From: Rhizobium sp. BK650
GTDB lineage: Bacteria > Pseudomonadota > Alphaproteobacteria > Rhizobiales > Rhizobiaceae
Assembly (NCBI RefSeq): GCF_014195325.1
Contig: NZ_JACIBK010000003.1
Span: forward strand, 186,001-250,000
Length of the DNA stretch: 64,000 nucleotides
Direction: 5' to 3'
The notes under the pieces are model-generated. The model searched no databases. It was not told the origin of the DNA and was given only the letters and a program-made list of their open reading frames with translations. Positions 1 through 64,000 of the stretch are shown in pieces; the stretch's first letter is position 1, and each line of letters starts with the position of its first letter. The position numbers and the translations under genes are program-made.

Positions 1-67
1 AAGCAGCACGTGTAAACGTGCAACTCCAGGATTTGTTTCACACGGTCCGGAAGTTTCTCGAGACACA

Positions 68-105
68 CCCGGCTCGTGGCAGACGCTCATCTGCCACGAG
101 CCGGG
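68..105. other. Strong 16-bp hairpin downstream of the first gene
   Basis: A perfect inverted repeat with 16-bp arms (68-83 and 90-105) and a 6-nt loop lies just beyond the stop of the minus-strand gene at 126-536. No U-run follows on either strand, so it is not a canonical intrinsic terminator. It may protect the transcript 3' end. A second small hairpin with 6-bp arms lies at 6-21. Confidence 0.6.
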
Positions 106-125
106 CCGCTGCTGCCAAGGGAGGA

Positions 126-536
126 TCAGCAGGCGTTGGCGGCGTCGGGCAGGGTCGAGTTGACCGAAGGCGTGGGCGCCGGGTTGCCGGTGCCGCTGTT
201 GGTCGTGCGCTGGCAATCGTTCGGATCGCCGCCGGAAGCGCCCGGAGTCTGGGTGCCGCTGGATGGATTGCCCGCGCCCTTGATCGAGCCGGTCGAGTTG
301 CTGTCGGTGGAGCCGCTATTGGTGCCGGTGCCGTTCATGTTGCTGCCGGCGCCGTTGCTGTTGGTGCCGTTGTTATTGGTGCCAGAGTTGCTGGTGCCGG
401 CGGTGCCGCTGCCTGAGGTGCTTGTGCCTGAGGTGCCGCTGCCGGAGGCGCCGCCGGAAGCGCCTGACGACTGCGCCATGACAGGGGCTGCCAGGGTGAG
501 AACAAGGGCCGAGGCCGTGAGGATCTTCAGAAACAT
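126..536 (-). CDS. Exported Ser/Gly/Thr/Asn-rich low-complexity protein
   Basis: 136 residues. Residues 1-21 form a clear Sec signal peptide ending in a VMAQ-type cleavage region. The mature part is almost entirely Gly, Ser, Thr and Asn in imperfect repeats such as GTSGTSTSG and GTNNNGTNSNG, then a short tail with two cysteines (one in NDCQR, one the last residue). A purine-rich ribosome-binding site (AAGGCGG) precedes the ATG. No fold or family is recognised. The protein is probably disordered in the periplasm or outside the cell. Composition-driven matches would be uninformative. Confidence 0.8.
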   Translation of the reverse strand: MFLKILTASALVLTLAAPVMAQSSGASGGASGSGTSGTSTSGSGTAGTSNSGTNNNGTNSNGAGSNMNGTGTNSGSTDSNSTGSIKGAGNPSSGTQTPGASGGDPNDCQRTTNSGTGNPAPTPSVNSTLPDAANAC

Positions 537-757
537 GGATATCCGCCTTTTCGGTTGGAGCTTCGTAACTGGGACTCAACCTGAGGGAGTTCTCAATGTT
601 CCGTCTTTTGCGGCCTGGACGGGGGAAGGGTGCGCTGCCGTACCAAGCGGCAAGTTCTGGGAACAATGGCGGCAGCCGATCGTTTCCGTTGGTTTTTCCG
701 AGCCGATGCGAAAGCCGGATATGTTCAAACGAGAGGCCGCCCGTCGATCCAGCTTAG

Positions 758-1279
758 TCACCAGGTCAGGGTGGGGCGTCGGAAGCCCATTCCAGCCCAG
801 GCGAGCACGACCCTGATCATGAATTTGGCAGGGTAAGCCGGGTAAGCCGGCAGGCCGTCGCGGCAGGGTCGATCTCCGGTCTTCTGCTTCACCATAAGGC
901 CCATTTCGACGGGAGGGGCGCTCGCGGGCAGGCGATCGCGAAAGATCGTCAGCCAGTGTCCCCTGGTGAAATCGAGAAACATCGGGGTGTTGCAGCACGC
1001 AGCTACTACGCGCCGGGTCGGCGAAGCCTCCGTAAGACGGTGCTCACGAAGATGGACTTCGCCGCTGGTAATGGCGACCCGATCCTTGCGGAAAAGGCAG
1101 TAGTCCACGCCGCCGTCGGCGCTCAAAACCGGCGGCGCGCCCGGTGCTGCCTCGAACTGGCGGGCGGCCGTGCGGCAATCCCCGCAGTAGCAGACGGCGC
1201 TGAGGATCGGGGCGCCGGTTGCCGCCAGCGCGACCTGTCCGCACGTGCAGGTGGCGGATAGCCGGGTTTTCGCGGTCAT
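758..1279 (-). CDS. GFA-family (glutathione-dependent formaldehyde-activating-like) zinc protein
   Basis: 173 residues from an ATG that overlaps the stop of the upstream VOC gene (ATGA, 1276-1279), so the two are translationally coupled. The cysteine pattern CTCGQ near the N-terminus, CYCGDC about 25 residues later and a CC pair further on matches the zinc-binding GFA/CENP-V-like fold. That family includes S-hydroxymethylglutathione synthase, but most members have unknown substrates. The paired glyoxalase-fold gene and divergent TetR regulator suggest a reactive-electrophile response. An in-frame extension upstream of this ATG reads through the VOC gene in another frame and is not real. Confidence 0.82.
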   Translation of the reverse strand: MTAKTRLSATCTCGQVALAATGAPILSAVCYCGDCRTAARQFEAAPGAPPVLSADGGVDYCLFRKDRVAITSGEVHLREHRLTEASPTRRVVAACCNTPMFLDFTRGHWLTIFRDRLPASAPPVEMGLMVKQKTGDRPCRDGLPAYPAYPAKFMIRVVLAWAGMGFRRPTLTW

Positions 1280-1638
1280 CGGCTGCCGATCATCATGCGG
1301 TTGCCTTCGCTGTCGCGAAATTCGGCGACGGTCCGTCCCGGCTGCCAAGGCGGCGAATGGGGTTCGGTCAGGATCTCCACGCCCTTGGTGCGAAGGGCAT
1401 CCACGGTCTTTGCGACATCCTCTGCGACGAGGACCAGGACGGGATCGTCGGCGATGTCGCCCGCCCTGGCGCGAATGAAATGGAGCCTGGTCTCGCTTCC
1501 GGCGAACGCCAGTTCGATCCACCGCCAATCGCCCCCCATCGGCGCGTCGGCCGCCACCGTGCACCCGAGATTGTCGATATAGAATTGTTTGGCCCGGGTC
1601 TGATCGTACACCGGAAGCTCGGCAAACTGGATATGCAT
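1276..1638 (-). CDS. VOC-family (glyoxalase/bleomycin-resistance fold) protein
   Basis: 120 residues, one VOC module. The start MHIQFAELPVYDQTRAKQF and the ending FRDSEGNRMMIGSR are typical of single-domain glyoxalase-like proteins, which bind a metal with His/Glu ligands and act on or bind small electrophiles. GGAG lies 8-11 nt before the ATG at 1638. It is first in a two-gene unit with the GFA gene (4-nt overlap) and divergent from the TetR gene at 1738. The exact substrate cannot be told. Confidence 0.85.
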   Translation of the reverse strand: MHIQFAELPVYDQTRAKQFYIDNLGCTVAADAPMGGDWRWIELAFAGSETRLHFIRARAGDIADDPVLVLVAEDVAKTVDALRTKGVEILTEPHSPPWQPGRTVAEFRDSEGNRMMIGSR

Positions 1639-1655
1639 GGGCGCGCTCCGCGAAA

Positions 1656-1702
1656 AACTGGACTGATGAGTCCACTTGTGCAAAACTAGACTGATCAGTT
1701 TG
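1656..1702. promoter_or_regulatory. Paired TetR operator candidates
   Basis: Two related palindromes lie in the 99-bp divergent intergenic region. Site 1 is TGGACT-GATG-AGTCCA at 1659-1674, with perfect 6-bp arms. Site 2 is TAGACT-GATC-AGTTTG at 1687-1702, whose core ACTGATCAGT is a perfect palindrome. Both contain AACTnGACTGATnAGT, start to start 28 bp apart. The position between the TetR gene and the VOC/GFA operon fits an autoregulatory operator controlling both promoters. Confidence 0.65.
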
Positions 1703-1737
1703 ATCCTGTCAATCGAAAGGTGTAAGGACGAGACATT

Positions 1738-2400
1738 ATGGCGAAGCACCCGGACACGACCGATCGACCCGCTGGCGAAGGCGGCCGCACGGCGCGAAAG
1801 CGCCGGGCGATCCTCGACGCCGGTACGATCGCTTTCTTGAGGGACGGTTACCTCGGCGCCAGCATGGACGAGATCGCGCAGCGAGCCGATGTTTCCAAAC
1901 AGACGATCTACAAGCAGTTCCTCAGCAAGGAGGCGCTGTTCCTGGAAATCGTGTCCGGACTGACCAATGCGGGTAGCGATGCCGTGCATGACGACATTCC
2001 CGCCCTCGAGCCGGACGGAGACCTGCGCGCCTTTCTGGAAGACTATGCAAACCGGCAACTCACTATCGTCCTGACACCCCGGCTCATGCAGCTGCGCCGG
2101 GTGGTGATCGGGGAGGTCGAGCGCTTTCCCGCTTTGGGAAAGGCGCTCTACGAAAGCGGGCCGAAGCGGGCGATGGGCGCGATGGCGGCGGCGTTCGAGC
2201 GCCTGGCCGCTCGCGGCCTGTTGCGGATCGACGATGCTAGCGTCGCTGCCATGCATTTCAACTGGCTTATCATGTCGCAGCCGTTGAACCAGGCGATGCT
2301 GCTTGGCGATGCGGGGATACCGGAACCTGATGCGCTGCGCCGGCACGCCGCGCAGGCCGTGGGGGTGTTCCTCGCCGCTTTCGGCAATCGGCAGGCTTAA
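1738..2400 (+). CDS. TetR/AcrR-family transcriptional regulator
   Basis: 220 residues. The N-terminal TetR DNA-binding domain covers about residues 20-68, with the helix-turn-helix SMDEIAQRADVSKQTIYKQF. The C-terminal part looks like the AefR-like C-terminal domain common in alphaproteobacterial regulators (family-level guess). AAGGACGAG upstream supports the ATG. It is divergent from the VOC/GFA pair, with two operator-like palindromes between, so it probably represses that operon and itself and is released by the compound the enzymes handle. Confidence 0.9.
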   Translation: MAKHPDTTDRPAGEGGRTARKRRAILDAGTIAFLRDGYLGASMDEIAQRADVSKQTIYKQFLSKEALFLEIVSGLTNAGSDAVHDDIPALEPDGDLRAFLEDYANRQLTIVLTPRLMQLRRVVIGEVERFPALGKALYESGPKRAMGAMAAAFERLAARGLLRIDDASVAAMHFNWLIMSQPLNQAMLLGDAGIPEPDALRRHAAQAVGVFLAAFGNRQA

Positions 2401-2545
2401 ACCCCTTCCGCGCGGGGCAGCCGAACCCCGCGCCGAGGCGGCCAATTTGCCGCAGATATCGTTCAATCTATCGAAAGGTAATTGTCACAATCCTGTTCGA
2501 ATTGATGACTAGACGGGCGAAAAAATCGCGAGCGAGGATCGGCGG

Positions 2546-3454
2546 ATGGCAGAAGAAAAGGCCCAGGATTTGACGGGCGAAATCGTCGATTTCGACGCGG
2601 GCCACGGCGAGGCTGCCACCGTCGAGATGGACGACTATTCCAAGAGCCTGGCGCAGGCCAAGGCGAAATCCGTCAAGCTCGTGGACGCGATCACGGGCCA
2701 CACACTGAAGAAGAAAGACGCCTTCCATTTCGACGACCTGCGCCCTTCGCTTGCCGATTTCGTGCGGCAGAAACATCCGGGCATCCGCTCGGACGATTAT
2801 ATCAGCCGCAAGCTGGTGGACGATTATCGCGGCCAGTACATTGCCGAATTGCTGCGCGACGAGCGCGGCGAGCTCTCCAACCTCGAGGACGAGGTCGTCG
2901 AGAGCCTGAAGACGCACGACACGCTCGCCGAAAACATCGAAGAGGATTACGAGGAACACCGCTCGCTCGGCGACCGCGTCGCCGATGTCGTCGCGGCTTT
3001 CGGCGGAAGCTGGACCTTCATAATCTCCTTCTGCCTGTTCCTCGCCGTCTGGATGGGCATCAACCTGGCGCTTGGCGAAAAGAACGCCTTCGACGTCTAT
3101 CCCTTCATCCTGCTGAACCTGATCCTTTCCACCATCGCCGCCCTGCAGGCGCCGATCATCATGATGAGCCAGCGCCGCCAGGAAGCGAAGGACCGGCTGA
3201 GAGCGCTCAACGACTACAAGGTCAATCTCAAGGCCGAACTGGAAATCCGCCACCTGCACGAAAAGGTCGACCACCTCTTGAACCGGCAGTGGGAACGGCT
3301 GACGGAGATCCAGCAGATCCAGATCGAAATGATGCTGGAACAGGCCAAGGCCGCCAACCGCGCGCTGAAGCTCAGCAAGGCGCAGAAATCCAAGACCAAT
3401 GCGCTGAAGAACCTGTTCAGCAGCAAACCGGGGGCGGAGGAGGGGGAGGAGTAG
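2546..3454 (+). CDS. DUF1003 inner-membrane protein
   Basis: 302 residues. A soluble, charged N-terminal half (1-150) is followed by two transmembrane segments (about 155-176 and 186-207) separated by a short loop. The C-terminal half is helical and charged and likely forms a coiled coil (about 208-285). The motif RVADVVAAFGGSW before the first membrane helix, and RRQEAKDRLRALNDYKVN after the second, are hallmarks of DUF1003, whose function is not established. It stands alone, with an HTH-MNT/HEPN pair downstream after 150 bp. Confidence 0.88.
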   Translation: MAEEKAQDLTGEIVDFDAGHGEAATVEMDDYSKSLAQAKAKSVKLVDAITGHTLKKKDAFHFDDLRPSLADFVRQKHPGIRSDDYISRKLVDDYRGQYIAELLRDERGELSNLEDEVVESLKTHDTLAENIEEDYEEHRSLGDRVADVVAAFGGSWTFIISFCLFLAVWMGINLALGEKNAFDVYPFILLNLILSTIAALQAPIIMMSQRRQEAKDRLRALNDYKVNLKAELEIRHLHEKVDHLLNRQWERLTEIQQIQIEMMLEQAKAANRALKLSKAQKSKTNALKNLFSSKPGAEEGEE

Positions 3455-3527
3455 GTGGGGCGGGGTTATCGTTGAATCGCGGCGGGGTGCTGCGTAGGGT
3501 GGGCTCTTGTGCAGAGACCGAGTGGTG

Positions 3528-3567
3528 TTTAATATCGGATCGATTGATTTAATATTAGATCGATTGG
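3528..3567 (+). promoter_or_regulatory. Tandem 20-bp direct repeat, likely operator of the HTH-MNT gene
   Basis: Two adjacent 20-bp units, TTTAATATCGGATCGATTGA (3528-3547) and TTTAATATTAGATCGATTGG (3548-3567), match at 17 of 20 positions and end 40 bp before the HTH-MNT start codon. The 20-bp period puts both copies on one face of the helix. This is the iteron-like arrangement expected for cooperative autoregulation by the HTH domain of the downstream protein. Confidence 0.65.
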
Positions 3568-3607
3568 ATCGCTGTCGGATCATCGCTTCGATATTGGAGG
3601 GACTATA

Positions 3608-4270
3608 ATGGCCAGAACCAATCCGGAAAGTACGATCAGGTATCCGCTCGACCGTATTCTGGGCGTTGACTCGAACGTCCGGGTCCTGCGCGTGCTTGCG
3701 CGTCATGGCGGGCTTCTTTCCAGCTCTGATATCAGCCATCGCGCCCGATTGTCGAAAAGCAGTACCCGTCTCGGCCTCATTGGGCTTGAGGCGGCGGGCA
3801 TCGTGCAGGCTGAAGGCTCGGGATATAACAGGCTCTACAGATTGAATGTCCGGCATGATCTGTCGTCAGCGATCGAGGCGTTGTTTACCGCAGAAGATCG
3901 CCGTTTTACCGCCATTCTCGATGCGGTACGCAATGGCCCCGGCGACCAAGCACGGCATGTCGAGAGCCTGTGGGTCTATGGCAGCGTTGCGCGGGGAGAT
4001 GACCATTTCGACAGCGATCTGGACGTTGGCGTCGTCGCGGACGCCGTTCACCTGAAAGCAGTCGTCGAGGCGATCAGGGCAGGTCTCGTCATTCCTTCCG
4101 AACGCCTGGCTTTTTCTCCAAGTGTTGTTGGCCTCGATCTCGATGATGTCCGCCGGCTTTCCCGCGACGACGATCCCTGGTGGTCCAACGTGGTGCGGGA
4201 TGCCACGGTGCTCGCAGGCCGGCGTCCCGAAGAACTTTCGCGCGCGCCTGGATTTGCTTTCAGTGGCTAG
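3608..4270 (+). CDS. Winged-HTH fused to MNT-type nucleotidyltransferase (likely antitoxin/regulator)
   Basis: 220 residues. Residues 20-80 form a winged helix-turn-helix (SSSDISHRARLSKSSTRLGL followed by a wing). Residues 115-200 contain a minimal nucleotidyltransferase domain with the motif GSX10DXD: G125-S126 and D137-L-D139. In MNT/HEPN modules the MNT partner AMPylates or otherwise neutralises the HEPN toxin. The downstream HEPN-like gene begins 8 nt before this gene ends. GGAGGGAC gives a good ribosome-binding site. The tandem repeat upstream suggests autorepression by the HTH part. Family assignment is strong; the antitoxin role is inferred from architecture and pairing. Confidence 0.85.
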   Translation: MARTNPESTIRYPLDRILGVDSNVRVLRVLARHGGLLSSSDISHRARLSKSSTRLGLIGLEAAGIVQAEGSGYNRLYRLNVRHDLSSAIEALFTAEDRRFTAILDAVRNGPGDQARHVESLWVYGSVARGDDHFDSDLDVGVVADAVHLKAVVEAIRAGLVIPSERLAFSPSVVGLDLDDVRRLSRDDDPWWSNVVRDATVLAGRRPEELSRAPGFAFSG

Positions 4271-4679
4271 AACCGGATCGACGAAGAAGAAGGATGCCAC
4301 CTATATTTCCGGGCGACTGACCGTGGCCCGGGCCTATCTCAAGGAAGCCAGGAACAGCAATGATTGGGCTGACCCGGGCGATATCGGCAACCCGTCAATC
4401 TCGGCGGTCAAAAATTGCGCGATTGCTTATGCCGATGCTTTAACCGCAAAATATCGCGGCGAAATCAATCAGGGCGACCACAGTGCTGTGGTCAAGCTGC
4501 TTCGGGCGGCCCTCGGCAAAGAATTACCAAACCGTCAGGAGGCCAATCTCAAGGCGCTTCTGGACCAGAAGGACGAGGTGCAATACGGCTCACGGTCCAA
4601 GACGCGCGACGATGCCGAGCGCGCACTGGAGCGCCTGGAAGAATTGGTAACCTGGGCTGAAGCCCAGCTTTTGAAGTAG
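4263..4679 (+). CDS. HEPN-like small helical protein (putative toxin partner)
   Basis: 138 residues if the GTG at 4263 is the start; it overlaps the upstream stop as GTGGCTAG, implying translational coupling. No independent ribosome-binding site is visible. The predicted all-helical sequence, RLTVARAYLKEAR near the N-terminus and KDEVQYGSR followed by DDAERALERLEEL near the C-terminus, resembles HEPN domains that accompany minimal nucleotidyltransferases. The canonical RX4-6H ribonuclease motif is not evident: the equivalent place reads QKDEVQYG. It may be a divergent HEPN (perhaps SAV_6107-like) or one with lost catalysis. Confidence 0.7.
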   Translation: MARTGSTKKKDATYISGRLTVARAYLKEARNSNDWADPGDIGNPSISAVKNCAIAYADALTAKYRGEINQGDHSAVVKLLRAALGKELPNRQEANLKALLDQKDEVQYGSRSKTRDDAERALERLEELVTWAEAQLLK

Positions 4680-4781
4680 GACGAATTTCTTCTTTCATCT
4701 CCGGCGGGGGAACCCGAGCCGAGGGTACCGCGCGGCACGCCTCTTTGTTCTGCTAGGATGAGCGGCTGCCGGTTCAGGCGA

Positions 4782-5159
4782 TCACCATGAGTTGAGGCCG
4801 AGATCACGGCTGCCGCTCATGACACGCGCCGCGTTCGCACCGACCTTGTTCCAGGTCTCGCAGATCTCTTTTCCGGCGTCCCGGCCGGCCTTCCAGGTTC
4901 GGCAGAATTTGTTGCCGGCGATGTGCCATTTGCCTTCGATCGGGATTACGTTCCCGCTGTCGAGCTTGACCTGGCCTTTGGCGGTTCCGTCCTTCGATAT
5001 GGACAGCGTGCCGCTGTATCCTTCCTTCGGTCCGCCCAGGGTGAGCTCCTTGCCATTCGACAGCAGGGCCGTCAGTTCCTTGCCCGTCATGGCCGTCGCG
5101 GCGATTGCGGGGATTGCGCCGATAAGAAGAGTGACTGCGAATGCTGTGATGCGCTTCAT
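4782..5159 (-). CDS. Exported small protein of unknown function
   Basis: 125 residues. The start at 5159 is preceded by GGAGGGAAG; longer in-frame versions lack this. Residues 1-20 are a Sec signal peptide ending AIAA. The mature domain of about 100 residues contains LTLGGPKEGYSGTLSISKDG, two Cys (FCRTW and ICETWNK) and probably a small beta-sandwich. It recalls the short periplasmic DUF995-like proteins of rhizobia, but no family is claimed. It is isolated, with 350 bp to the next gene. Confidence 0.8.
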   Translation of the reverse strand: MKRITAFAVTLLIGAIPAIAATAMTGKELTALLSNGKELTLGGPKEGYSGTLSISKDGTAKGQVKLDSGNVIPIEGKWHIAGNKFCRTWKAGRDAGKEICETWNKVGANAARVMSGSRDLGLNSW

Positions 5160-5516
5160 GTTTCTTCCCTCCATCTTGATGTTGATGATCTTCGATCGCG
5201 TCTCCCAAACTGCCGGGCAATGATGCGCAGCAGGTGTCGGTAACAACAACTAGCCATTGTTGATTATGCGAGGAAAGTAGGTTGGCGGCCGAGGATTGTT
5301 CTAGCGGATGTTGCACTACCTTGAATTGTGCAGCCATGCGAAGCGCGCGAAAGTATATGTCTTCACTGCCGGGGCCGGCGCCAGACCCTAGCCACGATCA
5401 CAACTGCATGACCTCAGCCCCTCGCGACATTTCGGGAGGGACTTGCTGCGCTGCAAATGGTAAAGCTGAAATTACATTCCGAGAGCGTCATCCACCGAAC
5501 CTGAAGGGCATCGACC

Positions 5517-6065
5517 ATGACGACTGCACTCCTCATCATCGATATGCAGATGGTCATGCAGGAACGGCTCGATGCCGGGCGCGAGCATGTGAACGGCGAA
5601 GCGGGGCAGAATATCGCAGCCCTCATCGCCGCCTTCCGCGCCGCCCGCAAGCCGGTCATCCATATCAGACATGTCGAGGCCGACCCGGCATCCGCACTCT
5701 ACAAGGATGCGCCGGGATGCCGGCCGATGCCTTGCGCCGAGGCGCGTGATAACGAGCCTGTCTTCATCAAATCCACCTCGTCGGCCTTTGCCTCCACCGA
5801 GCTCGACGGCTATCTGCGCGAGGTCGGCATCACGGATCTGGTGGTGGTCGGCGCGGTCGCCGGCTTCTGCGTCAATACGACCGTGCGGGCGGGCTCGGAT
5901 CTCGGCTTCAGGATGAGCGTCGTCAAGGATGCCGTGCTTGGTTTCGACCTGCCGGACGCCGATCTCTCGGCACGCACGATCTTCGACGTGACGATGGCGC
6001 ATCTAAAATCCGATTTCGCGGAGATGGTCGAGACGCAACAGCTGGTGGCGATGCAGCCCGCCTGA
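5517..6065 (+). CDS. Isochorismatase-fold cysteine hydrolase
   Basis: 182 residues, full length for the family. The catalytic triad is visible: D9 in LLIIDMQ, K85 in FIKSTSSAF and C118 in VAGFCVNTTVRAG. Family members hydrolyse amides or imides such as nicotinamide or N-carbamoyl compounds; the substrate here is not predictable. GAAGGGCATCGACC precedes the ATG. An 81-bp diverged copy of its 3' end (27 codons including stop) occurs at 7863-7943. Confidence 0.9.
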   Translation: MTTALLIIDMQMVMQERLDAGREHVNGEAGQNIAALIAAFRAARKPVIHIRHVEADPASALYKDAPGCRPMPCAEARDNEPVFIKSTSSAFASTELDGYLREVGITDLVVVGAVAGFCVNTTVRAGSDLGFRMSVVKDAVLGFDLPDADLSARTIFDVTMAHLKSDFAEMVETQQLVAMQPA

Positions 6066-6266
6066 CCTTGGGTAAGGTTTAGCGCATTCTGGATCGCGAA
6101 AATGCTGTATCTCATTGTTTTCACGCGATTCTGAACGCGGCGCCGATGCGCCTCTGGTGGATTGCACCGGAACGGGTCGTCTTTGGCGTCTTGAATTCTT
6201 CAGCGCAATTCTATGTTGTTAAGCTCGATGGAATGCCCCTTCAGATAGCCGGAGAGGACGAAATCG

Positions 6267-6509
6267 ATGAATCGCACGTTCCTTCTCGCCGCAGCAGTAG
6301 GGACGGTCGCTGCGCTGGCCGGCTGTCGCAGTGCGGCTCCTGCGGCCGATATCACGCGAGCGGAAATTCCCGCGGGGAGTGCAACCGTCAGAGCCGGCCT
6401 GCTCGACGCGAAAAGAAAACAACAGCAACACCAGCGGCCGCTCACCGATTTCCAGACCCGTTGCCACCAAAGGAATGGCGCTCTTCACTGCCAGACGACG
6501 GGTAATTGA
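6267..6509 (+). CDS. Small lipoprotein of unknown function
   Basis: 80 residues. A lipobox (LAGC) at about residue 20 follows a hydrophobic stretch (FLLAAAVGTVAALAG), so this is probably a lipid-anchored envelope protein. The remainder is polar, with a Gln-rich piece and two more cysteines near the end (RCHQRNGALHCQTTGN). AGAGGACG precedes the ATG. No family recognised. Confidence 0.72.
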   Translation: MNRTFLLAAAVGTVAALAGCRSAAPAADITRAEIPAGSATVRAGLLDAKRKQQQHQRPLTDFQTRCHQRNGALHCQTTGN

Positions 6510-6620
6510 GTGTCGGCGCAGCCCCCTGACGTCTCAGACAAACGCCTTGTTTCGACGTTGATCAGGCAAGGCGACATCGCCACAATCGAACCCACCGGAA
6601 CGCGGTGACGGGAGATGAAT

Positions 6621-7316
6621 ATGGTCAGACCGCATGTCGAAAGCCATCTTATCGCCCGCATTGGCTGGCTGCGGGCAGCTATTCTTGGTGCAAACGACGG
6701 TATCGTGTCGACAGCCAGCCTTATCATGGGCGTCGCCTCCGCATCGCCAGGGACATCGGAGGTGCTGGTGGCGGGCGTGGCGGGCCTCGTCGCGGGCGCG
6801 ATGTCCATGGCTGCGGGCGAATACGTTTCGGTCAGCTCGCAGGCGGACACGGAGAAGGCCGACCTCGCTCGCGAACGTGTGGAGCTTCAGACGCAGCCTG
6901 AGGCGGAGCTCGACGAACTGACCCGGATATATGTCGAGCGGGGCCTCACTCACGATGTGGCGCGGCAGGTCGCCATTCAATTGTCAGCCAACAATGTCCT
7001 GGAGGCCCATGCCCGAGACGAACTCGGAATTGTCGAACATTTGGAGGCGCGCCCAATTCAGGCGGCCCTGACCTCGGCGGCAACTTTCGCCGTGGGGGCT
7101 GCCTTGCCCCTTCTCATGGTCATCCTTTCGCCTGCACGGACACTGATCTACTCGGTCGCCATCGCATCGCTGATCTCCCTGGCGCTTCTCGGTGCCATAG
7201 GGGCGAGGGCAGGCGGTGCCAGTGTTCTGAAAGCCAGCGCCCGCGTGACGTTCTGGGGTGCCTTCGCCATGGCGTTGACGGCGGGGATAGGTGCGATCGT
7301 AGGCACGGCGGTCTAG
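6621..7316 (+). CDS. VIT1/CCC1-family metal transporter
   Basis: 231 residues from the ATG at 6621, chosen because GGGAG sits 6 nt upstream; an ATG at 6615 is too close. The N-terminal signature GWLRAAILGANDGIVSTASLIMG and AMSMAAGEYVSVSSQ mark the VIT/CCC1 fold, which moves Fe2+ or Mn2+ across membranes using five helices and a cytosolic metal-binding domain. The middle helical segment (about 80-135, with EAHARDELGI) corresponds to that domain. C-terminal helices are at about 140-165, 170-190 and 205-230. Direction in bacteria is usually export. Confidence 0.92.
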   Translation: MVRPHVESHLIARIGWLRAAILGANDGIVSTASLIMGVASASPGTSEVLVAGVAGLVAGAMSMAAGEYVSVSSQADTEKADLARERVELQTQPEAELDELTRIYVERGLTHDVARQVAIQLSANNVLEAHARDELGIVEHLEARPIQAALTSAATFAVGAALPLLMVILSPARTLIYSVAIASLISLALLGAIGARAGGASVLKASARVTFWGAFAMALTAGIGAIVGTAV

Positions 7317-7441
7317 TCTGAGTCCGGCCCACAAGGATTTTCGATGGTAGAGCGCCGCAAATGCAACGAAAGGTAGTTCGTCCCTCTGGACGTCGTTCAG
7401 ACCGGCTCTATTTCGATATGCGGCAGATCAAGGAGGGAACT

Positions 7442-7504
7442 ATGTCTGAACTCATAGTGCCTGGTCTCGATAAAGCTGACTGCTCCCTTCTGGTCGCCGG
7501 ATGA
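7442..7504 (+). CDS. Candidate 20-residue micro-ORF with strong ribosome-binding site
   Basis: An unusually strong Shine-Dalgarno sequence, AAGGAGGGAACT, ends just before an ATG that opens a 20-codon ORF (MSELIVPGLDKADCSLLVAG) ending in TGA. It sits in a 280-bp gap between the VIT gene and a glycine-zipper lipoprotein. It could be a leader peptide for the gene at 7599, an independent microprotein, or a decayed start of a lost gene. Confidence 0.35.
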   Translation: MSELIVPGLDKADCSLLVAG

Positions 7505-7598
7505 TAAACGCGTGCTCTGCCTTTAAAATATTGATCCTCCAGCGACCGGCAGGGGTTCAAGGTCCTCACGACCGGTGTAAACCTGAAAGGAAAAAGCG

Positions 7599-7859
7599 AT
7601 GCGTCGTGTTTTAACTTTGTTGCTTCTGAGCGGAGCAATCATTGCAGGCTGCACTCCAACACAGCAAGGCGCCGGAATAGGTGCCGCCACAGGCGCCGTG
7701 GTTGGCGGCGCGGTGACGAATAACGTGCGTGGCGCCGCTGTCGGGGCGGCAATCGGCGGTGCTGCAGGCGCGGTGATCGGCAACGTCGCGGGGCAACCCG
7801 GGCAGTGCTATTATCGGGATCGGTATGGCCGACGTTTCGTAGCGGCTTGCCCTCGATAA
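7599..7859 (+). CDS. Glycine-zipper outer-membrane-type lipoprotein
   Basis: 86 residues. The lipobox IIAGC (about residues 14-18) gives a lipidated N-terminus. It is followed by glycine-zipper repeats (GAGIGAATGAVVGGAV, GAAVGAAIGGAAGAVIG) as in the SlyB/17-kDa antigen and Rick_17kDa families, and a short tail with YYRDRYGRRFVAACPR. Such proteins insert in the outer membrane and are often envelope-stress responsive. The fold call is strong, the specific role open. AAAGGAAAAAGCG precedes the ATG. Confidence 0.85.
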   Translation: MRRVLTLLLLSGAIIAGCTPTQQGAGIGAATGAVVGGAVTNNVRGAAVGAAIGGAAGAVIGNVAGQPGQCYYRDRYGRRFVAACPR

Positions 7860-7862
7860 ACT

Positions 7863-7943
7863 GACGTGACGATGGCGCATCTCAAATCCGATTTCGCCGA
7901 GATCGTCCAGACGCAGCAGCTGGTGGCGATGCAGCCGGCCTGA
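7863..7943 (+). pseudogene. 3'-terminal fragment of an isochorismatase-fold hydrolase gene
   Basis: These 81 bp match the last 27 codons of the gene at 5517-6065 (its positions 5985-6065) at 75 of 81 positions, ending in the same TGA. Four of the six differences are silent; the others change Met to Ile and Glu to Gln. There is no start codon or upstream homology, so it is a truncated remnant. It lies immediately after the glycine-zipper gene and 20 bp before the convergent glycosidase-like gene. Confidence 0.8.
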
Positions 7944-7962
7944 TGGCCCTCTGCAAAGAGGC

Positions 7963-8766
7963 CTAGTCGCGCTTTTCTTCCACCAGCCCCAGGATCGGGC
8001 CGTAGCCGCCGTGCCAGGATGTGTCGTTGCGGCCAAGGGCCGGATTGTAGAGCCCGGTGCCGTTTCCGCCGTCGAGGAAGAGGGCATTTTCGCAATTCAG
8101 TTCGTCGCGGAAGAAGCGTGCGAAATCGTGGAAGTTCACGCTGTCCTCGCTGATGACGAAGCGGAGTGTGCCGTCGCTTGCAAGGCCGACGCCGTTGCGC
8201 CGCGTGCGGTCAGTCGAGCCCAATATGAAAATCGGGTTGATCTTGCCTTCCATGACCAGCATCGGGCCGGATTGGGTGGCGAGGCGCGCTTTCGGCCCCT
8301 GCTTCAGGAAATCCGCAGTCGGGATGATATGGGCGCCGGCGTCATCGAGATAGAAGATGCCGTTCGGCTGCTTGAAGAAATTCGGCACCGGGCCGGACAC
8401 CTTCGGCGGCGCCTCCCTGTTGACCGGGATCAGCGCCTCGCCATCTTCGACATAAAGCCCCATCGGCGTGAAATCCTCGCGGTACATGCCGGCATTCATG
8501 GCAAAGAGCAGCCGATGTCCTTGCCCGGTGACTGCTTCGGCGACGCCCGAAAAGAGACGGTAGGGCGTGCCTGCGGCATCCTTCCAGAACAGGCGCAGAT
8601 CCGCCTTTGCGGCATCGACGCTGCAGACGACATAGGCGATGCCTTCGAAGGTCTGACGGGTGCAGGGGTTTGTGGGTGCGGGCCTGCTGCCGTCATCCGG
8701 GGCCTGCGCTCTGGCGGCGAGGGTGCCGGCAAGGAGCAGGATAAGGGCGAATAGGGTGCGAGGCAT
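7963..8766 (-). CDS. Exported phosphodiester glycosidase-like (NAGPA domain) protein
   Basis: 267 residues from ATG 8766, where a signal peptide begins (MPRTLFALILLLAGTLAARAQ). The domain has the NAGPA/DUF2233 marks: LLFAMNAGMYREDFTPMGLYVEDG early, PNGIFYLD in the middle, and the C-terminal CENALFLDGGNGTGLYNP motif. Members cleave GlcNAc-1-phosphodiesters or act on exopolysaccharide linkages; the bacterial substrate is unknown. A longer in-frame version starting at 8847 would hide the signal peptide. AGGAGATGCT precedes the chosen start. Confidence 0.88.
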   Translation of the reverse strand: MPRTLFALILLLAGTLAARAQAPDDGSRPAPTNPCTRQTFEGIAYVVCSVDAAKADLRLFWKDAAGTPYRLFSGVAEAVTGQGHRLLFAMNAGMYREDFTPMGLYVEDGEALIPVNREAPPKVSGPVPNFFKQPNGIFYLDDAGAHIIPTADFLKQGPKARLATQSGPMLVMEGKINPIFILGSTDRTRRNGVGLASDGTLRFVISEDSVNFHDFARFFRDELNCENALFLDGGNGTGLYNPALGRNDTSWHGGYGPILGLVEEKRD

Positions 8767-8921
8767 AGCATCTCCTGATAGCGTGAGGTTACAAGCAGGG
8801 TGCTGGGCGCACAACGCTCTTCGGCTTCGGCTGAAATAGTGGTGCAAACCAGTCGCGCCGCCCGTCTCTAGTCAGCTTTGACTCCATAGACGGCGGGGTA
8901 GAAGTTTCGTTTGTGCCCTGA

Positions 8922-9055
8922 GCCCCCTCATCCGCCTGTCGGGCACCTTCTCCCCGCTGGGGAGAAGGGGTGTCCCGCGCCGTCTCCGTTTACAACGAGG
9001 CGTCGTATGCCTCGTTCCCTCGCCCCAGCGGGGAGAGGGTTAGGGTGAGGGGGCT
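8922..9055. repeat. Palindromic intergenic repeat, family A copy 1
   Basis: A pair of GC-rich inverted arms: CCCCCTCATCCGCC...CACCTTCTCCCC / GGGGAGAAGG, then a second palindrome ending in GGTGAGGGGGCT. It resembles rhizobial intergenic mosaic elements. Related copies are at 12831-12993 and 18163-18285. No coding capacity. It lies between convergently placed gene ends and may act as a transcript 3'-end structure. Confidence 0.75.
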
Positions 9056-9153
9056 CCGGACTGTACCGCGCCATTCTTTATCGGAATTATGGAGCAACTG
9101 CCACGAACGGATAACGATGAGGCGTTAGCAGCTTTGCCGCCAATAGCGGGCTT

Positions 9154-9585
9154 CTACGAGATCATCTTGCGAAGCTGAATACCCCCGTAATTGTCAGGCT
9201 CGAAAGTGAATGGCGAGTACCCCAGCCTCAGATAAAATCCAGATGCGCTGGGACGCGCGTTGACCAGAAGCTCCTTGATCCCCAGCGACAAGGCGAGCCG
9301 TGCCACTTGATCCATAAGGGCGGTACCATGTCCTTGTCGTTGTAAATTGGAAACGATTGCGACGAGGCGGACGATGGCTTTATTGTCGCCTTTCTGATCA
9401 AGGCGCACAGTTCCTATTGGGGTTCCTTCGAATTTCAAAAGAAGCGACAGATTTTCCGCCTTTACCTCCTCTGGGCCATTACGAATGTACTCCTCGCTCC
9501 CACCGAATAAGACGTGATGCCTAATCTCGTGATAGGCGGCGGCATCGTTAGCGCTTTCGATCAGGGTCAGTGCATAGCTCTCCAT
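9154..9585 (-). CDS. GNAT-family N-acetyltransferase
   Basis: 143 residues, a complete single GNAT domain. The acetyl-CoA motif A region reads RLVAIVSNLQRQGHGTALMDQV (Q/RxxGxG/A form RQGHGT), and the C-terminal half has SGFYLRLGYSPF, the usual motif B. It is similar to ElaA-like or general amine acetyltransferases. The substrate is unknown. There is no clear ribosome-binding site, so the start is less certain. It is convergent with the repeat region on its 3' side. Confidence 0.85.
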   Translation of the reverse strand: MESYALTLIESANDAAAYHEIRHHVLFGGSEEYIRNGPEEVKAENLSLLLKFEGTPIGTVRLDQKGDNKAIVRLVAIVSNLQRQGHGTALMDQVARLALSLGIKELLVNARPSASGFYLRLGYSPFTFEPDNYGGIQLRKMIS

Positions 9586-9701
9586 GCAGACAATGTATAC
9601 GATGTCCGCTTCGAGCCGAAAGCGGCGTTTGGTGGCATTGCAATATAATTCCGTGCTTCAGCGCCGTTCGTCGCGATGCGCGCTGATCACGCCAACAAAA
9701 A

Positions 9702-10076
9702 CTACTTTGCGTGAACGCCAAGCAGGTCGAACTCGTCGAGCAGGCCGACCACCTTCTTGCCGTCGAACGTCTCGGCGCCGATGATGCTCTGGCCGTCGTA
9801 TTTTTCGGCCTGCAGGATGATGACGTATTTGTTCTCCTGGCGGAAATAGCCGTATTGCGGGATTCTGATATCGAGCGGCTTTCCGTAGCCTTCGCCGTCC
9901 TGGCCGGTCGCGAAGATCGCGGTGCCGTTATCGACATCTTCCGGTGCAGCGCCCCGGCCGGTCAGAAAGCCCGAGTTCGGCAAGGCCGGCCATTTGGCGG
10001 CGCCGCTGAAGAGCAGGGCGGCGCTGAGCGCGATGGCAAGCGTCCTGATGGGTTTGAACTCAATTGCCTTTGCCAT
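9702..10076 (-). CDS. Exported or membrane-anchored small protein of unknown function
   Basis: 124 residues with a hydrophobic N-terminal stretch (about 12-28, LAIALSAALLFSGAA) consistent with a signal peptide or anchor. The remaining region contains DIRIPQYGYFRQENKYVIILQAEKYDGQS, likely beta-rich. AGGAGTGGACC precedes the ATG. No family recognised; no neighbour suggests a role. Confidence 0.75.
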   Translation of the reverse strand: MAKAIEFKPIRTLAIALSAALLFSGAAKWPALPNSGFLTGRGAAPEDVDNGTAIFATGQDGEGYGKPLDIRIPQYGYFRQENKYVIILQAEKYDGQSIIGAETFDGKKVVGLLDEFDLLGVHAK

Positions 10077-10266
10077 GGTCCACTCCTGCCACAGGAGGAA
10101 AAGGCGAGGGATGCGTCATCTATGAATTCTCCATGCAGCCGGAGGTTCCCTAAATCGCCAACCGGAGGCAAGGGCAAGACAGGATGGCAGCCCTGCACAA
10201 TTTTATTCGCAATGGCGCATATAGGCGAGGGGTTCGGATGGTGCCGCCGGTAGCTAGATACCGGTG

Positions 10267-10528
10267 GAGGCAAAACCGCTGTTCACTTTTTGCTTCGTTG
10301 TTTCACGCAATTCGATCAAAACCGGTGCGCACTTTTTCTGGAACTGCTTCAGTTCTTGCCTCACGCAATTCCGGACGCAAAACCGCTGCGCACTTTTGCT
10401 GGAATTGCTTCTCTGTTTCTCCCAATTCCGGACGCAAAACCGCTGCACACTTTTGCTGGAATTGCTTCTTTGTTTCTCGCAATTCCGGACGCAAAACCGC
10501 TGCGCACTTTTGCTGGAATTGCTTAGCC
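10267..10528. repeat. Tandem array of a 57-bp hairpin element
   Basis: Four to five imperfect copies of a 57-bp unit. The three copies nearest 10528 differ at only a few bases; those toward 10267 are more degenerate. Each unit can fold: arms GCAATTCC / GGAATTGC enclose inner arms GCAAAA / TTTTGC. The same element occurs singly at 32519-32568 and in degraded form at 57180-57222. The array ends exactly at the stop codon of the minus-strand GNAT gene. Confidence 0.85.
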
Positions 10529-11026
10529 ATCCGTCTCGCGCGTCATCTCGATCATCGTCGGGCGGAAACCCATGGCGGCAAAGAGGCTGCGGGCGGTTTC
10601 GTTGCGGTGGGCGGTGGAGAGCACGAAGCGTTCCGCGCCGCGCGATTTGAGGCCAGCCATCGCCGCTTCCATGAGCATCCGGCCGACGCCCTTGCGCCGG
10701 CGGGAGGGATCGACAAAGAGATCGTGGATGACGCCGGCCGGTCCGCGCAGGGCCATGTAATCGAAGCCTTCGAGCTCGGCATAGGCATAGCCGAGCAGCG
10801 CGCCGTCCTCTTCGGCGACGATAACGATGACCTCGGGCCGCGCCAGCTGGCTTTTGAGGAACTGCGCGTATCTGAGCGGCGTGCTTTTGGCCGCTTCGAT
10901 GAAGCGCTTCGCGTCCAGTTCATGATGCAGCGCGACGAGCCGGGCGCCGAAGCCGCCGAGAATGTCCATGTCGCCGGCCCTGGCCGGGCGGATCGTGACT
11001 GCATGTTCAACCGGCTTCGTCGGCAT
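10523..11026 (-). CDS. GNAT-family N-acetyltransferase
   Basis: 167 residues from ATG 11026 (MPTKPVEHAVTIRPARAGDM). Motif A is HDLFVDPSRRRKGVGRMLME, with the acetyl-CoA loop RRRKGVG. Motif B is NETARSLFAAMGFRP. It is a typical single-domain acetyltransferase of unknown substrate. Longer in-frame starts run into repeat DNA. The TAA stop at 10523-10525 lies in the last unit of the 57-bp tandem array. No strong ribosome-binding site is seen. Confidence 0.86.
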   Translation of the reverse strand: MPTKPVEHAVTIRPARAGDMDILGGFGARLVALHHELDAKRFIEAAKSTPLRYAQFLKSQLARPEVIVIVAEEDGALLGYAYAELEGFDYMALRGPAGVIHDLFVDPSRRRKGVGRMLMEAAMAGLKSRGAERFVLSTAHRNETARSLFAAMGFRPTMIEMTRETDG

Positions 11027-11183
11027 GGTGGTTCCAGTGGTTTTGCGTCGTGGCGCGTCGGGGTGGGCGAAGATGATGATTACATTGCGGCTGGGTGTAA
11101 GGCCATATGCTGTCTGGGTGGTGATGAAGGCTCCCGAGTCGCCGTTGTCGGGGCCATATCCTTTGTCTTCAGGTTGTGCCGTG

Positions 11184-11359
11184 GGGCACCCCCTCCGTCC
11201 TGCCGGACATCCCCCCAACAAGGGGGAGATCGACATGTGGCGTGCTCCTCCCATCCATCCACCGTTCCGGCAGTTGCAACGCTCATTGTCTGGGGAAGCG
11301 AGTGCGCCCAGCCGATCTCCACCCTTGTTGGGGGAGATGCCCGGCGGGACAGAGGGGCT
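11184..11359. repeat. Palindromic intergenic repeat, family C
   Basis: Two long arms in inverted orientation: CACCCCCTCCGTCCTGCCGGACATC... and its near complement ending GCCCGGCGGGACAGAGGGGCT, with nested hairpins CCCCCAACAAGGGGG and its partner. Only one copy is seen in this window. The 11090-11410 region holds no credible gene. Confidence 0.7.
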
Positions 11360-11593
11360 ACCCGACAGCACACGGTTGCTTGCGGGAGGGTCTCCCAGTC
11401 ATTCTGATAATAAATATTCTACCTAAAAATCAGATATTTATAGCAAAAACCTGCGATCGATTCGATGTTTTTCGCCAGCGTCTGTTGCCAAATTTAAAAT
11501 TGATCTTATATTGCGATCATCGACCATTGCTTGTGACGTCATTCAAGGGCCTTTGCGCTCTCGTCAGATTTCCCTCCAAACAATCGACCCAAG

Positions 11594-11616
11594 CCCGCAG
11601 GGTATCGCGGGATTTT
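11594..11616 (+). promoter_or_regulatory. Hairpin plus T-run in the cspA leader
   Basis: CCCGC (11594-11598) pairs with GCGGG (11607-11611), and ATTTTT follows, only about 30 nt before the cspA start. The whole AT-rich region 11410-11644 is a long potential 5' UTR. Cold-shock mRNAs often have structured leaders, and this hairpin could be an attenuator or temperature-sensitive structure; the stem is short. Confidence 0.4.
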
Positions 11617-11644
11617 TCAACGGTTACTTTGAAAGGAGATCGTT

Positions 11645-11854
11645 ATGAATACAGGTACAGTCAAGTGGTTTAACTCCACCAAGGGTTTTGGTTTCATCCA
11701 GCCGGACAACGGCGGTACGGACGTTTTCGTCCATATTTCCGCAGTTGAGCGCGCAGGCCTGCGTTCGCTTTCGGATGGTCAGAAAATCACCTACGACATC
11801 GTGCAGGATCGCCGCTCGGGCAAGAGCTCGGCTGACAATCTGCGCGCCGCCTAA
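11645..11854 (+). CDS. cspA: Cold shock protein (CspA family)
   Basis: 69 residues, the usual length. Both RNA-binding motifs are present: KGFGFI (RNP1) and VFVHIS (RNP2), preceded by TVKWFN. It binds single-stranded RNA or DNA and melts mRNA structure in the cytoplasm. GAAAGGAGATCGTT is a strong ribosome-binding site. A long AT-rich leader precedes it and an intrinsic terminator follows at 11933-11964. The gene at 11985 and rpsU follow on the same strand. Rhizobia have several csp paralogues, so the number is arbitrary. Confidence 0.95.
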
Positions 11855-11932
11855 GAACTTGTCACGACTTCGCGCGACCACGGATGTACTGGCGCGCGAG
11901 GGCGATGACTGAGGCCAGCAATGGCCGGGGAA

Positions 11933-11964
11933 GGTCGGGAGTAGTCCCGGCCTTTTATTTTTTT
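11933..11964 (+). terminator. Intrinsic terminator after cspA
   Basis: Stem GGTCGGGA / TCCCGGCC (8 bp with one G-U pair), loop GTAG, followed by TTTTATTTTTTT. It separates the monocistronic cspA transcript from the downstream gene at 11985. Confidence 0.85.
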
Positions 11965-11984
11965 CAATTCCTAAGGAGAACGAT

Positions 11985-12275
11985 ATGGTAAACCGTCGTT
12001 ACCGACCGGGTGACACCATCATGCTCAAGCATGGCGTTCTCGGCAGTGCCCAGCCTGCGGGCTCCGGCAATATTCTATCCATTCTGCCGGCCGCGCAGGG
12101 TTTTGCCCATTATCGCGTCCGGTTCCAGAACGAGAATTTCGAGCGCAGCATCCGCCAGGATGATATCGACATCCAGGCATCACCTTCGGCGCCGTTGCTT
12201 TCAGAAGCAGTGTCGGCACCCGAAAAGACGAAATCGAGCTGGATCAATTCGAACGTGATCCGCATCAAGAAGTAG
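11985..12275 (+). CDS. Small conserved-looking protein next to rpsU
   Basis: 96 residues after AAGGAGAACGAT. The N-terminal 65 residues (YRPGDTIMLKHGVLGS, AQGFAHYRVRFQNENFERSI) suggest a small beta-barrel, perhaps SH3- or KOW-like, followed by a polar tail ending VIRIKK. A nucleic-acid role would fit its place between cspA and rpsU, but that is inference. The family is not recognised. Confidence 0.75.
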   Translation: MVNRRYRPGDTIMLKHGVLGSAQPAGSGNILSILPAAQGFAHYRVRFQNENFERSIRQDDIDIQASPSAPLLSEAVSAPEKTKSSWINSNVIRIKK

Positions 12276-12302
12276 CAGCGAAACGCTGATTAAGGAGAAA
12301 AC

Positions 12303-12548
12303 TTGCAGGTACTCGTCCGAGACAACAATGTCGATCAGGCGCTGCGCGTGCTGAAGAAGAAGCTGCAGCGCGAAGGCGTGTTCCGCGAGATGAAGGAACG
12401 CAGCGCCTATGAAAAGCCGTCGGAAAAGCGTGCCCGCGAAAAGGGCGAGGCCATCCGCCGCGCCCGCAAGCTCGCCCGCAAACAGGCGCAGCGCGAAGGC
12501 CTCCTGCCGGCACCGAAGAAGAAGGTGATCGCCCGCGGCGGTCGCTGA
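12303..12548 (+). CDS. rpsU: 30S ribosomal protein S21
   Basis: 81 residues beginning at a TTG codon (12303) preceded by AAGGAGAAAAC. The sequence [21 protein letters not shown] is the conserved bS21 N-terminus; the C-terminal half is very Arg/Lys-rich ([15 protein letters not shown]), as in alphaproteobacterial S21. It helps mRNA selection on the 30S subunit. Rhizobia often carry more than one rpsU; this copy beside cspA suggests co-expression under cold or growth change. Confidence 0.95.
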
Positions 12549-12587
12549 CGTTTTCCCGGTTTCCGAATCCATCGAGAAGGAGGAAAC

Positions 12588-12794
12588 ATGACCGAGACGA
12601 AAGACACATTCTTCAAGCCAGAAAAGCTTTCGCCGCAGGCAAAGGCCGAGCAGACGACATCCGTCGCCAAGACGATTCTCGCCAGCGAAGCTGCCGCCCG
12701 TCAGAAGAAAACGGAAAAGCTGCGTGCGCTGAGGCTCGCGCAGGAGGTGCCGGAAATGCCGGCGAAGAAGGTCAAGGCGGTAAAGAAGCGGTAG
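12588..12794 (+). CDS. Small basic protein downstream of rpsU
   Basis: 68 residues, no membrane segment, with a Lys-rich tail (MPAKKVKAVKKR) and a central helical segment (SVAKTILASEAAARQKKTEKLRALR broken in two halves by charge). AGAAGGAGGAAAC precedes the ATG. It follows rpsU after 39 bp and is probably co-transcribed. Function unknown; a nucleic-acid or ribosome contact is plausible from composition. Confidence 0.75.
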   Translation: MTETKDTFFKPEKLSPQAKAEQTTSVAKTILASEAAARQKKTEKLRALRLAQEVPEMPAKKVKAVKKR

Positions 12795-12830
12795 TTTGTT
12801 TTGGTGGGGTATTGCGGGCTGTTACCCGTG

Positions 12831-12993
12831 GCCCCCTCATCCGCCCTTCGGGCACCTTCTCCCCCAGGGGAGAAGGAGTTTTGCCGCAATGCCCCGTTTC
12901 CTATCAAACGTCTCATTCTATCGCGGACAGTGCCGCGAACTCCCCCTTCGCCCGTCGGGGAGAAGGGGGCCCGAAGGGTCGGATGAAGGGGCC
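12831..12993. repeat. Palindromic intergenic repeat, family A copy 2
   Basis: Same architecture as the copy at 8922: CCCCCTCATCCGCCC...CACCTTCTCCCCC / GGGGAGAAGG, and a second palindrome with CGGGGAGAAGG near 12960. It sits between the convergent genes ending at 12794 and 13102. Confidence 0.75.
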
Positions 12994-13050
12994 ACAGGCG
13001 CACATCCTGCTTGTTTTGGTGGCGCGTAACAGCAAACGCCAACGCACAAA

Positions 13051-13080
13051 AAGGCCGGGGTTTCAAAGCCCCGGCCTTTT
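13051..13080. terminator. Bidirectional intrinsic terminator
   Basis: Perfect 10-bp stem AAGGCCGGGG / CCCCGGCCTT with an 8-nt loop, flanked by A-runs on one side and T-runs on the other. It lies between convergent genes and can terminate transcription from both. Confidence 0.88.
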
Positions 13081-13101
13081 CCATAAGGACGTTTGCGGAT
13101 T

Positions 13102-13305
13102 TCAGTGCAGGGTGATCGCGCGCTCCGGGACGGTGATCTCTTCCTCTGCCAGGCCGCTGAGTGCGACGACCACCTCGTCAAGCGACCAACCGACGCTGAG
13201 GGCATGATCGACCATCAGGTGGAACTCGCTGTCGAGATATTCCTTGCAGTCGTCGAGGCGATCCGACGAGATGACGATGGTGCGTGCATTCAGGACTTTG
13301 GTCAT
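13102..13305 (-). CDS. Small acidic protein, paralogue of the protein at 57219
   Basis: 67 residues starting at ATG 13305, which has AAGGGATAAGG upstream. The segment DCKEYLDSEFHLMVDHALSV then GWSLDEVVVAL and AEEE aligns without gaps to NCRRDVEIAMMGMLTNLQKH then GWSAAELALAL and SEE of the small gene at 57219-57419, about 10 identities in 37. No known domain is recognised. Both are probably small helical cytosolic proteins. Confidence 0.75.
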   Translation of the reverse strand: MTKVLNARTIVISSDRLDDCKEYLDSEFHLMVDHALSVGWSLDEVVVALSGLAEEEITVPERAITLH

Positions 13306-13524
13306 GGCCTTATCCCTTTTTTTCTTGGATGATAACTGGCATGACAAGTCATTGTTCCAATCTGGCCGAATAATTCCCGACGTAAGACTTGAGATCCTTA
13401 GAATTAATGAGGCGATCGGGAACTATTCTTGCACTCTTCAGTTCGGTGAGACGGCCAACGGAGCCGCTTGAAGCGACCGTTGGATCAAATGGCACGGCGC
13501 GCCTGGAATCTGAGGAGATTCACC

Positions 13525-14250
13525 ATGAATACCACTCGTCTAACCATGATACTGGCGGCCTTGTCGATCAGCGTATCGCCGCTGACAGCATTCCCAGCAT
13601 CGGCCCAGCAGAGCTCCGGCCAGTCGCAATCCGGCTCCGGCCAGGCGAAGCCGGGATCTGATCAGTCAAAATCCGGTTCCGATCAGTCGCAGTCAGGCTC
13701 CGCGGCCTGCCAAACACCTGATGCATCGGGCGCCTGCCCATCTCAAGGCAAGGGCAACCAGGCGCAGCAGAAGTCAAGCAAGGGCGCGGACATGCAGCAG
13801 AACGCCCAGCAGCCCTCGAAAACCAACCCCTCGGCCGGCGGAACCGAAACGGGCAACGCATCCGGCGGTGCCACGACGAAACAGCCCGGAGCGCAACCGG
13901 ATTCCGGCAGCGCGATGACGAAGCAGAAACAACCGAGCGGTGAGACCACAGGCAGCACCACGACGAAGAACCAGACCTCGAACACGACGACCGTCAACAT
14001 CACCACGGAACAGCAGACCGAAATTCGCCAGGCCGTAAAGGAAGTTCACGTCGCGCCCGTGAAGGAGACGGATTTCACGGTGTCTGTCGGAACCACGATC
14101 CCGAAGAAGGTCCACCTTGCAAAACTGCCGGACCGAATCGTGAAGATCGTGCCAGAGTACAAGGGTTACCGCTACTTCGTACTCGCAGACGGCCGCATCG
14201 TCATCGTCGATCCCGACAGTCTCGCGATCGTTTATATCATCGAGGCTTAG
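13525..14250 (+). CDS. Exported DUF1236 protein with low-complexity linker
   Basis: 241 residues from ATG 13525, preceded by GAGGAGATTCACC. A signal peptide (1-27, ending ASAQ) precedes a long Ser/Gln/Gly/Thr-rich linker (about 28-165: repeats such as SGSDQSKSGSDQSQSGS). The C-terminal domain (about 170-241) has TIPKKVHLAKLPDRIVKIVPEYKGYRY split over two strands and ends VIVDPDSLAIVYIIEA, the DUF1236 pattern. These are periplasmic or envelope proteins of rhizobia with unknown function. Confidence 0.87.
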   Translation: MNTTRLTMILAALSISVSPLTAFPASAQQSSGQSQSGSGQAKPGSDQSKSGSDQSQSGSAACQTPDASGACPSQGKGNQAQQKSSKGADMQQNAQQPSKTNPSAGGTETGNASGGATTKQPGAQPDSGSAMTKQKQPSGETTGSTTTKNQTSNTTTVNITTEQQTEIRQAVKEVHVAPVKETDFTVSVGTTIPKKVHLAKLPDRIVKIVPEYKGYRYFVLADGRIVIVDPDSLAIVYIIEA

Positions 14251-14326
14251 GTGCTGACGGCGGATTCTGGCTCGTTTCGGAGCCGCCGGTAGGGCATTCC
14301 GATCTTGCCCGAATATGACAAATGCA

Positions 14327-14457
14327 AACCCTCCCCAACCCCTCCCCACAGGTGGGAGGGGCTACCCCGGCGGCACCGCCTCGCTTCTTTCGAAACGCCG
14401 GAAGTTTGTTAAGCCGGCGCGGCAGGTTAAGCCCCTCCCACCTGTGGGGAGGGGTCT
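14327..14457. repeat. Palindromic intergenic repeat, family B copy 1
   Basis: Arms CCCTCCCCAACCCCTCCCC... and CCCCTCCCACCTGTGGGGAGGGGTC enclose a conserved middle with TTTCGAAACGCCGGAAGTTTG. Copies in this window: 15616-15760, 21553-21688, 51421-51602, 55785-55930, 59987-60136. The flank GAATATGACAAATGC is shared with the copy at 15616, so the repeat unit extends outside the GC-rich arms. Confidence 0.8.
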
Positions 14458-14553
14458 TCACGACGGTTCAAGCTGGCATGGCATCGCCTGCCGCTAAGCG
14501 CCCCTTGCGGGAACATCTGCCCCGCTGCCCGGTTTCGGGAACGGACCGAACGG

Positions 14554-15156
14554 ATGAGGCATCAGGCGATGGAAGAGACGATCAGCGGTTGGAACGGGGA
14601 TGCAGACAGGTTTCTGTTCGAACCGAACGTCTTCCTCAATGGCCCGATTGAGGAACAGACCATTCCCAAATTCCTCGATCAGATGGCAGCTGTTCGCGCC
14701 GGCACTCAGGATCTCGTTCTCGAACTGAACACGATCGGCGGAGACGCCGATGCGGCGCGGCGGCTCGCGCTGGAGATCAGGCTGTTTACCGCCCGTTCAG
14801 GCCGCTCGGCCTATTGCGTCGGCAAGACCTATGTCTATTCCGCTGGCGTGACCATATTGGCCGCCTTCAAGACGCAGAACCGCTACCTGACCTCGGATGC
14901 GGTTCTTCTGATCCATGAGCGCAGGCTCCAGCAGAGCCTGGAGCTCACAGGGCCGATTGCGGCCTGCATCCAGATCGTCCGCGAGAAACTCTCGATGCTG
15001 GAGACGGGCCGGCGGCTGGAAATGGAGAGCTTTGCCGAGTTTGTCGAGGGCAGCAAATTATCGGCGAGCGAGCTTCTGCGCCGGGCGGAATCCAATTGCT
15101 ACATGACGGCCGGAGAGGCGCTCGAACATGGGCTGGTCGGCAGGGTGCTTTCGTGA
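14554..15156 (+). CDS. ClpP-like serine protease
   Basis: 200 residues. Fold and motifs match the ClpP/crotonase superfamily: LVLELNTIGGDADAARRLA (oxyanion region), catalytic S96 in YVYSAGV, H121 in LLIHERRL, and GLVGRVLS at the end. It is shorter and more divergent than housekeeping ClpP and is not beside clpX, so it may be a stand-alone protease or inactive paralogue. A second possible start is ATG 14569. B-family repeat DNA lies upstream. Confidence 0.85.
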   Translation: MRHQAMEETISGWNGDADRFLFEPNVFLNGPIEEQTIPKFLDQMAAVRAGTQDLVLELNTIGGDADAARRLALEIRLFTARSGRSAYCVGKTYVYSAGVTILAAFKTQNRYLTSDAVLLIHERRLQQSLELTGPIAACIQIVREKLSMLETGRRLEMESFAEFVEGSKLSASELLRRAESNCYMTAGEALEHGLVGRVLS

Positions 15157-15192
15157 GAGAGGCGGGATTTCTCCCGCCTCCATCGAACCGGA

Positions 15193-15354
15193 TCAGCGGC
15201 GCTGATCCTGTCTTTCCTGCTGGTCCTGGCGGTTCTGCTGGCCGCCCTGCCGGTCGCGCTGGCCTGCCTGCTGGTCACGCTGGCCGCCTTGCTGCTCGCG
15301 CTGGCCACTCTTTTGTTCGCGCTGGCCCTGATTACGCTGTTCCTGCTTTGCCAT
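15193..15354 (-). CDS. Gln/Arg-rich repetitive 53-residue protein
   Basis: 53 codons from ATG 15354 to TGA 15193, preceded by AAAGGACTTTCCC. The protein is built of an 8-9 residue repeat: GQREQKS, GQREQQG, GQRDQQA, GQRDRQG, GQQNRQD, ending QERQDQRR. It has almost only Gln, Arg, Asp/Glu and Gly, and should be fully disordered and highly basic to neutral. The regular repeat, start site and stop favour a real gene, but low complexity limits confidence. A hairpin (GAGGCGGG / CCCGCCTC, 15159-15180) sits between it and the convergent ClpP-like gene. Confidence 0.6.
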   Translation of the reverse strand: MAKQEQRNQGQREQKSGQREQQGGQRDQQAGQRDRQGGQQNRQDQQERQDQRR

Positions 15355-15430
15355 GGGAAAGTCCTTTATCCGTATTGGGGGGACTGCCTAACATGCATGG
15401 CGTGCCATTGTTCCAGCTCGACGAAATCTA

Positions 15431-15591
15431 ATATAAAGGGCGTTTCGCTCGCGCGGCAGGAATGGTGATATCCAGCGTCGAACGCCACTTTGCTCAGCTT
15501 CATCTCGCCTGCCTGCGCGCCGAGCTCGAGGCCGGTTCCTGGGCCATGGAGGCGGGCGTGCAGATCATGGCTGAAGCGCCGAAAGGGCCGG
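15431..15591 (-). pseudogene. 3'-end fragment of a SAM methyltransferase gene
   Basis: The minus strand matches the last approximately 50 codons of the methyltransferase gene at 18339-19457: LELGAQAGEMKLSKVAFDAG and GYHHSCRASETPF against LGLGAQAGELKLRKVAFDAG and GYHHFRRASETPF. The match breaks off on the 5' side and the original stop codon is lost. It is a truncated, diverged copy about 2.9 kb from its intact homologue and next to a family B repeat. Confidence 0.8.
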
Positions 15592-15615
15592 CTAGCTCGA
15601 ATATGACAAACGCAA

Positions 15616-15760
15616 GACCCGCCCCAACCCCTCCCCACAAGGACCCCACAAGGTGGAGGGGCTAGCCCGGCCCGCACAGCGTCGCTTCTTTCGAACGCCC
15701 AAAGTTTGGAAAGCCGGCGCGGCAGGTTAAGCCCCTCCCACCTGTGGGGAGGGGTCTTTT
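15616..15760. repeat. Palindromic intergenic repeat, family B copy 2
   Basis: Arms GCCCCAACCCCTCCCCACAAGG and CCCCTCCCACCTGTGGGGAGGGGTC. One arm carries a short internal duplication (CCCCACAAGGACCCCACAAGG). The flank GAATATGACAAACGC matches the copy at 14327. Confidence 0.78.
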
Positions 15761-15874
15761 TCAGTGTACAGCCCAGGCTGATGGCTGACAGATGAACCGG
15801 CTTGATGGTCGACAAGTCATAGTGTGTCGGAAGGAGGGCTTCCGACGGCCATGCACACCGCGGAGAGTGTCCGT

Positions 15875-16843
15875 TCACACGCCTTCGTAGACCAGGCGGG
15901 TGAAGAGCGCCGGCGAGATCGCCCAGTTCCCGAAGACGGGGTCCCATTCCGCCGTGGGCTTGGCGGCGACGGTGTCTTCCGCGCTGCGCCCGTCCTTCTT
16001 CAGCCTGGCGACGTTTTCCCTGACCCCGACGAGCATGTCCCGCCAGGCGGTGAGATCCTTCTTGCTTCCGATCTCTCCATGCCCGGGGATAACCATCGTC
16101 TCATCATCCACCATCTTGACGTTCGCCTCGGCGGCCTGGATCTGCCCGTCGATGCTGCCGCCCGTCGAATAGTCGATGAAGGGATAGACGCCGTTCCAGA
16201 AGGTGTCGCCCATATGGACGACATTGGCTTCCTGGAAAAAGACGGAGATGTCGCTGTCTGTGTGCGCGGGACCGTAGTATTTCAGCCTGATCGTCTGGCC
16301 GTTGTGCTTCAGCGTCTCCTCGTCTGACTTCATCAAGGCTGTCGGCAGGGCCCCCTTCGGCGACGGAGGGAAGTCGAAGTTCCAGTCCTCGACGCGGGTC
16401 GCGGCAGCCAGATGCTTGAGCGAGTTCGGGTGGGCCATGATCACCGCGCCCTCCGAATTCAGCCACTCGTTTCCATCGGTGTGGTCGAAATGCCAGTGCG
16501 AGTTGATGAGGTGCGTGATCGGCTGTTGACCGAGGTCGGCCAGAGCTTTCTCGATCCTGGGGCGGGAACCTGTGAGCCCGGCATCGACGAGCAGCTTCCC
16601 GTCGTCGCCGACGAGGACGCCGATGTTGCCTCCGGAACCGGAAAGCGCGCTTATCCCGCCGCGAAGCGTGGCGGTCCTGATGTCTGCCGCGGCCGCCGCC
16701 TCACGGAACTGGATGACGATACTCTTCGCCGCGGCGAATACCTCTGCCGGCGTCAGCCATCCTCCGGAGGCGGCAAAGGTTGCTCCACCGAGGCAGCAGA
16801 GGCAGAAACCACGTCGTGACAGTGCATAGTCGTGCTTGTTCAT
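15875..16843 (-). CDS. Exported metallo-beta-lactamase-fold hydrolase
   Basis: 322 residues from ATG 16843 (GGAGCCGGAA upstream). The N-terminus SRRGFCLCCLGGATFAAS looks like a twin-arginine signal. The zinc motif HxHxDH is H116-W-H118-F-D120-H121; later ligands are in GPAHTDSD (His/Asp) and IPGHGEIG. It is probably a periplasmic MBL-fold enzyme of the class that hydrolyses small esters or lactones; substrate unknown. It lies 81 bp downstream of the exported alpha/beta hydrolase gene on the same strand, so they likely form one transcript. Confidence 0.88.
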   Translation of the reverse strand: MNKHDYALSRRGFCLCCLGGATFAASGGWLTPAEVFAAAKSIVIQFREAAAAADIRTATLRGGISALSGSGGNIGVLVGDDGKLLVDAGLTGSRPRIEKALADLGQQPITHLINSHWHFDHTDGNEWLNSEGAVIMAHPNSLKHLAAATRVEDWNFDFPPSPKGALPTALMKSDEETLKHNGQTIRLKYYGPAHTDSDISVFFQEANVVHMGDTFWNGVYPFIDYSTGGSIDGQIQAAEANVKMVDDETMVIPGHGEIGSKKDLTAWRDMLVGVRENVARLKKDGRSAEDTVAAKPTAEWDPVFGNWAISPALFTRLVYEGV

Positions 16844-16924
16844 TTCCGGCTCCATCAGCGTTGACAGTCTCGGTAAAGAGAGGGCCACCATACAGGGAGG
16901 CGAGCGTGGTGGCTGGGCCTCGAT

Positions 16925-17914
<990 letters not shown>

Positions 17915-18162
17915 TTCAACCTCCAGGGTGACGGCGAAACTGATTGATCTTGGGCATGGTCGGCCGTCGGATGCCCTGGATTGCTACGCCTGACGAAGCT
18001 CCAGGACGAGTTAATTGTCGTAAGGCGTCGTCAATTTGCATGAGGTGTCGAGACGTCAGGAGTTCGCCGGGCTAACGCCGCCCCTGTACCTGTTCACACG
18101 GGTCTAGCGGGGCCGTCTGCTCTCCCGTGATTGATCAGAAAATCAGCAAGGTAGTGCGCTGT

Positions 18163-18285
18163 GGCCCCCTCATCCGCTCTTCGGGAACCTTCTCCCCATT
18201 GGGAAGAAGGGGTGTCGTTGCCGCCGTGTTTGGCTCCCCTTCTCCCCCCGGGGAGAAGGTGGCCCGAAGGGCCAGATGAGGGGCT
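18163..18285. repeat. Palindromic intergenic repeat, family A copy 3
   Basis: CCCCCTCATCCGCTC... CCTTCTCCCC / GGGGAGAAGGTGG ... AGATGAGGGGCT. It fills most of the gap between the start of the hydrolase gene (17914) and the 3' end of the methyltransferase gene (18339). The remaining 250 bp (17915-18162) hold no gene. Confidence 0.75.
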
Positions 18286-18338
18286 CCGGGCGCCACCTTC
18301 CGGTCCTCTTGCGCGAAGCTGTGCGCCGTCAAACCCAT

Positions 18339-19457
18339 TCAGGCCCGCACTTCGAAGACCATGTTGAACGGCGTTTCGCTCGCGCGGCGGAAATGGTGAT
18401 ATCCCGCGTCGAACGCCACCTTGCGCAGCTTCAATTCGCCCGCCTGCGCGCCAAGCCCGAGGCCGACTTCCTGGGCCATGGAGGCCGGTGTGCAGATCAT
18501 TGCCGAGGCGCCGTAGTAGACGCGGCCGACGGGATTGAGATTATCCTTCAGCCCGTCATGGGCGAAGGGCTCGACGATCATCCAGGTGCCGTCCTTGGCC
18601 ATGGTCTCGCGGATATGGCGGCCGGCGCCGACAGGATCGCCCATGTCGTGCAGGCAGTCGAACATGGCGACGAGATCGTAGTTGCCGGCGGGGACTTCCT
18701 TGGCGCTGGCCTTGTCGAAGCTCACCCGATCGTCGACGCCGGCCTCCTTTGCCGCCATCCTGGCGCGCTCGATCGAGGGGCCGTGATAGTCGAAGCCGTG
18801 GAAGTGCGATTTCGGGAAGGCCTTGGCCATGAGAATGGTCGAAGCGCCGTGGCCACAGCCTATATCGGCAACTTCCGCCCCGCGCTCCAGCTTTTCCTTG
18901 ACCCCTTTCAGCGCGGGAATCCATTCCTCGACGAGATGGCTGTTATAGCCTGGGCGGAAGAAGCGCTCGGTGCCGCGGAAGAGGCAGGTGCTGTGTTCAT
19001 GCCAGCCGAGGCCCTTGCCGGTGCGAAAGGCATCTTCCACCTTCGGCTCGTCCATCCACATGGACTGCACGATTTCGAACGCGCCGCCGAAGAAGGCGGG
19101 GCTGTCCTCATTGGCGAAGACCATCGCCTGTTCGGGCGTCATGAGAAATTTGTTCGAGGCCTCGTGCCAGGTGATGTAATCGGCGGCGGCCATCGCGGCC
19201 AGCCATTCGCGCACGTTGCGCTCGGCGAGCCCCATCGTTTCGGCAAGCTGCATCGAGGAACGCGGCCGCCCGTCCATCATCGCCTTGAACAGGCCAAGAT
19301 GATCGCCGAGCACGACGAGAACGCCCGACACACTGGCGCCGAGATCGCCCACCAGACGGCCGACGAGCGCATCGACCTTCTGCATGTCGGGCTGCTTCAT
19401 ATCGGCTTTCTGCCCACCGGATTTAGGATCGGATTCACGGATATCGGATTTCTGCAT
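18339..19457 (-). CDS. SAM-dependent methyltransferase with N-terminal dimerisation/winged-helix domain
   Basis: 372 residues from ATG 19457, with GGAGGGTGCC before it. Residues 25-115 form a helical/winged-helix region (VLGDHLGLFKAM, RNVREWLAAMAAADYI) as in Rv2258c-like methyltransferases. The Rossmann domain has EVADIGCGHGASTIL (motif I) and MFDCLHDMGDP (motif IV). Substrate unknown, small-molecule O- or N-methylation likely. A fragment of a related gene lies at 15431-15591. Longer in-frame starts lack a ribosome-binding site. Confidence 0.88.
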   Translation of the reverse strand: MQKSDIRESDPKSGGQKADMKQPDMQKVDALVGRLVGDLGASVSGVLVVLGDHLGLFKAMMDGRPRSSMQLAETMGLAERNVREWLAAMAAADYITWHEASNKFLMTPEQAMVFANEDSPAFFGGAFEIVQSMWMDEPKVEDAFRTGKGLGWHEHSTCLFRGTERFFRPGYNSHLVEEWIPALKGVKEKLERGAEVADIGCGHGASTILMAKAFPKSHFHGFDYHGPSIERARMAAKEAGVDDRVSFDKASAKEVPAGNYDLVAMFDCLHDMGDPVGAGRHIRETMAKDGTWMIVEPFAHDGLKDNLNPVGRVYYGASAMICTPASMAQEVGLGLGAQAGELKLRKVAFDAGYHHFRRASETPFNMVFEVRA

Positions 19458-19652
19458 GGCACCCTCCATAGATGCGTGCGCCCCAGCCCGATACGTCGAC
19501 CTGCCGCAGATTCTAGGCCGGGGCAGCGGACAGTCAATGCTGCATTCGGGTGAGGGCGGGTGAGGGCGAGGCGAGGGCGTTCTGAACATCATGGCGGGCG
19601 GCGGCGTGCAGCTTAAAGCTCCGCGCGGTCAAATAGGCCTCGACAAAAACAG

Positions 19653-19689
19653 AAAAGGGCGGCTCCTGACGGTGAGAGCCACCCCTTTT
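19653..19689. other. Unassigned hairpin with A/T-rich ends
   Basis: AAAAGGG (19653-19659) pairs with CCCCTTTT (19682-19689), and GGCTC with GAGAGCC inside. The region 19458-19909 has no gene other than the direct repeat at 19751 and the promoter of the Hint gene. This could be the terminator of an unlisted small RNA on either strand, or a leader structure. Confidence 0.35.
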
Positions 19690-19750
19690 CCTACCGACTC
19701 TATGGCGCCAGCAGGACTGTAACTAGCGGACGAAGCGCGGCCCGCAATCC

Positions 19751-19796
19751 GACCAAAGTCCGGTGCCTTTAGAGACCAAAGTCCAAAGCCTTAGAG
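19751..19796 (+). promoter_or_regulatory. Tandem 23-bp repeat upstream of the Hint-domain gene
   Basis: GACCAAAGTCCGGTGCCTTTAG followed at once by GACCAAAGTCCAAAGCCTTAG: two near-identical head-to-tail copies (each with an internal GAC..GTC dyad), about 115 bp before the start at 19910. Possible regulator-binding sites; no regulator is adjacent. Confidence 0.4.
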
Positions 19797-19909
19797 AGAA
19801 TGCACTCTCCCTTTTCGGTAGATACTACCGCTGTTCTGCGAAATTGTATGGGATTGAACCTATTGTAAAATTCGCCGGTGTTACTGTTTTCAAAAAAAGG
19901 ACACCAGGT

Positions 19910-20791
19910 ATGTCATCCACGGAAGATCCGAAGCTGCCACGCGATGTCGCGCGCAGACATTTTCTAGGTGTTACTGCCGCCGCCGGCGCTAAGCTTGCTG
20001 GCTTTGCAGCCTTGGCGACGGCAATTTCGACGTCTCCCATAAGCGCCATGGGGCGCCGTTGGGGGCGGGGCGAATCTGGTGGACATGGAGGCTGGTGGGG
20101 TGGACACGGAGGCTCCCATGGCAGTCGTCCCGATGGAGCCTCTGGTGGCGGTGGCGCAAACTGCTTCCTGCGCGGGACGGCGATCCTGACGGATTGCGGT
20201 GAAAAGCCGGTCGAGGATCTGCGCATCGGCGACCGCGTTGCCCTTCCCGACGGCAGCGCTCGTCCGATCAAGTGGATCGGCCGCCAAGCCTTCAAGAGGA
20301 GCGGCGCGCGCTGGCATAAAGACGTCGTGCCGATCCGCGTCTCCCGCGGCGCGCTGGACGGTCGCACACCACATTCCGATCTCTACCTGTCGCCCGGACA
20401 TGCGCTGTTTCTGGACGGCGTTCTGATCCAGGTGAAAGAACTGGTGAACGGCAAGACAATCGCACCGGTCATTCCGGCCGACGACACCGCGATCGAGTAT
20501 TACGCCCTCATGCTCGATACGCATGAAGTCATACTTGCCGAAGGGGCAGCCGCCGAGAGCTTCCATCTCAAGGATAGCAATCACGAGATCTTCTCGAACT
20601 TTGCCGAATATAAGCGCCTCTATGGGGAAGAGAAGGTCGTGATGGCATCCTATGCGCCAGTGCTGGGAGGCGGCTGGATGCACTTGAAAGCGCTTCTCCT
20701 GCTTGGCGTTTCTCCACTCGTGCCGAGGCGCGATCCGCTCGGCGAGGCCTGTGAGAAGATCAATGCGCAAGCCAAGGAGCTGTCGTTCTGA
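19910..20791 (+). CDS. Exported Hint-domain protein
   Basis: 293 residues from ATG 19910 (AAGGACACCAGGT upstream). Residues 10-47 have RRHFLG plus a hydrophobic stretch, a probable twin-arginine signal. A Gly/His/Trp-rich linker (48-84, with GGHGGWWGGHGGSHG) leads to a Hint_2-type domain that begins at C85 (NCFLRGTAILTDCGEKPVED) and continues with LRIGDRVALPDGSARPIKWI, then SPGHALFLDG. Hint domains catalyse N-S acyl shifts in inteins and hedgehog proteins; in this bacterial family processing has not been shown to my knowledge. A hairpin at 20815-20838 follows. Confidence 0.85.
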   Translation: MSSTEDPKLPRDVARRHFLGVTAAAGAKLAGFAALATAISTSPISAMGRRWGRGESGGHGGWWGGHGGSHGSRPDGASGGGGANCFLRGTAILTDCGEKPVEDLRIGDRVALPDGSARPIKWIGRQAFKRSGARWHKDVVPIRVSRGALDGRTPHSDLYLSPGHALFLDGVLIQVKELVNGKTIAPVIPADDTAIEYYALMLDTHEVILAEGAAAESFHLKDSNHEIFSNFAEYKRLYGEEKVVMASYAPVLGGGWMHLKALLLLGVSPLVPRRDPLGEACEKINAQAKELSF

Positions 20792-20814
20792 CAAGCCGCA
20801 CGGCTGAGCGTTAT

Positions 20815-20838
20815 ACCCTGCCGCTGCAGCGGCAGGGT
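20815..20838. terminator. Palindromic hairpin after the Hint gene
   Basis: ACCCTGCCGCTG / CAGCGGCAGGGT, a perfect 12-bp arm palindrome with no spacer, 24 bp after the stop. No U-run follows on the + strand, so it would be a weak intrinsic terminator. Confidence 0.5.
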
Positions 20839-20951
20839 GATCCTGACGAACTACAAGGCCATGACGACTTCTCCGCAGTCACTTCTGCAGAACAAGCTTC
20901 TCGCGCTATTGCCACCTGCCGATGACCAGCAGGTTGCGGTCTCGGGCGTGA

Positions 20952-21212
20952 CTACCAGCCTTCGGCCCTGAAGTTCGCAAGAAGAGTTGCCTCCAGCTCA
21001 TCGCAGACGGCAACGTAGTGGTCCAAAATCATTTCGTGATCGGAGGTGTCGCTCTGCCACTTCGCTTTTGCCATGAGGGCATCACCATATGTTTCGATAA
21101 GCTCGGTCCAACGGGATGCTACCGGCACGTAGGGCCTCAGTTCAGGATGCCTGTCGAGCAAGGATTTCAGACCAATTTGGAAACTCTCTGAGCTAGCTTC
21201 TTTCTCTGCCAT
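20952..21212 (-). CDS. Small soluble protein of unknown function
   Basis: 86 residues from ATG 21212 (MAEKEASSESFQIGLKSLL). Predicted all-helical, with LDRHPELRPYVPVASRWTEL and DHEMILDHYVAVCDELEATL. No membrane segment, no recognised domain. Longer in-frame starts are possible but read through non-coding DNA. It is convergent with the Hint gene. Confidence 0.65.
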   Translation of the reverse strand: MAEKEASSESFQIGLKSLLDRHPELRPYVPVASRWTELIETYGDALMAKAKWQSDTSDHEMILDHYVAVCDELEATLLANFRAEGW

Positions 21213-21267
21213 GTACCTACCATTTCGCCTTCTCCCGCTGTTTTCGGGGACCAAACCTGAATGCGAG

Positions 21268-21369
21268 ATGAAGAGTGACGCGCTGCCGGATGCGCTCGCA
21301 AGGTTCTTCGACCGCATGCGCGCGCGGCCCTCGGAGATCCAGGCGCTTGCCGAGGAGGGACTGGGCTGA
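21268..21369 (+). other. Possible coding remnant of 33 codons
   Basis: Plus-strand reading MKSDALPDALARFFDRMRAR then PSEIQALAEEGLG and TGA looks like the helical end of a real protein, and the frame stays open upstream of the ATG without a start. It may be the 3' remnant of a lost gene or chance. The rest of 21213-21552 holds nothing recognisable. Confidence 0.22.
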
Positions 21370-21552
21370 TTTGGTGGCCGGGCACGTTCTGATCCGGGAA
21401 CCGCCCTCCAGGCAAGTCAGGACAAACCGTATCCACTTATCCATCGTACAGGTCTCTTTCCACAGCATCGGCAAAGCTCTCCTTTGCTGTCGGAAGTGTC
21501 CACTATGTCTCCGGTCTACACTGTCCACTAAGTCGCCGGTTCGGACCCAGGG

Positions 21553-21688
21553 AAAACCCCTCCCCAACCCCTCCCCACAAGGGGGAGGGGCTTGAACTGC
21601 CGCACCCGCTCTCCAAACTTTCGACGTTTCGGAAGAAGCGAGGTGGTGCGGCCAAGTTAGCCCCTCCCACCTGTGGGGAGGGGTCTTT
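21553..21688. repeat. Palindromic intergenic repeat, family B copy 3
   Basis: CCCCTCCCCAACCCCTCCCC ... CCCCTCCCACCTGTGGGGAGGGGTC with the middle AAACTTTCGACGTTTCGGAAG. A complete copy, in the 21370-21924 gap, which otherwise holds no gene. Confidence 0.8.
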
Positions 21689-21924
21689 GCTTCCGGAGTC
21701 CCGGAACGGTCTAAGGCTTCTGCCTGAGCGCATCAAAGACGCGACCTTTGGCTTTCGAAAGCGCTTGACGTAGCGAAGCAGAATGCTCAGATGAATCATC
21801 CCCCCGTGCCTTGAAACTGCCTTGGAACTCATGACTTAAGAGACTGTTCGGACTCTGGCGTTGAGACGATGCCGACGTCCCCCGGCTGACTGGGTAAGCG
21901 GTGCTTTTTGAGGAGCCTGTCATC

Positions 21925-22365
21925 ATGAAGATTTCGTCCAGATTTCGTTTGGCAACCGTTGCCGTTATCGCCGCTACGGGCGTCGGCTTTGCGAGCGGCG
22001 CGCATGCAGATAGCGGTACGATCCGCTTTTCCGTCTACAAGGCCGCCTTCTTCGTCGGCGGCTCCGGAGGCGACGGCACACTGACCTTCCATGGGCACAA
22101 ATATCCGATTTCGATCGGCGGCATCTCGGGCGGCCTCGCCTTCGGTGCTTCGAAAACCTATTTCCAGGGCACCGTGCGCAACATTCGCCGCGCTCAGGAT
22201 GTGGCGGGTGTCTACGGTGCAGCGGGCGGCGGAGGCGCGGTCGGCAAGGGAGCCCAGGTTATCGTCATGACCAATAACAAGGGCGCCGAGCTCGAACTGA
22301 CAGGCAGGCAGGTCGGCCTTCAAGTCAACGCCGATATCAGCGGCATGAGCATCTCGGTGAAGTAA
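21925..22365 (+). CDS. Exported glycine-rich small protein of unknown function
   Basis: 146 residues from ATG 21925 (GAGGAGCCTGTC upstream). Signal peptide 1-29 ends GAHAD. The mature part (GTIRFSVYKAAFFVGGSGGD, GTLTFHGHKYPISIGGISGG, then VRNIRRAQDVAGVYGAAGGG) is a Gly-rich beta structure with a final VGLQVNADISGMSISVK. It recalls rhizobial periplasmic proteins of the DUF1134/EipA kind, but I am not confident of that. An E-family repeat follows the stop. Confidence 0.8.
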   Translation: MKISSRFRLATVAVIAATGVGFASGAHADSGTIRFSVYKAAFFVGGSGGDGTLTFHGHKYPISIGGISGGLAFGASKTYFQGTVRNIRRAQDVAGVYGAAGGGGAVGKGAQVIVMTNNKGAELELTGRQVGLQVNADISGMSISVK

Positions 22366-22376
22366 GGCCGTCACTC

Positions 22377-22487
22377 GAGCGCCGTGCGTCCATTCGGACG
22401 CATAAAGGACGCTCTAACTCTTTGAATCTACGCATCAGGCATTCCGAAAATCTGTTCCGATTTTCGAGCCGATGCCGTAGGGCTTTG
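22377..22487. repeat. Dispersed repeat, family E copy 1
   Basis: Starts GAGCGCCGTGCGTCCATTCG and continues to ...TTTCGAGCCGATGCCGTAG. It contains the hairpins TGCGTCCATTCGGACGCA and CGAAAATCTGTTCCGATTTTCG. An inverted copy lies at 29666-29774, and a shorter one at 30724-30781. Confidence 0.75.
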
Positions 22488-22634
22488 CGCTAGGCGCCTC
22501 GAGACTCCTGTCCTGTTCCGGATCCTTGCTCAGAACATTGGCATCTTTCGCCATAGCCGTGGCGTCTTCCGCCAATGCTGTGGCATGATGAGCGAGTTAT
22601 GTTTGCCTCAAATGCAAGAGCAAGAGGTGCTGAC

Positions 22635-23462
22635 ATGACTACGCGAACCCAACCCACCGCCCTCGTTACCGGCGCATCGTCCGGCATGGGCAAGAGCATC
22701 GCCAAACGCCTGATCGCCGATGGCTATCTGGTCTATGTCGCCGCGCGCGGCGTCGACAGGATGGCGGATCTGGAAAGACTCGGTGCGGTGCCGCTGCGCA
22801 TGGACATCTCAAGCGACGAAGACATCGTCGCAGCCGTTGCTGCGATCACGGAGCGATCGGGCGGCGTCGACGTGCTCGTCAACAACGCCGGCTACGGGCT
22901 CTACGGACCTGTCGAGGAGATACCGCTCGACGAGGCGCGCTATCAGTTCGAGGTCAATGTCTTCGGCCCCGCCCGCCTGACCCAGCTCCTGCTGCCGGCC
23001 ATGCGGGCCAAGGGCAGGGGCACGATCGTCAATATCACCTCGATGGGCGGCAAGATCTACACCGTCCTTGGCGCCTGGTATCACGCGACCAAACACGCGC
23101 TGGAAGGCTGGTCGGACAGTTTGCGTCTGGAAGCCGAGCCGTTCGGCATCCGTGTTGTCGTGATCGAGCCGGGCCTGATCGAGACCGGCTTCGGTTCGGC
23201 TGCCTCGAAGGGTCTTCTCGAACGTTCGGCCAATGGTCCCTATGCGAAGATGGCGCAGAGCATCGCTGCTTCCATAGAGCGAAGCTACGGCAAGGGTCAG
23301 GGCACCGATCCCAAGGTCATCGCCGACTTGGTGGGTGACGCGGTCAGATCCACTCGCCCGAGGACGCGCTATGCGGCGGGCAAATATGCCAGGATGTTGA
23401 TCGGCGTGCGCAAGTGGTTCGGCGACCGGGCCTTCGACAGGGTGATCAAGAGCCAGATGTAG
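22635..23462 (+). CDS. Short-chain dehydrogenase/reductase
   Basis: 275 residues from ATG 22635 (AGAGGTGCTGAC upstream). Classical SDR: cofactor motif TGASSGMG, NNAGYG, catalytic Ser in NITSMGG and YHATKHA (Y..xK). The length and PGLIETGF resemble the retinol dehydrogenase-like/oxidoreductase group that uses NADP(H). It is followed after 19 bp by an AraC regulator gene on the same strand, probably one operon. Confidence 0.92.
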   Translation: MTTRTQPTALVTGASSGMGKSIAKRLIADGYLVYVAARGVDRMADLERLGAVPLRMDISSDEDIVAAVAAITERSGGVDVLVNNAGYGLYGPVEEIPLDEARYQFEVNVFGPARLTQLLLPAMRAKGRGTIVNITSMGGKIYTVLGAWYHATKHALEGWSDSLRLEAEPFGIRVVVIEPGLIETGFGSAASKGLLERSANGPYAKMAQSIAASIERSYGKGQGTDPKVIADLVGDAVRSTRPRTRYAAGKYARMLIGVRKWFGDRAFDRVIKSQM

Positions 23463-23481
23463 AAAGACTGGAGGATGGTGC

Positions 23482-24483
23482 GTGAGCAGGAATGTGAGCG
23501 ACAGGTGCAGGCTGCCGCAGGCCTTTTGGCGGGCGACGGAGCGCATGGGGCTTCCAGCCCCGGCTCTGCTGCGGCAGGCCAAGCTTCCGGCCACGCTGCA
23601 CGTCACGCCGGATGCATGGCTGACCACGGCGCAATATTTCGCGCTGTGGCGGGCGGTCGAGGACCTCTCGCAGGATCCGGCCGCCGGCATCAGGATGACG
23701 GTCGAGACCGACACGTCGGTGCAGCCGCCCGCCACCATGTCGGCTTTCTTTGCCCGCGACTATCGCGACGGACTGCACCGGCTGGCGCGTTTCAAGCAAC
23801 TGTGCACGCCCGAAGGACTTTCGGTAACGGAAAGCGGCGGCGAATGCCGGGTCTCCGTGCGCTGGCTCCATGCCGGCGAGGCCGAGCCGAACGCCGCAGC
23901 CGATGTCACTTTCGCCGCGATCCTCGAACTCGGGCGCAGGGGAACCGGCAGGCATATCAGGCCGCTTCGAGCCGAAATGGTGCGGCAGGGACCGGTTTCC
24001 GAGGCGCACCGCAGCTATTTCGACGCGCCCATGCGCACCGGTTGTCCTGAGAACGCGCTGGTGCTCGATCGCGACGATCTCGATCTTCCCTTCGCCGGGC
24101 ACAACCCCGAACTGCTGGCGATCCTGGAGCCGGCACTTGCCGCCTCCCTCGGGGAGATCGAGGCACAATCCTCGCTATCGCAACAGGTGAAGATCCTGAT
24201 CAAACGCCGCCTTGCAAGCGGCAGGCCCGATGTCGCCGATGTGGCGCGCGAACTCGGCATGAGCGAGCGGACGCTGCAACGCCGTATCACCGCGCAGGGA
24301 TCGAGCTATCGCGGGCTGCTGGACGAGGCGCGGCAGGAGCTTGGCCGGCGCCTGCTTTCGGACGAGCAGAACGGCATCGAGGAGATCGCCTTCCTGCTCG
24401 GATTTCAGGACACCGGCTCGTTCTACCGGGCGTTCCGATCCTGGGAGGGCGTCACGCCGGCACAGTGGCGAGGGATGCATTGA
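23482..24483 (+). CDS. AraC-family regulator
   Basis: 333 residues, GTG start with GGAGGATGGTGC upstream. The N-terminal part (about 15-190) is the arabinose-binding-type AraC regulatory domain (LLRQAKLPATLHVTPDAWL, GLHRLARFKQLCTPEGLSV). The C-terminal pair of HTHs (245-330) reads DVARELGMSERTLQRRITAQ and FLLGFQDTGSFYRAFRSWEG. It follows the SDR gene after 19 bp and most likely controls it. Confidence 0.9.
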   Translation: MSRNVSDRCRLPQAFWRATERMGLPAPALLRQAKLPATLHVTPDAWLTTAQYFALWRAVEDLSQDPAAGIRMTVETDTSVQPPATMSAFFARDYRDGLHRLARFKQLCTPEGLSVTESGGECRVSVRWLHAGEAEPNAAADVTFAAILELGRRGTGRHIRPLRAEMVRQGPVSEAHRSYFDAPMRTGCPENALVLDRDDLDLPFAGHNPELLAILEPALAASLGEIEAQSSLSQQVKILIKRRLASGRPDVADVARELGMSERTLQRRITAQGSSYRGLLDEARQELGRRLLSDEQNGIEEIAFLLGFQDTGSFYRAFRSWEGVTPAQWRGMH

Positions 24484-24550
24484 CGGCGAGCCCCGATAAG
24501 CAGTCGAGGCTTTCGCCCCTATAACCGACGACTTCATCGTGCTGGCTCGA

Positions 24551-25480
24551 TCATACGCCGTGATACTGTCGGAAGAAGTTCCATACTTCGACCGCCGTCT
24601 CGAAATCGTTGCTGCATCCCCCGAAACGGGGGCCGTCTGCCGGATCAATACCGGAGCCGGCATCGGATCTTGCAAGACGCGGCCAGCAGTGGCCGCCATT
24701 TTCAATGCGATACAATTGGACCGCAGTCCCGGCCTGGCATCCGGTCCACTGGACGAGGCTCGCGCGCGTCAGGTCATGCGGGTTGAGATGCGGCAGCGGC
24801 GTGAGGTTTTCCCCGCTGCATCCGTCGACCCGGCGCCAATATTCCGCCGCCTCCGGCACGGAAAGCAGCCTGCCAAAGGAGCGGATATAGCCGTCGTAAC
24901 GCTGCACGTCGTCGCTCGTGCCGTTCACCATCATGACAGGCATGGGGTGGCCGGGCTTGCAGTCTTCGACCTGTCTCTCATTGATCGCGCTGGCGACGGG
25001 CGCGATCGCCGATATCCTGTCAGGCAGCGCGCAGCCGAGCGTATAGGTCATCAGCGCACCGAAGGAGAAGCCGGTGGCATAGATCCGTGTTCCGTCGGCA
25101 ATCTTCCGGTTCACCAGATCGTCGATCATGGTGCGGAAAAAACCGATGTCGTCGACCGGCTCGCCATTGATGGCGGGTTTCCTGGATCTGATATTCCAGG
25201 CGCCATCGATCGCTTCGGGATAAAGGGTGATGAAATCATCGCGATCCGCGACGGCATCAAATCCGCTGTTTTTCTGAAAATTGACGGCCTTGTCGTCGGA
25301 CCCGTACATGACGATGACGACAGGGGCAGGGCGCCCCGCCGCTCCCTCGGGAATATGCAGGATCGCGGTGCGGTCTACGCCTTGCCATTTATAGGTCAGG
25401 ATTTCGTCGGCACGGGCGGCTGTGCCGGCGAGGAGAAAAAGGAAGGCGGCAAATGGCAGGCGTCGCAATGTGCAGAACAT
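24551..25480 (-). CDS. Exported PHB-depolymerase/feruloyl-esterase-like hydrolase
   Basis: 309 residues with signal peptide 1-24 (ending ARADE). The alpha/beta hydrolase shows S139 in GFSFG, with Asp and His expected in DGCSGEN/GHCWPR. The sequence PAPVVIVMYGSDDKAVNFQ and VNGTSDDVQRYDG resembles LpqC/PHB depolymerase-like esterases. The substrate is probably an extracellular polyester or aromatic ester. Upstream 25481-25800 is a non-coding gap. Confidence 0.88.
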   Translation of the reverse strand: MFCTLRRLPFAAFLFLLAGTAARADEILTYKWQGVDRTAILHIPEGAAGRPAPVVIVMYGSDDKAVNFQKNSGFDAVADRDDFITLYPEAIDGAWNIRSRKPAINGEPVDDIGFFRTMIDDLVNRKIADGTRIYATGFSFGALMTYTLGCALPDRISAIAPVASAINERQVEDCKPGHPMPVMMVNGTSDDVQRYDGYIRSFGRLLSVPEAAEYWRRVDGCSGENLTPLPHLNPHDLTRASLVQWTGCQAGTAVQLYRIENGGHCWPRLARSDAGSGIDPADGPRFGGCSNDFETAVEVWNFFRQYHGV

Positions 25481-25800
25481 GAGATGTCACCGCTCTCCAG
25501 CGAAAATATGGGGGCGGAGGATAAGTCATTCCGTGTTGCTGGCAATGCGCGATGAGGTGGCTCCCAAAAGTGTGATGTCGCTGCTAGCGCGGCGACTTCG
25601 AAGTCGGGATAATTGAATGACAGTCCACATTTCAGCCGTTCAGACACGATGGTCAGCGTCCCAAAGCTGCCATTTGCCACTGCCGGAAGCGCCCTTTCGG
25701 GAACGCTCCATCTGCCAGCACCAACAGGTGTCACCCGGCACTGCCGGGTGACAGATCGTCCTGATGACGTTGGGTGTCGGTCGTGATCCGCTCAATGTCG
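25481..25800. other. Gap without a recognised gene
   Basis: 320 bp between the start of the esterase gene and the 3' end of the hydrolase at 25801. A short inverted repeat (CACCCGGCACTGCCGGGTGAC, centred near 25744) is the only structure seen, probably a terminator for 25801-26619 without a U-run. Confidence 0.4.
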
Positions 25801-26619
25801 TCAAGACCTGATGAAGGAGAGCAGGTCGGGGTTGAGGACATCCGCATGCGTAGTGAGCATGCCATGGGGGTAGCCGGGATAAGTCTTCAGCGACCCGTTC
25901 TTAAGCAGGTCGACCGCACGTGGCACTGAGCTTGCGAACGGGACGACTTGATCGGCCTCGCCATGCATCACCAGCACCGGCACAGTGATCTTCTTGAGGT
26001 CTTCGGTATAATCTTCGAGCCAAGAGGCGACGGTTGCGTAATGAGCGAGGGCACCGCCGGCCATGCCCTGGCGCCACCAGTTCGCAATGACCGCCTCCGA
26101 AGGCTTCGCCCCATCGAGGTTGTAGCCGTAGAACGGATTCTCAGGGACGAAGCGGTAGAACTCCGCCCGGTTGCCAAGCACGCCTGCCCGGATCGCTTCG
26201 AACCACTCCGGCGGCTGACCGGCCGGGTTTTCCTCACTGCGGTACATGTTCGGCGTCAGCGAAGCGACCAGCACCGCCTTCGCGACGCGCTCCTGGTGGC
26301 GAGCAACATAGCGAGCCACCTCACCGCCACCTGTCGAGTGGCCGATATGGATCGCGTCGCGCAGGTCGAGGTGGTCCGTCAGGGCCGCAAGGTCGGCAAC
26401 CCAGTGGTCCATGTCGTTGCCGGTGCTGGGCTGGTCGGACCGGCCGTGGCCGCGCCTGTCGTGGGCGATCACCCGATAGCCCTGATGAAGGAAGAATGTC
26501 ATTTGGGCATCCCAGTCGTCCGCTGTCAGCGGCCAACCGTGGCTGAAAACGATTGGCTGGCCTGCCCCCCAATCCTTATAGAAGATGTTTACGCCGTCTT
26601 TAGTTGTGATCGTAGGCAT
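25801..26619 (-). CDS. Non-heme chloroperoxidase-like alpha/beta hydrolase
   Basis: 272 residues from ATG 26619 (GGAGCGACGCA upstream). Motifs: FSHGWPLTADDWDAQ (oxyanion hole), AHDRRGHGRSDQP, nucleophile S95 in GHSTGGGE, Asp in VLVMHGEADQVVPF and the final His in GYPHGMLTTHAD. These match the cofactor-free chloroperoxidase/esterase family, about 275 residues. The divergent LysR gene at 26880 probably regulates it. Confidence 0.92.
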   Translation of the reverse strand: MPTITTKDGVNIFYKDWGAGQPIVFSHGWPLTADDWDAQMTFFLHQGYRVIAHDRRGHGRSDQPSTGNDMDHWVADLAALTDHLDLRDAIHIGHSTGGGEVARYVARHQERVAKAVLVASLTPNMYRSEENPAGQPPEWFEAIRAGVLGNRAEFYRFVPENPFYGYNLDGAKPSEAVIANWWRQGMAGGALAHYATVASWLEDYTEDLKKITVPVLVMHGEADQVVPFASSVPRAVDLLKNGSLKTYPGYPHGMLTTHADVLNPDLLSFIRS

Positions 26620-26849
26620 TGCGTCGCTCCATCTGCGATGTTTAAACATTAATTTTAAGATCAGAATCAATCGATTAGAGCCATTTATCCACGCGCTACT
26701 GCAATAGCCCTTTCAGACATTTAGCGTTCCCTCTCCGATTGGACAGAGTTGATTGAGAAATACTTCGGTGAGGCGCGTTAGATTATGTTCCGAATTGCGA
26801 CGTTAATTAAATCCCCCTTTTATCGAAGACAAATACCTTGTACGTTCGA

Positions 26850-26870
26850 GCTATGCCTTGAAGGTATAGC
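26850..26870. promoter_or_regulatory. LysR-box candidate before the LysR start
   Basis: GCTAT-N11-ATAGC, a dyad of the T-N11-A type (T at 26854, A at 26866), 10 bp before the LysR ATG. It lies in the divergent intergenic region with the chloroperoxidase gene and suggests autoregulation. Confidence 0.55.
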
Positions 26871-26879
26871 GGGGACCCG

Positions 26880-27803
26880 ATGGAACTGAGGCATTTGCGC
26901 TATTTTGTTGCCGTTGCGGAGGAGGGAAGCCTACTGACTGCAGCAGAACGGCGGCTTCACACGTCCCAACCCTCACTCAGCAGGCAAATTCGCGATCTGG
27001 AAACCGAGGTCGGTGTAAAACTGTTGGAGCGACAGTCGCGCGGCGTGACGCTCACCGCCGCCGGTAAAGTGTTTCTCGATCACGCGCGGCTGGCGCTATT
27101 GCAGGTCGAGGCGGCTGCAGAAGGGGCCCGGCGGGCAGAACGGCCGGAAAAGCAGTCGTTCACGATCGGTTTTCTCGCAGGGCAAGAGATTGTGTGGCTA
27201 CCCCATGCATTGCGCATTATTCGTGAGGAAGCGCCGGAGGTTGAAATCATATTGTCCAGCCAGTCTTCCCCGGACCTTGCTCTGGCACTGATGCGAGGCA
27301 AGCTGGACGTCGCTTTCCTTCGCCCCGAGACGCTGAGTGTTGGTGTGTCCTACAAGTTTTTAGCCAAGGAGCCACTGATCGCCGTGCTGCCGGCGGACCA
27401 TCGCTTGACGTCGCGCAAAAAGATCCAGCCGCAGGACCTTGCCCGCGAAACCTACGTCAGTGCGGCTAAAATTTCTCCCGTATTGCAATCCGTGATCGAG
27501 GATTACGCGTCGAACGTTGGGATCACACTCAAGGCAGAGTACGAAGGTGACGGTCTACCGTCAGCGATGTCGCTCGTCGTGTCTACAGGTGGAATAACGC
27601 TTATTCCGCTTTATGCGCAAAATATGCTGACGCCAAATGTCGTTGCCAGAGCACTCGAGGGTGTGCCTCCGACAATTGATCTCACCTTAGGATACAACGA
27701 TTCCAATTCCTCGCCTTTGCTCCGCCGATTTTTGTCTCGCTCTGATGAATTGGTCGCCAACGTCCAAAACCAGAGCATCATCCGCTATGCTGAGGTTCCA
27801 TAG
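26880..27803 (+). CDS. LysR-family regulator
   Basis: 307 residues. The N-terminal wHTH (MELRHLRYFVAVAEEGSLLT, RLHTSQPSLSRQIRDLE) is of the CatR/CbnR/BenM group; the effector domain begins about residue 90 (FTIGFLAGQEIVWLPHALRI). Ribosome-binding site is weak (GGGGACCCG). It is divergent from the chloroperoxidase-like hydrolase. Confidence 0.92.
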   Translation: MELRHLRYFVAVAEEGSLLTAAERRLHTSQPSLSRQIRDLETEVGVKLLERQSRGVTLTAAGKVFLDHARLALLQVEAAAEGARRAERPEKQSFTIGFLAGQEIVWLPHALRIIREEAPEVEIILSSQSSPDLALALMRGKLDVAFLRPETLSVGVSYKFLAKEPLIAVLPADHRLTSRKKIQPQDLARETYVSAAKISPVLQSVIEDYASNVGITLKAEYEGDGLPSAMSLVVSTGGITLIPLYAQNMLTPNVVARALEGVPPTIDLTLGYNDSNSSPLLRRFLSRSDELVANVQNQSIIRYAEVP

Positions 27804-27998
27804 CAGAGATCAAGCGCATGCGATTTCTGCTTGGTGGCGTGCAGCAATTTCGGTGGTTGCGGCACGAAACGAACCTTTACAAACCGATGCTCATCAATGC
27901 ACAACAACGTTCGCAAATCTGTCATATGGTCTCGTTAGAAGCGGCGGCCGGCGCAGCCGATCGGCGGCTTTCATCTCTTCTTTTCCGGAACCAGACCC

Positions 27999-29237
27999 AT
28001 GCAGAACAACAGGCCAGTGATCATCGAGGGCGCCACCGTGGTTTTCAGGGACCGCCTGGAACGGGCCTCCGTGCGCGTGGAAGGCGGGCGGATCGTTGCT
28101 ATCGATGGCGCGCGCGACGGAGCCGATATCGTCGATGGGCGCGGCCATCTGCTTGGGCCGGCTTTCGTCGATATTCATGGCGATGCCTTCGAGCGGCAGG
28201 TCATGCCGCGGCCGGGCACCATGCTGCCGGTCGCAGCCGCGCTGCTCGAAACCGATCGTCAGTTGGCCGCCAACGGTATTGCCACCGCCTATCATGCGTT
28301 GACGCTGAGCTGGGAGCCGGGGCTGCGCTCGGTCGAAACCGGTTATGCCATCGTGCGGGCGCTCGATACTCTGACGCCGCGGCTGACGGTGGACAATCGC
28401 GTGCAGCTGCGCTGGGAAACCTTCTGCTTCGAGGCGATCGATCTCATCCGCGAGGCGCTTGCCGGCCCGCGCCTGCCGTCGATCGCCTTCAACGACCATA
28501 CGTCGATGGCGATGCTGCATCCCTCGATCTCGCTGCAGGAGCGGCCCTTCGATTTCGACCCGGATTTTCCGACGGTCGATCCTGAAACGCCTTCCTTCGC
28601 CGAGAAGATGACCGAGCGCGCCAAGCGGGCGAAAATCCCGGTCGCGGACATGGTGGCGCTGCTGCGGGACATGTGGGCGCGACGGCCGCAGGTGCCCGGT
28701 GCCGTCGAGGAGGTGGCAGCCCTCGGGAAGGCCGCCGGCGCACCGATGCTCTCGCATGACGACAGCCAGATCGAGACGCGCGATTTCTTCCGTGAGCGCG
28801 GGGCGCGGATCTCGGAATTCCCGATGAACCGGCGGGTGGCGCGGGCCGCACGCGATGCCGGCGATTTCATCGTCTTCGGCGCGCCGAACGCCACCCGCGG
28901 CGGCAGCCATCTCGCTTCGATCGGCGCGGCCGACATGATCCGCGAAGGGCTCTGCGACATTCTCGCCTCGGACTATTATTATCCGGCGATGCTGCTCGGC
29001 CTGGCACGGCTGAAGGCCGATGGCGTGGCGCCGCTCCATGCGCTCTGGCCGCTCGTCTCGGGCAATCCGGCGCGTGCTTCCGGCCTTACCGATCGCGGCG
29101 TGATCGAGCTCGGCAAGCGGGCGGATCTCGTGCTGGTCGACTGGCCGGAAGGTGGGACGCCTGCCGTTCGCCGCACCTTCGTCGGCGGCCGGGAGGCCTA
29201 TCGCGCAGCACCCGCCGGCGAGCGGGCAATGGCCTGA
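27999..29237 (+). CDS. phnM: PhnM-like metal-dependent hydrolase (phosphonate pathway)
   Basis: 412 residues. Amidohydrolase fold with the PhnM signatures FVDIHGDAFERQVMPRPG and LLSHDDSQ-type MLSHDDSQIET, then DILASDYYYPAMLLG and NPARASGLTDRG. PhnM removes pyrophosphate from alpha-D-ribose 1-methylphosphonate 5-triphosphate in C-P lyase degradation. No other phn gene is in the window, and the neighbours are unrelated, so it is an orphan copy, possibly a paralogue with a changed substrate. The symbol denotes family. Confidence 0.85.
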   Translation: MQNNRPVIIEGATVVFRDRLERASVRVEGGRIVAIDGARDGADIVDGRGHLLGPAFVDIHGDAFERQVMPRPGTMLPVAAALLETDRQLAANGIATAYHALTLSWEPGLRSVETGYAIVRALDTLTPRLTVDNRVQLRWETFCFEAIDLIREALAGPRLPSIAFNDHTSMAMLHPSISLQERPFDFDPDFPTVDPETPSFAEKMTERAKRAKIPVADMVALLRDMWARRPQVPGAVEEVAALGKAAGAPMLSHDDSQIETRDFFRERGARISEFPMNRRVARAARDAGDFIVFGAPNATRGGSHLASIGAADMIREGLCDILASDYYYPAMLLGLARLKADGVAPLHALWPLVSGNPARASGLTDRGVIELGKRADLVLVDWPEGGTPAVRRTFVGGREAYRAAPAGERAMA

Positions 29238-29332
29238 TCGCTGCGGCAGGAATTGCCGAGCTAAGGCTGGTAGACCGTTAGCCCTCAATTCGGCCATGTC
29301 TTCGGTGTGACCGGGATTTAAGGCAAAGACAA

Positions 29333-29512
29333 GTCCGGGCTGGCTTGCGGCTGCTGGAAGATCAGGAAGAAGCTCGCGAACGCTGGCTGAGTCAGGAAGT
29401 TCCGAGCCGCTATGCAGAATTGAAGCGTGACCCTTCCAAGGGTGTTTCCCTTGATGATGCCTTCGCCCGCCTTGAGGCTGAACATCAGGCCCGGTTGACG
29501 AAAACCAAGTAG
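29333..29512 (+). pseudogene. Truncated ParD-type antitoxin gene
   Basis: Reading from 29333 gives VRAGLRLLEDQEEARERWLS, then SRYAELKRDPSKGVSLDDAF and LEAEHQARLTK-TK to the TAG at 29510. This is the C-terminal two-thirds of a ParD/CC2985-type antitoxin (VRAGLRLLE is its hallmark). The ribbon-helix-helix N-terminus and start codon are gone. It ends 2 bp before the parE remnant, the normal parDE order. Confidence 0.75.
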
Positions 29513-29513
29513 G

Positions 29514-29935
29514 ATGAAGACATATAAGATTGTCCTGCATGAGCGGGCTGAGGGGAATTGCGGCAGCTTTACCTCGATCTTGCCAGCGACGACAAAGCCG
29601 GACCTGTTATTGCCTGGAATTATGTCAGCGGTATCGGCCAATTCATCGCGGAGTTGGCGACGTTCCCCTACAGCATCGGCCCGAAAATCGGAATCGATTT
29701 TCGGAAAGCCTGATGCGCAGATTCAAAGAGTTAGAGCGTCCTTTGTGCGTCCGAGTGGACGCACGGCGCTCTAAGCGGGAACGGTCAGGGATGGTCTCAT
29801 CCCGGGCCTTCGCATTATTGGTTACCGCCGGAGCGTGAGTATCGCTTCGTGGTCGAAGAGGAGCACGTTTTGGTGTTGGGGATCTTCTACGGCGGGCAGG
29901 ACATTACGCTTGAGGCGCTTGAAGGGCGGCCATGA
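29514..29935 (+). pseudogene. Disrupted ParE-type toxin gene
   Basis: The start MKTYKIVLHERAE is in frame at 29514. A one-base deletion then moves the reading to ELRQLYLDLASDDKAGPVIA and WNYVSGIGQFIAELATFP. At about 29666 a family E repeat is inserted. After it the toxin continues as PGLRIIGYRR (frame change near 29831) and EREYRFVVEEEHVLVLGIFY, GGQDITLEALEGRP, TGA at 29933-29935. The gene carries two frameshifts and a 109-bp insertion, so no toxin is made. Confidence 0.75.
29666..29774. repeat. Dispersed repeat, family E copy 2 (inside parE)
   Basis: Inverted copy of the element at 22377-22487: CTACAGCATCGGCCCGAAAATC ... TGGACGCACGGCGCTCTAAG. Its position between the two halves of the parE remnant shows that this family can insert into coding DNA. 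Confidence 0.8.
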
Positions 29936-30148
29936 GCAGAGGGCCGGACGCCACCCTCATCGCAATCAGATACTCGGCAGGGGTGCAGAAGAAGAGGCCA
30001 ATTTAACAGATGGCCGGTTTCCACATCTATGCGATATTCCGCTGAGCGGCTGAGGCCACTGACGCACCATCCCGACTTCGAAATTAAGTGCTACGCCGTC
30101 CTTTCCGCGCTATAATGCTCGGCTGCGATTTAGACGGAGGTGAAGCAA

Positions 30149-30679
30149 ATGAAGAGGCTCCCAATCATTGCCCTGTCGCTGGCGACGGCGCTGACGAGCG
30201 CGCTGCCGGCCGAGGCTTTTCCCATCATTGCCGCTCCCGATGTCAAGGCGTTGCAGGCGCAGCCGGTAGATTACCACGGGGGCTATCACGGCGGTTACTA
30301 TGGCGGCTACCATGGCGGATACTATCACCACCATGGCGGCAACGGCTGGGGCTGGGCGCTCGGCGGCCTGGCGACCGGCTTGATCATCGGCGGAGCGCTG
30401 GCACAGCCCTATTATGGCGGCTACTACGATTCCGGCTATTACGATCGGAACTATTATAATTCCGGCTATTACGACTCCGGCTATTACGAGTTCGGCCATC
30501 ACCCGCGATATTACGCGCCGCACTACTATGCGCCGCGCTATTATTATCGCCGGGCCTACTACTATGGCGGCAGTTCGCATGTGCGCTGGTGCCTCGCGCG
30601 CTACCGGTCCTATAGGGCTTACGACGACACGTTCCAGCCCAATCACGGTCCGCGGCAAGTGTGCGTCTCGCCTTACTAA
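30149..30679 (+). CDS. Exported BA14K-family protein, Tyr/Gly/His-rich
   Basis: 176 residues from ATG 30149, with GGAGGTGAAGCAA upstream. Signal peptide 1-22 (ending AEAF). A Gly/Tyr/His repeat zone ([19 protein letters not shown]) and a glycine-rich hydrophobic stretch ([16 protein letters not shown], about 71-86) follow, then Tyr-rich repeats ([20 protein letters not shown]). The C-terminus ([29 protein letters not shown]) is the BA14K signature. BA14K was described as an immunoreactive Brucella protein; function is not settled. Confidence 0.88.
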
Positions 30680-30723
30680 TGATGGCCGCGCCGACGGCTG
30701 ATGTCGCTGCACAGATTGCGCGA

Positions 30724-30781
30724 CATGCTCTACAGCATCGGCTCGAAAATTTGTGCGTTCGAATGGACGCACGGCGCTCTA
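30724..30781. repeat. Dispersed repeat, family E copy 3 (shortened)
   Basis: CTACAGCATCGGCTCGAAAATT followed directly by TGTGCGTTCGAATGGACGCACGGCGCTCTAG, i.e. family E with the middle deleted. It overlaps the stop region of the minus-strand gene 30779-30970. Confidence 0.65.
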
Positions 30782-30970
30782 GGGAAGTTCGATTTCGCCC
30801 TCCACCACATGGTTGAGGGCGGCGCCTTCCGCCGTCAGCGTCATGCGGACCTTCAGCCTCTTGCCGGCGATCTGCCCGTCACGCACGGTTTCCTCGATCT
30901 TGCGCTGCGAGGTCACGCCGACTTCCTTCAGGAACTTCCGGATAGACATATTGAAGGCGTCTTCGCTCAT
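30779..30970 (-). CDS. DUF6494-family small protein
   Basis: 63 residues: MSEDAFNMSIRKFLKEVGVT, SQRKIEETVRDGQIAGKRLK and a beta-rich tail VRMTLTAEGAALNHVVEGEI. This matches the small DUF6494 family widespread in Proteobacteria, function unknown. GGAGGATTGCACC precedes the start. Its 3' end abuts a family E repeat. Confidence 0.85.
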   Translation of the reverse strand: MSEDAFNMSIRKFLKEVGVTSQRKIEETVRDGQIAGKRLKVRMTLTAEGAALNHVVEGEIELP

Positions 30971-31149
30971 GGTGCAATCCTCCGTGTCCGAAATGGATTG
31001 TAAGGGAAGGCGAGCGATCAGGAAAGCTGGATGGGAGACGCGGCCGAATATCGACCCAAGCCCAGAGAGCCTGCCGCATCGGGCTCGCTGTCATAAAGCT
31101 GTTGCTGTTTATTTGCTAATGATTTGCAATTGCAATTAGGAATGGATTC

Positions 31150-32355
31150 GTGGACAAATCTGAATCGGAGAGGGGCATATTGCTGCCCCTGATCGTACTC
31201 TCCCTCGCGCAGCTGATCGGCTGGGGTGCGGTCAGTTTCTCGGCGGTCGTCAGCCGGGACATGGCGGCGGATCTCAATATCGACATAGCCTCGGTCTTTG
31301 CGGGCACCACCGTCTTCTACGTTACGATGGGTGCCTGCGCGCCGTTTCTTTCGCGCCTTTTTACCGGGATCGGGGCGCGTGCCGTCATGATCGGCGGAAC
31401 GGTCGTGTCGGCCTTCGGCCTCGTGCTCGTCGCATTGTCGTACTCGCCAGCGATCTATTTCCTCGGCTGGCTGGTTCTCGGCGCCGGCGGGAGCGCTACT
31501 CTCACCACGCCGGCCCATATCCTTCTCAACGAGATCGCCGGCCGCAATTCCAAGCGGGCGATCGCAAGCCTGATGCTGGTTTCTGGCCTGTCGGCCACGG
31601 TGTTCTGGCCTCTGGCATCTTTCCTGTCCCGGGAAATCGGATGGCGTGGCACGTGTGAAACCTATGCGGCGGTCCTGATCGTGGTCTGCCTGCCGCTCTA
31701 CATTTTCGGCCTGCCGCGCAGGAACAAAGCCGCGGCGGATATCCAGGCGGCGGCGTCCCCGGGTCCGGCAAGGTCCTATGACCGGACATTCTATTTCATC
31801 GTTGCGGCCATCGCGCTCAATGCCTTCATCACCTTCGGCTTCAGCTCCATTCTGATCGAGCTGCTGAAGGCCGAAGGCCTGAGCCCTGCGCTGGCGCTGA
31901 CCTACGCTTCGGCGCTCGGCATCGTGCAGATATTCGCTCGGGGTCTGAACCTCATCGGAGAAAAGCGTTGGGACGGCGTGACCGTCGGGGTTGCCTCGTC
32001 GGCGGGGCTTAGCCTGTCGCTCCTCATTCTCATCGGTGCGCAAGGTTCGCCTGTCCTCGTCGCCGTTTTCCTGGTTCTCTACGGCGTCAGCAGCGGTGCG
32101 CTCGCCGTCGCAAGGTCGACCATTCCGCTCGTCTTCTACGACAAGGGTGAGTTCGCAAGGGCGCTCTCGCGGATCGCCCTGCCTTTGAACTGGATCTCGG
32201 CCATCTCTCCTCCGGTGCTGATTTCGCTGATGACCGGTCTCGGGAGCAGGGCGGTGCTGATCCTGTGCCTGCTTTGCTCCGCAAGCGCCATTCTCGTCCT
32301 GCTCCTGCTGAGAAACCGCCGTCCGGCAGCCGAAGCGGTCGCCGGCATATACTGA
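31150..32355 (+). CDS. Major facilitator superfamily transporter
   Basis: 401 residues, GTG start. Twelve likely membrane segments, e.g. LPLIVLSLAQLIGWGAVSF, VMIGGTVVSAFGLVLVALSY, and in the C-terminal half FIVAAIALNAFITFGFSSIL. A loop with RRNKAAADIQAAASPG divides the halves at about 195-215. Substrate unknown; the lack of an adjacent biosynthesis gene leaves efflux or uptake open. It stands alone. Confidence 0.87.
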   Translation: MDKSESERGILLPLIVLSLAQLIGWGAVSFSAVVSRDMAADLNIDIASVFAGTTVFYVTMGACAPFLSRLFTGIGARAVMIGGTVVSAFGLVLVALSYSPAIYFLGWLVLGAGGSATLTTPAHILLNEIAGRNSKRAIASLMLVSGLSATVFWPLASFLSREIGWRGTCETYAAVLIVVCLPLYIFGLPRRNKAAADIQAAASPGPARSYDRTFYFIVAAIALNAFITFGFSSILIELLKAEGLSPALALTYASALGIVQIFARGLNLIGEKRWDGVTVGVASSAGLSLSLLILIGAQGSPVLVAVFLVLYGVSSGALAVARSTIPLVFYDKGEFARALSRIALPLNWISAISPPVLISLMTGLGSRAVLILCLLCSASAILVLLLLRNRRPAAEAVAGIY

Positions 32356-32465
32356 GGTTCAAACCCCACAGGCCGTCCTCTTGGCCAGGAAGAGTTACCA
32401 ATGGGCCGGTGCCGAGCTTCGCCTTCTCTCCAACGGGAAGCTCAGCATCAAGCGGAAATCCTACT

Positions 32466-32568
32466 AGAGCGCTTCCGACTAAAGCGGAATCGGCGGAAGC
32501 GCTCTAGTTTATTGTTTTTCGTAATTCCGGACGGAAACCGGTTCCCACTTTTCCTGGAATTACTCTAG
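32466..32568. repeat. 12-bp palindrome followed by a single 57-bp-type hairpin element
   Basis: AGAGCGCTTCCG (32466-32477) and CGGAAGCGCTCT (32494-32505) are perfect 12-bp arms. Next, 32519-32568 is one copy of the hairpin element of the 10267 array (TAATTCCGGACGGAAACCGG ... CACTTTTCCTGGAATTA). It ends at the TAG of the minus-strand gene 32565-33506. Confidence 0.75.
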
Positions 32569-33506
32569 CCCCTTGCGCTCCACATCTGAAATGTCTCCGG
32601 TTCGTGTTCGTCCGCAACCGCCTCCAGGTAACGCGGCTTCCAGACCTCTCTGATGAACGTTTCCATCGTGGTCGGCATCGGCGGGCGAACCTCGTGGTCG
32701 CCGTGGAACCGGATCAGGCCATCGTTCAAAGCGTCGGCGGTCAGGGTGTCGTCGTGCCATAGCTCTGACGTCCCGAAGCGCTTCACAAATTCGGCTTCCA
32801 CATCCTTGCGCGTTCTCTCGATGTAGCGGTACTCCACCGGCCGGCTGATCTCCTTGCCGATGAGCGCGGCCAATTCATTCATCGAGATATCTTCCGAGCC
32901 GACCTCGCGGATCACCCGGTGCCTGCCCGTCGGATTGATCAGTTCTCTGGCCGCAAGCCATGCAATGTCATCCGTCGCCACCCAGGGCATCTTCAGATCA
33001 GGCTTACAGGACCAGGCGATCCGACCATATGTGGCGACCGGCGCCGTCCACGCCAGCGCATTCTCCATGAACCATGCAGCGCGCAGATGGACCAGGTCGA
33101 TATTGTCAAGTTCGTTCAGCTTCTCATCCAGATGGTAGAAACATTCGAAATGGCCGGTCTTGCCTTTCACGTCCGATCCCATGGCCGACAGGCTCACAGC
33201 CAGCTTGACCGGAGAATTGCTGAGCGCATCGACAAAGCGCTGGGCAACTGCGGGGTAGTGCCCTTCAATGTTGTTCCAGTCGGTCTTGACCATCAGGAAG
33301 GCGGCATCGGCATCTGCAAAGAATTTGCCGAGCTCTCCCGCGCCCGTGTCAAAGCTTCCGAGGAATGGCTCTGCTCCGATTTCGACCAGTGCCTGAAGGG
33401 CTGGACCGCCCCTCGACAGGGCCTTTACCTGATGTCCTGCGCCAAGCAGGTTCCGGGTGAGTTGGGCGCCGATCCTGCCGGTTGCGCCGACGACTGCAAT
33501 TCGCAT
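32565..33506 (-). CDS. NmrA-like NAD(P)-binding protein
   Basis: 313 residues from ATG 33506 (GGAGACTATC upstream). N-terminal Rossmann motif MRIAVVGATGRIGAQLTRNL (GxxGxxG). The family (NmrA/HSCARG, azoreductase-like quinone oxidoreductases) senses or uses NAD(P)H. Later, VATDDIAWLAARELINPTGR is characteristic. It is divergent from an AraC regulator 73 bp away; a 31-bp palindrome lies between. Confidence 0.9.
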   Translation of the reverse strand: MRIAVVGATGRIGAQLTRNLLGAGHQVKALSRGGPALQALVEIGAEPFLGSFDTGAGELGKFFADADAAFLMVKTDWNNIEGHYPAVAQRFVDALSNSPVKLAVSLSAMGSDVKGKTGHFECFYHLDEKLNELDNIDLVHLRAAWFMENALAWTAPVATYGRIAWSCKPDLKMPWVATDDIAWLAARELINPTGRHRVIREVGSEDISMNELAALIGKEISRPVEYRYIERTRKDVEAEFVKRFGTSELWHDDTLTADALNDGLIRFHGDHEVRPPMPTTMETFIREVWKPRYLEAVADEHEPETFQMWSARG

Positions 33507-33561
33507 GATAGTCTCCATCGGGTTGTTGATGTCTGCTTGTAGCGAATTGCAGTGCATGCGA

Positions 33562-33592
33562 ATTTGGAGATAATGCCATATGATCTCCAAAT
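33562..33592. promoter_or_regulatory. Perfect 10-bp inverted repeat over the AraC start codon
   Basis: ATTTGGAGAT (33562-33571) and ATCTCCAAAT (33583-33592) with an 11-bp spacer. The AraC ATG (33580) lies inside the spacer and the ribosome-binding GGAG is in the left arm. As DNA it could be an operator; as RNA it would sequester the ribosome-binding site. Confidence 0.65.
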
Positions 33593-34383
33593 CAGGCCAA
33601 TCCGCCAGGACGCGGCGCCCCTGCAGCATAGACTTCGATCCCGACCGGTCGGATCGCCCGGCGGTCGCCTTTCGTGTCGACTTCAGCGACTACCAAGCCG
33701 AGGTGCCGCAACACCAGCACCGGCAGGGGCAGCTCGTCCTTGCCTTGCACGGGGCCGTGACCTGCACGGCCGCAAACGGCCTTTGGATCGTCCCGCCGGA
33801 TTGCGGGGTCTGGATCCCGGGCGGCGTGCCGCACAGCAACCAGGTCACCTCCAACGCCCGCCTGTCCTACCTGTTCGTCGAACCTGACGCTGTGGCGCTG
33901 CCGCGAGAATGCTGCACGCTGTCCGTATCGCCGATGCTGCGCGAGATGATCCTCCGGCTTGCGGATGTACAAGCCAGCTATACGCCTGATGACCATGTCG
34001 GCCGGCTCGTGCGGGTCTTGCTGGACGAACTGGCGCTCATGCCGAAAGAGGGGCTGGAGCTGCCGGTATCCAGCCACCCAAAGATCGCCATGATCGCCGC
34101 AGCGCTGACGGCGGAGCCGGGCGACCGCCGCACCCTGGCGGAATGGGCAGACCACGTTGCCATGAGCGAGCGATCCCTGAAGCGGCTGATGGTTCAGGAA
34201 ACGGGGCTGACCTTCGGCCGGTGGCGGCGGCAGCTGTACCTCGTCATTGCGCTGCGCGAACTCGCGAGCGGCGCGACGGTCCAGAGGGTATCGAGCGACC
34301 TCGGCTACGAGTCCGTCACCGCCTTCATCGTGATGTTCAAGAAGGCGCTCGGGACGACACCGACGCGCTACTTCGCAACGTGA
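33580..34383 (+). CDS. AraC-family regulator with cupin sensor
   Basis: 267 residues. The cupin-like N-terminal domain (about 30-110) includes HQHRQGQLVLALHGAVTC and WIPGGVPHSNQ. The C-terminal AraC HTH pair (170-265) has LAEWADHVAMSERSLKRLMV and SSDLGYESVTAFIVMFKKAL. Divergent from the NmrA-like gene, so the likely regulator of that reductase. The palindrome over its start codon suggests autoregulation. Confidence 0.9.
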   Translation: MISKSGQSARTRRPCSIDFDPDRSDRPAVAFRVDFSDYQAEVPQHQHRQGQLVLALHGAVTCTAANGLWIVPPDCGVWIPGGVPHSNQVTSNARLSYLFVEPDAVALPRECCTLSVSPMLREMILRLADVQASYTPDDHVGRLVRVLLDELALMPKEGLELPVSSHPKIAMIAAALTAEPGDRRTLAEWADHVAMSERSLKRLMVQETGLTFGRWRRQLYLVIALRELASGATVQRVSSDLGYESVTAFIVMFKKALGTTPTRYFAT

Positions 34384-34394
34384 CCGGCGGGGTC

Positions 34395-35258
34395 CTAGCT
34401 TCCGCCTGGCTCGTGAGCCTGCTCGTGAAGCCAGGCGCAGAGTTGCCGGGGTGCGAGGCGAGGGTCGTCTGTACGCATCAAGGCGAAATGCCAGGACGGC
34501 CCGCTCAGCACATAGGGAAAAGGAGCGATCAGAAGACCCTTTTCCAAAAGCGGGCGAAACAGCAATGGCGATAGAAGCGCCACACCCGCGCCTGCCACGG
34601 CCGCATTGGCGTCCAGCTCGTGGGTGGGATAGTCGACGGATAGAAATCGGAGCGCCGGCGGCGTATCCCAACGAGCGGCCCTGAACCATGCCGACCAATC
34701 GGGATGCGGCAGGAGCTCGAAATCGGCCAGCGCCTCCGGCACGTCCAGCGTGCGCGTTCCGAGCAGGGCGGGCGACAACATGGGCGTCACTTCGACGGGT
34801 GCCAGCCGGTATTCGTCGAGCCCGTCCCAGCCGCCGCGTCCCGTCCTGATGGCGACGTCGAACGCGGCGGGATCGCGAATATCGGCGGACACGTCGAGCT
34901 CGATCTGCGCTCCTCCCGACAAGGGGTAGCGCGCCAGCCGAGGCGCCAGCCAGCGCGAGGCGAATGTCGGCGGCGCCGTCAATCTGAGCGGCGGGGTCGC
35001 CGCCTGAAATTCATCGAGCGCGCCGGCGATCCCATCCAAGGCCTGGCGAATTCGGAGAGCCAGCTGGGCAGCTGCAGGGGTCGGCACGACGCGCCGCCCG
35101 GCGCGCACGAACAATGGCTGGCCAAGTTCGGCCTCCAGCGTGCGGATGCGCAGGCTGACGGCCGCAGGCGTCAGGCACAGGCGTTCGGCGGCGCGGGCGA
35201 AGCTGGAGGCGGAAACGCAGGCTTCCAGAATTCGCAGGGACTCCAGTGGCGGCCGCAT
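34395..35258 (-). CDS. LysR-family regulator (GcvA-like)
   Basis: 287 residues. wHTH MRPPLESLRILEACVSASSF, ERLCLTPAAVSLRIRTLEAE; effector domain with RLTAPPTFASRWLAPRLARY, typical of the GcvA/AmpR group. Convergent with the AraC gene (11-bp gap) and divergent from the DUF3237 gene at 35416, its likely target. Confidence 0.9.
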   Translation of the reverse strand: MRPPLESLRILEACVSASSFARAAERLCLTPAAVSLRIRTLEAELGQPLFVRAGRRVVPTPAAAQLALRIRQALDGIAGALDEFQAATPPLRLTAPPTFASRWLAPRLARYPLSGGAQIELDVSADIRDPAAFDVAIRTGRGGWDGLDEYRLAPVEVTPMLSPALLGTRTLDVPEALADFELLPHPDWSAWFRAARWDTPPALRFLSVDYPTHELDANAAVAGAGVALLSPLLFRPLLEKGLLIAPFPYVLSGPSWHFALMRTDDPRLAPRQLCAWLHEQAHEPGGS

Positions 35259-35415
35259 GGTCTCTTCTCTCTCGATCAGTTTTGCTTGTGAATATCTTAA
35301 GCAAAGCGCGTTTTGGGGGCAGGGCGCCTTCGGCTAGAGTTTGAAGACCCGGCGCGCGGCAGCGGAACTGGTTATCCGGCGCTTCAGGGCTCGCGCAAAC
35401 AATAGGTGATCTCAA

Positions 35416-35874
35416 ATGTCCCTGCAATCTCGCCACTTAATGACACTCTTCCTGACACTTCATCCGGCGATCGATCTCGGCCGGACGCCGGCCGGCAGCC
35501 GCCGGATTTTTCCCGTGTCCGGCGGACATTTCCGGGGCGAGCGGCTAAACGGAGAGGTCTCGCCGCAGATCGGCTCTGACCTTCTGCTCGGGCGTGCGGA
35601 CGGCACCTTCCAGCAGGATGTCAGGCTCCTGCTGACAGCCGACGACGGCGGCCTGATCCTGATGACCTATCGCGGCGTCAGGCGTTCCTCTGAGGCCGTC
35701 GACAAGCGTCTCGCTGAAGGCGATGAGGTCGACCCCTCGGAGTATTATCTGCGGACGACACCTTATTTCGAGACGGCTGCGCCGAGGCATGAGTGGCTCA
35801 ACCAGATTGTCGCGGTCGCGCAAGGTGGCCGTCGCGCCGGTGGCGTCGAGTACGATATATTCGAAATTCTCTAA
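35416..35874 (+). CDS. DUF3237-family protein
   Basis: 152 residues; the start may also be the internal ATG eight codons later. The beta-barrel family shows SRRIFPVSGGHFRGERLNGE, SDLLLGRADGTFQQDVRLLL, MTYRGVRRS and ending YDIFEIL. DUF3237 proteins are small cytosolic proteins of unknown function often near aromatic-catabolism genes. Divergent from the LysR at 34395. AGGTGATCTCAA precedes the ATG. Confidence 0.88.
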   Translation: MSLQSRHLMTLFLTLHPAIDLGRTPAGSRRIFPVSGGHFRGERLNGEVSPQIGSDLLLGRADGTFQQDVRLLLTADDGGLILMTYRGVRRSSEAVDKRLAEGDEVDPSEYYLRTTPYFETAAPRHEWLNQIVAVAQGGRRAGGVEYDIFEIL

Positions 35875-36055
35875 AGCGCGCCGGCGGCGATGCGGTCGAA
35901 CTGCCCGCCGCCGGTCTCGCCGGCGCCGCGATATCCGAATCGGCGCCGGGAGGAACATTTGTCTGCATTGATGTACTATTGTGGTTTCCCCTACCTTGCG
36001 GTTGCGCAACAGACATTTAGTCTCGCCCGACAAAATTGCAGGGGGAATGCAGGCA

Positions 36056-36460
36056 ATGACTGGCGAGGCCGTTTATTCGTTCGAGGCTTTCGAAGAAGCA
36101 GCCTGCGATGCGGGAATCTATACTTGGGATGTCGTGAAGAACCTCGTTTTCGCAGATAGTGCGCTTGCCGAGCTTTTCGGCCTCGATCCCGCCGCCACCG
36201 TGCATGGCCTTCCGCTGGAAGACTATCTCGCGCGTGTGCATCCCGACGACCGGCCGCAGCTGGCGAAGACGATCTCGGAGGTGCTCGTCGCCGATATCGC
36301 ACAGCAGAGCACGTATCGCGTCCAGGGCAGGGACGGCCGATATCGGATGGTCGAGGCCTTCGGCCGGGCATTTCGCGATCACAGCGGATCACCTGTGCTC
36401 TATTCCGGCATCGTCGTGCCGGCGGCCGAGCAAGAAGAGGACGGATCGCGGGCGCATTGA
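36056..36460 (+). CDS. Single-PAS-domain protein
   Basis: 134 residues from ATG 36056 (GGGGG about 10 nt upstream; a second ATG at 36047 is too close to it). The sequence YSFEAFEEAACDAGIYTWDV, LAELFGLDPAATVHGLPLED, YRVQGRDGRYRMVEAFGRAF is one PAS fold of the PAS_3 group. No output domain, so it probably works with a separate kinase, perhaps the HWE kinase 265 bp downstream. Confidence 0.82.
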   Translation: MTGEAVYSFEAFEEAACDAGIYTWDVVKNLVFADSALAELFGLDPAATVHGLPLEDYLARVHPDDRPQLAKTISEVLVADIAQQSTYRVQGRDGRYRMVEAFGRAFRDHSGSPVLYSGIVVPAAEQEEDGSRAH

Positions 36461-36724
36461 AGTGCCCCACCGATCCGGACGCATGCGACACGCCTCGCAG
36501 CTTTCACAGGCGCTGCCGGCCACAGGCCATTGGGTGCGGTCGATGCAATTTCAGCAGGTGCTTTCTCGGCCGCGCAGCGCCAGGGTGCGTCCCGTCAGCC
36601 ACACTTTATTGCCTTCGCTCTTGCACGCCCTTGCGCGTCATTGGTTGCGCACTAAATTTTTACTTTGGCGGATTGAAAGGGCTGGCATAAGCCCCTGAAT
36701 TGCGCAAGAAATCGCGTTGGGAAG

Positions 36725-38533
36725 ATGTCCGGGGGCAAAGGATCGATCATGGGCGGAGAAATGGCTGGGTTGTTCTCCGCAACGGACTGGTCGCGGACCA
36801 GTCTCGGGCCGATGGACCAATGGCCGAACTGCCTGAAATCCGCCGTTGATATCATGCTTCCCTCGCGGGCCGAGATCGTCCTGTTCTGGGGCAGGGATTT
36901 CGTGGCACTCTACAACGATGCCTATGCGCCGACGATCGGCCATAAGCATCCACGGGCGTTCGGCCGGCCGGCGCGGGAAAACTGGAGCGAGCTTTGGGAC
37001 GATCTCGAGCCTCTTTTGAGCCGTGTCCTCGATAGCGGAGAAACCGTTGCCGCCAAGGACCGCCCCTTCTACCTGGAGCGATATGGCGTTCCGGAGACCG
37101 TGTATTTCGACATTTCCTATTCGCCGGTCCGTGACGAGCAGGGGCATGTTCGCGGTGTTTTCTGCATCGTCAACGAGACGACGAACAGGGTCCGCAGCGA
37201 AGCCGCATTGCGGGAAAACGAGCAACGCCTGCAAGCGATTTTCGCCCAGTCTGCTGCCGGTATCGCACAGGCCGATCTGGGCGGACGGATCCTCAGCGTA
37301 AACCAGCGCTTATGCGAGCTGGTCGGCTATTCCGCCGAAGAGCTTGTGGGCATGACAATCGAGGACATCACGTTCGAGGAGGACCGCGCCGAAACTCTGC
37401 GGCTCTACCGGCGCATGGTGGAGACCGGCGAGAGCTTCGATATCGAAAAGCGTTATGTCCGCAAGGACGGCGAACTCGTCTGGGCGGCAAATTCGGTCTT
37501 TCCTATCCGCAACGAAACCGGCCGGATCAACCAAGCCGCTGCGATCATCGTTGACATAGCCGAGCGCAAGCGGGTCCGCGAGGTGGAGGCGCATCTGGCG
37601 TCGATGATCGCCTCTTCGAACGATGCGATCATGGGCATCGATCTCGACATGAGGATCACCAGCTGGAACGCGGCGGCAAAGAAGCTTTACGGCTATGACG
37701 AAGCCGAGGTGATCGGGCAATCGGTGCTCATGCTGGTCCCCGATGACCGCAAGCATGAGGAGCCGGCCATTCTCAGGCGGATCGCTGCCGGCCTGATCGT
37801 CGAGCCCTACGAGACGGTCAGGGTGCGAAAGGATGGAGGGCTGGTGGATGTTCTCCTCAGCGTCTCGCCGATCTTCGACAGTGCGGGACATGCAGTTGGC
37901 GCTTCGAAAATAGCTCATGACATCTCGGCTCGCAAAGAGGCGGAGCGGCTCCAGGCGATGCTCGTCGGCGAGCTTAACCACAGGGTCAAGAATGTGCTTG
38001 CAACCGTCAGCGCGGTTGCGCGGCAGACGTTCGGGCGAAGCGAGGCGAACCAGGCCGACGTCGAAACCTTCGGCGCGCGCCTGGCGTCTCTCGGCCGGGC
38101 TCATGATCTGCTGACCCACGGCGGATGGCAGAAAGCTGATTTGCGCTCGGTGGTCGAACAGGCGCTTTCGCCCTTTGCGTCCGAGAAATTCGAGGTGAGG
38201 GGAGGCCCGGTCCTGCTGCCCGCCAAGACAGTCGTGGCGTTTTCACTGGCGCTTCACGAGCTTGCGACAAATGCCGCGAAATATGGCGCGCTTTCCGTGC
38301 CGGACGGACGGGTTTCGATCGCTTGGGAGCAGGATGGCTCGGGGCTGAGGTTCCGCTGGATGGAAAGAGGCGGACCGACTGTGCGCCCTCCCGCCAGGAA
38401 GGGCTTCGGTTCGCTTCTGATCGAGCGCCTGCTTGCCTCCGAGCTGAATGGCCAGTCGGTTATTTCCTATAACGCGGATGGTGTCGTCTGCGAGATTTCC
38501 GCAGATCCTTCATTCAACGAAGCGAATTCCTGA
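36725..38533 (+). CDS. PAS-PAS-PAS HWE-family sensor histidine kinase
   Basis: 602 residues, no membrane segment, so cytosolic. Three PAS modules lie at about 30-155 (with FWGRDFVALYNDAYAP), 163-285 (IFAQSAAGIAQADLGGRILS) and 290-410 (MIASSNDAIMGIDLDMRITS). The HWE kinase domain (about 415-600) has the phosphoacceptor region GELNHRVKNVLATVSAVARQ, N-box HELATNAAKYGAL and the WxE signature RWMERGGP. HWE kinases often sense light, redox or oxygen via PAS cofactors and feed single-domain response regulators. Confidence 0.92.
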   Translation: MSGGKGSIMGGEMAGLFSATDWSRTSLGPMDQWPNCLKSAVDIMLPSRAEIVLFWGRDFVALYNDAYAPTIGHKHPRAFGRPARENWSELWDDLEPLLSRVLDSGETVAAKDRPFYLERYGVPETVYFDISYSPVRDEQGHVRGVFCIVNETTNRVRSEAALRENEQRLQAIFAQSAAGIAQADLGGRILSVNQRLCELVGYSAEELVGMTIEDITFEEDRAETLRLYRRMVETGESFDIEKRYVRKDGELVWAANSVFPIRNETGRINQAAAIIVDIAERKRVREVEAHLASMIASSNDAIMGIDLDMRITSWNAAAKKLYGYDEAEVIGQSVLMLVPDDRKHEEPAILRRIAAGLIVEPYETVRVRKDGGLVDVLLSVSPIFDSAGHAVGASKIAHDISARKEAERLQAMLVGELNHRVKNVLATVSAVARQTFGRSEANQADVETFGARLASLGRAHDLLTHGGWQKADLRSVVEQALSPFASEKFEVRGGPVLLPAKTVVAFSLALHELATNAAKYGALSVPDGRVSIAWEQDGSGLRFRWMERGGPTVRPPARKGFGSLLIERLLASELNGQSVISYNADGVVCEISADPSFNEANS

Positions 38534-38609
38534 CTGCAAGCGAGGCGTCCGCTCTGGCGGGCATGGAAAATACCGATGCGATCGAAAACAACGGTGCTGC
38601 CGGCGGCCG

Positions 38610-39332
38610 CTACGGCTCGACGCTGACCTCGAGCAAGTCGATCGAGACGGCGACACGATCGAGGATGGGCCGGTTGTCCGCACCGGTCGCGTAAACCCTC
38701 CGCTTGGTCGGCATCGTCAGGCCGGCGAAACTCTTGTGATCGCTTGCATAGTTGGCGCTCCTGGTGCCGCCCATGATATCGACGCTATAGTCATGGCGCC
38801 GCAACAGACCGTCCGGATCGAAATAGAAGGTCTGCACGGTGGAATGGCTCGGGACTGTTGAGGGAAAGGTTACCTTCAGCCGGCGCCAGATTTCATCTTC
38901 CTCGTGCCACGGCTCGATCTCCTGCGTCCTGAAACCGGGAAGCCCGAAGAGGAACGGCGTCGTCAGATAGGTCCACATGGCATAGCCGGTGAAATAGATC
39001 AGATGCTGCCGGTCCCAGGGCGTGGGGATCGTGTGTCCTTCGAAGAAGGAGCGCGGCGCTGCGCGTTGCTCGATGATATCACCACTGTCAGCGATAACAG
39101 CCGTTCGCTCCGGCTCCCAGACGCAATGCTGCCCTTCCTGCAGGAAGGGAGTGAATTCGGTGTGCGGACGGTGGGTGGAGATCGAGGTGCGGATGTCGGC
39201 ATAGACATCCGGCCAGCCCTTCACATGCCAGACCGCGCCGCCAACCTTGATATGTGCATGCAATCGCTCGATCTGCTGCCAGCGTTGCAGGCCGCCATGC
39301 GCTTCGATTGCCAGATCCAATAGGTCGGTCAC
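38610..39332 (-). CDS. Soluble protein of unknown function
   Basis: 240 residues. It begins MTDLLDLAIEAHGGLQRWQQ, a start shared by some outer-membrane-lipoprotein-sorting-like folds, and contains VWHVKGWPDVYADIRTSIST, FFEGHTIPTPWDRQHLIYFT and HDYSVDIMGG, so likely a large beta-sheet. No catalytic motif or signal peptide. It is divergent from an HxlR regulator with paired operator-like repeats between, so it is likely the regulated gene. Confidence 0.78.
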   Translation of the reverse strand: MTDLLDLAIEAHGGLQRWQQIERLHAHIKVGGAVWHVKGWPDVYADIRTSISTHRPHTEFTPFLQEGQHCVWEPERTAVIADSGDIIEQRAAPRSFFEGHTIPTPWDRQHLIYFTGYAMWTYLTTPFLFGLPGFRTQEIEPWHEEDEIWRRLKVTFPSTVPSHSTVQTFYFDPDGLLRRHDYSVDIMGGTRSANYASDHKSFAGLTMPTKRRVYATGADNRPILDRVAVSIDLLEVSVEP

Positions 39333-39364
39333 GTCAAGACCCTCCGGTTCGTGATGATCGTAAA

Positions 39365-39419
39365 GGTTTAAGTTTGAAACCTATCGACATCTAAATCCAT
39401 ATGGTTTAACTTTGCAACC
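39365..39419. promoter_or_regulatory. Two HxlR operator candidates
   Basis: GGTTTAAGTTTGAAACC (39365-39381) and GGTTTAACTTTGCAACC (39403-39419) are 17-bp near-identical dyads 38 bp apart, centred in the divergent region between the gene at 38610-39332 and the HxlR gene. The first extends to AGGTTT-N7-AAACCT. Confidence 0.7.
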
Positions 39420-39443
39420 GTTATTCGGACGAAAGGCGGAAAA

Positions 39444-39926
39444 ATGAAGGGCAAGCGAACTGACATGGGGGACGCCCAGTGCGGGATCGCGCGTTCTCTG
39501 CAAGCCGTCGGAGATTGGTGGTCGCTTCTCATCATCAGAGAGGCTTTCAAGGGGCTTCGGCGATTTTCCGAGTTTCAGAAGAGCCTCGGGCTTGCGAAGA
39601 ACATCTTGTCGGCTCGCCTGCGAAAGCTCGTGGAGGAGGGGATCTTCACGGTAGAGCCGGACCCTGACTCCGCCCTCAGCCATCTCTATCTTCTGACGCC
39701 CAAAGGCTACGACCTCAGCGTAGTCCTCGTCGCTCTCTGGCAATGGGGGGAGGAGCATTGCTTTGAACCCGGAGAACTGGATTACGCAGTCGTGGACAGC
39801 CTGAACGGGCAGCCCCTGCAGAAGCTTCAGCTTGCGGCGGGGGATGGGCGATCTCTGGGACCTCAGCAGTTTCGCATTCAAGCGTGTCGTTCAACGGCCG
39901 GGGATGACGAGCCCGCCAGGCGATGA
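39444..39926 (+). CDS. HxlR-family regulator
   Basis: 160 residues. The HxlR winged helix covers 10-100: CGIARSLQAVGDWWSLLIIR, FSEFQKSLGLAKNILSARLR, LLTPKGYDL. A C-terminal tail of 50 residues is longer than minimal HxlR and Arg/Gln-rich. GAAAGGCGGAAAA precedes the start. Convergent with gltS. Probably controls the divergent gene and itself. Confidence 0.9.
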   Translation: MKGKRTDMGDAQCGIARSLQAVGDWWSLLIIREAFKGLRRFSEFQKSLGLAKNILSARLRKLVEEGIFTVEPDPDSALSHLYLLTPKGYDLSVVLVALWQWGEEHCFEPGELDYAVVDSLNGQPLQKLQLAAGDGRSLGPQQFRIQACRSTAGDDEPARR

Positions 39927-39961
39927 GGGTCTAGCAGCTGCATCCCGGGATGCAGGACCAA

Positions 39962-41167
39962 TCACCGGACAAGGAAACCGAGCACTGCTGCGTTGGCCAG
40001 ATCGATGAAGAATGCGGAGACGAGCGGCAGGATGATGAATGCGACGGTTGCTGCTCCGTGTATTTTGGTGACCGCCGTCATGTTGGCTATTGCCGTCGGG
40101 GTCGCTCCGAGCGAAATCCCGCTAAAGCCTGCTGAAATGACCGCGGCATTGTAGTTACGCCCCATGGCCGGGAACACGACGAAGATGATGTAGACGATGG
40201 CAGCAAGCGTCTGTACCGCGAGCACGATAGCGAGCGAAAGGCCCAGTCCGCTCAGGCTCCACAGCTGCATGCTCATCAAGGACATCGCCAGGAATACGTT
40301 GAGCGAGAGATCGGATATGAGCGCCAGGCCGCGGGTGTGTGCCGGCCAGGGCAAGTGCGGCGCCAGGATCGGAATGCTGTTCGTCATCACGATGGCGACC
40401 AGCAGGCAGACGACGAACAGCGGCAGATTGATTCCGGCTTCGAGGATAACCTCGTGCAGGGCGTAGCCGATGATGATTGCAATATTTGTGACGAGCAATG
40501 TGCGCAACAGACTGATGTAACTGACATCGTCTTCCTGGCCGACAACGGCGTCCCGCGACACGCCGATCGTCAGCTCCTCGTCCTTGGGGCCGCTCAAGCC
40601 GTTCCGGGCGATCAGATACTGTGCGATCGGTCCCCCGATGAGACTGGCGATGACGAGGCCGAGCGTTGCGCTGGCTATGCCGATTTCGAGAGCATTGCTG
40701 AGACCGAAACGGCTCGACACGATCGGTGCCCAGGCAATCGCTGTGCCGTGTCCGCCGATCAACGAGATCGAACCGAGAAGGATTGCCATGCCTTGCGGAA
40801 GACCGAGCACTTCGCTCGCCGCCATGGAAAGGAGGTTCTGGATTACTAGAAACGCAAGCGTGAGGGCGAGCAGGATAAGAAGCGGCTTGCCTCCGGCAAG
40901 GAGATCTGAAATCCGCGCGTTCAGGCCGACGCCGGTGAAAAAGTAAAGCAGCAGCAGGTCACGTGCGGCAAGCTCGAAGCTGATCTCGATGCCGAAGAAC
41001 TCATAGGCGACGAGCGTGACGAGCGCTGCCAGGAGCCCGCCCGTGACCGCCTCCGGGATGCTCCAGCGGGTAAGGGCAGGGATGAGCCGATTGAGATGCG
41101 CGCCGGCGAAGAACACGAGGATCGCTATGGTGAAAGACAGCAGTCCCGGGAGCTCGATTGTCGACAT
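39962..41167 (-). CDS. gltS: Sodium/glutamate symporter
   Basis: 401 residues, the family length. Two inverted halves of about five membrane helices, with the conserved GltS stretches HLNRLIPALTRWSIPEAVTG, LIGGHGTAIAWAPIV and FSGISLGATPTAIANMTAVT (re-entrant GGHGT and GATPTAIANM loops). It carries out Na+-coupled glutamate uptake at the inner membrane. Long divergent intergenic region to the hybrid kinase. Confidence 0.93.
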   Translation of the reverse strand: MSTIELPGLLSFTIAILVFFAGAHLNRLIPALTRWSIPEAVTGGLLAALVTLVAYEFFGIEISFELAARDLLLLYFFTGVGLNARISDLLAGGKPLLILLALTLAFLVIQNLLSMAASEVLGLPQGMAILLGSISLIGGHGTAIAWAPIVSSRFGLSNALEIGIASATLGLVIASLIGGPIAQYLIARNGLSGPKDEELTIGVSRDAVVGQEDDVSYISLLRTLLVTNIAIIIGYALHEVILEAGINLPLFVVCLLVAIVMTNSIPILAPHLPWPAHTRGLALISDLSLNVFLAMSLMSMQLWSLSGLGLSLAIVLAVQTLAAIVYIIFVVFPAMGRNYNAAVISAGFSGISLGATPTAIANMTAVTKIHGAATVAFIILPLVSAFFIDLANAAVLGFLVR

Positions 41168-41583
41168 GTGCCACCTTCACCGCCACGCGCCTTGTCGGTT
41201 GCAAAAGATTGACACACGCGCTTTGACCGGGCCAGTGGAAATATTGTTTCGTCGTCTCGCTGCTCCTCAGCGACCAGTTCGCACCCGGCATCTCGGCAAC
41301 GAATATTACGCTGCTTGCGCTGATCGTGTTCGCCGGAAGCTTAGCGCCCGGTCTGGGGCGGCGCTCCTCGATGTCAGGGGGTGGCCCTCATTACCCCGCG
41401 AATTGGCTGTGGCTTTCGCCATGCGTCGGCCTGAAGCGGCCTCCTCTTTCGATTCGCCGCGTTATGCAGCGGTTGGCAGTTAGCCTTTTGGGCTTTTCTG
41501 AAAGAGCCCAGCGACCGCTAGTTAGTGTGATACGATGCAGCTTATGGACTTCGTGGGCGATGTTCCACGCGAGGAGCTTTGCG
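41168..41583. other. Divergent intergenic region with hairpin and possible remnant
   Basis: No complete gene. Plus-strand frame ...FAPGISATNITLLALIVFAG at 41275-41340 resembles the end of a membrane protein and may be a remnant. A hairpin TGGGCT (41489-41494) / AGCCCA (41505-41510) precedes the kinase start. The longer upstream reading of the kinase frame has no homology signal. Confidence 0.35.
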
Positions 41584-43959
41584 ATGGCTGATGCAGGGGA
41601 ATTTCAGCAAGTCCTCGCGGACGGCGGGGGTGGGAACGAAGTCTTGCGCGAGAGCGACGCAAAGTTTCGTGCAGTCTTTGAAACGATGATCGAAGCCTGC
41701 TGCATCTTTGAAATGATCTATGACGACCTTGGCAGACCTGTCGATTGGAAGATTCTCGAGGCGAATGCCGGTTATGAAAAGCAGAGCGGATTGAAGGATG
41801 TCGCAGGCAAGCTGGCTAGCGAGGTAATGCCTGGAACGGAGCCATATTGGATTGAAACATTTGGTCGGGTGGTTGAAACCGGAGAGGCCGAGCAAATTGA
41901 AAGGTGGCACCAACCCACGGGTCGATGGATTCATAGTTCTACAGCACGCATCGGCGGCTCTGGAAGCAGGCGGCTGGTCAGCGTGTTCTATGACATCACC
42001 GAACGCAAACGTGCCGAGATCGCCCTGCGTGAAAGCGAGGCGAGGTTGGCGGCCGACTTGGCCGCTGCCGAAAGCCTGCAGGCGCTGAGCGGCCAGCTCA
42101 TCCAGGATACCGGCTCTCAATTCTACGAACAGATTGTCGGCACCGCGATCGCAATCCTGGGCGCCGACTTCGGTAGCATCCAGCTGATGGACCAGGAGCA
42201 GGGCGAACTGCGCCTGATAGCGTCCCGGAACTTCAGCCCGGAAGCCGAAAATTTCTGGCAACGGGTGTCGGTTGCAACCGGATCGAGTTGTGGTGCGGCG
42301 CTAAGCCACGGTGAGCGCGTGATCATCGAAGATGTGACGACGGACGAGCTGACCCGCACATCCGATAATATGCCCTACTGGAAGGGGAGCGGAATCGTCG
42401 CCGTTCAGTCCACACCGCTCATCGGACGTGACGGCAAGATCATCGGGATGATCTCCACCCACTGGCGCAATCCTCACCGCCCAGAGCCACATGAACTAAG
42501 ACTGTTTGACGTGTTGGTTCGTCAGGCGGCCGATTTTATCGAGCGCGCCCGCGCCGAAGCGGCGTTGCGCGACAGCGAGGAGCGGTTTCAGCAGTTCGCC
42601 AACGCCTCCGCAGCAGCGCTGTGGATGCGGGACGCCGAGACGCTTAACATGGAGTTCGTCAGCCCGGCCATTGCGACAATCTATGGCACCGCACCCGACA
42701 CTTTCCTCGGCGACATCAGGCGCTGGGCCGCGATGATCGTACCTGAGGACCGGGACACGGCTATGAACCACGTCAGGCAGGCGCGCCACGGCGAGCCGGG
42801 CGTCCATGAATTCCGCATTCGGCGGAACGATGGTTCATTCCGTTGGATCAGGGATACAGGCTTTCCGCTCTACGACGAGACGGGAAACGTGGTGCGCGTT
42901 GGCGGCATTGCGGAAGACGTCACCGAGATGAAGTTGGCGGTTGAGCATCAAGGCGTCCTTCTTGCTGAGTTGCAGCACCGCGTCAGGAACATCATGGGCA
43001 TGATCCGCTCTATGGCAAACCGAAGCGCCGACGGTCCAGCTTCGGTCGAGGATTATCGATCCGCGCTAGTGGGCAGGCTCCTTGCTCTCGCCAGAGTTCA
43101 GACGTTGCTCACGCGCAATGCCAACGCCGGCGAGTCGCTCAGGGTCGTCATCGAAAACGAGATTGGCGCTTTGGCCCACCACCATGGCCAATATGAACTC
43201 GTCGGTCCCGACATCACCGTCTCTCCCAAGATCGTCGAAGTGCTCACGCTCGCGTTCCACGAGCTTGCGACGAACGCGCTCAAATATGGGGGGCTCTCCG
43301 TTGAAAACGGCAAGGTCGCCGTGCGGTGGACGACCTTCGATCAGCGCGGTACGAACTGGCTAATCCTGGATTGGACCGAGGAGGGCGCGCCGCTGCGTGA
43401 TCCGCCGACCCGACGCGGCTTCGGCAGTGAGCTTATCGAGGGGAAAATTCCCTACGAACTGCGAGGCAATGCCAAGGTCACCATCCAAAACGCTCAGGCG
43501 AGATGTCATTTGGAAATCCCGCTGACCGACGGTGAAAGTATCCTGGAAACCGACGCGCCGGCGCCCATCACCATTCGCGGGGGCAGCCTCGACATGACCG
43601 GAGCACCTGATCTCAAGAACCGCGTCATTCTTGTCGTCGAAGACGAATACTATATGGCCGCCGACATCGCTTCCGCGCTTCGAAGTGCCGGGGCAGACGT
43701 TCTCGGGCCGTGTCCGACCGAGGAGATGGCATTGGCGCTGCTCGACACCACCAAACCCACGTATGCGGTCCTTGATTTGAACCTCGGCGGCGGCGGTGCG
43801 CGCTTTGAAATAGCGGCAGTGCTCAGGAGCCAGGGAATACCGTTCGTCTTCCTGACCGGATACGACGCCAAAGTCATTCCCGACAATATGCGGGACGTTC
43901 CGCGTCTTCAGAAACCCATCTCAATGATACAGATCGTCGAGGCCGTCAGTCGGCTTTGA
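41584..43959 (+). CDS. Hybrid HWE histidine kinase: PAS-GAF-PAS-HWE-REC
   Basis: 791 residues from ATG 41584 (GAGGAGCTTTGCG upstream). Domains: PAS (about 20-140), GAF (155-325, with GADFGSIQLMDQEQGELRLI), PAS (330-450, FRIRRNDGSFRWIRD), HWE kinase (452-650; LLAELQHRVRNIMGMIRSMA, N-box HELATNALKYGGL, WxE in LDWTEEG), and a C-terminal receiver (682-790; phospho-Asp in YAVLDLNLGG). The receiver suggests phosphorelay or self-inhibition. The gene ends 4 bp from the convergent response-regulator gene, its likely partner. Confidence 0.93.
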   Translation: MADAGEFQQVLADGGGGNEVLRESDAKFRAVFETMIEACCIFEMIYDDLGRPVDWKILEANAGYEKQSGLKDVAGKLASEVMPGTEPYWIETFGRVVETGEAEQIERWHQPTGRWIHSSTARIGGSGSRRLVSVFYDITERKRAEIALRESEARLAADLAAAESLQALSGQLIQDTGSQFYEQIVGTAIAILGADFGSIQLMDQEQGELRLIASRNFSPEAENFWQRVSVATGSSCGAALSHGERVIIEDVTTDELTRTSDNMPYWKGSGIVAVQSTPLIGRDGKIIGMISTHWRNPHRPEPHELRLFDVLVRQAADFIERARAEAALRDSEERFQQFANASAAALWMRDAETLNMEFVSPAIATIYGTAPDTFLGDIRRWAAMIVPEDRDTAMNHVRQARHGEPGVHEFRIRRNDGSFRWIRDTGFPLYDETGNVVRVGGIAEDVTEMKLAVEHQGVLLAELQHRVRNIMGMIRSMANRSADGPASVEDYRSALVGRLLALARVQTLLTRNANAGESLRVVIENEIGALAHHHGQYELVGPDITVSPKIVEVLTLAFHELATNALKYGGLSVENGKVAVRWTTFDQRGTNWLILDWTEEGAPLRDPPTRRGFGSELIEGKIPYELRGNAKVTIQNAQARCHLEIPLTDGESILETDAPAPITIRGGSLDMTGAPDLKNRVILVVEDEYYMAADIASALRSAGADVLGPCPTEEMALALLDTTKPTYAVLDLNLGGGGARFEIAAVLRSQGIPFVFLTGYDAKVIPDNMRDVPRLQKPISMIQIVEAVSRL

Positions 43960-43963
43960 CCGA

Positions 43964-44566
43964 TCAGAGCACCATCGTGGTTGCCAGACCGGTTATTTGC
44001 TCCGGGGTCATCGGTTTGATTGCTCGCGGCGCAGTGCCAAGGCTTTTGGGGATGTGATCATTATACCCCGTGATGAACGCGAAAGGCACGCCTTCGTCCC
44101 GAAGTCTTTCCGCGACCGGGAATACTTTCTCGCCACCGAGTCGGACGTCCAGAAGCGCTCCGTCCACGCGTCGCTTGTCGAGCAGCCACATTGCGTCAAC
44201 GACATTCGAGGCGGGGCCGACGACGGCTGCTCCGCAATGCGAGAGAACACGGACCATCTCAAGCGCCTGATCCCAGCAGTCCTCAACGACGAGGACGCGA
44301 CGGTTTGTCAACGGGTGATCCGCGCAGGCAATCTCGGAGTATTTTGCTCGAGCCACTGTCATGCAGAAATCGCGCAATTTTTCCGGAACAACGAGTCCGC
44401 GTCGATACATCTCGAGCATGTGTGCCGCGAAACGGTCGCGGGCATTTCTGTCGGACGTGAACCATGGCTGGTCGGCGATGGCTTGGTAGACATTCCTGAG
44501 CAGTTTGATTTCCTCCGGAGCCAAGTAGCCGCTGATCCCGAAGAAATTTGTCCGGTTATCGTTCAT
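43964..44566 (-). CDS. Response regulator with N-terminal helical domain
   Basis: 200 residues from ATG 44566 (GAGGTGCGCG upstream). Residues 1-85 are a helical extension (EEIKLLRNVYQAIADQPWFT, FAAHMLEMYRRGLVV) with no known fold; 88-200 is a receiver with phospho-Asp D140 in GALLDVRLGG. There is no DNA-binding domain, so it acts by protein contact. Convergent with the hybrid HWE kinase, gap 4 bp. Confidence 0.88.
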   Translation of the reverse strand: MNDNRTNFFGISGYLAPEEIKLLRNVYQAIADQPWFTSDRNARDRFAAHMLEMYRRGLVVPEKLRDFCMTVARAKYSEIACADHPLTNRRVLVVEDCWDQALEMVRVLSHCGAAVVGPASNVVDAMWLLDKRRVDGALLDVRLGGEKVFPVAERLRDEGVPFAFITGYNDHIPKSLGTAPRAIKPMTPEQITGLATTMVL

Positions 44567-44767
44567 CGCGCACCTCACGTCGTTCAGACGGGCTGGGGTC
44601 TTCTGCCCCCCAGTCCACGATGGCCCCATCGCGATACCGCGATACACAATACCGCGGCAGCCGAAGTGTGCGCGCGTGTCGCGCGAAGTCAAGGGGACGC
44701 GAACGCCTGGCATGACGCTATTAACGCAAAGCGGTCACGGCTCTCGCCGTCCATCGGCCGATCGGGA

Positions 44768-45424
44768 CTATTGCCCGCCAGCCAATGCGGCCAGAAACAC
44801 CGCCCTCTGCGCCTCGAAGGCACGCTTATATGCAGGGCGTGCCTGTCCGCGCGCGATATAGGCGCAGAGGTTCGGATATTCGTCCAGCAGGGGCGATCCC
44901 TCCAGCCTTAGGAGTACCGAGATCATCTGCAGGTCGCCGGCGCTGAAACTTCCGTCCAGCCATTCGGCAGCGCCAAGCCGAGCGGAAAGTTCGCCGAGCC
45001 GTTTGCGGATGCGCTCGTGGACATAGGCCAGGCGCTCCTCGTGCCAGGGCTCCTTGCCCTCTTCGAGCCTGGCGGTTTCGCGGTCGACAATGACGGGTTC
45101 CATCGTGCAGATGGCGGCGAAGAGCCAGGCGATGGCGCGGGCGCGGGCATTGGCATCGTCCGGCAGCAGGCCCGGATAGTGTTCCGCGACGTGCAGGACG
45201 ATCGCGCCGGATTCGAAGAGGGCGAGATCGCCTTCCTCATAGGTCGGAATCTGCCCGAAAGGCTGAAGCGCCAGATGGGCGGGTTGCTTCATCGCCTGGA
45301 ACGAGACGAGGCGGACCTCATAGGGCTCACCCACCTCTTCGAGCGCCCAGCGAACGCGCATGTCGCGCGCAAGACCCCTGCCGCGGTCGGGCGAGCGTTC
45401 GAAGGCAGTAATGGTAATCGTCAT
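44768..45424 (-). CDS. Glutathione S-transferase family protein
   Basis: 218 residues from ATG 45424 (GGAGAACTGTC upstream). N-terminal thioredoxin-fold half (about 1-90) with RVRWALEEVGEPYEVRLVSF, FGQIPTYEEGDLALFESGAI (cis-Pro and ES of the glutathione site); C-terminal helical half with WLDGSFSAGDLQMISVLLRL. A typical beta/theta-like bacterial GST, conjugating glutathione to electrophiles. A longer in-frame start upstream has no ribosome-binding site. Confidence 0.92.
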   Translation of the reverse strand: MTITITAFERSPDRGRGLARDMRVRWALEEVGEPYEVRLVSFQAMKQPAHLALQPFGQIPTYEEGDLALFESGAIVLHVAEHYPGLLPDDANARARAIAWLFAAICTMEPVIVDRETARLEEGKEPWHEERLAYVHERIRKRLGELSARLGAAEWLDGSFSAGDLQMISVLLRLEGSPLLDEYPNLCAYIARGQARPAYKRAFEAQRAVFLAALAGGQ

Positions 45425-45687
45425 GACAGTTCTCCATGATCTAGCCGCCTGGAAGACGGCCGAACGGGCGGGAATCCGACACGGGATGATGGAAATCGTT
45501 TTCGCGTGGGGCAAGCGGAGCGGGTCTGGGAATTGTTCACCGATAGAGAATTCCTCGCCAAGCGGCTGGAACTTGCCTAGCACGAATGGGCGCGGCTGCA
45601 GGCCGATCGCCATGCTCTAACCGTCTGAAAGCAGCCTGATTTCAGGCGGCGAGGGGAACGTTTTCCGCGCGCTTGCGTTTGCGGGTC

Positions 45688-46593
45688 ATGAAGTACGGGC
45701 AGCCTCTTCCTCCGCCGGCCGCTTCCCCTCAGGTCGGCGAAATCATCGAAACCGGTCGCGAGCAGATCCATATGCTCGAAAGCGGAAGTGCAGACGGAAA
45801 TCCCGTCGTGTTGCTGCATGGCTGCGGCAGTATCGCCGAGGAGGTGATGATGCCGTTTGCGGGCAGCGGGCTCAACATCATCTCGCCCGACAGGCCGGGC
45901 TATGGTTTCAGCCAGGCATTGCCCGCCGGCGAGCGGGGCCCGCTTGGCCAGTCCTTCTGGCTTGAGCGCTTCCTGGAGGCGCTGGAGTTCAAGGAGGTGG
46001 TGCTCGCCGCCCATTCGATCGGCTGTGCGCCGGCGCTGCATCTTTCCGCCCGCCGGCCGGATCTGGTGAAGGGCCTGTTTCTGATCTCGCCCTGCTGCCG
46101 GCCCGTTCCGTTCAAGCCGTTCATCGTTCTGCGCAGCGCCATGGCGCCGTTCGTCGGCCCGGTCATCCGCCAGCATGTGATTGCCCGCTGGTCGGCCTAT
46201 TTCCTCGAGCGCGGCCTGCGCGCTTCTTCCTATCCCAATCCGGTGACATCGGGGCTTTCCACATTGCCGGCCATGCATATGGTCAATGCCGCCTCGATCG
46301 CCACCATGGCCGAGGAACTCTGGGCCTTCAACGGCGACATGCAGCCGCTCGAAAGCCTGCCGGCCGATCTGCCGCTCTCCATCCTCTTCGGACGCGAGGA
46401 CCGGGTCATCGAGCCCTTGTGGCATCTCGACTGGCTGCAGGAGAGGCATCCTTCGGCAAAGATCGAACTGCTCGACGGCGTCGGCCATATGCCGCACCAT
46501 GTCGCGCGCGATCTTGCGCTGGCGATGCTGGGCGATCTTGCGGGCAAGACGCCGGGCGATCTTGCGGGCAAGACGCTGGATATGCGGCGGTGA
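45688..46593 (+). CDS. Alpha/beta hydrolase
   Basis: 301 residues from ATG 45688; a TTG five codons earlier is an alternative. Motifs: VVLLHGCGSIAEEVMMPFAG, SPDRPGYGFSQ, nucleophile Ser in AAHSIGCAPAL, Asp in LFGREDRVI, His in GVGHMPHH. A cap domain lies at about 140-215. The C-terminus has an in-frame 24-bp duplication giving GDLAGKTP-GDLAGKT. Substrate unknown. Confidence 0.88.
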   Translation: MKYGQPLPPPAASPQVGEIIETGREQIHMLESGSADGNPVVLLHGCGSIAEEVMMPFAGSGLNIISPDRPGYGFSQALPAGERGPLGQSFWLERFLEALEFKEVVLAAHSIGCAPALHLSARRPDLVKGLFLISPCCRPVPFKPFIVLRSAMAPFVGPVIRQHVIARWSAYFLERGLRASSYPNPVTSGLSTLPAMHMVNAASIATMAEELWAFNGDMQPLESLPADLPLSILFGREDRVIEPLWHLDWLQERHPSAKIELLDGVGHMPHHVARDLALAMLGDLAGKTPGDLAGKTLDMRR

Positions 46594-46738
46594 TTGGCTT
46601 TTTCGCCAGACAAGCGTCGGATCGGCTTCGCTTACTCGTTTCTACACCATGGCTCCCTTTGACGGGCCCGTGCGCAGAACGAGGAGGCCGCCTGGGTGCT
46701 GGCAAGACAGGCAAACAAGAGCGATACCGTCAAAACAT

Positions 46739-47284
46739 TCAACCGCTTTTTCCTGCCGAAGCGATATCTGAATCGGTTGCTTGCTTGTCGCCCAGATGCC
46801 AAGCTTCAAACAGCGGGCCAGAGGCGCCTTGCACCGGATCGGTTTCCGGCAATGGAACCTCGGCGATCTTTTTGAGGAGTTCTGCGGTCGCAGCGCTTGT
46901 CTGAATATCGGGGTGTTGGCCTGGAGGGTAGGCACCGACCACTTGAAAGTCGCTGCTCGCGCCCTGTTTTTGATGTCCCGTCCCCGCTGGAAGGACGAGA
47001 CAATCTCCCGGGTGCAACTCAAGCACTTTACCGGTAGGGCCGCCGATCAGCAGCTTGGCCGTTCCTCTTCCGACCCCAAGCACTTCGTGAGCGCCTGCAT
47101 GATAGTGCTGATAATCGAAAACCCCATCGCGCCATATACCTTCCCATCCGTGCGAGGTGAATAGGCGCGCGAACTCCTCGCACCCGTCATCGCAGATGAA
47201 GATTTCGCGATAGACGATAACCGGAAGCGTCTGGTTGTTAGGCACCCAGTCGCTTCTGTCAAAAAACATCTTTTGCGCTTCCAT
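46739..47284 (-). CDS. Cupin-domain protein
   Basis: 181 residues from ATG 47284; a GTG four codons earlier is possible. The cupin core is HYHAGAHEVLGVGRGTAKLL (motif 1, H..H) and PGDCLVLPAGTGHQKQ (motif 2). Single-domain cupin, probably metal-binding; this group (YjlB-like) is of unknown function. Stands alone on the minus strand. Confidence 0.85.
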   Translation of the reverse strand: MEAQKMFFDRSDWVPNNQTLPVIVYREIFICDDGCEEFARLFTSHGWEGIWRDGVFDYQHYHAGAHEVLGVGRGTAKLLIGGPTGKVLELHPGDCLVLPAGTGHQKQGASSDFQVVGAYPPGQHPDIQTSAATAELLKKIAEVPLPETDPVQGASGPLFEAWHLGDKQATDSDIASAGKSG

Positions 47285-47360
47285 TCCTTCCCCCACACAA
47301 GAACAATGCAGAATGTAATCCGGCGGAGCGGAAAGCCCGGCACTTGGGCCGGGCGACGCT

Positions 47361-47648
47361 TCAATCCCGGTGCTCGGGCATGTCTTTGAGCTGGTCCTTG
47401 GTCCAGCCCGTCACGGCATGCACGACGCCGTCCTCATCTCTCATCCAGTCGAAGTCTTTGAATGGGACGGCGACCGGTTTGGCTCCAATCCCAAGGAAGC
47501 CGCCGACGTCTATGACTGCGAGACTGGTTCCGTGAATGTGATCTACCGTTCCAACCTTCTCGTCATTGGCTCCGTAGACGGTAGCACCTTCGAGGTTTAC
47601 TGGCGTGAGTTCATCCGCTGCCAACCGAACATGATTGCTATGGTCCAT
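47361..47648 (-). CDS. PRC-barrel domain protein
   Basis: 95 residues: GATVYGANDEKVGTVDHIHG and VDVGGFLGIGAKPVAVPFKD are the PRC-barrel pattern seen in rhizobial stress-linked small proteins. The C-terminal tail TKDQLKDMPEHRD is polar. GGAGGAATC precedes the ATG. PRC barrels mediate protein or RNA contacts; function unknown. Confidence 0.88.
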   Translation of the reverse strand: MDHSNHVRLAADELTPVNLEGATVYGANDEKVGTVDHIHGTSLAVIDVGGFLGIGAKPVAVPFKDFDWMRDEDGVVHAVTGWTKDQLKDMPEHRD

Positions 47649-47720
47649 GAGATTCCTCCTTTGTCATGTGAGGCATGAACCCCGGCGGTTCGCATTTGTT
47701 CCTAGCCTTGGCAGGCCGCA

Positions 47721-47899
47721 CTATCTGTAGCCGCAATGTTTGACGCCGTCGCCAGGCCCATGCGGCAAGCAGAATATGTCGACTTGCTGCCGATTCTCCT
47801 CCCTCAGCCTTTTAAGCTTGGCGATGCTCGCCTCGCGATTGCCGGCGTTGGTCTGAAAAGCGGCAAGCGTCCGCCCAGCCCGCTGTTGACGTGCTCCAT
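47721..47899 (-). pseudogene. Small frameshifted ORF
   Basis: A strong ribosome-binding site AGGAGGCACC precedes ATG 47899. That frame gives MEHVNSGLGGR and stops after 31 codons. The +2 frame from about 47870 instead gives LAAFQTNAGNREASIAKLKR, LREENRQQVDIFCLPHGPGD, GVKHCGYR, TAG at 47721. The second piece looks like real coding sequence, so a one-base indel may have broken a small gene of about 58 codons. Confidence 0.4.
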
Positions 47900-47985
47900 T
47901 GGTGCCTCCTGATTTTGGATTGATTCACCGTGTCGGATGGGCAAAAGGTTCATCAAACCTTCGCCCGCCTCCTGACCTGAACGGC

Positions 47986-49182
47986 TTACGACTTCAATGT
48001 CTCATCGATCCAGTCGAATACGACCTGATCCTTGAACGCAAGGGCGCCGGATTGGCAGTGGTTTTCCGCTCCATCTTCTTCCGTGAACGCCACGAATTTC
48101 TTCGGAGCCGTGAGTTCGTCGAAAACACGCTGCGGCTGGCCCACAAAAAAGATGTCTCCCGTGGCTTCCAGAACCAGGCACGGAGATCTGATTTGCTTGA
48201 TAACGTCCTTGATGGTGTAGGCCTTGGTGATCTCCAGAAGGTCCGCAACCGTCTTTACGTCAAGTGACCAGGTCCCCTGTGTAACAGCCCAACGGAGGGG
48301 AGTGCTGTGAGGCATGGCTGCCTCGACGATTTCCTGACAACGGTCGGAGTCGCCTGCTTCGAAAGCCGCGATCGCATCGGCCGGCAAGAGCTTGTGCAGG
48401 CTCTCATGAAAATCGTAGACCCCGTCGAAAAAGACGCAGGCGCGGAAACGATGTTCAAATGCCGCCGCACGAGCTGCTAAATAGCCGCCGAGGCTCATGC
48501 CGATAAGGACGAGATTGGAACCGTCGACATCAGATCGCGACAACGCATAGTCAACGGCTGGAGTGACGACTTTCTCCCAATCATACCGGAATGGCAGCTT
48601 CTGTTCACGCATCGGGGCGCCTTGTCCCGGGCCGTCGAAGGTGAGGCAGTTGAACCCGCGCCTATTGGCGGGCGCACCGCCGTAGTAGAACAGCTCCTCG
48701 AGACTGGAGTCGAAACCACCGTGAAAAATGATGGTGGGCCGTGGTTCGCCGCTGTTGTCCACCTTGTAGAAGTAGCCAGGGAGCGTCGTGTTGTCATAAG
48801 GGATTTCAACCCGTTCCCATGTGGGACCCGTGAGATCCGCGGCCTTGTTGTAAGCCTTCTGGGAAGCTCGGGATTCTGAGATAATCCGCGGATCATCCGG
48901 ATTGCCGTGGAGATAGAATTCAGCCATCCGAAAATACGTCGATGCGCGCAGATAGGCCTCGCGAGCGCTGACCAGGTGCCCCCTAGAGAAACTGTCGTCG
49001 GCACGAGACAATGTGCGCCGGGCGCGTTTGTCCCATTCGTCAAACCAGTTCTCGAAGTCTCCTTCCTTGATCTTGCTGCCGGTGGCTACGATTTCCCCGA
49101 GGTCAGATCCTCCGTAGTACATAAAGCCGAGGTTTCTGACGAGTTCAAATGCGAAATGGTCGTCTTTGAATACAACTTTCAT
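47986..49182 (-). CDS. FrsA/DHPON-hydrolase-like alpha/beta hydrolase
   Basis: 398 residues from ATG 49182 (GAGGATGTGAAG upstream). A helical N-terminal domain (1-115) precedes the hydrolase domain: TIIFHGGFDSSLEELFYYGG, FDGPGQGAPMR, nucleophile S230 in IGMSLGGYLA, Asp in LEATGDIFF, His in DGAENHCQSGAL. This resembles 2,6-dihydroxypseudooxynicotine hydrolase and related C-C hydrolases. Divergent LysR gene at 49463 may regulate it, 280 bp away. Confidence 0.88.
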   Translation of the reverse strand: MKVVFKDDHFAFELVRNLGFMYYGGSDLGEIVATGSKIKEGDFENWFDEWDKRARRTLSRADDSFSRGHLVSAREAYLRASTYFRMAEFYLHGNPDDPRIISESRASQKAYNKAADLTGPTWERVEIPYDNTTLPGYFYKVDNSGEPRPTIIFHGGFDSSLEELFYYGGAPANRRGFNCLTFDGPGQGAPMREQKLPFRYDWEKVVTPAVDYALSRSDVDGSNLVLIGMSLGGYLAARAAAFEHRFRACVFFDGVYDFHESLHKLLPADAIAAFEAGDSDRCQEIVEAAMPHSTPLRWAVTQGTWSLDVKTVADLLEITKAYTIKDVIKQIRSPCLVLEATGDIFFVGQPQRVFDELTAPKKFVAFTEEDGAENHCQSGALAFKDQVVFDWIDETLKS

Positions 49183-49462
49183 CTTCACATCCTCTTCAAC
49201 GCGCCGTAGCGCGGAATTACTCTTTTTATACAAGCATCAACCGTGATCTGCTCTTTGAGATATTTGGCGCGATTCCCGTAAGTGGACGAAAACCCGATGA
49301 ATACTAAACATTTTCAACAGCTCATCGAAGGAGCTAACCTAAACTTAGACAGGACTGGAACAATTTGGACTGGCTAAAAATGGATGCGACCTATACAGTT
49401 TTGCATAGCCCGTGCGCCGACATGTCGGGAAAATCGCAGCCTAGTATCGGTTTGGGGAGAGC

Positions 49463-50365
49463 ATGGAGCGACTAGACTGGACCTTGCTGCGAACATTTCT
49501 GGCGGTCGTGGAATCCGGATCGCTTTCGTCTGCAGCTTCGCGCTTGAAGGTGGCTCAGCCCACGCTCAGTCGCCATGTTCGTGAGCTGGAGGGCGTGCTT
49601 GGTGTGACACTGTTCGTCCGTACGGCACGTGGGCTCGAGCCGACGGAAGCCGCACTCGGGCTCATCAGCGACGCCAGGAACATGGGGGAAGCTGCTCAAG
49701 CCTTGGCCCTCAAGGCATTCGGCCGCTCGCAACAGTTGACAGGCACCGTACGCGTGACGAGCTCGGTCATGGTCGCGAATATGTGGCTGCCGTCCATCCT
49801 GGCCGAGCTTCGACAGGCTGAGCCGAGTATTCAGATCGAACTGGTCGCTTCGGACACAAATCAAAATCTTCTCCGACGAGACGCCGACATCGCTATTCGG
49901 ATGGCCGATCCGACACATGGCGATTTGATCGCGCGCAAGCTCGGGGATGCGCCCCTTGGCCTCTATGGCGCCAGGTCATATTTCGACAAGCGTGGCCGCA
50001 TCGCCACGATGCGGGATCTTCTGGAGCACGACATCATCGGCTTCGATCGAAGCGAAGTCATTCTGAAAGTATTTGCGGCCAATGGCCAGCCTGTTCAGAG
50101 AAACATGTTTCCCATCAGATGCGACGATCAAATGGTCTATTGGAACCTGACGCTCGCGGGTCTCGGCGTCGGCTTCGCTCAGGTCATGCTGGCTGACAAA
50201 GTTCCAACGCTGGAGCGCGTGCCAATCGATCTCATGCCACCGATGCCGGTCTGGCTGGTCATGCACGAGGAGGTGCGCACCAGCGCCCGCATCCGCCGTG
50301 TCGCTGATTTTCTGGCCGCGGCAATCACCGATCTTTTGCAAAATCGCGTGAAGCTTCAATCATGA
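49463..50365 (+). CDS. LysR-family regulator
   Basis: 300 residues. wHTH MERLDWTLLRTFLAVVESGS, RLKVAQPTLSRHVRELEGVL; effector domain from about 92 (GTVRVTSSVMVANMWLPSIL). GGGGAGAGC precedes the ATG. Divergent from the hydrolase at 47986-49182. Confidence 0.9.
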   Translation: MERLDWTLLRTFLAVVESGSLSSAASRLKVAQPTLSRHVRELEGVLGVTLFVRTARGLEPTEAALGLISDARNMGEAAQALALKAFGRSQQLTGTVRVTSSVMVANMWLPSILAELRQAEPSIQIELVASDTNQNLLRRDADIAIRMADPTHGDLIARKLGDAPLGLYGARSYFDKRGRIATMRDLLEHDIIGFDRSEVILKVFAANGQPVQRNMFPIRCDDQMVYWNLTLAGLGVGFAQVMLADKVPTLERVPIDLMPPMPVWLVMHEEVRTSARIRRVADFLAAAITDLLQNRVKLQS

Positions 50366-50496
50366 CCGTGGCAAATTCCTGTAGCTTGCATTGAGAAGCT
50401 GCCGCCTGTGAATGCATTGCAGGTGTACATCCCCTGTCTGGTCAACAACGCCGCCCCGATCGCCACCGGGTGGCCTGGCGCGGTCGGGCACGGCGC

Positions 50497-50525
50497 AAAA
50501 AAAAGCCCGCCTGGCTAGGGCGAGC
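50497..50525 (-). terminator. Intrinsic terminator for the small gene at 50556
   Basis: On the minus strand GCTCGCC pairs with GGCGGGC (one G-U pair) across a 7-nt loop, followed by eight T residues (plus-strand A-run 50497-50504). Confidence 0.75.
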
Positions 50526-50555
50526 CGAAGGTAGCCCTGATCGGGCAGGGGAATG

Positions 50556-50756
50556 TCAAACGGTGGAAAGAGCCTCGCCGCTCCAGGCCTCCGGAGCTGC
50601 AGGCCGCGGAGCCGCGTTTTCGGCGGCGCGACGGGCCTGCCGCTGGCTGGCGGCGTCGAGCAGCGCTGCGAAAGAGGCAAGGCTGATCCTGTCGGCCCGC
50701 AACACCTGGCGGATCAGCGGATCTCTCAGCATGTCCGATGCAGTCATCTCGCTCAT
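50556..50756 (-). CDS. Small protein of unknown function
   Basis: 66 residues: MSEMTASDMLRDPLIRQVLR, ADRISLASFAALLDAASQRQ and an Ala/Pro-rich tail. Probably helical and cytosolic. GGAGATGGAGGATAGGCC-type purine-rich sequence precedes the ATG and a good terminator follows, so it is likely a real single-gene unit. Confidence 0.72.
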   Translation of the reverse strand: MSEMTASDMLRDPLIRQVLRADRISLASFAALLDAASQRQARRAAENAAPRPAAPEAWSGEALSTV

Positions 50757-51044
50757 GGCCTATCCTCCATCTCCTTACCTATAGTAGGTTGCCTTTGTAA
50801 AGAACACATGTCAAGGTAGTGACAAAAACAAGGCAATTGCAGCGGGCATTCGAAAGCGGTCGTGGTCATCGTCATGGCTGTTCTCCTTGACGTCTCTGAC
50901 AAGATGACGCGCAAGCGGGCGCGAATTCGACAGCTGGTGCCATCTTTTTCCAGAGGTCATCCTGCCGGCAATCCCAGAGGTCGAGCAGGTCGTAGTGCGG
51001 GTGGCTCGGGTCGCTCACGCAATTTCCAACCGAGGGAGACGGGC

Positions 51045-51353
51045 ATGAGCAGGATGAACAGCAGTGTATCTGCATTGGCAGGTGCGGTGCTTTTGATGAA
51101 CGTCACGCCGGCATCTGCCGAGGACAAGGCGGCGGTCATCTATCGCTGCGATGACGGCGAGGGGGCGACGGCGCGTTTCGTGAGCGAGCCGAGCGAGGTG
51201 CTGCTGACCACGGGCGGGCAGAGCTTCCGCCTGCCGCAGGGCCTGTCTGGCTCCGGTGCGCGTTATACGGATGGGAAAGTCTTGTTCTGGATCAAAGGCA
51301 ACGATGCGCAACTGGAGGCGCCGGGCAGAACGACCAGCTGCCATGTGCAGTGA
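51045..51353 (+). CDS. MliC-family lysozyme-inhibitor-like exported protein
   Basis: 102 residues from ATG 51045 (GAGGGAGACGGGC upstream). Signal peptide 1-25 ends ASAE. The mature domain VIYRCDDGEGATARFVSEPS, VLLTTGGQSFRLPQGLSGSG, ARYTDGKVLFWIKGNDAQLE matches the MliC (membrane-bound lysozyme inhibitor of c-type) eight-stranded barrel, with the usual Cys pair (YRC and SCHVQ). No lipobox, so periplasmic. Longer starts upstream are not credible. Confidence 0.88.
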   Translation: MSRMNSSVSALAGAVLLMNVTPASAEDKAAVIYRCDDGEGATARFVSEPSEVLLTTGGQSFRLPQGLSGSGARYTDGKVLFWIKGNDAQLEAPGRTTSCHVQ

Positions 51354-51420
51354 TCTGGTGGGCGGGCTGGTGAGACGATGGGCAAACCCGGGCGAAGTTC
51401 AGTCCTTCGATTTCGTAAAA

Positions 51421-51602
51421 AGACCCCGCCCCAAACGTGACCGGGGTCGAGCCACGGGTCTCGACCCGTCCTTCGGACCCCCACAAGGGGGAGGGGCTTA
51501 ATTTGCTGCACCGCTTCCCACACCCTCAGCGTTTCAAATGGGCGAGGTGGGTGCCACGAAGAGTCCCTCCCCCTTGTGGGGAGGGGTTGGGGAGGGGTTT
51601 TG
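51421..51602. repeat. Palindromic intergenic repeat, family B copy 4, with nested palindrome
   Basis: The left arm of this copy is split: after GACCCCGCCCCAAAC comes an extra block of about 45 bp carrying its own dyad (GGGTCGA / TCGACCC), then the repeat resumes at CCACAAGGGGGAGGGGCTTA. It ends GGGGAGGGGTTGGGGAGGGG. No gene lies in 51354-51670. Confidence 0.75.
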
Positions 51603-51670
51603 ACGAGCCTTTCAGGTGTCCAAGCCGCCGTCCGCAGTGAGGATGGTTCCTCCTACGTCCTTGCTACATC

Positions 51671-52549
51671 TCAAAACGCCCCCTTCAGCGCTTCCATCAC
51701 CACTCTCACAGCCGGTACGTCCCTGATCTCGGCGTGGACAACCAGCCATACTTCCCGCGTCAGCGGGTTTTCGTCCTCGATCCGCTCAAGCCCATCCCCA
51801 TCCGGCACCGCGAAATCAGGCAGCATGACGACGCCACCGCCGAATCTTGCGGCGGCAGCTTGAAACTCAAGAACAGAGGAGCGGATGGCGATCGGACGGC
51901 CGGCGGCGAGCTCGAAGAGGCGCAGTTGCTGGGGCGAGGCGTTCATGCCTTCGTCATAGCCGATGAAGGTCCATTGCGCCTCCGGCACGCTTTCGAGATA
52001 GGCTTTCGATGCATAGAGGTGGAAGGCGATTTCCCCGAGCTTGGTGATGGCATAATCGCCGTCTTCCGGCCGCGACAGGCGCACCGCGATATCGGCTTCG
52101 CGGCGGTTCAGCGAGGCGAAGCGCTTTTCGCCAGTCAGTGTGATCTCGATGCCCGGATGCTGTCGTCTGAGGGCGGCAATGGGTTTTGCCAGAAGCACGC
52201 TCGAAAGCGCAGGCGGGGCGCTGATCCGCACATGGCCGCGCGTGTCGGTGGCACTCGTGCGGCCAAGCTGCTCGATAACAGCCGTTTGCTGGGCGATATT
52301 CGCCGCGTGCCGTGCAACCTCTTCGCCCTCAGCGGTCAGCACGATGCGCCGCCCGCGCCGGTCGACGAGCTTGCGGCCGAGGTTTTTCTCGAGGGCTGCG
52401 ACGCGCCGGCTGATCGTCGCGTGCTCGACGCCGATCTGTCTTGCTGCGCCGAGAAAGGTTCCCGCCTGCGCCAGCGCCAGGAAATGCCTGAGATCGTCCC
52501 AATCTATCTGTGTGAAATTGGCTATCTGTGTGATTTTCTTCCCAATCAT
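51671..52549 (-). CDS. LysR-family regulator
   Basis: 292 residues from ATG 52549; a GTG eight codons earlier is possible. wHTH: IDWDDLRHFLALAQAGTFLG, GVEHATISRRVAALEKNLGR; effector domain from about 95. Divergent, 81 bp, from the quinone oxidoreductase gene, which it probably controls. Confidence 0.9.
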   Translation of the reverse strand: MIGKKITQIANFTQIDWDDLRHFLALAQAGTFLGAARQIGVEHATISRRVAALEKNLGRKLVDRRGRRIVLTAEGEEVARHAANIAQQTAVIEQLGRTSATDTRGHVRISAPPALSSVLLAKPIAALRRQHPGIEITLTGEKRFASLNRREADIAVRLSRPEDGDYAITKLGEIAFHLYASKAYLESVPEAQWTFIGYDEGMNASPQQLRLFELAAGRPIAIRSSVLEFQAAAARFGGGVVMLPDFAVPDGDGLERIEDENPLTREVWLVVHAEIRDVPAVRVVMEALKGAF

Positions 52550-52630
52550 TGTGCGACAATAGGGAATTTTCACACATGAGGCTACGGCCTAGTTTCCTCC
52601 ATAACGCATCCCCATGAAGGAAAACGACCA

Positions 52631-53616
52631 ATGCCAGACCAGACGAAGACAGACCAGATCGTCCTGCTGAACGCTCCCGGCGATGTCAGCCAGTTCAGCC
52701 TGCAGGGTCAGCTGCCGCAGTCTCCCGGCGCCGGCGAAATCAAAATCCGCCATCAGGCCATCGGCACCAATTTCCTCGATATCTATCACCGCAAGGGGCT
52801 TTACGCGCTGCCCTCCTATCCCGCCGTCATCGGCGTGGAGGCGGCAGGCGTCGTCGAGGAGGTTGGCGGCGATGTCACCGGCTTCTCGCCAGGCGACCGC
52901 GTCGCCTATGGCGGCCCGCCGGCCGGCGCTTATTCGTCCAGCCGGATCATCGCCGCCGAAAGGGCAATCCAGCTTCCAGATGCGGTCTCGGCGAAGGTGG
53001 CGGCAAGCTCGCTGCTCAAGGGCATGACGGCCTATATGCTACTGCAGAAGGTCTGCAGTGTCGGCGACGGCAGCACCGTGCTGATCCATGCCGCCGCCGG
53101 CGGGCTCGGCAGCATTCTCGTGCGATGGGCGAAATCGCTCGGCGCCACCGTCATCGGCACGGTCGGTTCGCCCGAGAAGGCGTCGCTTGCCGCATCCTAC
53201 GGCGCCGATCACCTGATCGTCGGGCGAGGGGCCGATATCGTCGCGGAGGTCAAGCGGCTGACTGGTGGAAACGGCGTCGATGTCGCCTATGACGGCATCG
53301 GCGGCGACATGCTCTTGAAGAGCATCCGCGCCGTGCGCCCGTTCGGCACGGCGATCACCATCGGCCAGGCCGCCGGCCCCATTCCGCGGGTGCCGTGGAA
53401 GAGCTTCGGCCGGGCAAATCGCTCTCGCATCCGAGCATCATGGCCTGGAGCACCGATCTCGACCGCTATCGCGAGGCGGCGGGGGCTGCCGTCGCCGCCA
53501 TGGAGCGGGGCATTGTCTGCGAGATCGCGGCCGAATACCGACTGGCGGATGTGGCGAAAGCGCACGAAGAGATGGAAGCGGGCAGGGCGGCGGGCAGTAT
53601 ATTGCTGCTGCCGTGA
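52631..53616 (+). pseudogene. Quinone oxidoreductase gene with a frameshift
   Basis: MDR-superfamily quinone oxidoreductase: NFLDIYHRKGLYALPSYPAV, GVEAAGVVEEVGGDV and the nucleotide motif AAAGGLGSILVRWAKSLGA are intact through GQAAGPIPRVP (about residue 254). At about 53394 one G is missing (CCGTGGAAGAG where CCGGTGGAAGAG is expected), so the frame changes; the +2 frame restores EELRPGKSLSHPSIMAWSTD and GRAAGSILLLP to a TGA at 53614-53616. Either a recent pseudogene or a sequencing error. Divergent from a LysR gene. The out-of-frame product would be 343 residues with a wrong tail. Confidence 0.85.
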
Positions 53617-53870
53617 TGACGAATCATGCGCATGCGGAAATTCGCGCATCATCAGTTTCTAGCGGCCGCTGCACCTTGCGGTGCCGTTAATACCGGGGTT
53701 TGTGGATCCGGAAATTGTGGTGCAGCAGAATGAACGCAGAAGTTACAGCCAGCCGCGCGTTAGCGGAAAATGAAGCAGGGACGAGGTTTAGTTAAGACTA
53801 AATTATCAATGCGAGGTGAGATTTCATATCGGCCGGCAAGCTGGTCCGGCCACTGCGATAGGAGACTCGC

Positions 53871-55751
53871 ATGAAACGCCCAAGTATCAAGCAGGCCCTT
53901 ATTCTGACGCTGTCTGCCATCAGCATTTTCGTTATCAGTCTGTCCTATGTGTCGCTGAGTACGATCTCGACGATCAGCTCGCACGCGGAGCAGATCGGTC
54001 ACTTCTGGATGCAGCGGCTCGTGACGGCGCGCGAGATCAAGGGCAGTTTTCTTGATCTGCAGCTGGCTTATTCCGATTTCCTCCTGGATGTGACGGCCGA
54101 AGACCAGAGCGACGGCAAGCAACAGATCACCGCTGCGGCCGCCTCCCTCGACAAGTTCGTCCTCGACTATGAAAACGGCGTCCGCACCGAGCGGGGGCGT
54201 GAACTGATCAATCAGATTAAGCCCGAGCTCTCCAAATTCGAAGACCTGGCGAAGCAGATGGTTTCCCTGCAGACCAGCGGCAAGCCATCCGACGCCGCAA
54301 ACCTCTTCCAGGATGTGATGGAGCCGCAGGGCAGGGTGGTGACTGCTCGCATCGGCGATCTCGTCGAGTTCATCCTCAACCAGGCGGAAGGTTTCGTGGA
54401 TGCGAGCAGCGCTTCGGCGAATTCGGCCTTCACGCAGACGGCAGTGATTGCGGCGCTTGCGGTGACGATTGCCGCGGCGGGCATTATGTTCGCAATCTTC
54501 GGAATTGCCGCTCCGATCCGCAGGATCGCATCAGCAATGGGACGGCTGTCAGCCGGCGATCTCGACAGCGATATCCCCTATGCCGGTCGCGCCGACGAGA
54601 TCGGTGACATGGCGGGTGCCGTCGAAGTCTTCCGGCAGAATGCGCTCAATGTCGTGAGGCTCGAAAGGGAAGCTGCGGCAACGCGGAGCGAAGCCGAAGC
54701 GGCGCGCGCGGCGGCTCAGCAGCGGGCCGAGCGCGAGGCGGAGCAGTTGCGCTTTGCGACGACGGCGCTGGGTGAGGGACTGCGGCGTCTGTCGGAAGGC
54801 GACATATCCTTTCAGCTTTCCGAGCAATTCGCGGCGGAATATGAAGCCCTGCGCCAGGACTTCAACGCCTCGCTGCACCAATTGGGGGCAACGATCGGTG
54901 CCGTCCTGCAGACGGTGCACAGCATAGATAACGGCACCAGCGAGATCGCCTCGGGTGCCCAGGACCTGTCGAAACGGACCGAGCAGCAGGCGGCTTCGCT
55001 CGAAGAGACCGCGGCGGCCCTCGATGAGATTACGTCGACGGTTTCGACCGCGACCAAGCGGACCGAGGAAGCGCGTCACGTGGCAAGGGAAGCCAATGCC
55101 AGCGCGCAGCATTCGGCAACCGTGGTATCGGAAGCCGAGCAGGCGATGCGGCGCATCGAAGGCAGTTCGCAGCAGATTTCGAACATCATCGGCGTGATCG
55201 ATGAAATCGCCTTCCAGACAAACCTTCTCGCATTGAACGCCGGTGTCGAGGCGGCCCGCGCAGGCGAGGCAGGCAAGGGTTTCGCCGTCGTGGCGCAGGA
55301 GGTCCGGGAGCTCGCGCAGCGTGCCGCTCAAGCGGCGAAGGAAATCAAGGTGCTCATCCAGCAGTCGTCGGCCGAAGTCGAGAATGGCGTGAAACTCGTT
55401 CTCCAGACCGGAGCGTCGCTGAAATCGATCGGCGATTATGTCGCGCAGATCAATCAGGTTATGGACGCCATCGCCACCGCGGCACGTGAACAGTCGACCG
55501 GCCTCGCCGAAATCAACACCGCGGTCAACCAGATGGATCAGTCGACGCAACAGAATGCGGCAATGGTCGAACAGTCGACCGCAGCCGTCGCGTCGCTGTC
55601 TTCGGAAGCAGGGCGCCTGCGCGAGCTGGTCAACCAGTTTCAAGTAGGGGGCAGTGCGAGCGGGGCAGGCGAACATCGACACAGCGCCCGGTCGGCTGAA
55701 GCCGGCGCGGTGGTCGATCTGGTAGCTGCACGCCGCCTCAGCCAGCGATGA
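53871..55751 (+). CDS. Methyl-accepting chemotaxis protein
   Basis: 626 residues. First membrane helix 8-30, a periplasmic four-helix-bundle-like region (about 31-185), second helix about 188-212, HAMP (208-262; [20 protein letters not shown]), a coiled-coil region, then the MCP signalling domain (about 350-575) with the hairpin tip [20 protein letters not shown] and [20 protein letters not shown]. Ligand unknown. GGAGACTCGC precedes the ATG. A dyad TTTAGT-TAAG-ACTAAA (53787-53802) and a GGCCGG/CCGGCC hairpin lie upstream. Confidence 0.95.
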
Positions 55752-55784
55752 AACCTGCGGGCAGGGCAGTTCGGTGGACCGGGC

Positions 55785-55930
55785 AAAGACCCTCCCCAAC
55801 TCCTCCCCACAAGGGAGAGGGACTAACCCTGAGCACTGCCTCGCACCTCCCGCAACGCTGAATATGGGGAAGCGGAGTGCGGCAAGTTAAGCCCCTCCCA
55901 CCTGTGGGAAGGGGTTGGGGAGGGGTCTTT
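55785..55930. repeat. Palindromic intergenic repeat, family B copy 5
   Basis: GACCCTCCCCAACTCCTCCCC ... CCCCTCCCACCTGTGGGAAGGGGTTGGGGAGGGGTC. It fills the gap between the convergent chemoreceptor and RBBP9-like genes. Confidence 0.78.
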
Positions 55931-55950
55931 TCGCGTTGCCGGCCACGCGG

Positions 55951-56484
55951 CTACAGGCGGCTTTCGAAGCTTCTCAGAAGCGTCAGGCCTTCCGGCCAAT
56001 CGCCGAGTTCGCTTTGGCCGTTGATATGGCCGGCCGCGCCGATCACCTTCAACTCGCTTCCCCATTGCTCTGCCCGCATCTCGACATAGGGCAGCGAACC
56101 ATAGGGATCATCGGTACTTGCCACGATGAGAGAGGGAAATCGAAAGCGCTTCCGGGGTACCTCGGCGAAGCTTGCCGCCTGCGCGGGAAAAGCCGCAGAC
56201 GCGGGATCCGGCACGGCGACCAGCATTGCCCCCTTGATCGGCAGATCGGAAACCTGATGCCAATGTGCGACGAGCAGGCAGGCCAGGCTATGAGCCACCA
56301 GAACGGGCGGCGTTCGCGCTGCACGCACGGCCTGCTCCAGCGCCGCGATCCAATCGGAGAGATCCGGCTCGTCCCAACTCGCAGGGGCAAAACGGCGGAT
56401 GGAGGGATCGGCGCTCTCCCAACGGCTTTGCCAATGGGAATCTCCGGAATTGCCGATGCCCGGCAGATGGATGATTTCGGTCAT
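55951..56484 (-). CDS. RBBP9/YdeN-like serine hydrolase
   Basis: 177 residues, the family length. IIHLPGIGNSGDSHWQSRWE at the N-terminus, nucleophile Ser in VLVAHSLACLLVAHW, Asp in ASTDDPYGS and His in AAGHINGQSELGDW match the small RBBP9/YdeN serine-hydrolase family. GAGAGGTGACGC precedes the ATG. Divergent from the Lrp gene with 88 bp between. Confidence 0.9.
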   Translation of the reverse strand: MTEIIHLPGIGNSGDSHWQSRWESADPSIRRFAPASWDEPDLSDWIAALEQAVRAARTPPVLVAHSLACLLVAHWHQVSDLPIKGAMLVAVPDPASAAFPAQAASFAEVPRKRFRFPSLIVASTDDPYGSLPYVEMRAEQWGSELKVIGAAGHINGQSELGDWPEGLTLLRSFESRL

Positions 56485-56572
56485 GCGTCACCTCTCTCGA
56501 TTACCGCGCCAACATGACCGTTTACTCAACGTGGATAAATTGGCATTCATCGGAGAAGTTCACCGCAAACCG

Positions 56573-57064
56573 ATGGATTCAAAGTTCATGGCGAAATATT
56601 TCGATAGTCGTGCCGAGCTCGACCCGACCGACATTGCCATGATCGAAACCCTGCAGGGCGACGGGCGCATCAGCGTCTCCGAACTTGGAAGACGGGTCGG
56701 CCTCTCGCAGCCGGCAGCATCGGAACGTCTGAAGCGGCTTGAAGAACGCGGCATCATCAGCGGCTACAAGGCTGTCATCGACCCCACCTCGGTCGGGCTT
56801 GGGATGATGGCGATCATCCGTCTGCGCACCACGCACGAATACATCAAGACCTGCTTGAAGCAGTTTTCGGAAATGCCTGAGGTTATTGAAGTTTTCAGGC
56901 TGACTGGAGAAGACTGCTTTCACCTGAAAGTCATCGTGCCTTCGCCGGCGAAGCTGGAAAGCATCGTCGACGCCATTGCCCGCTACGGCTCGGTCAACAC
57001 TGCGATCGTTTTACGCAGCGAGCCCGCCAAACCTATCGGGCGCGAGCTCATGAGGAAGGACTGA
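56573..57064 (+). CDS. Lrp/AsnC-family regulator
   Basis: 163 residues if ATG 56573 is used; ATG 56588 and an upstream GTG (56531) are alternatives. HTH: MIETLQGDGRISVSELGRRV, GLSQPAASERLKRLEERGII. RAM effector domain: MMAIIRLRTTHEYIKTCLKQ, EVFRLTGEDCFHLKVIVPS. Probably binds an amino acid and forms octamers. Confidence 0.88.
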   Translation: MDSKFMAKYFDSRAELDPTDIAMIETLQGDGRISVSELGRRVGLSQPAASERLKRLEERGIISGYKAVIDPTSVGLGMMAIIRLRTTHEYIKTCLKQFSEMPEVIEVFRLTGEDCFHLKVIVPSPAKLESIVDAIARYGSVNTAIVLRSEPAKPIGRELMRKD

Positions 57065-57122
57065 TTTCGCAGCAATCGCGATAGAGGTGCCACGGGTTTC
57101 GCTGCCAAGTTCAAACAGCGGC

Positions 57123-57145
57123 GTCGTATCGCAATGCGATACGAC
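57123..57145. other. Near-perfect 23-bp palindrome
   Basis: GTCGTATCGCA / TGCGATACGAC, 11-bp perfect arms with one base between, in the gap after the Lrp gene and before the convergent small gene at 57219. Too tight a loop for a good RNA hairpin, so a dimeric DNA-binding protein site is more likely. Confidence 0.6.
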
Positions 57146-57179
57146 AAACTCGCCGCTTCCGTCAGTTTTTACGCATGTC

Positions 57180-57222
57180 GTTGCCGCAAAATCGCTACGC
57201 ACTTTTGCGCGACGTGCTTTAA
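57180..57222. repeat. Degenerate copy of the 57-bp hairpin element
   Basis: TTGCCGCAAAATCGCTACGC ... ACTTTTGCGCGACGTGCTTTA: about three-quarters of the element with the outer AATTCC arms lost. It runs directly into the TAA of the minus-strand gene 57219-57419, as do the copies at 10528 and 32568. Confidence 0.65.
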
Positions 57223-57419
57223 TTCGATCTCACCGTCTTGCTGGCGATCAGCATGACGAGCTCTTCGGAGGCATCCGCAAGCGCCAGTGCCAGCTCCGCT
57301 GCCGACCATCCATGTTTCTGCAGATTGGTGAGCATTCCCATCATTGCGATTTCGACGTCCCTTCTGCAGTTCGCAGTCTGTTTCAGTTCGATGTGGTTCT
57401 GGTCTTCCGTCGTGATCAT
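57219..57419 (-). CDS. Small protein, paralogue of the protein at 13102
   Basis: 66 residues: MITTEDQNHIELKQTANCRR, DVEIAMMGMLTNLQKHGWSA, AELALALADASEELVMLIAS. See the alignment under 13102-13305; CxxxxxE, GWS, E and AL-(x)-EE are shared. Probably a small helical cytosolic protein. GGAGGCTAAG precedes the ATG. Confidence 0.75.
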   Translation of the reverse strand: MITTEDQNHIELKQTANCRRDVEIAMMGMLTNLQKHGWSAAELALALADASEELVMLIASKTVRSN

Positions 57420-58277
57420 CTTAGCCTCCGTTTGCCCATGAGAGGGCAGCTCGCATCAGAATTCTCAGGTTCGATAGATGAGTTGATAAAATGGGGTTGC
57501 GCGTCGGCATCAGGCTCATACGCATCGACTCAAGCGCCTGAGCTTGCGCGCAACCCCTCGCTTCGTCACACATGGCCTTGCCATTGATCGCCTCAATTCT
57601 CCCCCCAGCTGAGAGATCGAGGAGGCCTGTACAGCCGGTTATAAGTATTCTTTTTAGCGGCTGCGGGTTGTGTGACGAAGAGGCTCCGCAATAGGCTGAA
57701 GCCTATGCAGAACACGCACGAATATTTCCCGGACAGTTCATGGCTGCCCTCCTTGTATTTCCGTGTTTCTTGTTGAATTCCTGCCGTTTCACCTGGAATT
57801 GCTCTGTCCATACGCGGCGCTGGAAGGTGAAATATTCTGGTCTCTTTCTGTCTTTAGGAATTGACCGTGGCTATTTAAATACAGCCATGGGGCGCAATTG
57901 TCCTTATCCTCGCGTACGGAAAATTATCGTTCCGTACATTTCTGCTCCAAAAGAAGTAGGCGACGGTATGAGAGGGCGAACGCAGACGTGACGGGCGAAA
58001 GCGCCATCTATTGCGATCCCGATGACACGGATGTTCCTCAAAGTCGGTGCACTTGATAAGAACGGGAGAATTTTCACTCGCACCGGATTTATCCGCGCCC
58101 GGCCGGCATGTCGGTAGTCACAAAGCTGCCGCTCAATCGTCAGCAAATTGCCCCGCTACCGCCGCACCGTGCCCTCTTAACAGTCCATCGTTGCGACCTC
58201 GCCAGGCCCTAGCGGCTGAGCGATCGACCGAGGCGGTCCTGCTGCCGATCAAATCATGCACGTGAAAAGGAATGACT
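57420..58277. other. Long region without a convincing gene
   Basis: About 850 bp with lower GC than its neighbours. Short frames exist on both strands (57593-57811 minus, 57740-57991 plus), but they lack ribosome-binding sites and overlap each other. One clear structure is GTACGGAA-AATTATCG-TTCCGTAC (57914-57937), a dyad that may bind a regulator. It may contain the promoter of 58278 and perhaps decayed sequence. Confidence 0.45.
57914..57937. promoter_or_regulatory. 8-bp arm dyad in a gene-poor region
   Basis: GTACGGAA (57914-57921) and TTCCGTAC (57930-57937) with an AT-rich 8-bp spacer. Its form resembles a TetR- or GntR-type operator, but no regulator gene is adjacent; the nearest downstream gene is at 58278. 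Confidence 0.4.
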
Positions 58278-58721
58278 ATGATCACTCGTTACACACAAGT
58301 CGCAACGATGACCGCTGTGGTCTTCAGCCTGCTTGCTCTCAGCCCGGCATCCGCCGAGGATATAGCCCAGGCGCAACAGCAGCCGCAAGGGCGGGCACCG
58401 ATGCAGGGGCAGGCGGGCGGCAATGGTGCAGCCGCCCCCGTCAGCGATCAGAAAATCGAGGCCTTTGCCGTCGCCTATCTGCAGGTCGACAAGGTCAGGC
58501 AGGAATATTCGGCCAAAATCGGCGCGACGAAGGACGAGGCTGCGAAGCAAAAGCTGCAGGAAGAAGCCAAAAAGCAGATGGTCGATACCGTCGAAGCCTC
58601 TAACGGCATCTCTGTCGAGGAATACTCGTCGATTCTGACGGCCGCACAAAGCGATCCTGCTCTCGCCAAGAAAGTTCTGGAAAAGATCGGCGCCCCGCCG
58701 CCGGCGCAGCAGCAGAAATAG
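58278..58721 (+). CDS. Exported DUF4168-family protein
   Basis: 147 residues from ATG 58278 (AAAAGGAATGACT upstream; the ATG at 58272 is too close). Signal peptide 1-27 (ending ASAED). A Gln/Gly-rich linker precedes the DUF4168 domain (about 55-140): IEAFAVAYLQVDKVRQEYSA, KQKLQEEAKKQMVDTVEASN, EEYSSILTAAQSDPALAKKV. Periplasmic, unknown function. Confidence 0.85.
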   Translation: MITRYTQVATMTAVVFSLLALSPASAEDIAQAQQQPQGRAPMQGQAGGNGAAAPVSDQKIEAFAVAYLQVDKVRQEYSAKIGATKDEAAKQKLQEEAKKQMVDTVEASNGISVEEYSSILTAAQSDPALAKKVLEKIGAPPPAQQQK

Positions 58722-58756
58722 GGCTGCGCCCTTCTGGGCAATGGAGATCGCCGGGC

Positions 58757-58974
58757 GCATGCCCGCATTGCGATCGACAGGATGCCGTCGCGTGAGACTC
58801 CGGCGATGACGAGCCGGTTCTGGTCCACATCGGATCGCTCGCGCAGATCGCGCACGACGGCATCCACATGCTCGACGGCCCGCTCGAAGCCCGTAATCGC
58901 GATTTCGACAGCGCAGGAATAGCCGGAACCGTCTGGAGCAAGCCCGTGGTCATAGTCTCCGCCTGATTTGCCTG
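58757..58974 (-). pseudogene. Fragment of an alpha/beta hydrolase gene
   Basis: Minus-strand reading GDYDHGLAPDGSGYSCAVEI, FERAVEHVDAVVRDLRERSD, VDQNRLVIAGVSRDGILSIA is the central part of a dienelactone-hydrolase-like or acyl-hydrolase fold (GVSRDG near the nucleophile elbow, where GxSxGG is expected). No start codon or C-terminal half; it overlaps the 3' side of the DUF4168 gene region. Confidence 0.55.
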
Positions 58975-59081
58975 CCCTGCGTTGCGGGGGGCTGACCCTT
59001 CATGCCCTTCCCATTGCGGAGGTGCTGGTTGGATTGCAGGCCGGCCGGTCCACTTGCGCACCGCGCATCTCTGGATTATAA

Positions 59082-59101
59082 ACTGAACCAAATGGTTCAG
59101 T
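59082..59101. promoter_or_regulatory. ArsR operator over the start codon
   Basis: ACTGAACCA-AA-TGGTTCAGT, perfect 9-bp arms. The ArsR start codon (59092) lies at its centre. This form of ArsR/SmtB operator, overlapping the start, fits autorepression of the ArsR/SRPBCC pair. Confidence 0.75.
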
Positions 59102-59445
59102 ATTCGACAGCTCGTCTCGATGCCTCGTTCGCCGCGCTCTCGGACGCCACCCGGCGCGGCGTTCTGGAGCAGCTCGGGCGTGCGGATGCTTCGATTACCG
59201 ATCTTGCCGAAAAATTTCATATGACGCTGACGGGTATGAAGAAGCATGTCGGCATTCTGGAGCGGGCAGGGTTCGTCACCACACAGAAGATTGGGCGCGT
59301 GCGCACCTGCAGGCTCGGCCTGCGCCGGCTGGAGGAGGAGGCGGGCTGGATCGAGAGCTACCGCCAACTCTGGAACGCCCGCTTCGATGCGTTGGACAAT
59401 CTTGTCGAGGAACTGAAACAGAAGGAGAAGGACGATGGAGAGTAA
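59092..59445 (+). CDS. ArsR-family regulator
   Basis: 117 residues. Winged helix SFAALSDATRRGVLEQLGRA, DLAEKFHMTLTGMKKHVGIL, ERAGFVTTQKIGRVRTCRL. The non-metal ArsR type linked to SRPBCC genes. No metal-binding CxC is seen. Its start codon overlaps a perfect operator palindrome, and its end overlaps the SRPBCC start by 11 bp. Confidence 0.93.
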   Translation: MVQYSTARLDASFAALSDATRRGVLEQLGRADASITDLAEKFHMTLTGMKKHVGILERAGFVTTQKIGRVRTCRLGLRRLEEEAGWIESYRQLWNARFDALDNLVEELKQKEKDDGE

Positions 59446-59932
59446 GCCTGACCTTAAGAAGAACCCCACGACAGTGGAGCGGAAGTCCGAGCGCGAAGTG
59501 GTCGTTACGAGAACCTTCGACGCTCCCGCGCGCATCGTGTTTGCGGCATGGACGACGCCCGAACTGTTCATGCGGTGGTGGGCGCCGAAGTCGATAGGAG
59601 TGCCGCTGCTCTCCTGCGACATGGACGTTCGCACCGGGGGCACATACCGTCTCGAGTTCGGCCAGGATGCCTCGAATTCCATGGCATTCTTCGGTAAGTA
59701 TCTCGATGTGATACCGAACGCGCGCCTCGTCTGGACCAATGAGGAAAGTGAAGACGGTTCTGTAACCACCGTCACCTTCGAGGAAAAGGATGGAAAGACG
59801 CTGCTGGTAGTGCACGAAGTCTATCCTTCGAAGGAAGCGCTCGACGCGAATTCCGGGGCGGAGGGCGGGCTGCCCGAGCAGTTCGAGCAGCTGGACGAGC
59901 TTCTTCTCACGCTCGGCGCAGGAGAGGCGTGA
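59435..59932 (+). CDS. SRPBCC (AHSA1/CalC-like) protein
   Basis: 165 residues. Ligand-binding START-like fold: EVVVTRTFDAPARIVFAAWT, PELFMRWWAPKSIG, GGTYRLEFGQ and LLVVHEVYPSKEALDANSGA. Pairs with the upstream ArsR gene in a common two-gene operon (11-bp overlap); it probably binds a small hydrophobic ligand. AAGGAGAAGGACG precedes the ATG. Confidence 0.92.
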   Translation: MESKPDLKKNPTTVERKSEREVVVTRTFDAPARIVFAAWTTPELFMRWWAPKSIGVPLLSCDMDVRTGGTYRLEFGQDASNSMAFFGKYLDVIPNARLVWTNEESEDGSVTTVTFEEKDGKTLLVVHEVYPSKEALDANSGAEGGLPEQFEQLDELLLTLGAGEA

Positions 59933-59986
59933 GGCCGGCTGGTTCTTCGCTGGTCTTTGCTGGATGTAGCCGGTTTGGACCGAAGA

Positions 59987-60136
59987 AAGACCCCGCCCCA
60001 AACCCCTCCCCACAAGGGGGAGGGGCTTAAGTTGCCGCACCCGCTTTCCAAATTTTCGACGTTTCGGAAGAAGCGAGGCGGCGCGGCCGGGTCAGCCCCT
60101 CCCACCTGTGGGGAGGGGTTGGGGAGGGGTCTTTTT
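59987..60136. repeat. Palindromic intergenic repeat, family B copy 6
   Basis: GACCCCGCCCCAAACCCCTCCCC ... CCCCTCCCACCTGTGGGGAGGGGTTGGGGAGGGGTC, then CTTTTTCTC, so it may also terminate transcription from the SRPBCC gene. Confidence 0.8.
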
Positions 60137-60188
60137 CTCAAGGGCCGCCTGGCTCTTCGCCGTTCCCATTTCGTGGAGCGCTTGGCTG

Positions 60189-60743
60189 TTACCTTAGCCG
60201 CCCGGCCGTCTGCAGCGCCAGGAGGATGGACGATACGTGAAGGGCCTGGCCGATCAGGCCGGTCTGCAATCCATCCAGTACTTCTGCGATGGGAAGGGCG
60301 TGAACCGTCAGGCCCTCTTCCCCGGCGTCGAGGCGTTGCTCGTATCGGCGCTCGGCGCCGGTCGCGAGATAGGTGTGAAGGCGGTTCGTGTGAGAGGCCG
60401 GATTTGGATACAAGCTGCTGATCAATTGCCAGTTTTGGGCAATGTATCCGGTTTCCTCTTCCAGTTCGCGGCGGGCCGCCTTTTCAGTGTCGGTGTCCCG
60501 CTCGTCGAGGCCGCCTCCCGGTATTTCCAGGAAGAACTTAGCCGCCGCGTGTCGATATTGGCGAACGAGCAGAAGACGATCGTCCGGGGTGATCGCAACG
60601 ATATTGACCCAATCGGGATAGGACATCACGTAATAAGGCGAAATCGTCACCCCGTCAGGCGTCAGGCAATCGTCGGCCCGTAAATTCAGCCATCGATCCT
60701 GCAGGATCGTCCTCGTTTCGAGCACCTTCCAGCCGTCGTCCAT
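60189..60743 (-). CDS. NUDIX hydrolase (ADP-ribose pyrophosphatase-like)
   Basis: 184 residues. N-terminal WKVLETRTILQDRWLNLRAD is the dimerisation strand of ADPR pyrophosphatases. The Nudix box EIPGGGLDERDTDTEKAARR-ELEEETGY keeps REx2EExG but has one extra residue and Asp/Thr where the first Glu is usual. It hydrolyses nucleoside diphosphate derivatives. GGAGCACCATATG-type site is weak. 60744-61024 upstream holds no recognised gene. Confidence 0.88.
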   Translation of the reverse strand: MDDGWKVLETRTILQDRWLNLRADDCLTPDGVTISPYYVMSYPDWVNIVAITPDDRLLLVRQYRHAAAKFFLEIPGGGLDERDTDTEKAARRELEEETGYIAQNWQLISSLYPNPASHTNRLHTYLATGAERRYEQRLDAGEEGLTVHALPIAEVLDGLQTGLIGQALHVSSILLALQTAGRLR

Positions 60744-61024
60744 ATGAAAATTCCCCTGTTTCGAGCGCGTGGATTTTCGAACAGTAGTTCACCGCGCCGG
60801 CGTTGGCGATGGCGATGGCGACACGATCGCCAGCGCAGGCCTTTCCGCCTTGTTGACAATCGCGCAATGGCAGGTAGTAATTCGCCAAGGCCTTGTGTTG
60901 CCCGCCGCTCACGCCAAACCTGGTATGGTGAAAACACTTTTTGATACCCCGTTCGACTTCCAGCCCTTCGGCAGTCGGTCAGCAATGTGAGCTCTGACGT
61001 TTTGATTGCCCTGGAGGAACTGGA

Positions 61025-61528
61025 ATGCTTAGGACACTTGGTATCAAGGGCATGGCGAAAGCCCTGCGGCAGGCCCTCAGTGATCGCAGGATAGAGCTGT
61101 CCCACGGCGATTGCCTGGAACTGATTGCAAAGCAATTTGGCGTGAAGGATTGGAACACGCTTTCTGCTGCGGTCGGGCAGGATGCGGGCGACAAGCCGCT
61201 TCTCTTCTCAGTCGTCGGCGATGAGATCATGCTGCATCGGACGACGCAAAGGCTTGACGTCAACGACACCGACTTGTCGGGATCACGTTTCAACGACGCC
61301 AATCTTACGGGAACATGGTTCAACCAGATCAACTTTTCCGGCGCCAAATTCAACGACAGCAACATGACCGGCTGGTACGTGAACGACGTCAATTTGTCCG
61401 GATCGCAATTCCAGAACATCAATCTCTCCGGTGTTACCTTTTCCAACTGCCGCATGCCTGGCGCCATGCTCGACGGGGTGCCGCTCGAAGAGATCGTTGC
61501 GGCCTACCGAAAATCCCAGGCGTCCTGA
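61025..61528 (+). CDS. Pentapeptide-repeat protein with a GyrI-like/glyoxalase-related N-terminal motif
   Basis: 167 residues. Residues 1-50 (GIKGMAKALRQALSDRRIEL, SHGDCLELIAKQFGVKDWNT) match the short helical N-terminal domain found in the so-called glyoxalase-superfamily proteins of rhizobia. Residues 75-150 are pentapeptide repeats (DLSGSRFNDANLTGTWFNQI, NFSGAKFNDSNMTG, NLSGSQFQNINLSG), a right-handed quadrilateral beta-helix. GGAGGAACTGGA precedes the ATG. It is followed at 7 bp by a GNAT gene. Confidence 0.85.
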   Translation: MLRTLGIKGMAKALRQALSDRRIELSHGDCLELIAKQFGVKDWNTLSAAVGQDAGDKPLLFSVVGDEIMLHRTTQRLDVNDTDLSGSRFNDANLTGTWFNQINFSGAKFNDSNMTGWYVNDVNLSGSQFQNINLSGVTFSNCRMPGAMLDGVPLEEIVAAYRKSQAS

Positions 61529-61535
61529 TCCTGCC

Positions 61536-62090
61536 ATGCCACATCAGGAAAACGGTTTCCCTCTGCTTCTGACAGACAGGTTGAGCCTGCGCTCGCCCGA
61601 TATCGGCGACTGCGACGATTTCCACGGGCTGCTTCAGATCCCGGAGGTTACCCGTTTTTCCGATTTGCCGGATGCTCCGAAAATAGCCCAGGCCCGACGC
61701 TCGATGAAATGGATGTGCGAGGCCTACGCCAAAGGAAAGGGCTGCGCCTGGATCATAGAAGATCGCATGTCGGGCCGGGTTCTCGGCGCTATCAGGTTCA
61801 ACCGCATCGACAGGCATTGGAAGTGGGCCGAGCTTGGCTACGAAATACACCCTTCGGTCTGGGGGACGGGGCTGATGACCGAAGCGGTGAAAGCCGTCAC
61901 GAAATGCGGATTCGATCACTTCTCCCTGAACCGCATCGAGGCATGGACGCTGCCCGGCAACACGGCATCGGACCGCGTTCTGGAAAAGGCCGGGTTCCGG
62001 TATGAGGGGACGCTCCGTCAGAAAGCATGGTTCAAAGACGCGTTCCATGATTTCCGGATGTTCGGCTGTATCGCTGGTCAGTCGATATGA
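61536..62090 (+). CDS. GNAT-family acetyltransferase (RimJ/RimL-like)
   Basis: 184 residues from ATG 61536. LLTDRLSLRSPDIGDCDDFH at the N-terminus, WAELGYEIHPSVWGTGLMTE (acetyl-CoA motif A) and NTASDRVLEKAGFRYEGTLR at the end are the RimJ/RimL pattern. A longer in-frame start reads through the upstream pentapeptide gene. No strong ribosome-binding site; probably coupled to the upstream gene. Confidence 0.88.
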   Translation: MPHQENGFPLLLTDRLSLRSPDIGDCDDFHGLLQIPEVTRFSDLPDAPKIAQARRSMKWMCEAYAKGKGCAWIIEDRMSGRVLGAIRFNRIDRHWKWAELGYEIHPSVWGTGLMTEAVKAVTKCGFDHFSLNRIEAWTLPGNTASDRVLEKAGFRYEGTLRQKAWFKDAFHDFRMFGCIAGQSI

Positions 62091-62118
62091 GATATCGATT
62101 TCAGGGGTTCCCACATTT

Positions 62119-62619
62119 ATGGTCCGTCTTCTCATCACCTATATGGAACAGCTCGCGCCGCCGCGAGGGCCTGCGCAGTCGTCTCCCACTGCGGAGGCCG
62201 GGATCGCGAAGGAGTGTCCGGATGCAGAGGACTATCTTCGGCTCTATCGGTCCGTCGGGATGCCCCTGCAGTGGGACGAGCGTCTGCGGATGACGAGGGA
62301 AGGGCTTCTTGCGTTCCTGTGCAGCAGTTCCACGGCTCTCTACATTTTGCGGCACGAAGGACGGCCAGTCGGGCTATGCGAGTTCACGGGCATTGGGGAG
62401 AAGGATGTGGAGCTGAAACACTTCGGCCTCGTTCCCGAGGTCCAGGGCCGTCGTCTCGGACCTTATCTGCTGGACTGGTCGCTCAGGGCGATATGGAACG
62501 ATCGGCCTGAGCGCGTCTGGCTCCACACGGACACCTGGGATCATCCCAAAGCCAAGGCCACTTACGAGCGCAGCGGCTTCAAGGCCTATGCCGAGGTCTG
62601 GGAAGAGTTTCCGGACTGA
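62119..62619 (+). CDS. GNAT-family acetyltransferase
   Basis: 166 residues from ATG 62119 (AGGGGTTCCC upstream). ELKHFGLVPEVQGRRLGPYL is motif A (QGRRLG); WDHPKAKATYERSGFKAY is motif B. The first 20 residues (MVRLLITYMEQLAPPRGP) fit this family. Substrate unknown. It follows the RimJ-like gene after 28 bp, likely in one transcript. Confidence 0.87.
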   Translation: MVRLLITYMEQLAPPRGPAQSSPTAEAGIAKECPDAEDYLRLYRSVGMPLQWDERLRMTREGLLAFLCSSSTALYILRHEGRPVGLCEFTGIGEKDVELKHFGLVPEVQGRRLGPYLLDWSLRAIWNDRPERVWLHTDTWDHPKAKATYERSGFKAYAEVWEEFPD

Positions 62620-62702
62620 TCGCATGTCGAAAGCCGTCCCATGCACCGGCAGCCGGAGGCTGGGTGCGTGCCCCACGAAGAGCACGCATCCGGGATAGAC
62701 GA

Positions 62703-63449
62703 TCAGTGGAAACCGCCGGCGGCAGTCACTCGCTCGCCGGTCAGCCAGCCGGCGTCGTCGGAAGCAAGGAAGACTGCGATTCTCGCGATATCATCGGGTT
62801 GGCCGATACGCCCAAGCGGGGTCTGAGCCACGGCGGTGTGCTCGAAATCGGAGCCGATGACGCCTATGGCGTGCGCGCCTTCGGTCTCGACAATGCCAGG
62901 GAGGATGGCGTTGACGCGGATCTTGCGCGGACCGAGCTCCTTGGCAAGCACGCCGGTGATGGCGTCCACGGCTCCCTTGGTCCCGGTATAGACGGCGGTG
63001 GCGGGCGGGGCGAGGCTGGTCACTACGGAGGAAATGTTGATCACGCTGCCGCCCTCGCCAATATGCTTGACGGCGGCCTGGGTCGTCAGCAGGAGGCCGA
63101 GAACGTTCACGTTGAACTGGCGGTGATAATGTTCCTCGGTGATCTCTTCGATCGTTGCGAATTCGTAGACGCCGGAATTGTTGACCAGCACGTCGAGACG
63201 GCCGAATTCCTTGATCGCGGCGTCGACCAGTCCCTGTGCCTGTTCCGCCTTCGACACATCGCCCTGGACCGCGACGGCCTTGCCGCCGGCGGCAGCGATC
63301 GCGTCGACGACAGCGTCCGCGCCGGCCTTGCTCGAGGCATAGTTGACCACCACTTTTGCGCCTTCAGCGGCGAGCGCCTTGGCAATCCCAGCGCCGATCC
63401 CCTTGGAGGCTCCTGTCACGACGGCGACTTTTCCAGCAAGCTTAGACAT
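62703..63449 (-). CDS. Short-chain dehydrogenase/reductase
   Basis: 248 residues from ATG 63449 (AAGGAATTGAT upstream). Classical FabG-like SDR: VVTGASKGIGAGIAKALAAE, DVLVNNSGVYEF, catalytic Ser in NISSVVTSL and YTGTKGAVDA (Y..xK), ending DDAGWLTGERVTAAGG. NADP(H)-dependent, substrate unknown. Divergent from an ArsR gene whose operator-like dyad lies between. Confidence 0.93.
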   Translation of the reverse strand: MSKLAGKVAVVTGASKGIGAGIAKALAAEGAKVVVNYASSKAGADAVVDAIAAAGGKAVAVQGDVSKAEQAQGLVDAAIKEFGRLDVLVNNSGVYEFATIEEITEEHYHRQFNVNVLGLLLTTQAAVKHIGEGGSVINISSVVTSLAPPATAVYTGTKGAVDAITGVLAKELGPRKIRVNAILPGIVETEGAHAIGVIGSDFEHTAVAQTPLGRIGQPDDIARIAVFLASDDAGWLTGERVTAAGGFH

Positions 63450-63519
63450 ATCAATTCCTTTCGACCGGAGTGCCGCCGGGAGTGACGGCTTCGTTCCGTA
63501 GTTCAGAAATTCGGAACTG

Positions 63520-63535
63520 TTGATCATGATATCAA
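63520..63535. promoter_or_regulatory. Operator candidate between SDR and ArsR
   Basis: TTGAT-CATGAT-ATCAA, a 16-bp dyad with 5-bp arms, 20 bp before the ArsR start and in the divergent region with the SDR gene. The AT-rich stretch TATATAAAAA next to it may be the -10 region of either promoter. Confidence 0.5.
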
Positions 63536-63555
63536 GTAGCCCTATATAAAAATTC

Positions 63556-63900
63556 ATGAGACCGCTCTTTCACCCAGCCGTCGAGGATCTGAAGCCGGAA
63601 GCGATCCTTTACGCGCTCTCCGATCCGGAGCGCGTGGCGATCTTCGCGCAAATCGCGGGCCTTGGCTCCAGCGGCACATGTACTGCGCTTGCCAATCTCG
63701 GCAGCCGCGTCATTCCCAAATCATCGCTGTCGCAGCATATGAAGGTGCTGCGCGAGGCCGGCCTTATCCGCGGCGAGCGTCATGGCGTGGAGATGCGCAA
63801 CCATTCGCGCTGTCAGGAAGTGGATCGGCGCTTTCCCGGTCTGATCCAGGCCATTCTCAGCGCCTACGGACGACCGCCGGAACAGTCGAACGCAGGCTGA
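63556..63900 (+). CDS. ArsR-family regulator
   Basis: 114 residues: AILYALSDPERVAIFAQIAG, SSLSQHMKVLREAGLIRGER, then a helical tail. A wHTH without an obvious metal-binding motif (single Cys in GTCTALANL and another in SRCQEVD). Divergent from the SDR gene at 62703, which it likely represses. Confidence 0.9.
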   Translation: MRPLFHPAVEDLKPEAILYALSDPERVAIFAQIAGLGSSGTCTALANLGSRVIPKSSLSQHMKVLREAGLIRGERHGVEMRNHSRCQEVDRRFPGLIQAILSAYGRPPEQSNAG

Positions 63901-63910
63901 GCGAAGCACC

Positions 63911-64000
63911 TCAGCGCGTTTCGGTCGGCAGTGCCTGCTCTCCGACATTGAGGGGCAGCAATATCTCGGCGATCAGGTTCCGAATCCAACGATGGGCGGG
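63911..64000 (-). CDS. C-terminal end of a gene cut by the window edge
   Basis: The minus-strand frame AHRWIRNLIAEILLPLNVGE, QALPTETR, TGA (63911-63913) stays open to the window edge. HRWIRNLIAE resembles the last helix of LysR regulators (HRWLRQLL type). Partial and uncertain. Confidence 0.4.
   Translation of the reverse strand, partial: PAHRWIRNLIAEILLPLNVGEQALPTETR

Follow-up and report, generated by a model that had tools for sequence, protein, structure and literature searches.

The window analysed here is a 64,000-nucleotide stretch of Rhizobium sp. BK650 DNA, and the open reading frame under study, with its parts and its neighbours, is listed in Table 1. The open reading frame, its coordinates, its length, the RRHFLG motif (residues 15-20), the GGHGGWWGGHGG stretch in the linker and Cys85 are all as claimed in the preliminary description. 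The same frame remains open upstream to a GTG at 19763 (342 residues), and protein homology with relatives starts at the ATG listed and not farther upstream. Nine pairwise comparisons over residues 85-293 indicate purifying selection (dN/dS 0.08-0.28), which, together with full-length relatives in many genomes, shows that 19910-20791 is a real gene. Directly past the stop codon, at 20815-20838, lies a perfect 24-base palindrome, ACCCTGCCGCTGCAGCGGCAGGGT, without a T run.

Table 1. Features of the Hint_2 gene, its upstream region and its neighbours (window coordinates).
Feature	Position	Strand	Remarks
CDS, predicted Tat-exported Hint_2 protein, 293 aa	19910..20791	+	ATG 19910, TGA 20791
Predicted Tat-type signal peptide, residues 1-46 (ARRHFLG ... 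SPISA/MG)	19910..20047	+	RR-x-[FI]-[LI] in 47/47 relatives
Gly-rich segment, residues 47-84 (38 residues)	20048..20161	+	length and composition hypervariable family-wide
Constrained tripeptide Gly82-Ala83-Asn84 before Cys85	20153..20161	+	family mostly G-[AP]-[NQMKR]
Hint_2 domain, residues 85-220, opening with Cys85 (nucleophile position)	20162..20569	+	Pfam, model, structural match
Block B, Ser161-Pro-Gly-His164 (S/T-x-x-H)	20390..20401	+	S161 and H164 in 47/47
His205 (block F)	20522..20524	+	47/47; invariant in 15-sequence Hint_2 alignment
C-terminal tail, residues 221-293 (73 residues)	20570..20788	+	moderately conserved; mostly low-confidence in model
Palindromic site CTACKCCCTTTTSRGTAG of the subfamily, degenerate (3 mismatches)	19804..19821	+	
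Candidate promoter by eye (TTGTAT-N16-TAAAAT)	19844..19871	+	similar in relatives
Neighbour, methyltransferase		-	
Neighbour, alpha/beta hydrolase		-	
Neighbour, 121-aa ORF		-	
Neighbour, 154-aa exported-looking ORF	21901-22365	+	no family match over any cut-off
Neighbour, short-chain dehydrogenase		+	

At the loci inspected, no neighbour recurs beside the gene, save the DNA of the 154-residue ORF, which lies in another order near the copy of Rhizobium sp. BK196 (L040). The DNA of this ORF is also 81-87% identical in many Rhizobium genomes among the matches listed. The gene and about 100 bp upstream of it are found at unrelated loci with differing flanks; at least ten loci (L033-L039, L043, L048 and L061) share a common location, and the window locus lies elsewhere. 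In one genome (G033, L070) a 2.2 kb segment corresponding to 19554-21735 and including the Hint gene is absent, and the flanking genes are 22 bp apart. A transposable unit was considered and rejected: no terminal repeats could be discerned by eye at the boundaries, at least ten loci sit at one location, L040 carries part of the window flank in rearranged form, and other segments near the site also differ in G033. The reading that we kept is that of an accessory gene that duplicates and relocates.

A palindrome (CCTACTCCCTTTTGAGTAGG at its best; CTACTCCCTTTTGAGTAG) lies 100-106 bp before the ATG, with at most four mismatches, in 18 of the 31 Tat-type loci with readable upstream DNA; L035, L042 and L047 are among the palindrome regions noticed. 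The 18 loci also have about 100 bp of upstream DNA in common, a candidate promoter included. The 13 loci that do not have it comprise all examined non-Rhizobium members and several Rhizobium paralogs. Exact CTACKCCCTTTTSRGTAG occurs eight times in 60 Rhizobium genomes, each time upstream of a copy of this gene (in seven cases the fetched stretch has the whole gene; the eighth lies at a contig edge, where only residues 1-24 are encoded), and the reversed control pattern also has eight matches in these genomes. With one mismatch there are four matches, one at the second BK650 copy and three that have no such gene. The idea that the palindrome defines a regulon was rejected, as exact CTACKCCCTTTTSRGTAG marks no other genes in the 60 genomes. 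A scan for consensus sigma-70 promoters returned none upstream of the gene.

The subfamily to which the protein belongs spans the Rhizobiaceae and Phyllobacteriaceae. Of 37 genomes of the genus, 15 have relatives (best E 8.2e-89 or better), BK650 included, one of the 15 (G033) showing contig-edge pieces only. Family-wide, with the threshold set at E 1e-60, 12 of 151 genomes have a relative; they represent 7 of 109 genera, and BK650 is again counted. The 14 named relatives retrieved in one of the searches all belong to Rhizobium. Further relatives reside on plasmids of Rhizobium, Sinorhizobium, Pararhizobium and Phyllobacterium, and public plasmid records label relatives 'Hint domain-containing protein'. 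Across the class, PF13403 is patchy, with five of 190 genomes passing the Pfam cut-off (BK650 among them), and two Alphaproteobacteria in that set are rich in it, with 17 and 13 matches. Many of these matches lie in open frames of 260-440 residues, often with 130-230 residues ahead of Cys1, and 13 of the 17 in the richer genome fall in stop-to-stop frames shorter than 450 residues. The proposal that Hint is rare as the main domain of an exported bacterial protein is therefore doubtful: the patchiness favours it and the two rich genomes speak against it, in a comparison that counts Hint_2 frames by domain and length, whether exported or not. No match to the window protein was found in phages and viral contigs, and we set aside a phage origin of the gene; other Hint_2 domains are present in viral contigs.

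The 6.4 Mb BK650 genome holds two copies, that of the window and one at G000:C15:87258-88145 (L047), which are 91% identical, identity climbing from 50-70% upstream to 96-100% in the 3' half. Within-genome copies are close in BK650 (G000, dS 0.07) and in G027 (L048/L049, dS 0.05) compared to 0.58-1.33 against copies of other species, and the flanks of both pairs differ, which suggests gene conversion or recent gene-sized duplication. As a counter-case, the copies in G001 (72-78% at the DNA level) and in G008 (67%) are divergent, so that no general rule emerges. A third match in BK650 (G000:C14, E 2e-4, residues 8-86) was discarded as a low-complexity match to a Gly/Ser-rich ORF in which no Hint domain was seen by eye. 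The Rhizobium mesoamericanum copy (L045, the same as L010) has a stop shortly ahead of the usual C-terminal end.

The claim that Cys85 opens a Hint_2-like domain is borne out by Pfam, whose Hint_2 family (PF13403) matches residues 85-220 with 143.5 bits (E 8.4e-42; cut-off 28.4 bits) along 2-145 of the 147 profile positions, and by the predicted model, which places Cys85 at the nucleophile position. The tail (residues 221-293) has no Pfam match, and the 293-residue protein has no match in NCBIfam at E up to 1. The preliminary description had also called the N terminus Tat-like, and the sequence agrees: a twin-arginine motif, which recurs in all 47 relatives, precedes a hydrophobic stretch and a signal peptidase site (SPISA/MG), both assigned by eye, and TatC is encoded in the genome, so that the protein is a predicted Tat substrate.

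A first model built with 13 close relatives was unusable (mean pLDDT 37.6). The model used here (madc93ba9e08f) covers residues 75-293 and was built with 18 sequences, among them five Hint domains of viral contigs that were added to the set; it reached a mean pLDDT of 67.7 and a pTM of 0.62, with 69-91 in the Hint-core blocks and less than 50 for 59 residues in the tail region. Foldseek retrieved BIL domains, inteins and hedgehog among the solved structures that match it. By VIA-align the Clostridium thermocellum BIL domain (2lwy) scores Z 14.4 (rmsd 2.2 over 117 residues), within 1 of several inteins, and the hedgehog autoprocessing domain (1at0) scores Z 12.4 (rmsd 2.5 over 114 residues), with model residues 11-144 superposed on hedgehog 258-401. 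Cys85 falls on intein residue 1 in several of the structural alignments and on residue 258 of 1at0, the catalytic Cys of hedgehog. The predicted model thus has the HINT fold with the nucleophile at the first residue of the domain, as in the HINT superfamily. A profile of 15 Hint_2 domains searched against solved structures likewise returned 2lwy as best match (E 2.9e-5), and a PDB search with the single sequence had no hit better than E 0.19; neither search found a solved structure of a Hint_2 protein. Among predicted viral proteins, Foldseek ranked giant-virus Hint proteins best (Pithovirus, Cafeteria roenbergensis virus).

For residue conservation we compared 47 distinct Tat-type members and 29 other Hint_2 proteins, a non-random sample drawn from fetched loci (Hint-core matches at E 1e-20 whose alignment begins no later than query position 3) from which identical sequences were removed and the G033 contig-edge fragments dropped, with the early-stop R. 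mesoamericanum copy counted unchanged; the statistics ignore shared ancestry. RR-x-[FI]-[LI], Cys85, Thr90, Thr94, Ser161, His164, His205 and Glu216 are invariant in all 47 Tat-type members. Cys1 is present in all 76 proteins, a count partly favoured by the choice of sequences whose match reaches the first residues, and 74 of the 76 have the [S/T]-x-x-H of block B. An alignment of 15 Hint_2 sequences, in which the other 14 are 30-60% identical to the window protein, retains Cys1, the His of blocks B and F and the final Glu. In L020 and L021, two further Hint_2 proteins of Rhizobium, Arg replaces the block B His (SPDR), and both are possibly inactive. In the sequences compared, the block B His can be lost elsewhere in Hint_2, yet it is kept in the Tat-type subfamily.

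The Asn expected at the end of a splicing or C-terminally cleaving intein or BIL domain is lacking: position 217, at the end of the structural match (model residue 143-144, or 217-218 of the protein), is Ser in 21 and Thr in 26 of the 47 Tat-type members and Asn in none, and the invariant Asn230 lies 12-13 residues past that end. The catalytic Cys, Ser-x-x-His and His are intact. Of the His/Asn set named in the preliminary description, the Asn at the end of the Hint core is missing, as it is in hedgehog.

The segment before Cys85 varies greatly. Across the 47 members it spans 13 to about 48 residues, with a Gly fraction of 0 to 0.67, 0-4 His and 0-3 Trp; the lengths come from an automatic A-x-A rule (raw values 13-53) that is off by some residues in several rows and that cut the window row eight residues too early. 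At least one Trp occurs in 43 of 47 linkers, usually close to the start (GRRWG and similar). Besides the window copy, Rhizobium sp. BK196 (L040) has the GGHGGWWGGHGG stretch, which is absent from the other 11 aligned sequences; the second BK650 copy does not have it. As a family feature the Gly/His/Trp linker proposed earlier thus falls away, and only Gly-richness, usually a Trp and the junction tripeptide are kept. One Tat-type member (L154, G388) has a linker that, as cut automatically, contains no Gly and is rich in Pro, Val and Arg, which fits a spacer role. Because its composition and length are poorly conserved, the linker looks like a spacer and not like cargo, and the idea of a linker that is itself released or anchored finds no support in the hypervariable sequences of the 47 members.

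The junction is constrained although the linker is free to vary, which indicates that positions -3 to -1 are under selection. In the Tat-type members, position -3 is Gly in 40 of 47, position -2 is Ala or Pro in 40 of 47, and position -1 is Asn, Gln, Met, Lys, Arg or His in 46 of 47, compared to a frequency of 0.147 for the same six residues over positions -13 to -2. After thinning at 60% identity, 11 of the 12 sequences left have Asn, Met, Lys or Arg at -1. In the 29 non-Tat Hint_2 proteins, which have at least 119 residues ahead of Cys1 in the open frame, position -1 is instead Pro, Val, Ser, Ile, Leu or Ala in 28, and one of the six residues of the Tat-type class in a single case. From these alignments we infer that the variable Gly-rich part may be a spacer letting a folded domain follow the Tat signal, and that the constrained tripeptide may be the substrate strand of the Hint site.

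Taken together, the protein reads as a Tat-exported Hint_2 autoprocessing domain with little before it but a signal and a spacer, a reading to which we give an even chance. Cys1 and [S/T]-x-x-H in a core that ends with no Asn lead us to expect N-terminal cleavage only, and hedgehog-type cleavage at Asn84-Cys85 is the predicted best reading. In PMC7664689, hedgehog is described as undergoing the N-S acyl shift only, and BIL domains as yielding mainly cleaved products. We infer cleavage, its site, its location in the cytoplasm or the periplasm and its consequence as follows. The Tat signal would target a pre-folded Hint domain to the periplasm, the variable Gly-rich segment spacing the signal from that domain, of which Cys85 begins the first strand. 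Cys85, aided by Ser161-x-x-His164, would convert the Asn84-Cys85 peptide bond to a thioester that water or another small nucleophile would resolve, as in the N-terminal cleavage of hedgehog and BIL domains, and the Hint domain with its tail would be parted from a signal/spacer stub. The Tat pathway carries folded proteins, so cleavage and export could compete. Asn at -1 is reported to hinder cleavage in one intein, and by analogy the Asn84-Cys85 junction could be set for slow cleavage or for none.

This last point leads to the strongest competing explanation, a catalytically silent or very slow Hint fold that serves as an exported periplasmic binding or structural domain, with the Gly-rich segment as a plain Tat spacer. 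The -1 class so unlike that of other Hint_2 proteins could disable the reaction, the N-terminal segment holds no conserved cargo, and conservation extends to the tail (its majority fraction is 0.66, that of the Hint part 0.74); we nevertheless regard a silent domain as rather unlikely, since the invariance of C85, S161, H164 and H205 in all 47 members is unexpected if catalysis is lost. Release of a C-terminal effector, the tail, in the manner of polymorphic toxins would draw on the same conserved tail and on the fact that Hint domains occur in contact-dependent inhibition and related toxin systems. We consider it very improbable: position 217 is Ser or Thr and not Asn throughout, the tail matches no Pfam family and is conserved where toxin tips vary, and the loci inspected have no common immunity-like neighbour.

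Hedgehog-like transfer, in which the tail would select a specific nucleophile in the periplasm to take over the Asn84 thioester, with the Gly-rich peptide remaining attached to that nucleophile, fits the constrained -3 to -1 junction and agrees with the superposition of the model on hedgehog. A conserved tail follows the Hint domain, at the position of hedgehog's sterol-recognition region as given in PMC2362128. The peptide to be transferred is, however, hypervariable, and no common partner gene is found around the loci inspected. A search of the genome with the squalene-hopene cyclase N-terminal model (PF13249) also gave no match, which makes a hopanoid adduct in place of the sterol unlikely, and we dropped that idea. 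A Tat-exported, tail-guided peptide transferase that couples an amine or lipid of the periplasm to the Gly-rich peptide is accordingly a long shot in our estimate, as is its milder form, in which the timing of cleavage relative to export would set whether the Hint body ends up in the cytoplasm or the periplasm. If true, the transferase reading would amount to a hedgehog-like envelope modification in rhizobia.

Set against known systems, the window protein shares with the Hint_2 family (PF13403) the domain, Cys1, the block B and block F His and the final Glu, and differs from the 29 non-Tat proteins in its Tat signal, its spacer and its -1 residue class. Its likeness to BIL domains is that of the best fold match and the best profile match, whereas Ser or Thr in place of Asn at 217 means that neither C-terminal cleavage nor splicing is expected. 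The hedgehog C-terminal autoprocessing domain resembles it in fold, Cys1, T/S-x-x-H, an ending that lacks Asn and a tail after the Hint domain; in contrast to hedgehog, the protein is bacterial, predicted to be Tat-exported and devoid of a folded N-terminal ligand, and nothing points to a sterol or other adduct. Burglin 2008 (PMC2362128) describes bacterial proteins whose C-terminal domain is Hint-like, from Stigmatella, Myxococcus, Reinekea, Photorhabdus, Serratia and Yersinia; secretion signals are predicted for some of them, and they have a conserved N-terminal region with two Cys. The window protein, with only a spacer in its N-terminal part, is set apart from them by that description. PF13403 also appears in a marine-bloom survey (PMC12487129). 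A literature search, which left most subscription journals outside and is weak evidence on this point, listed no study of a Hint protein exported by Tat or of what PF13403 does, and none with experiments on a Hint_2 protein. The domain type is known, and the form with export signal and spacer seems undescribed. New here are the -1 residue class, opposite to that of the 29 other Hint_2 proteins, and the palindrome some 100 bp ahead of the gene. Some Alphaproteobacteria have many Hint_2 proteins, and the subfamily, as a small case that has no folded N-terminal domain, suits the study of self-cleavage, of the -1 residue and of the interplay between Tat export and autoprocessing.

Elsewhere in the window, apparently intergenic short repeats, direct and inverted, occur at 14326-14455, 15618-15755, 18154-18293, 21552-21684, 51479-51606, 55784-55929 and 59987-60133, and presumably resemble rhizobial intergenic mosaic repeats.
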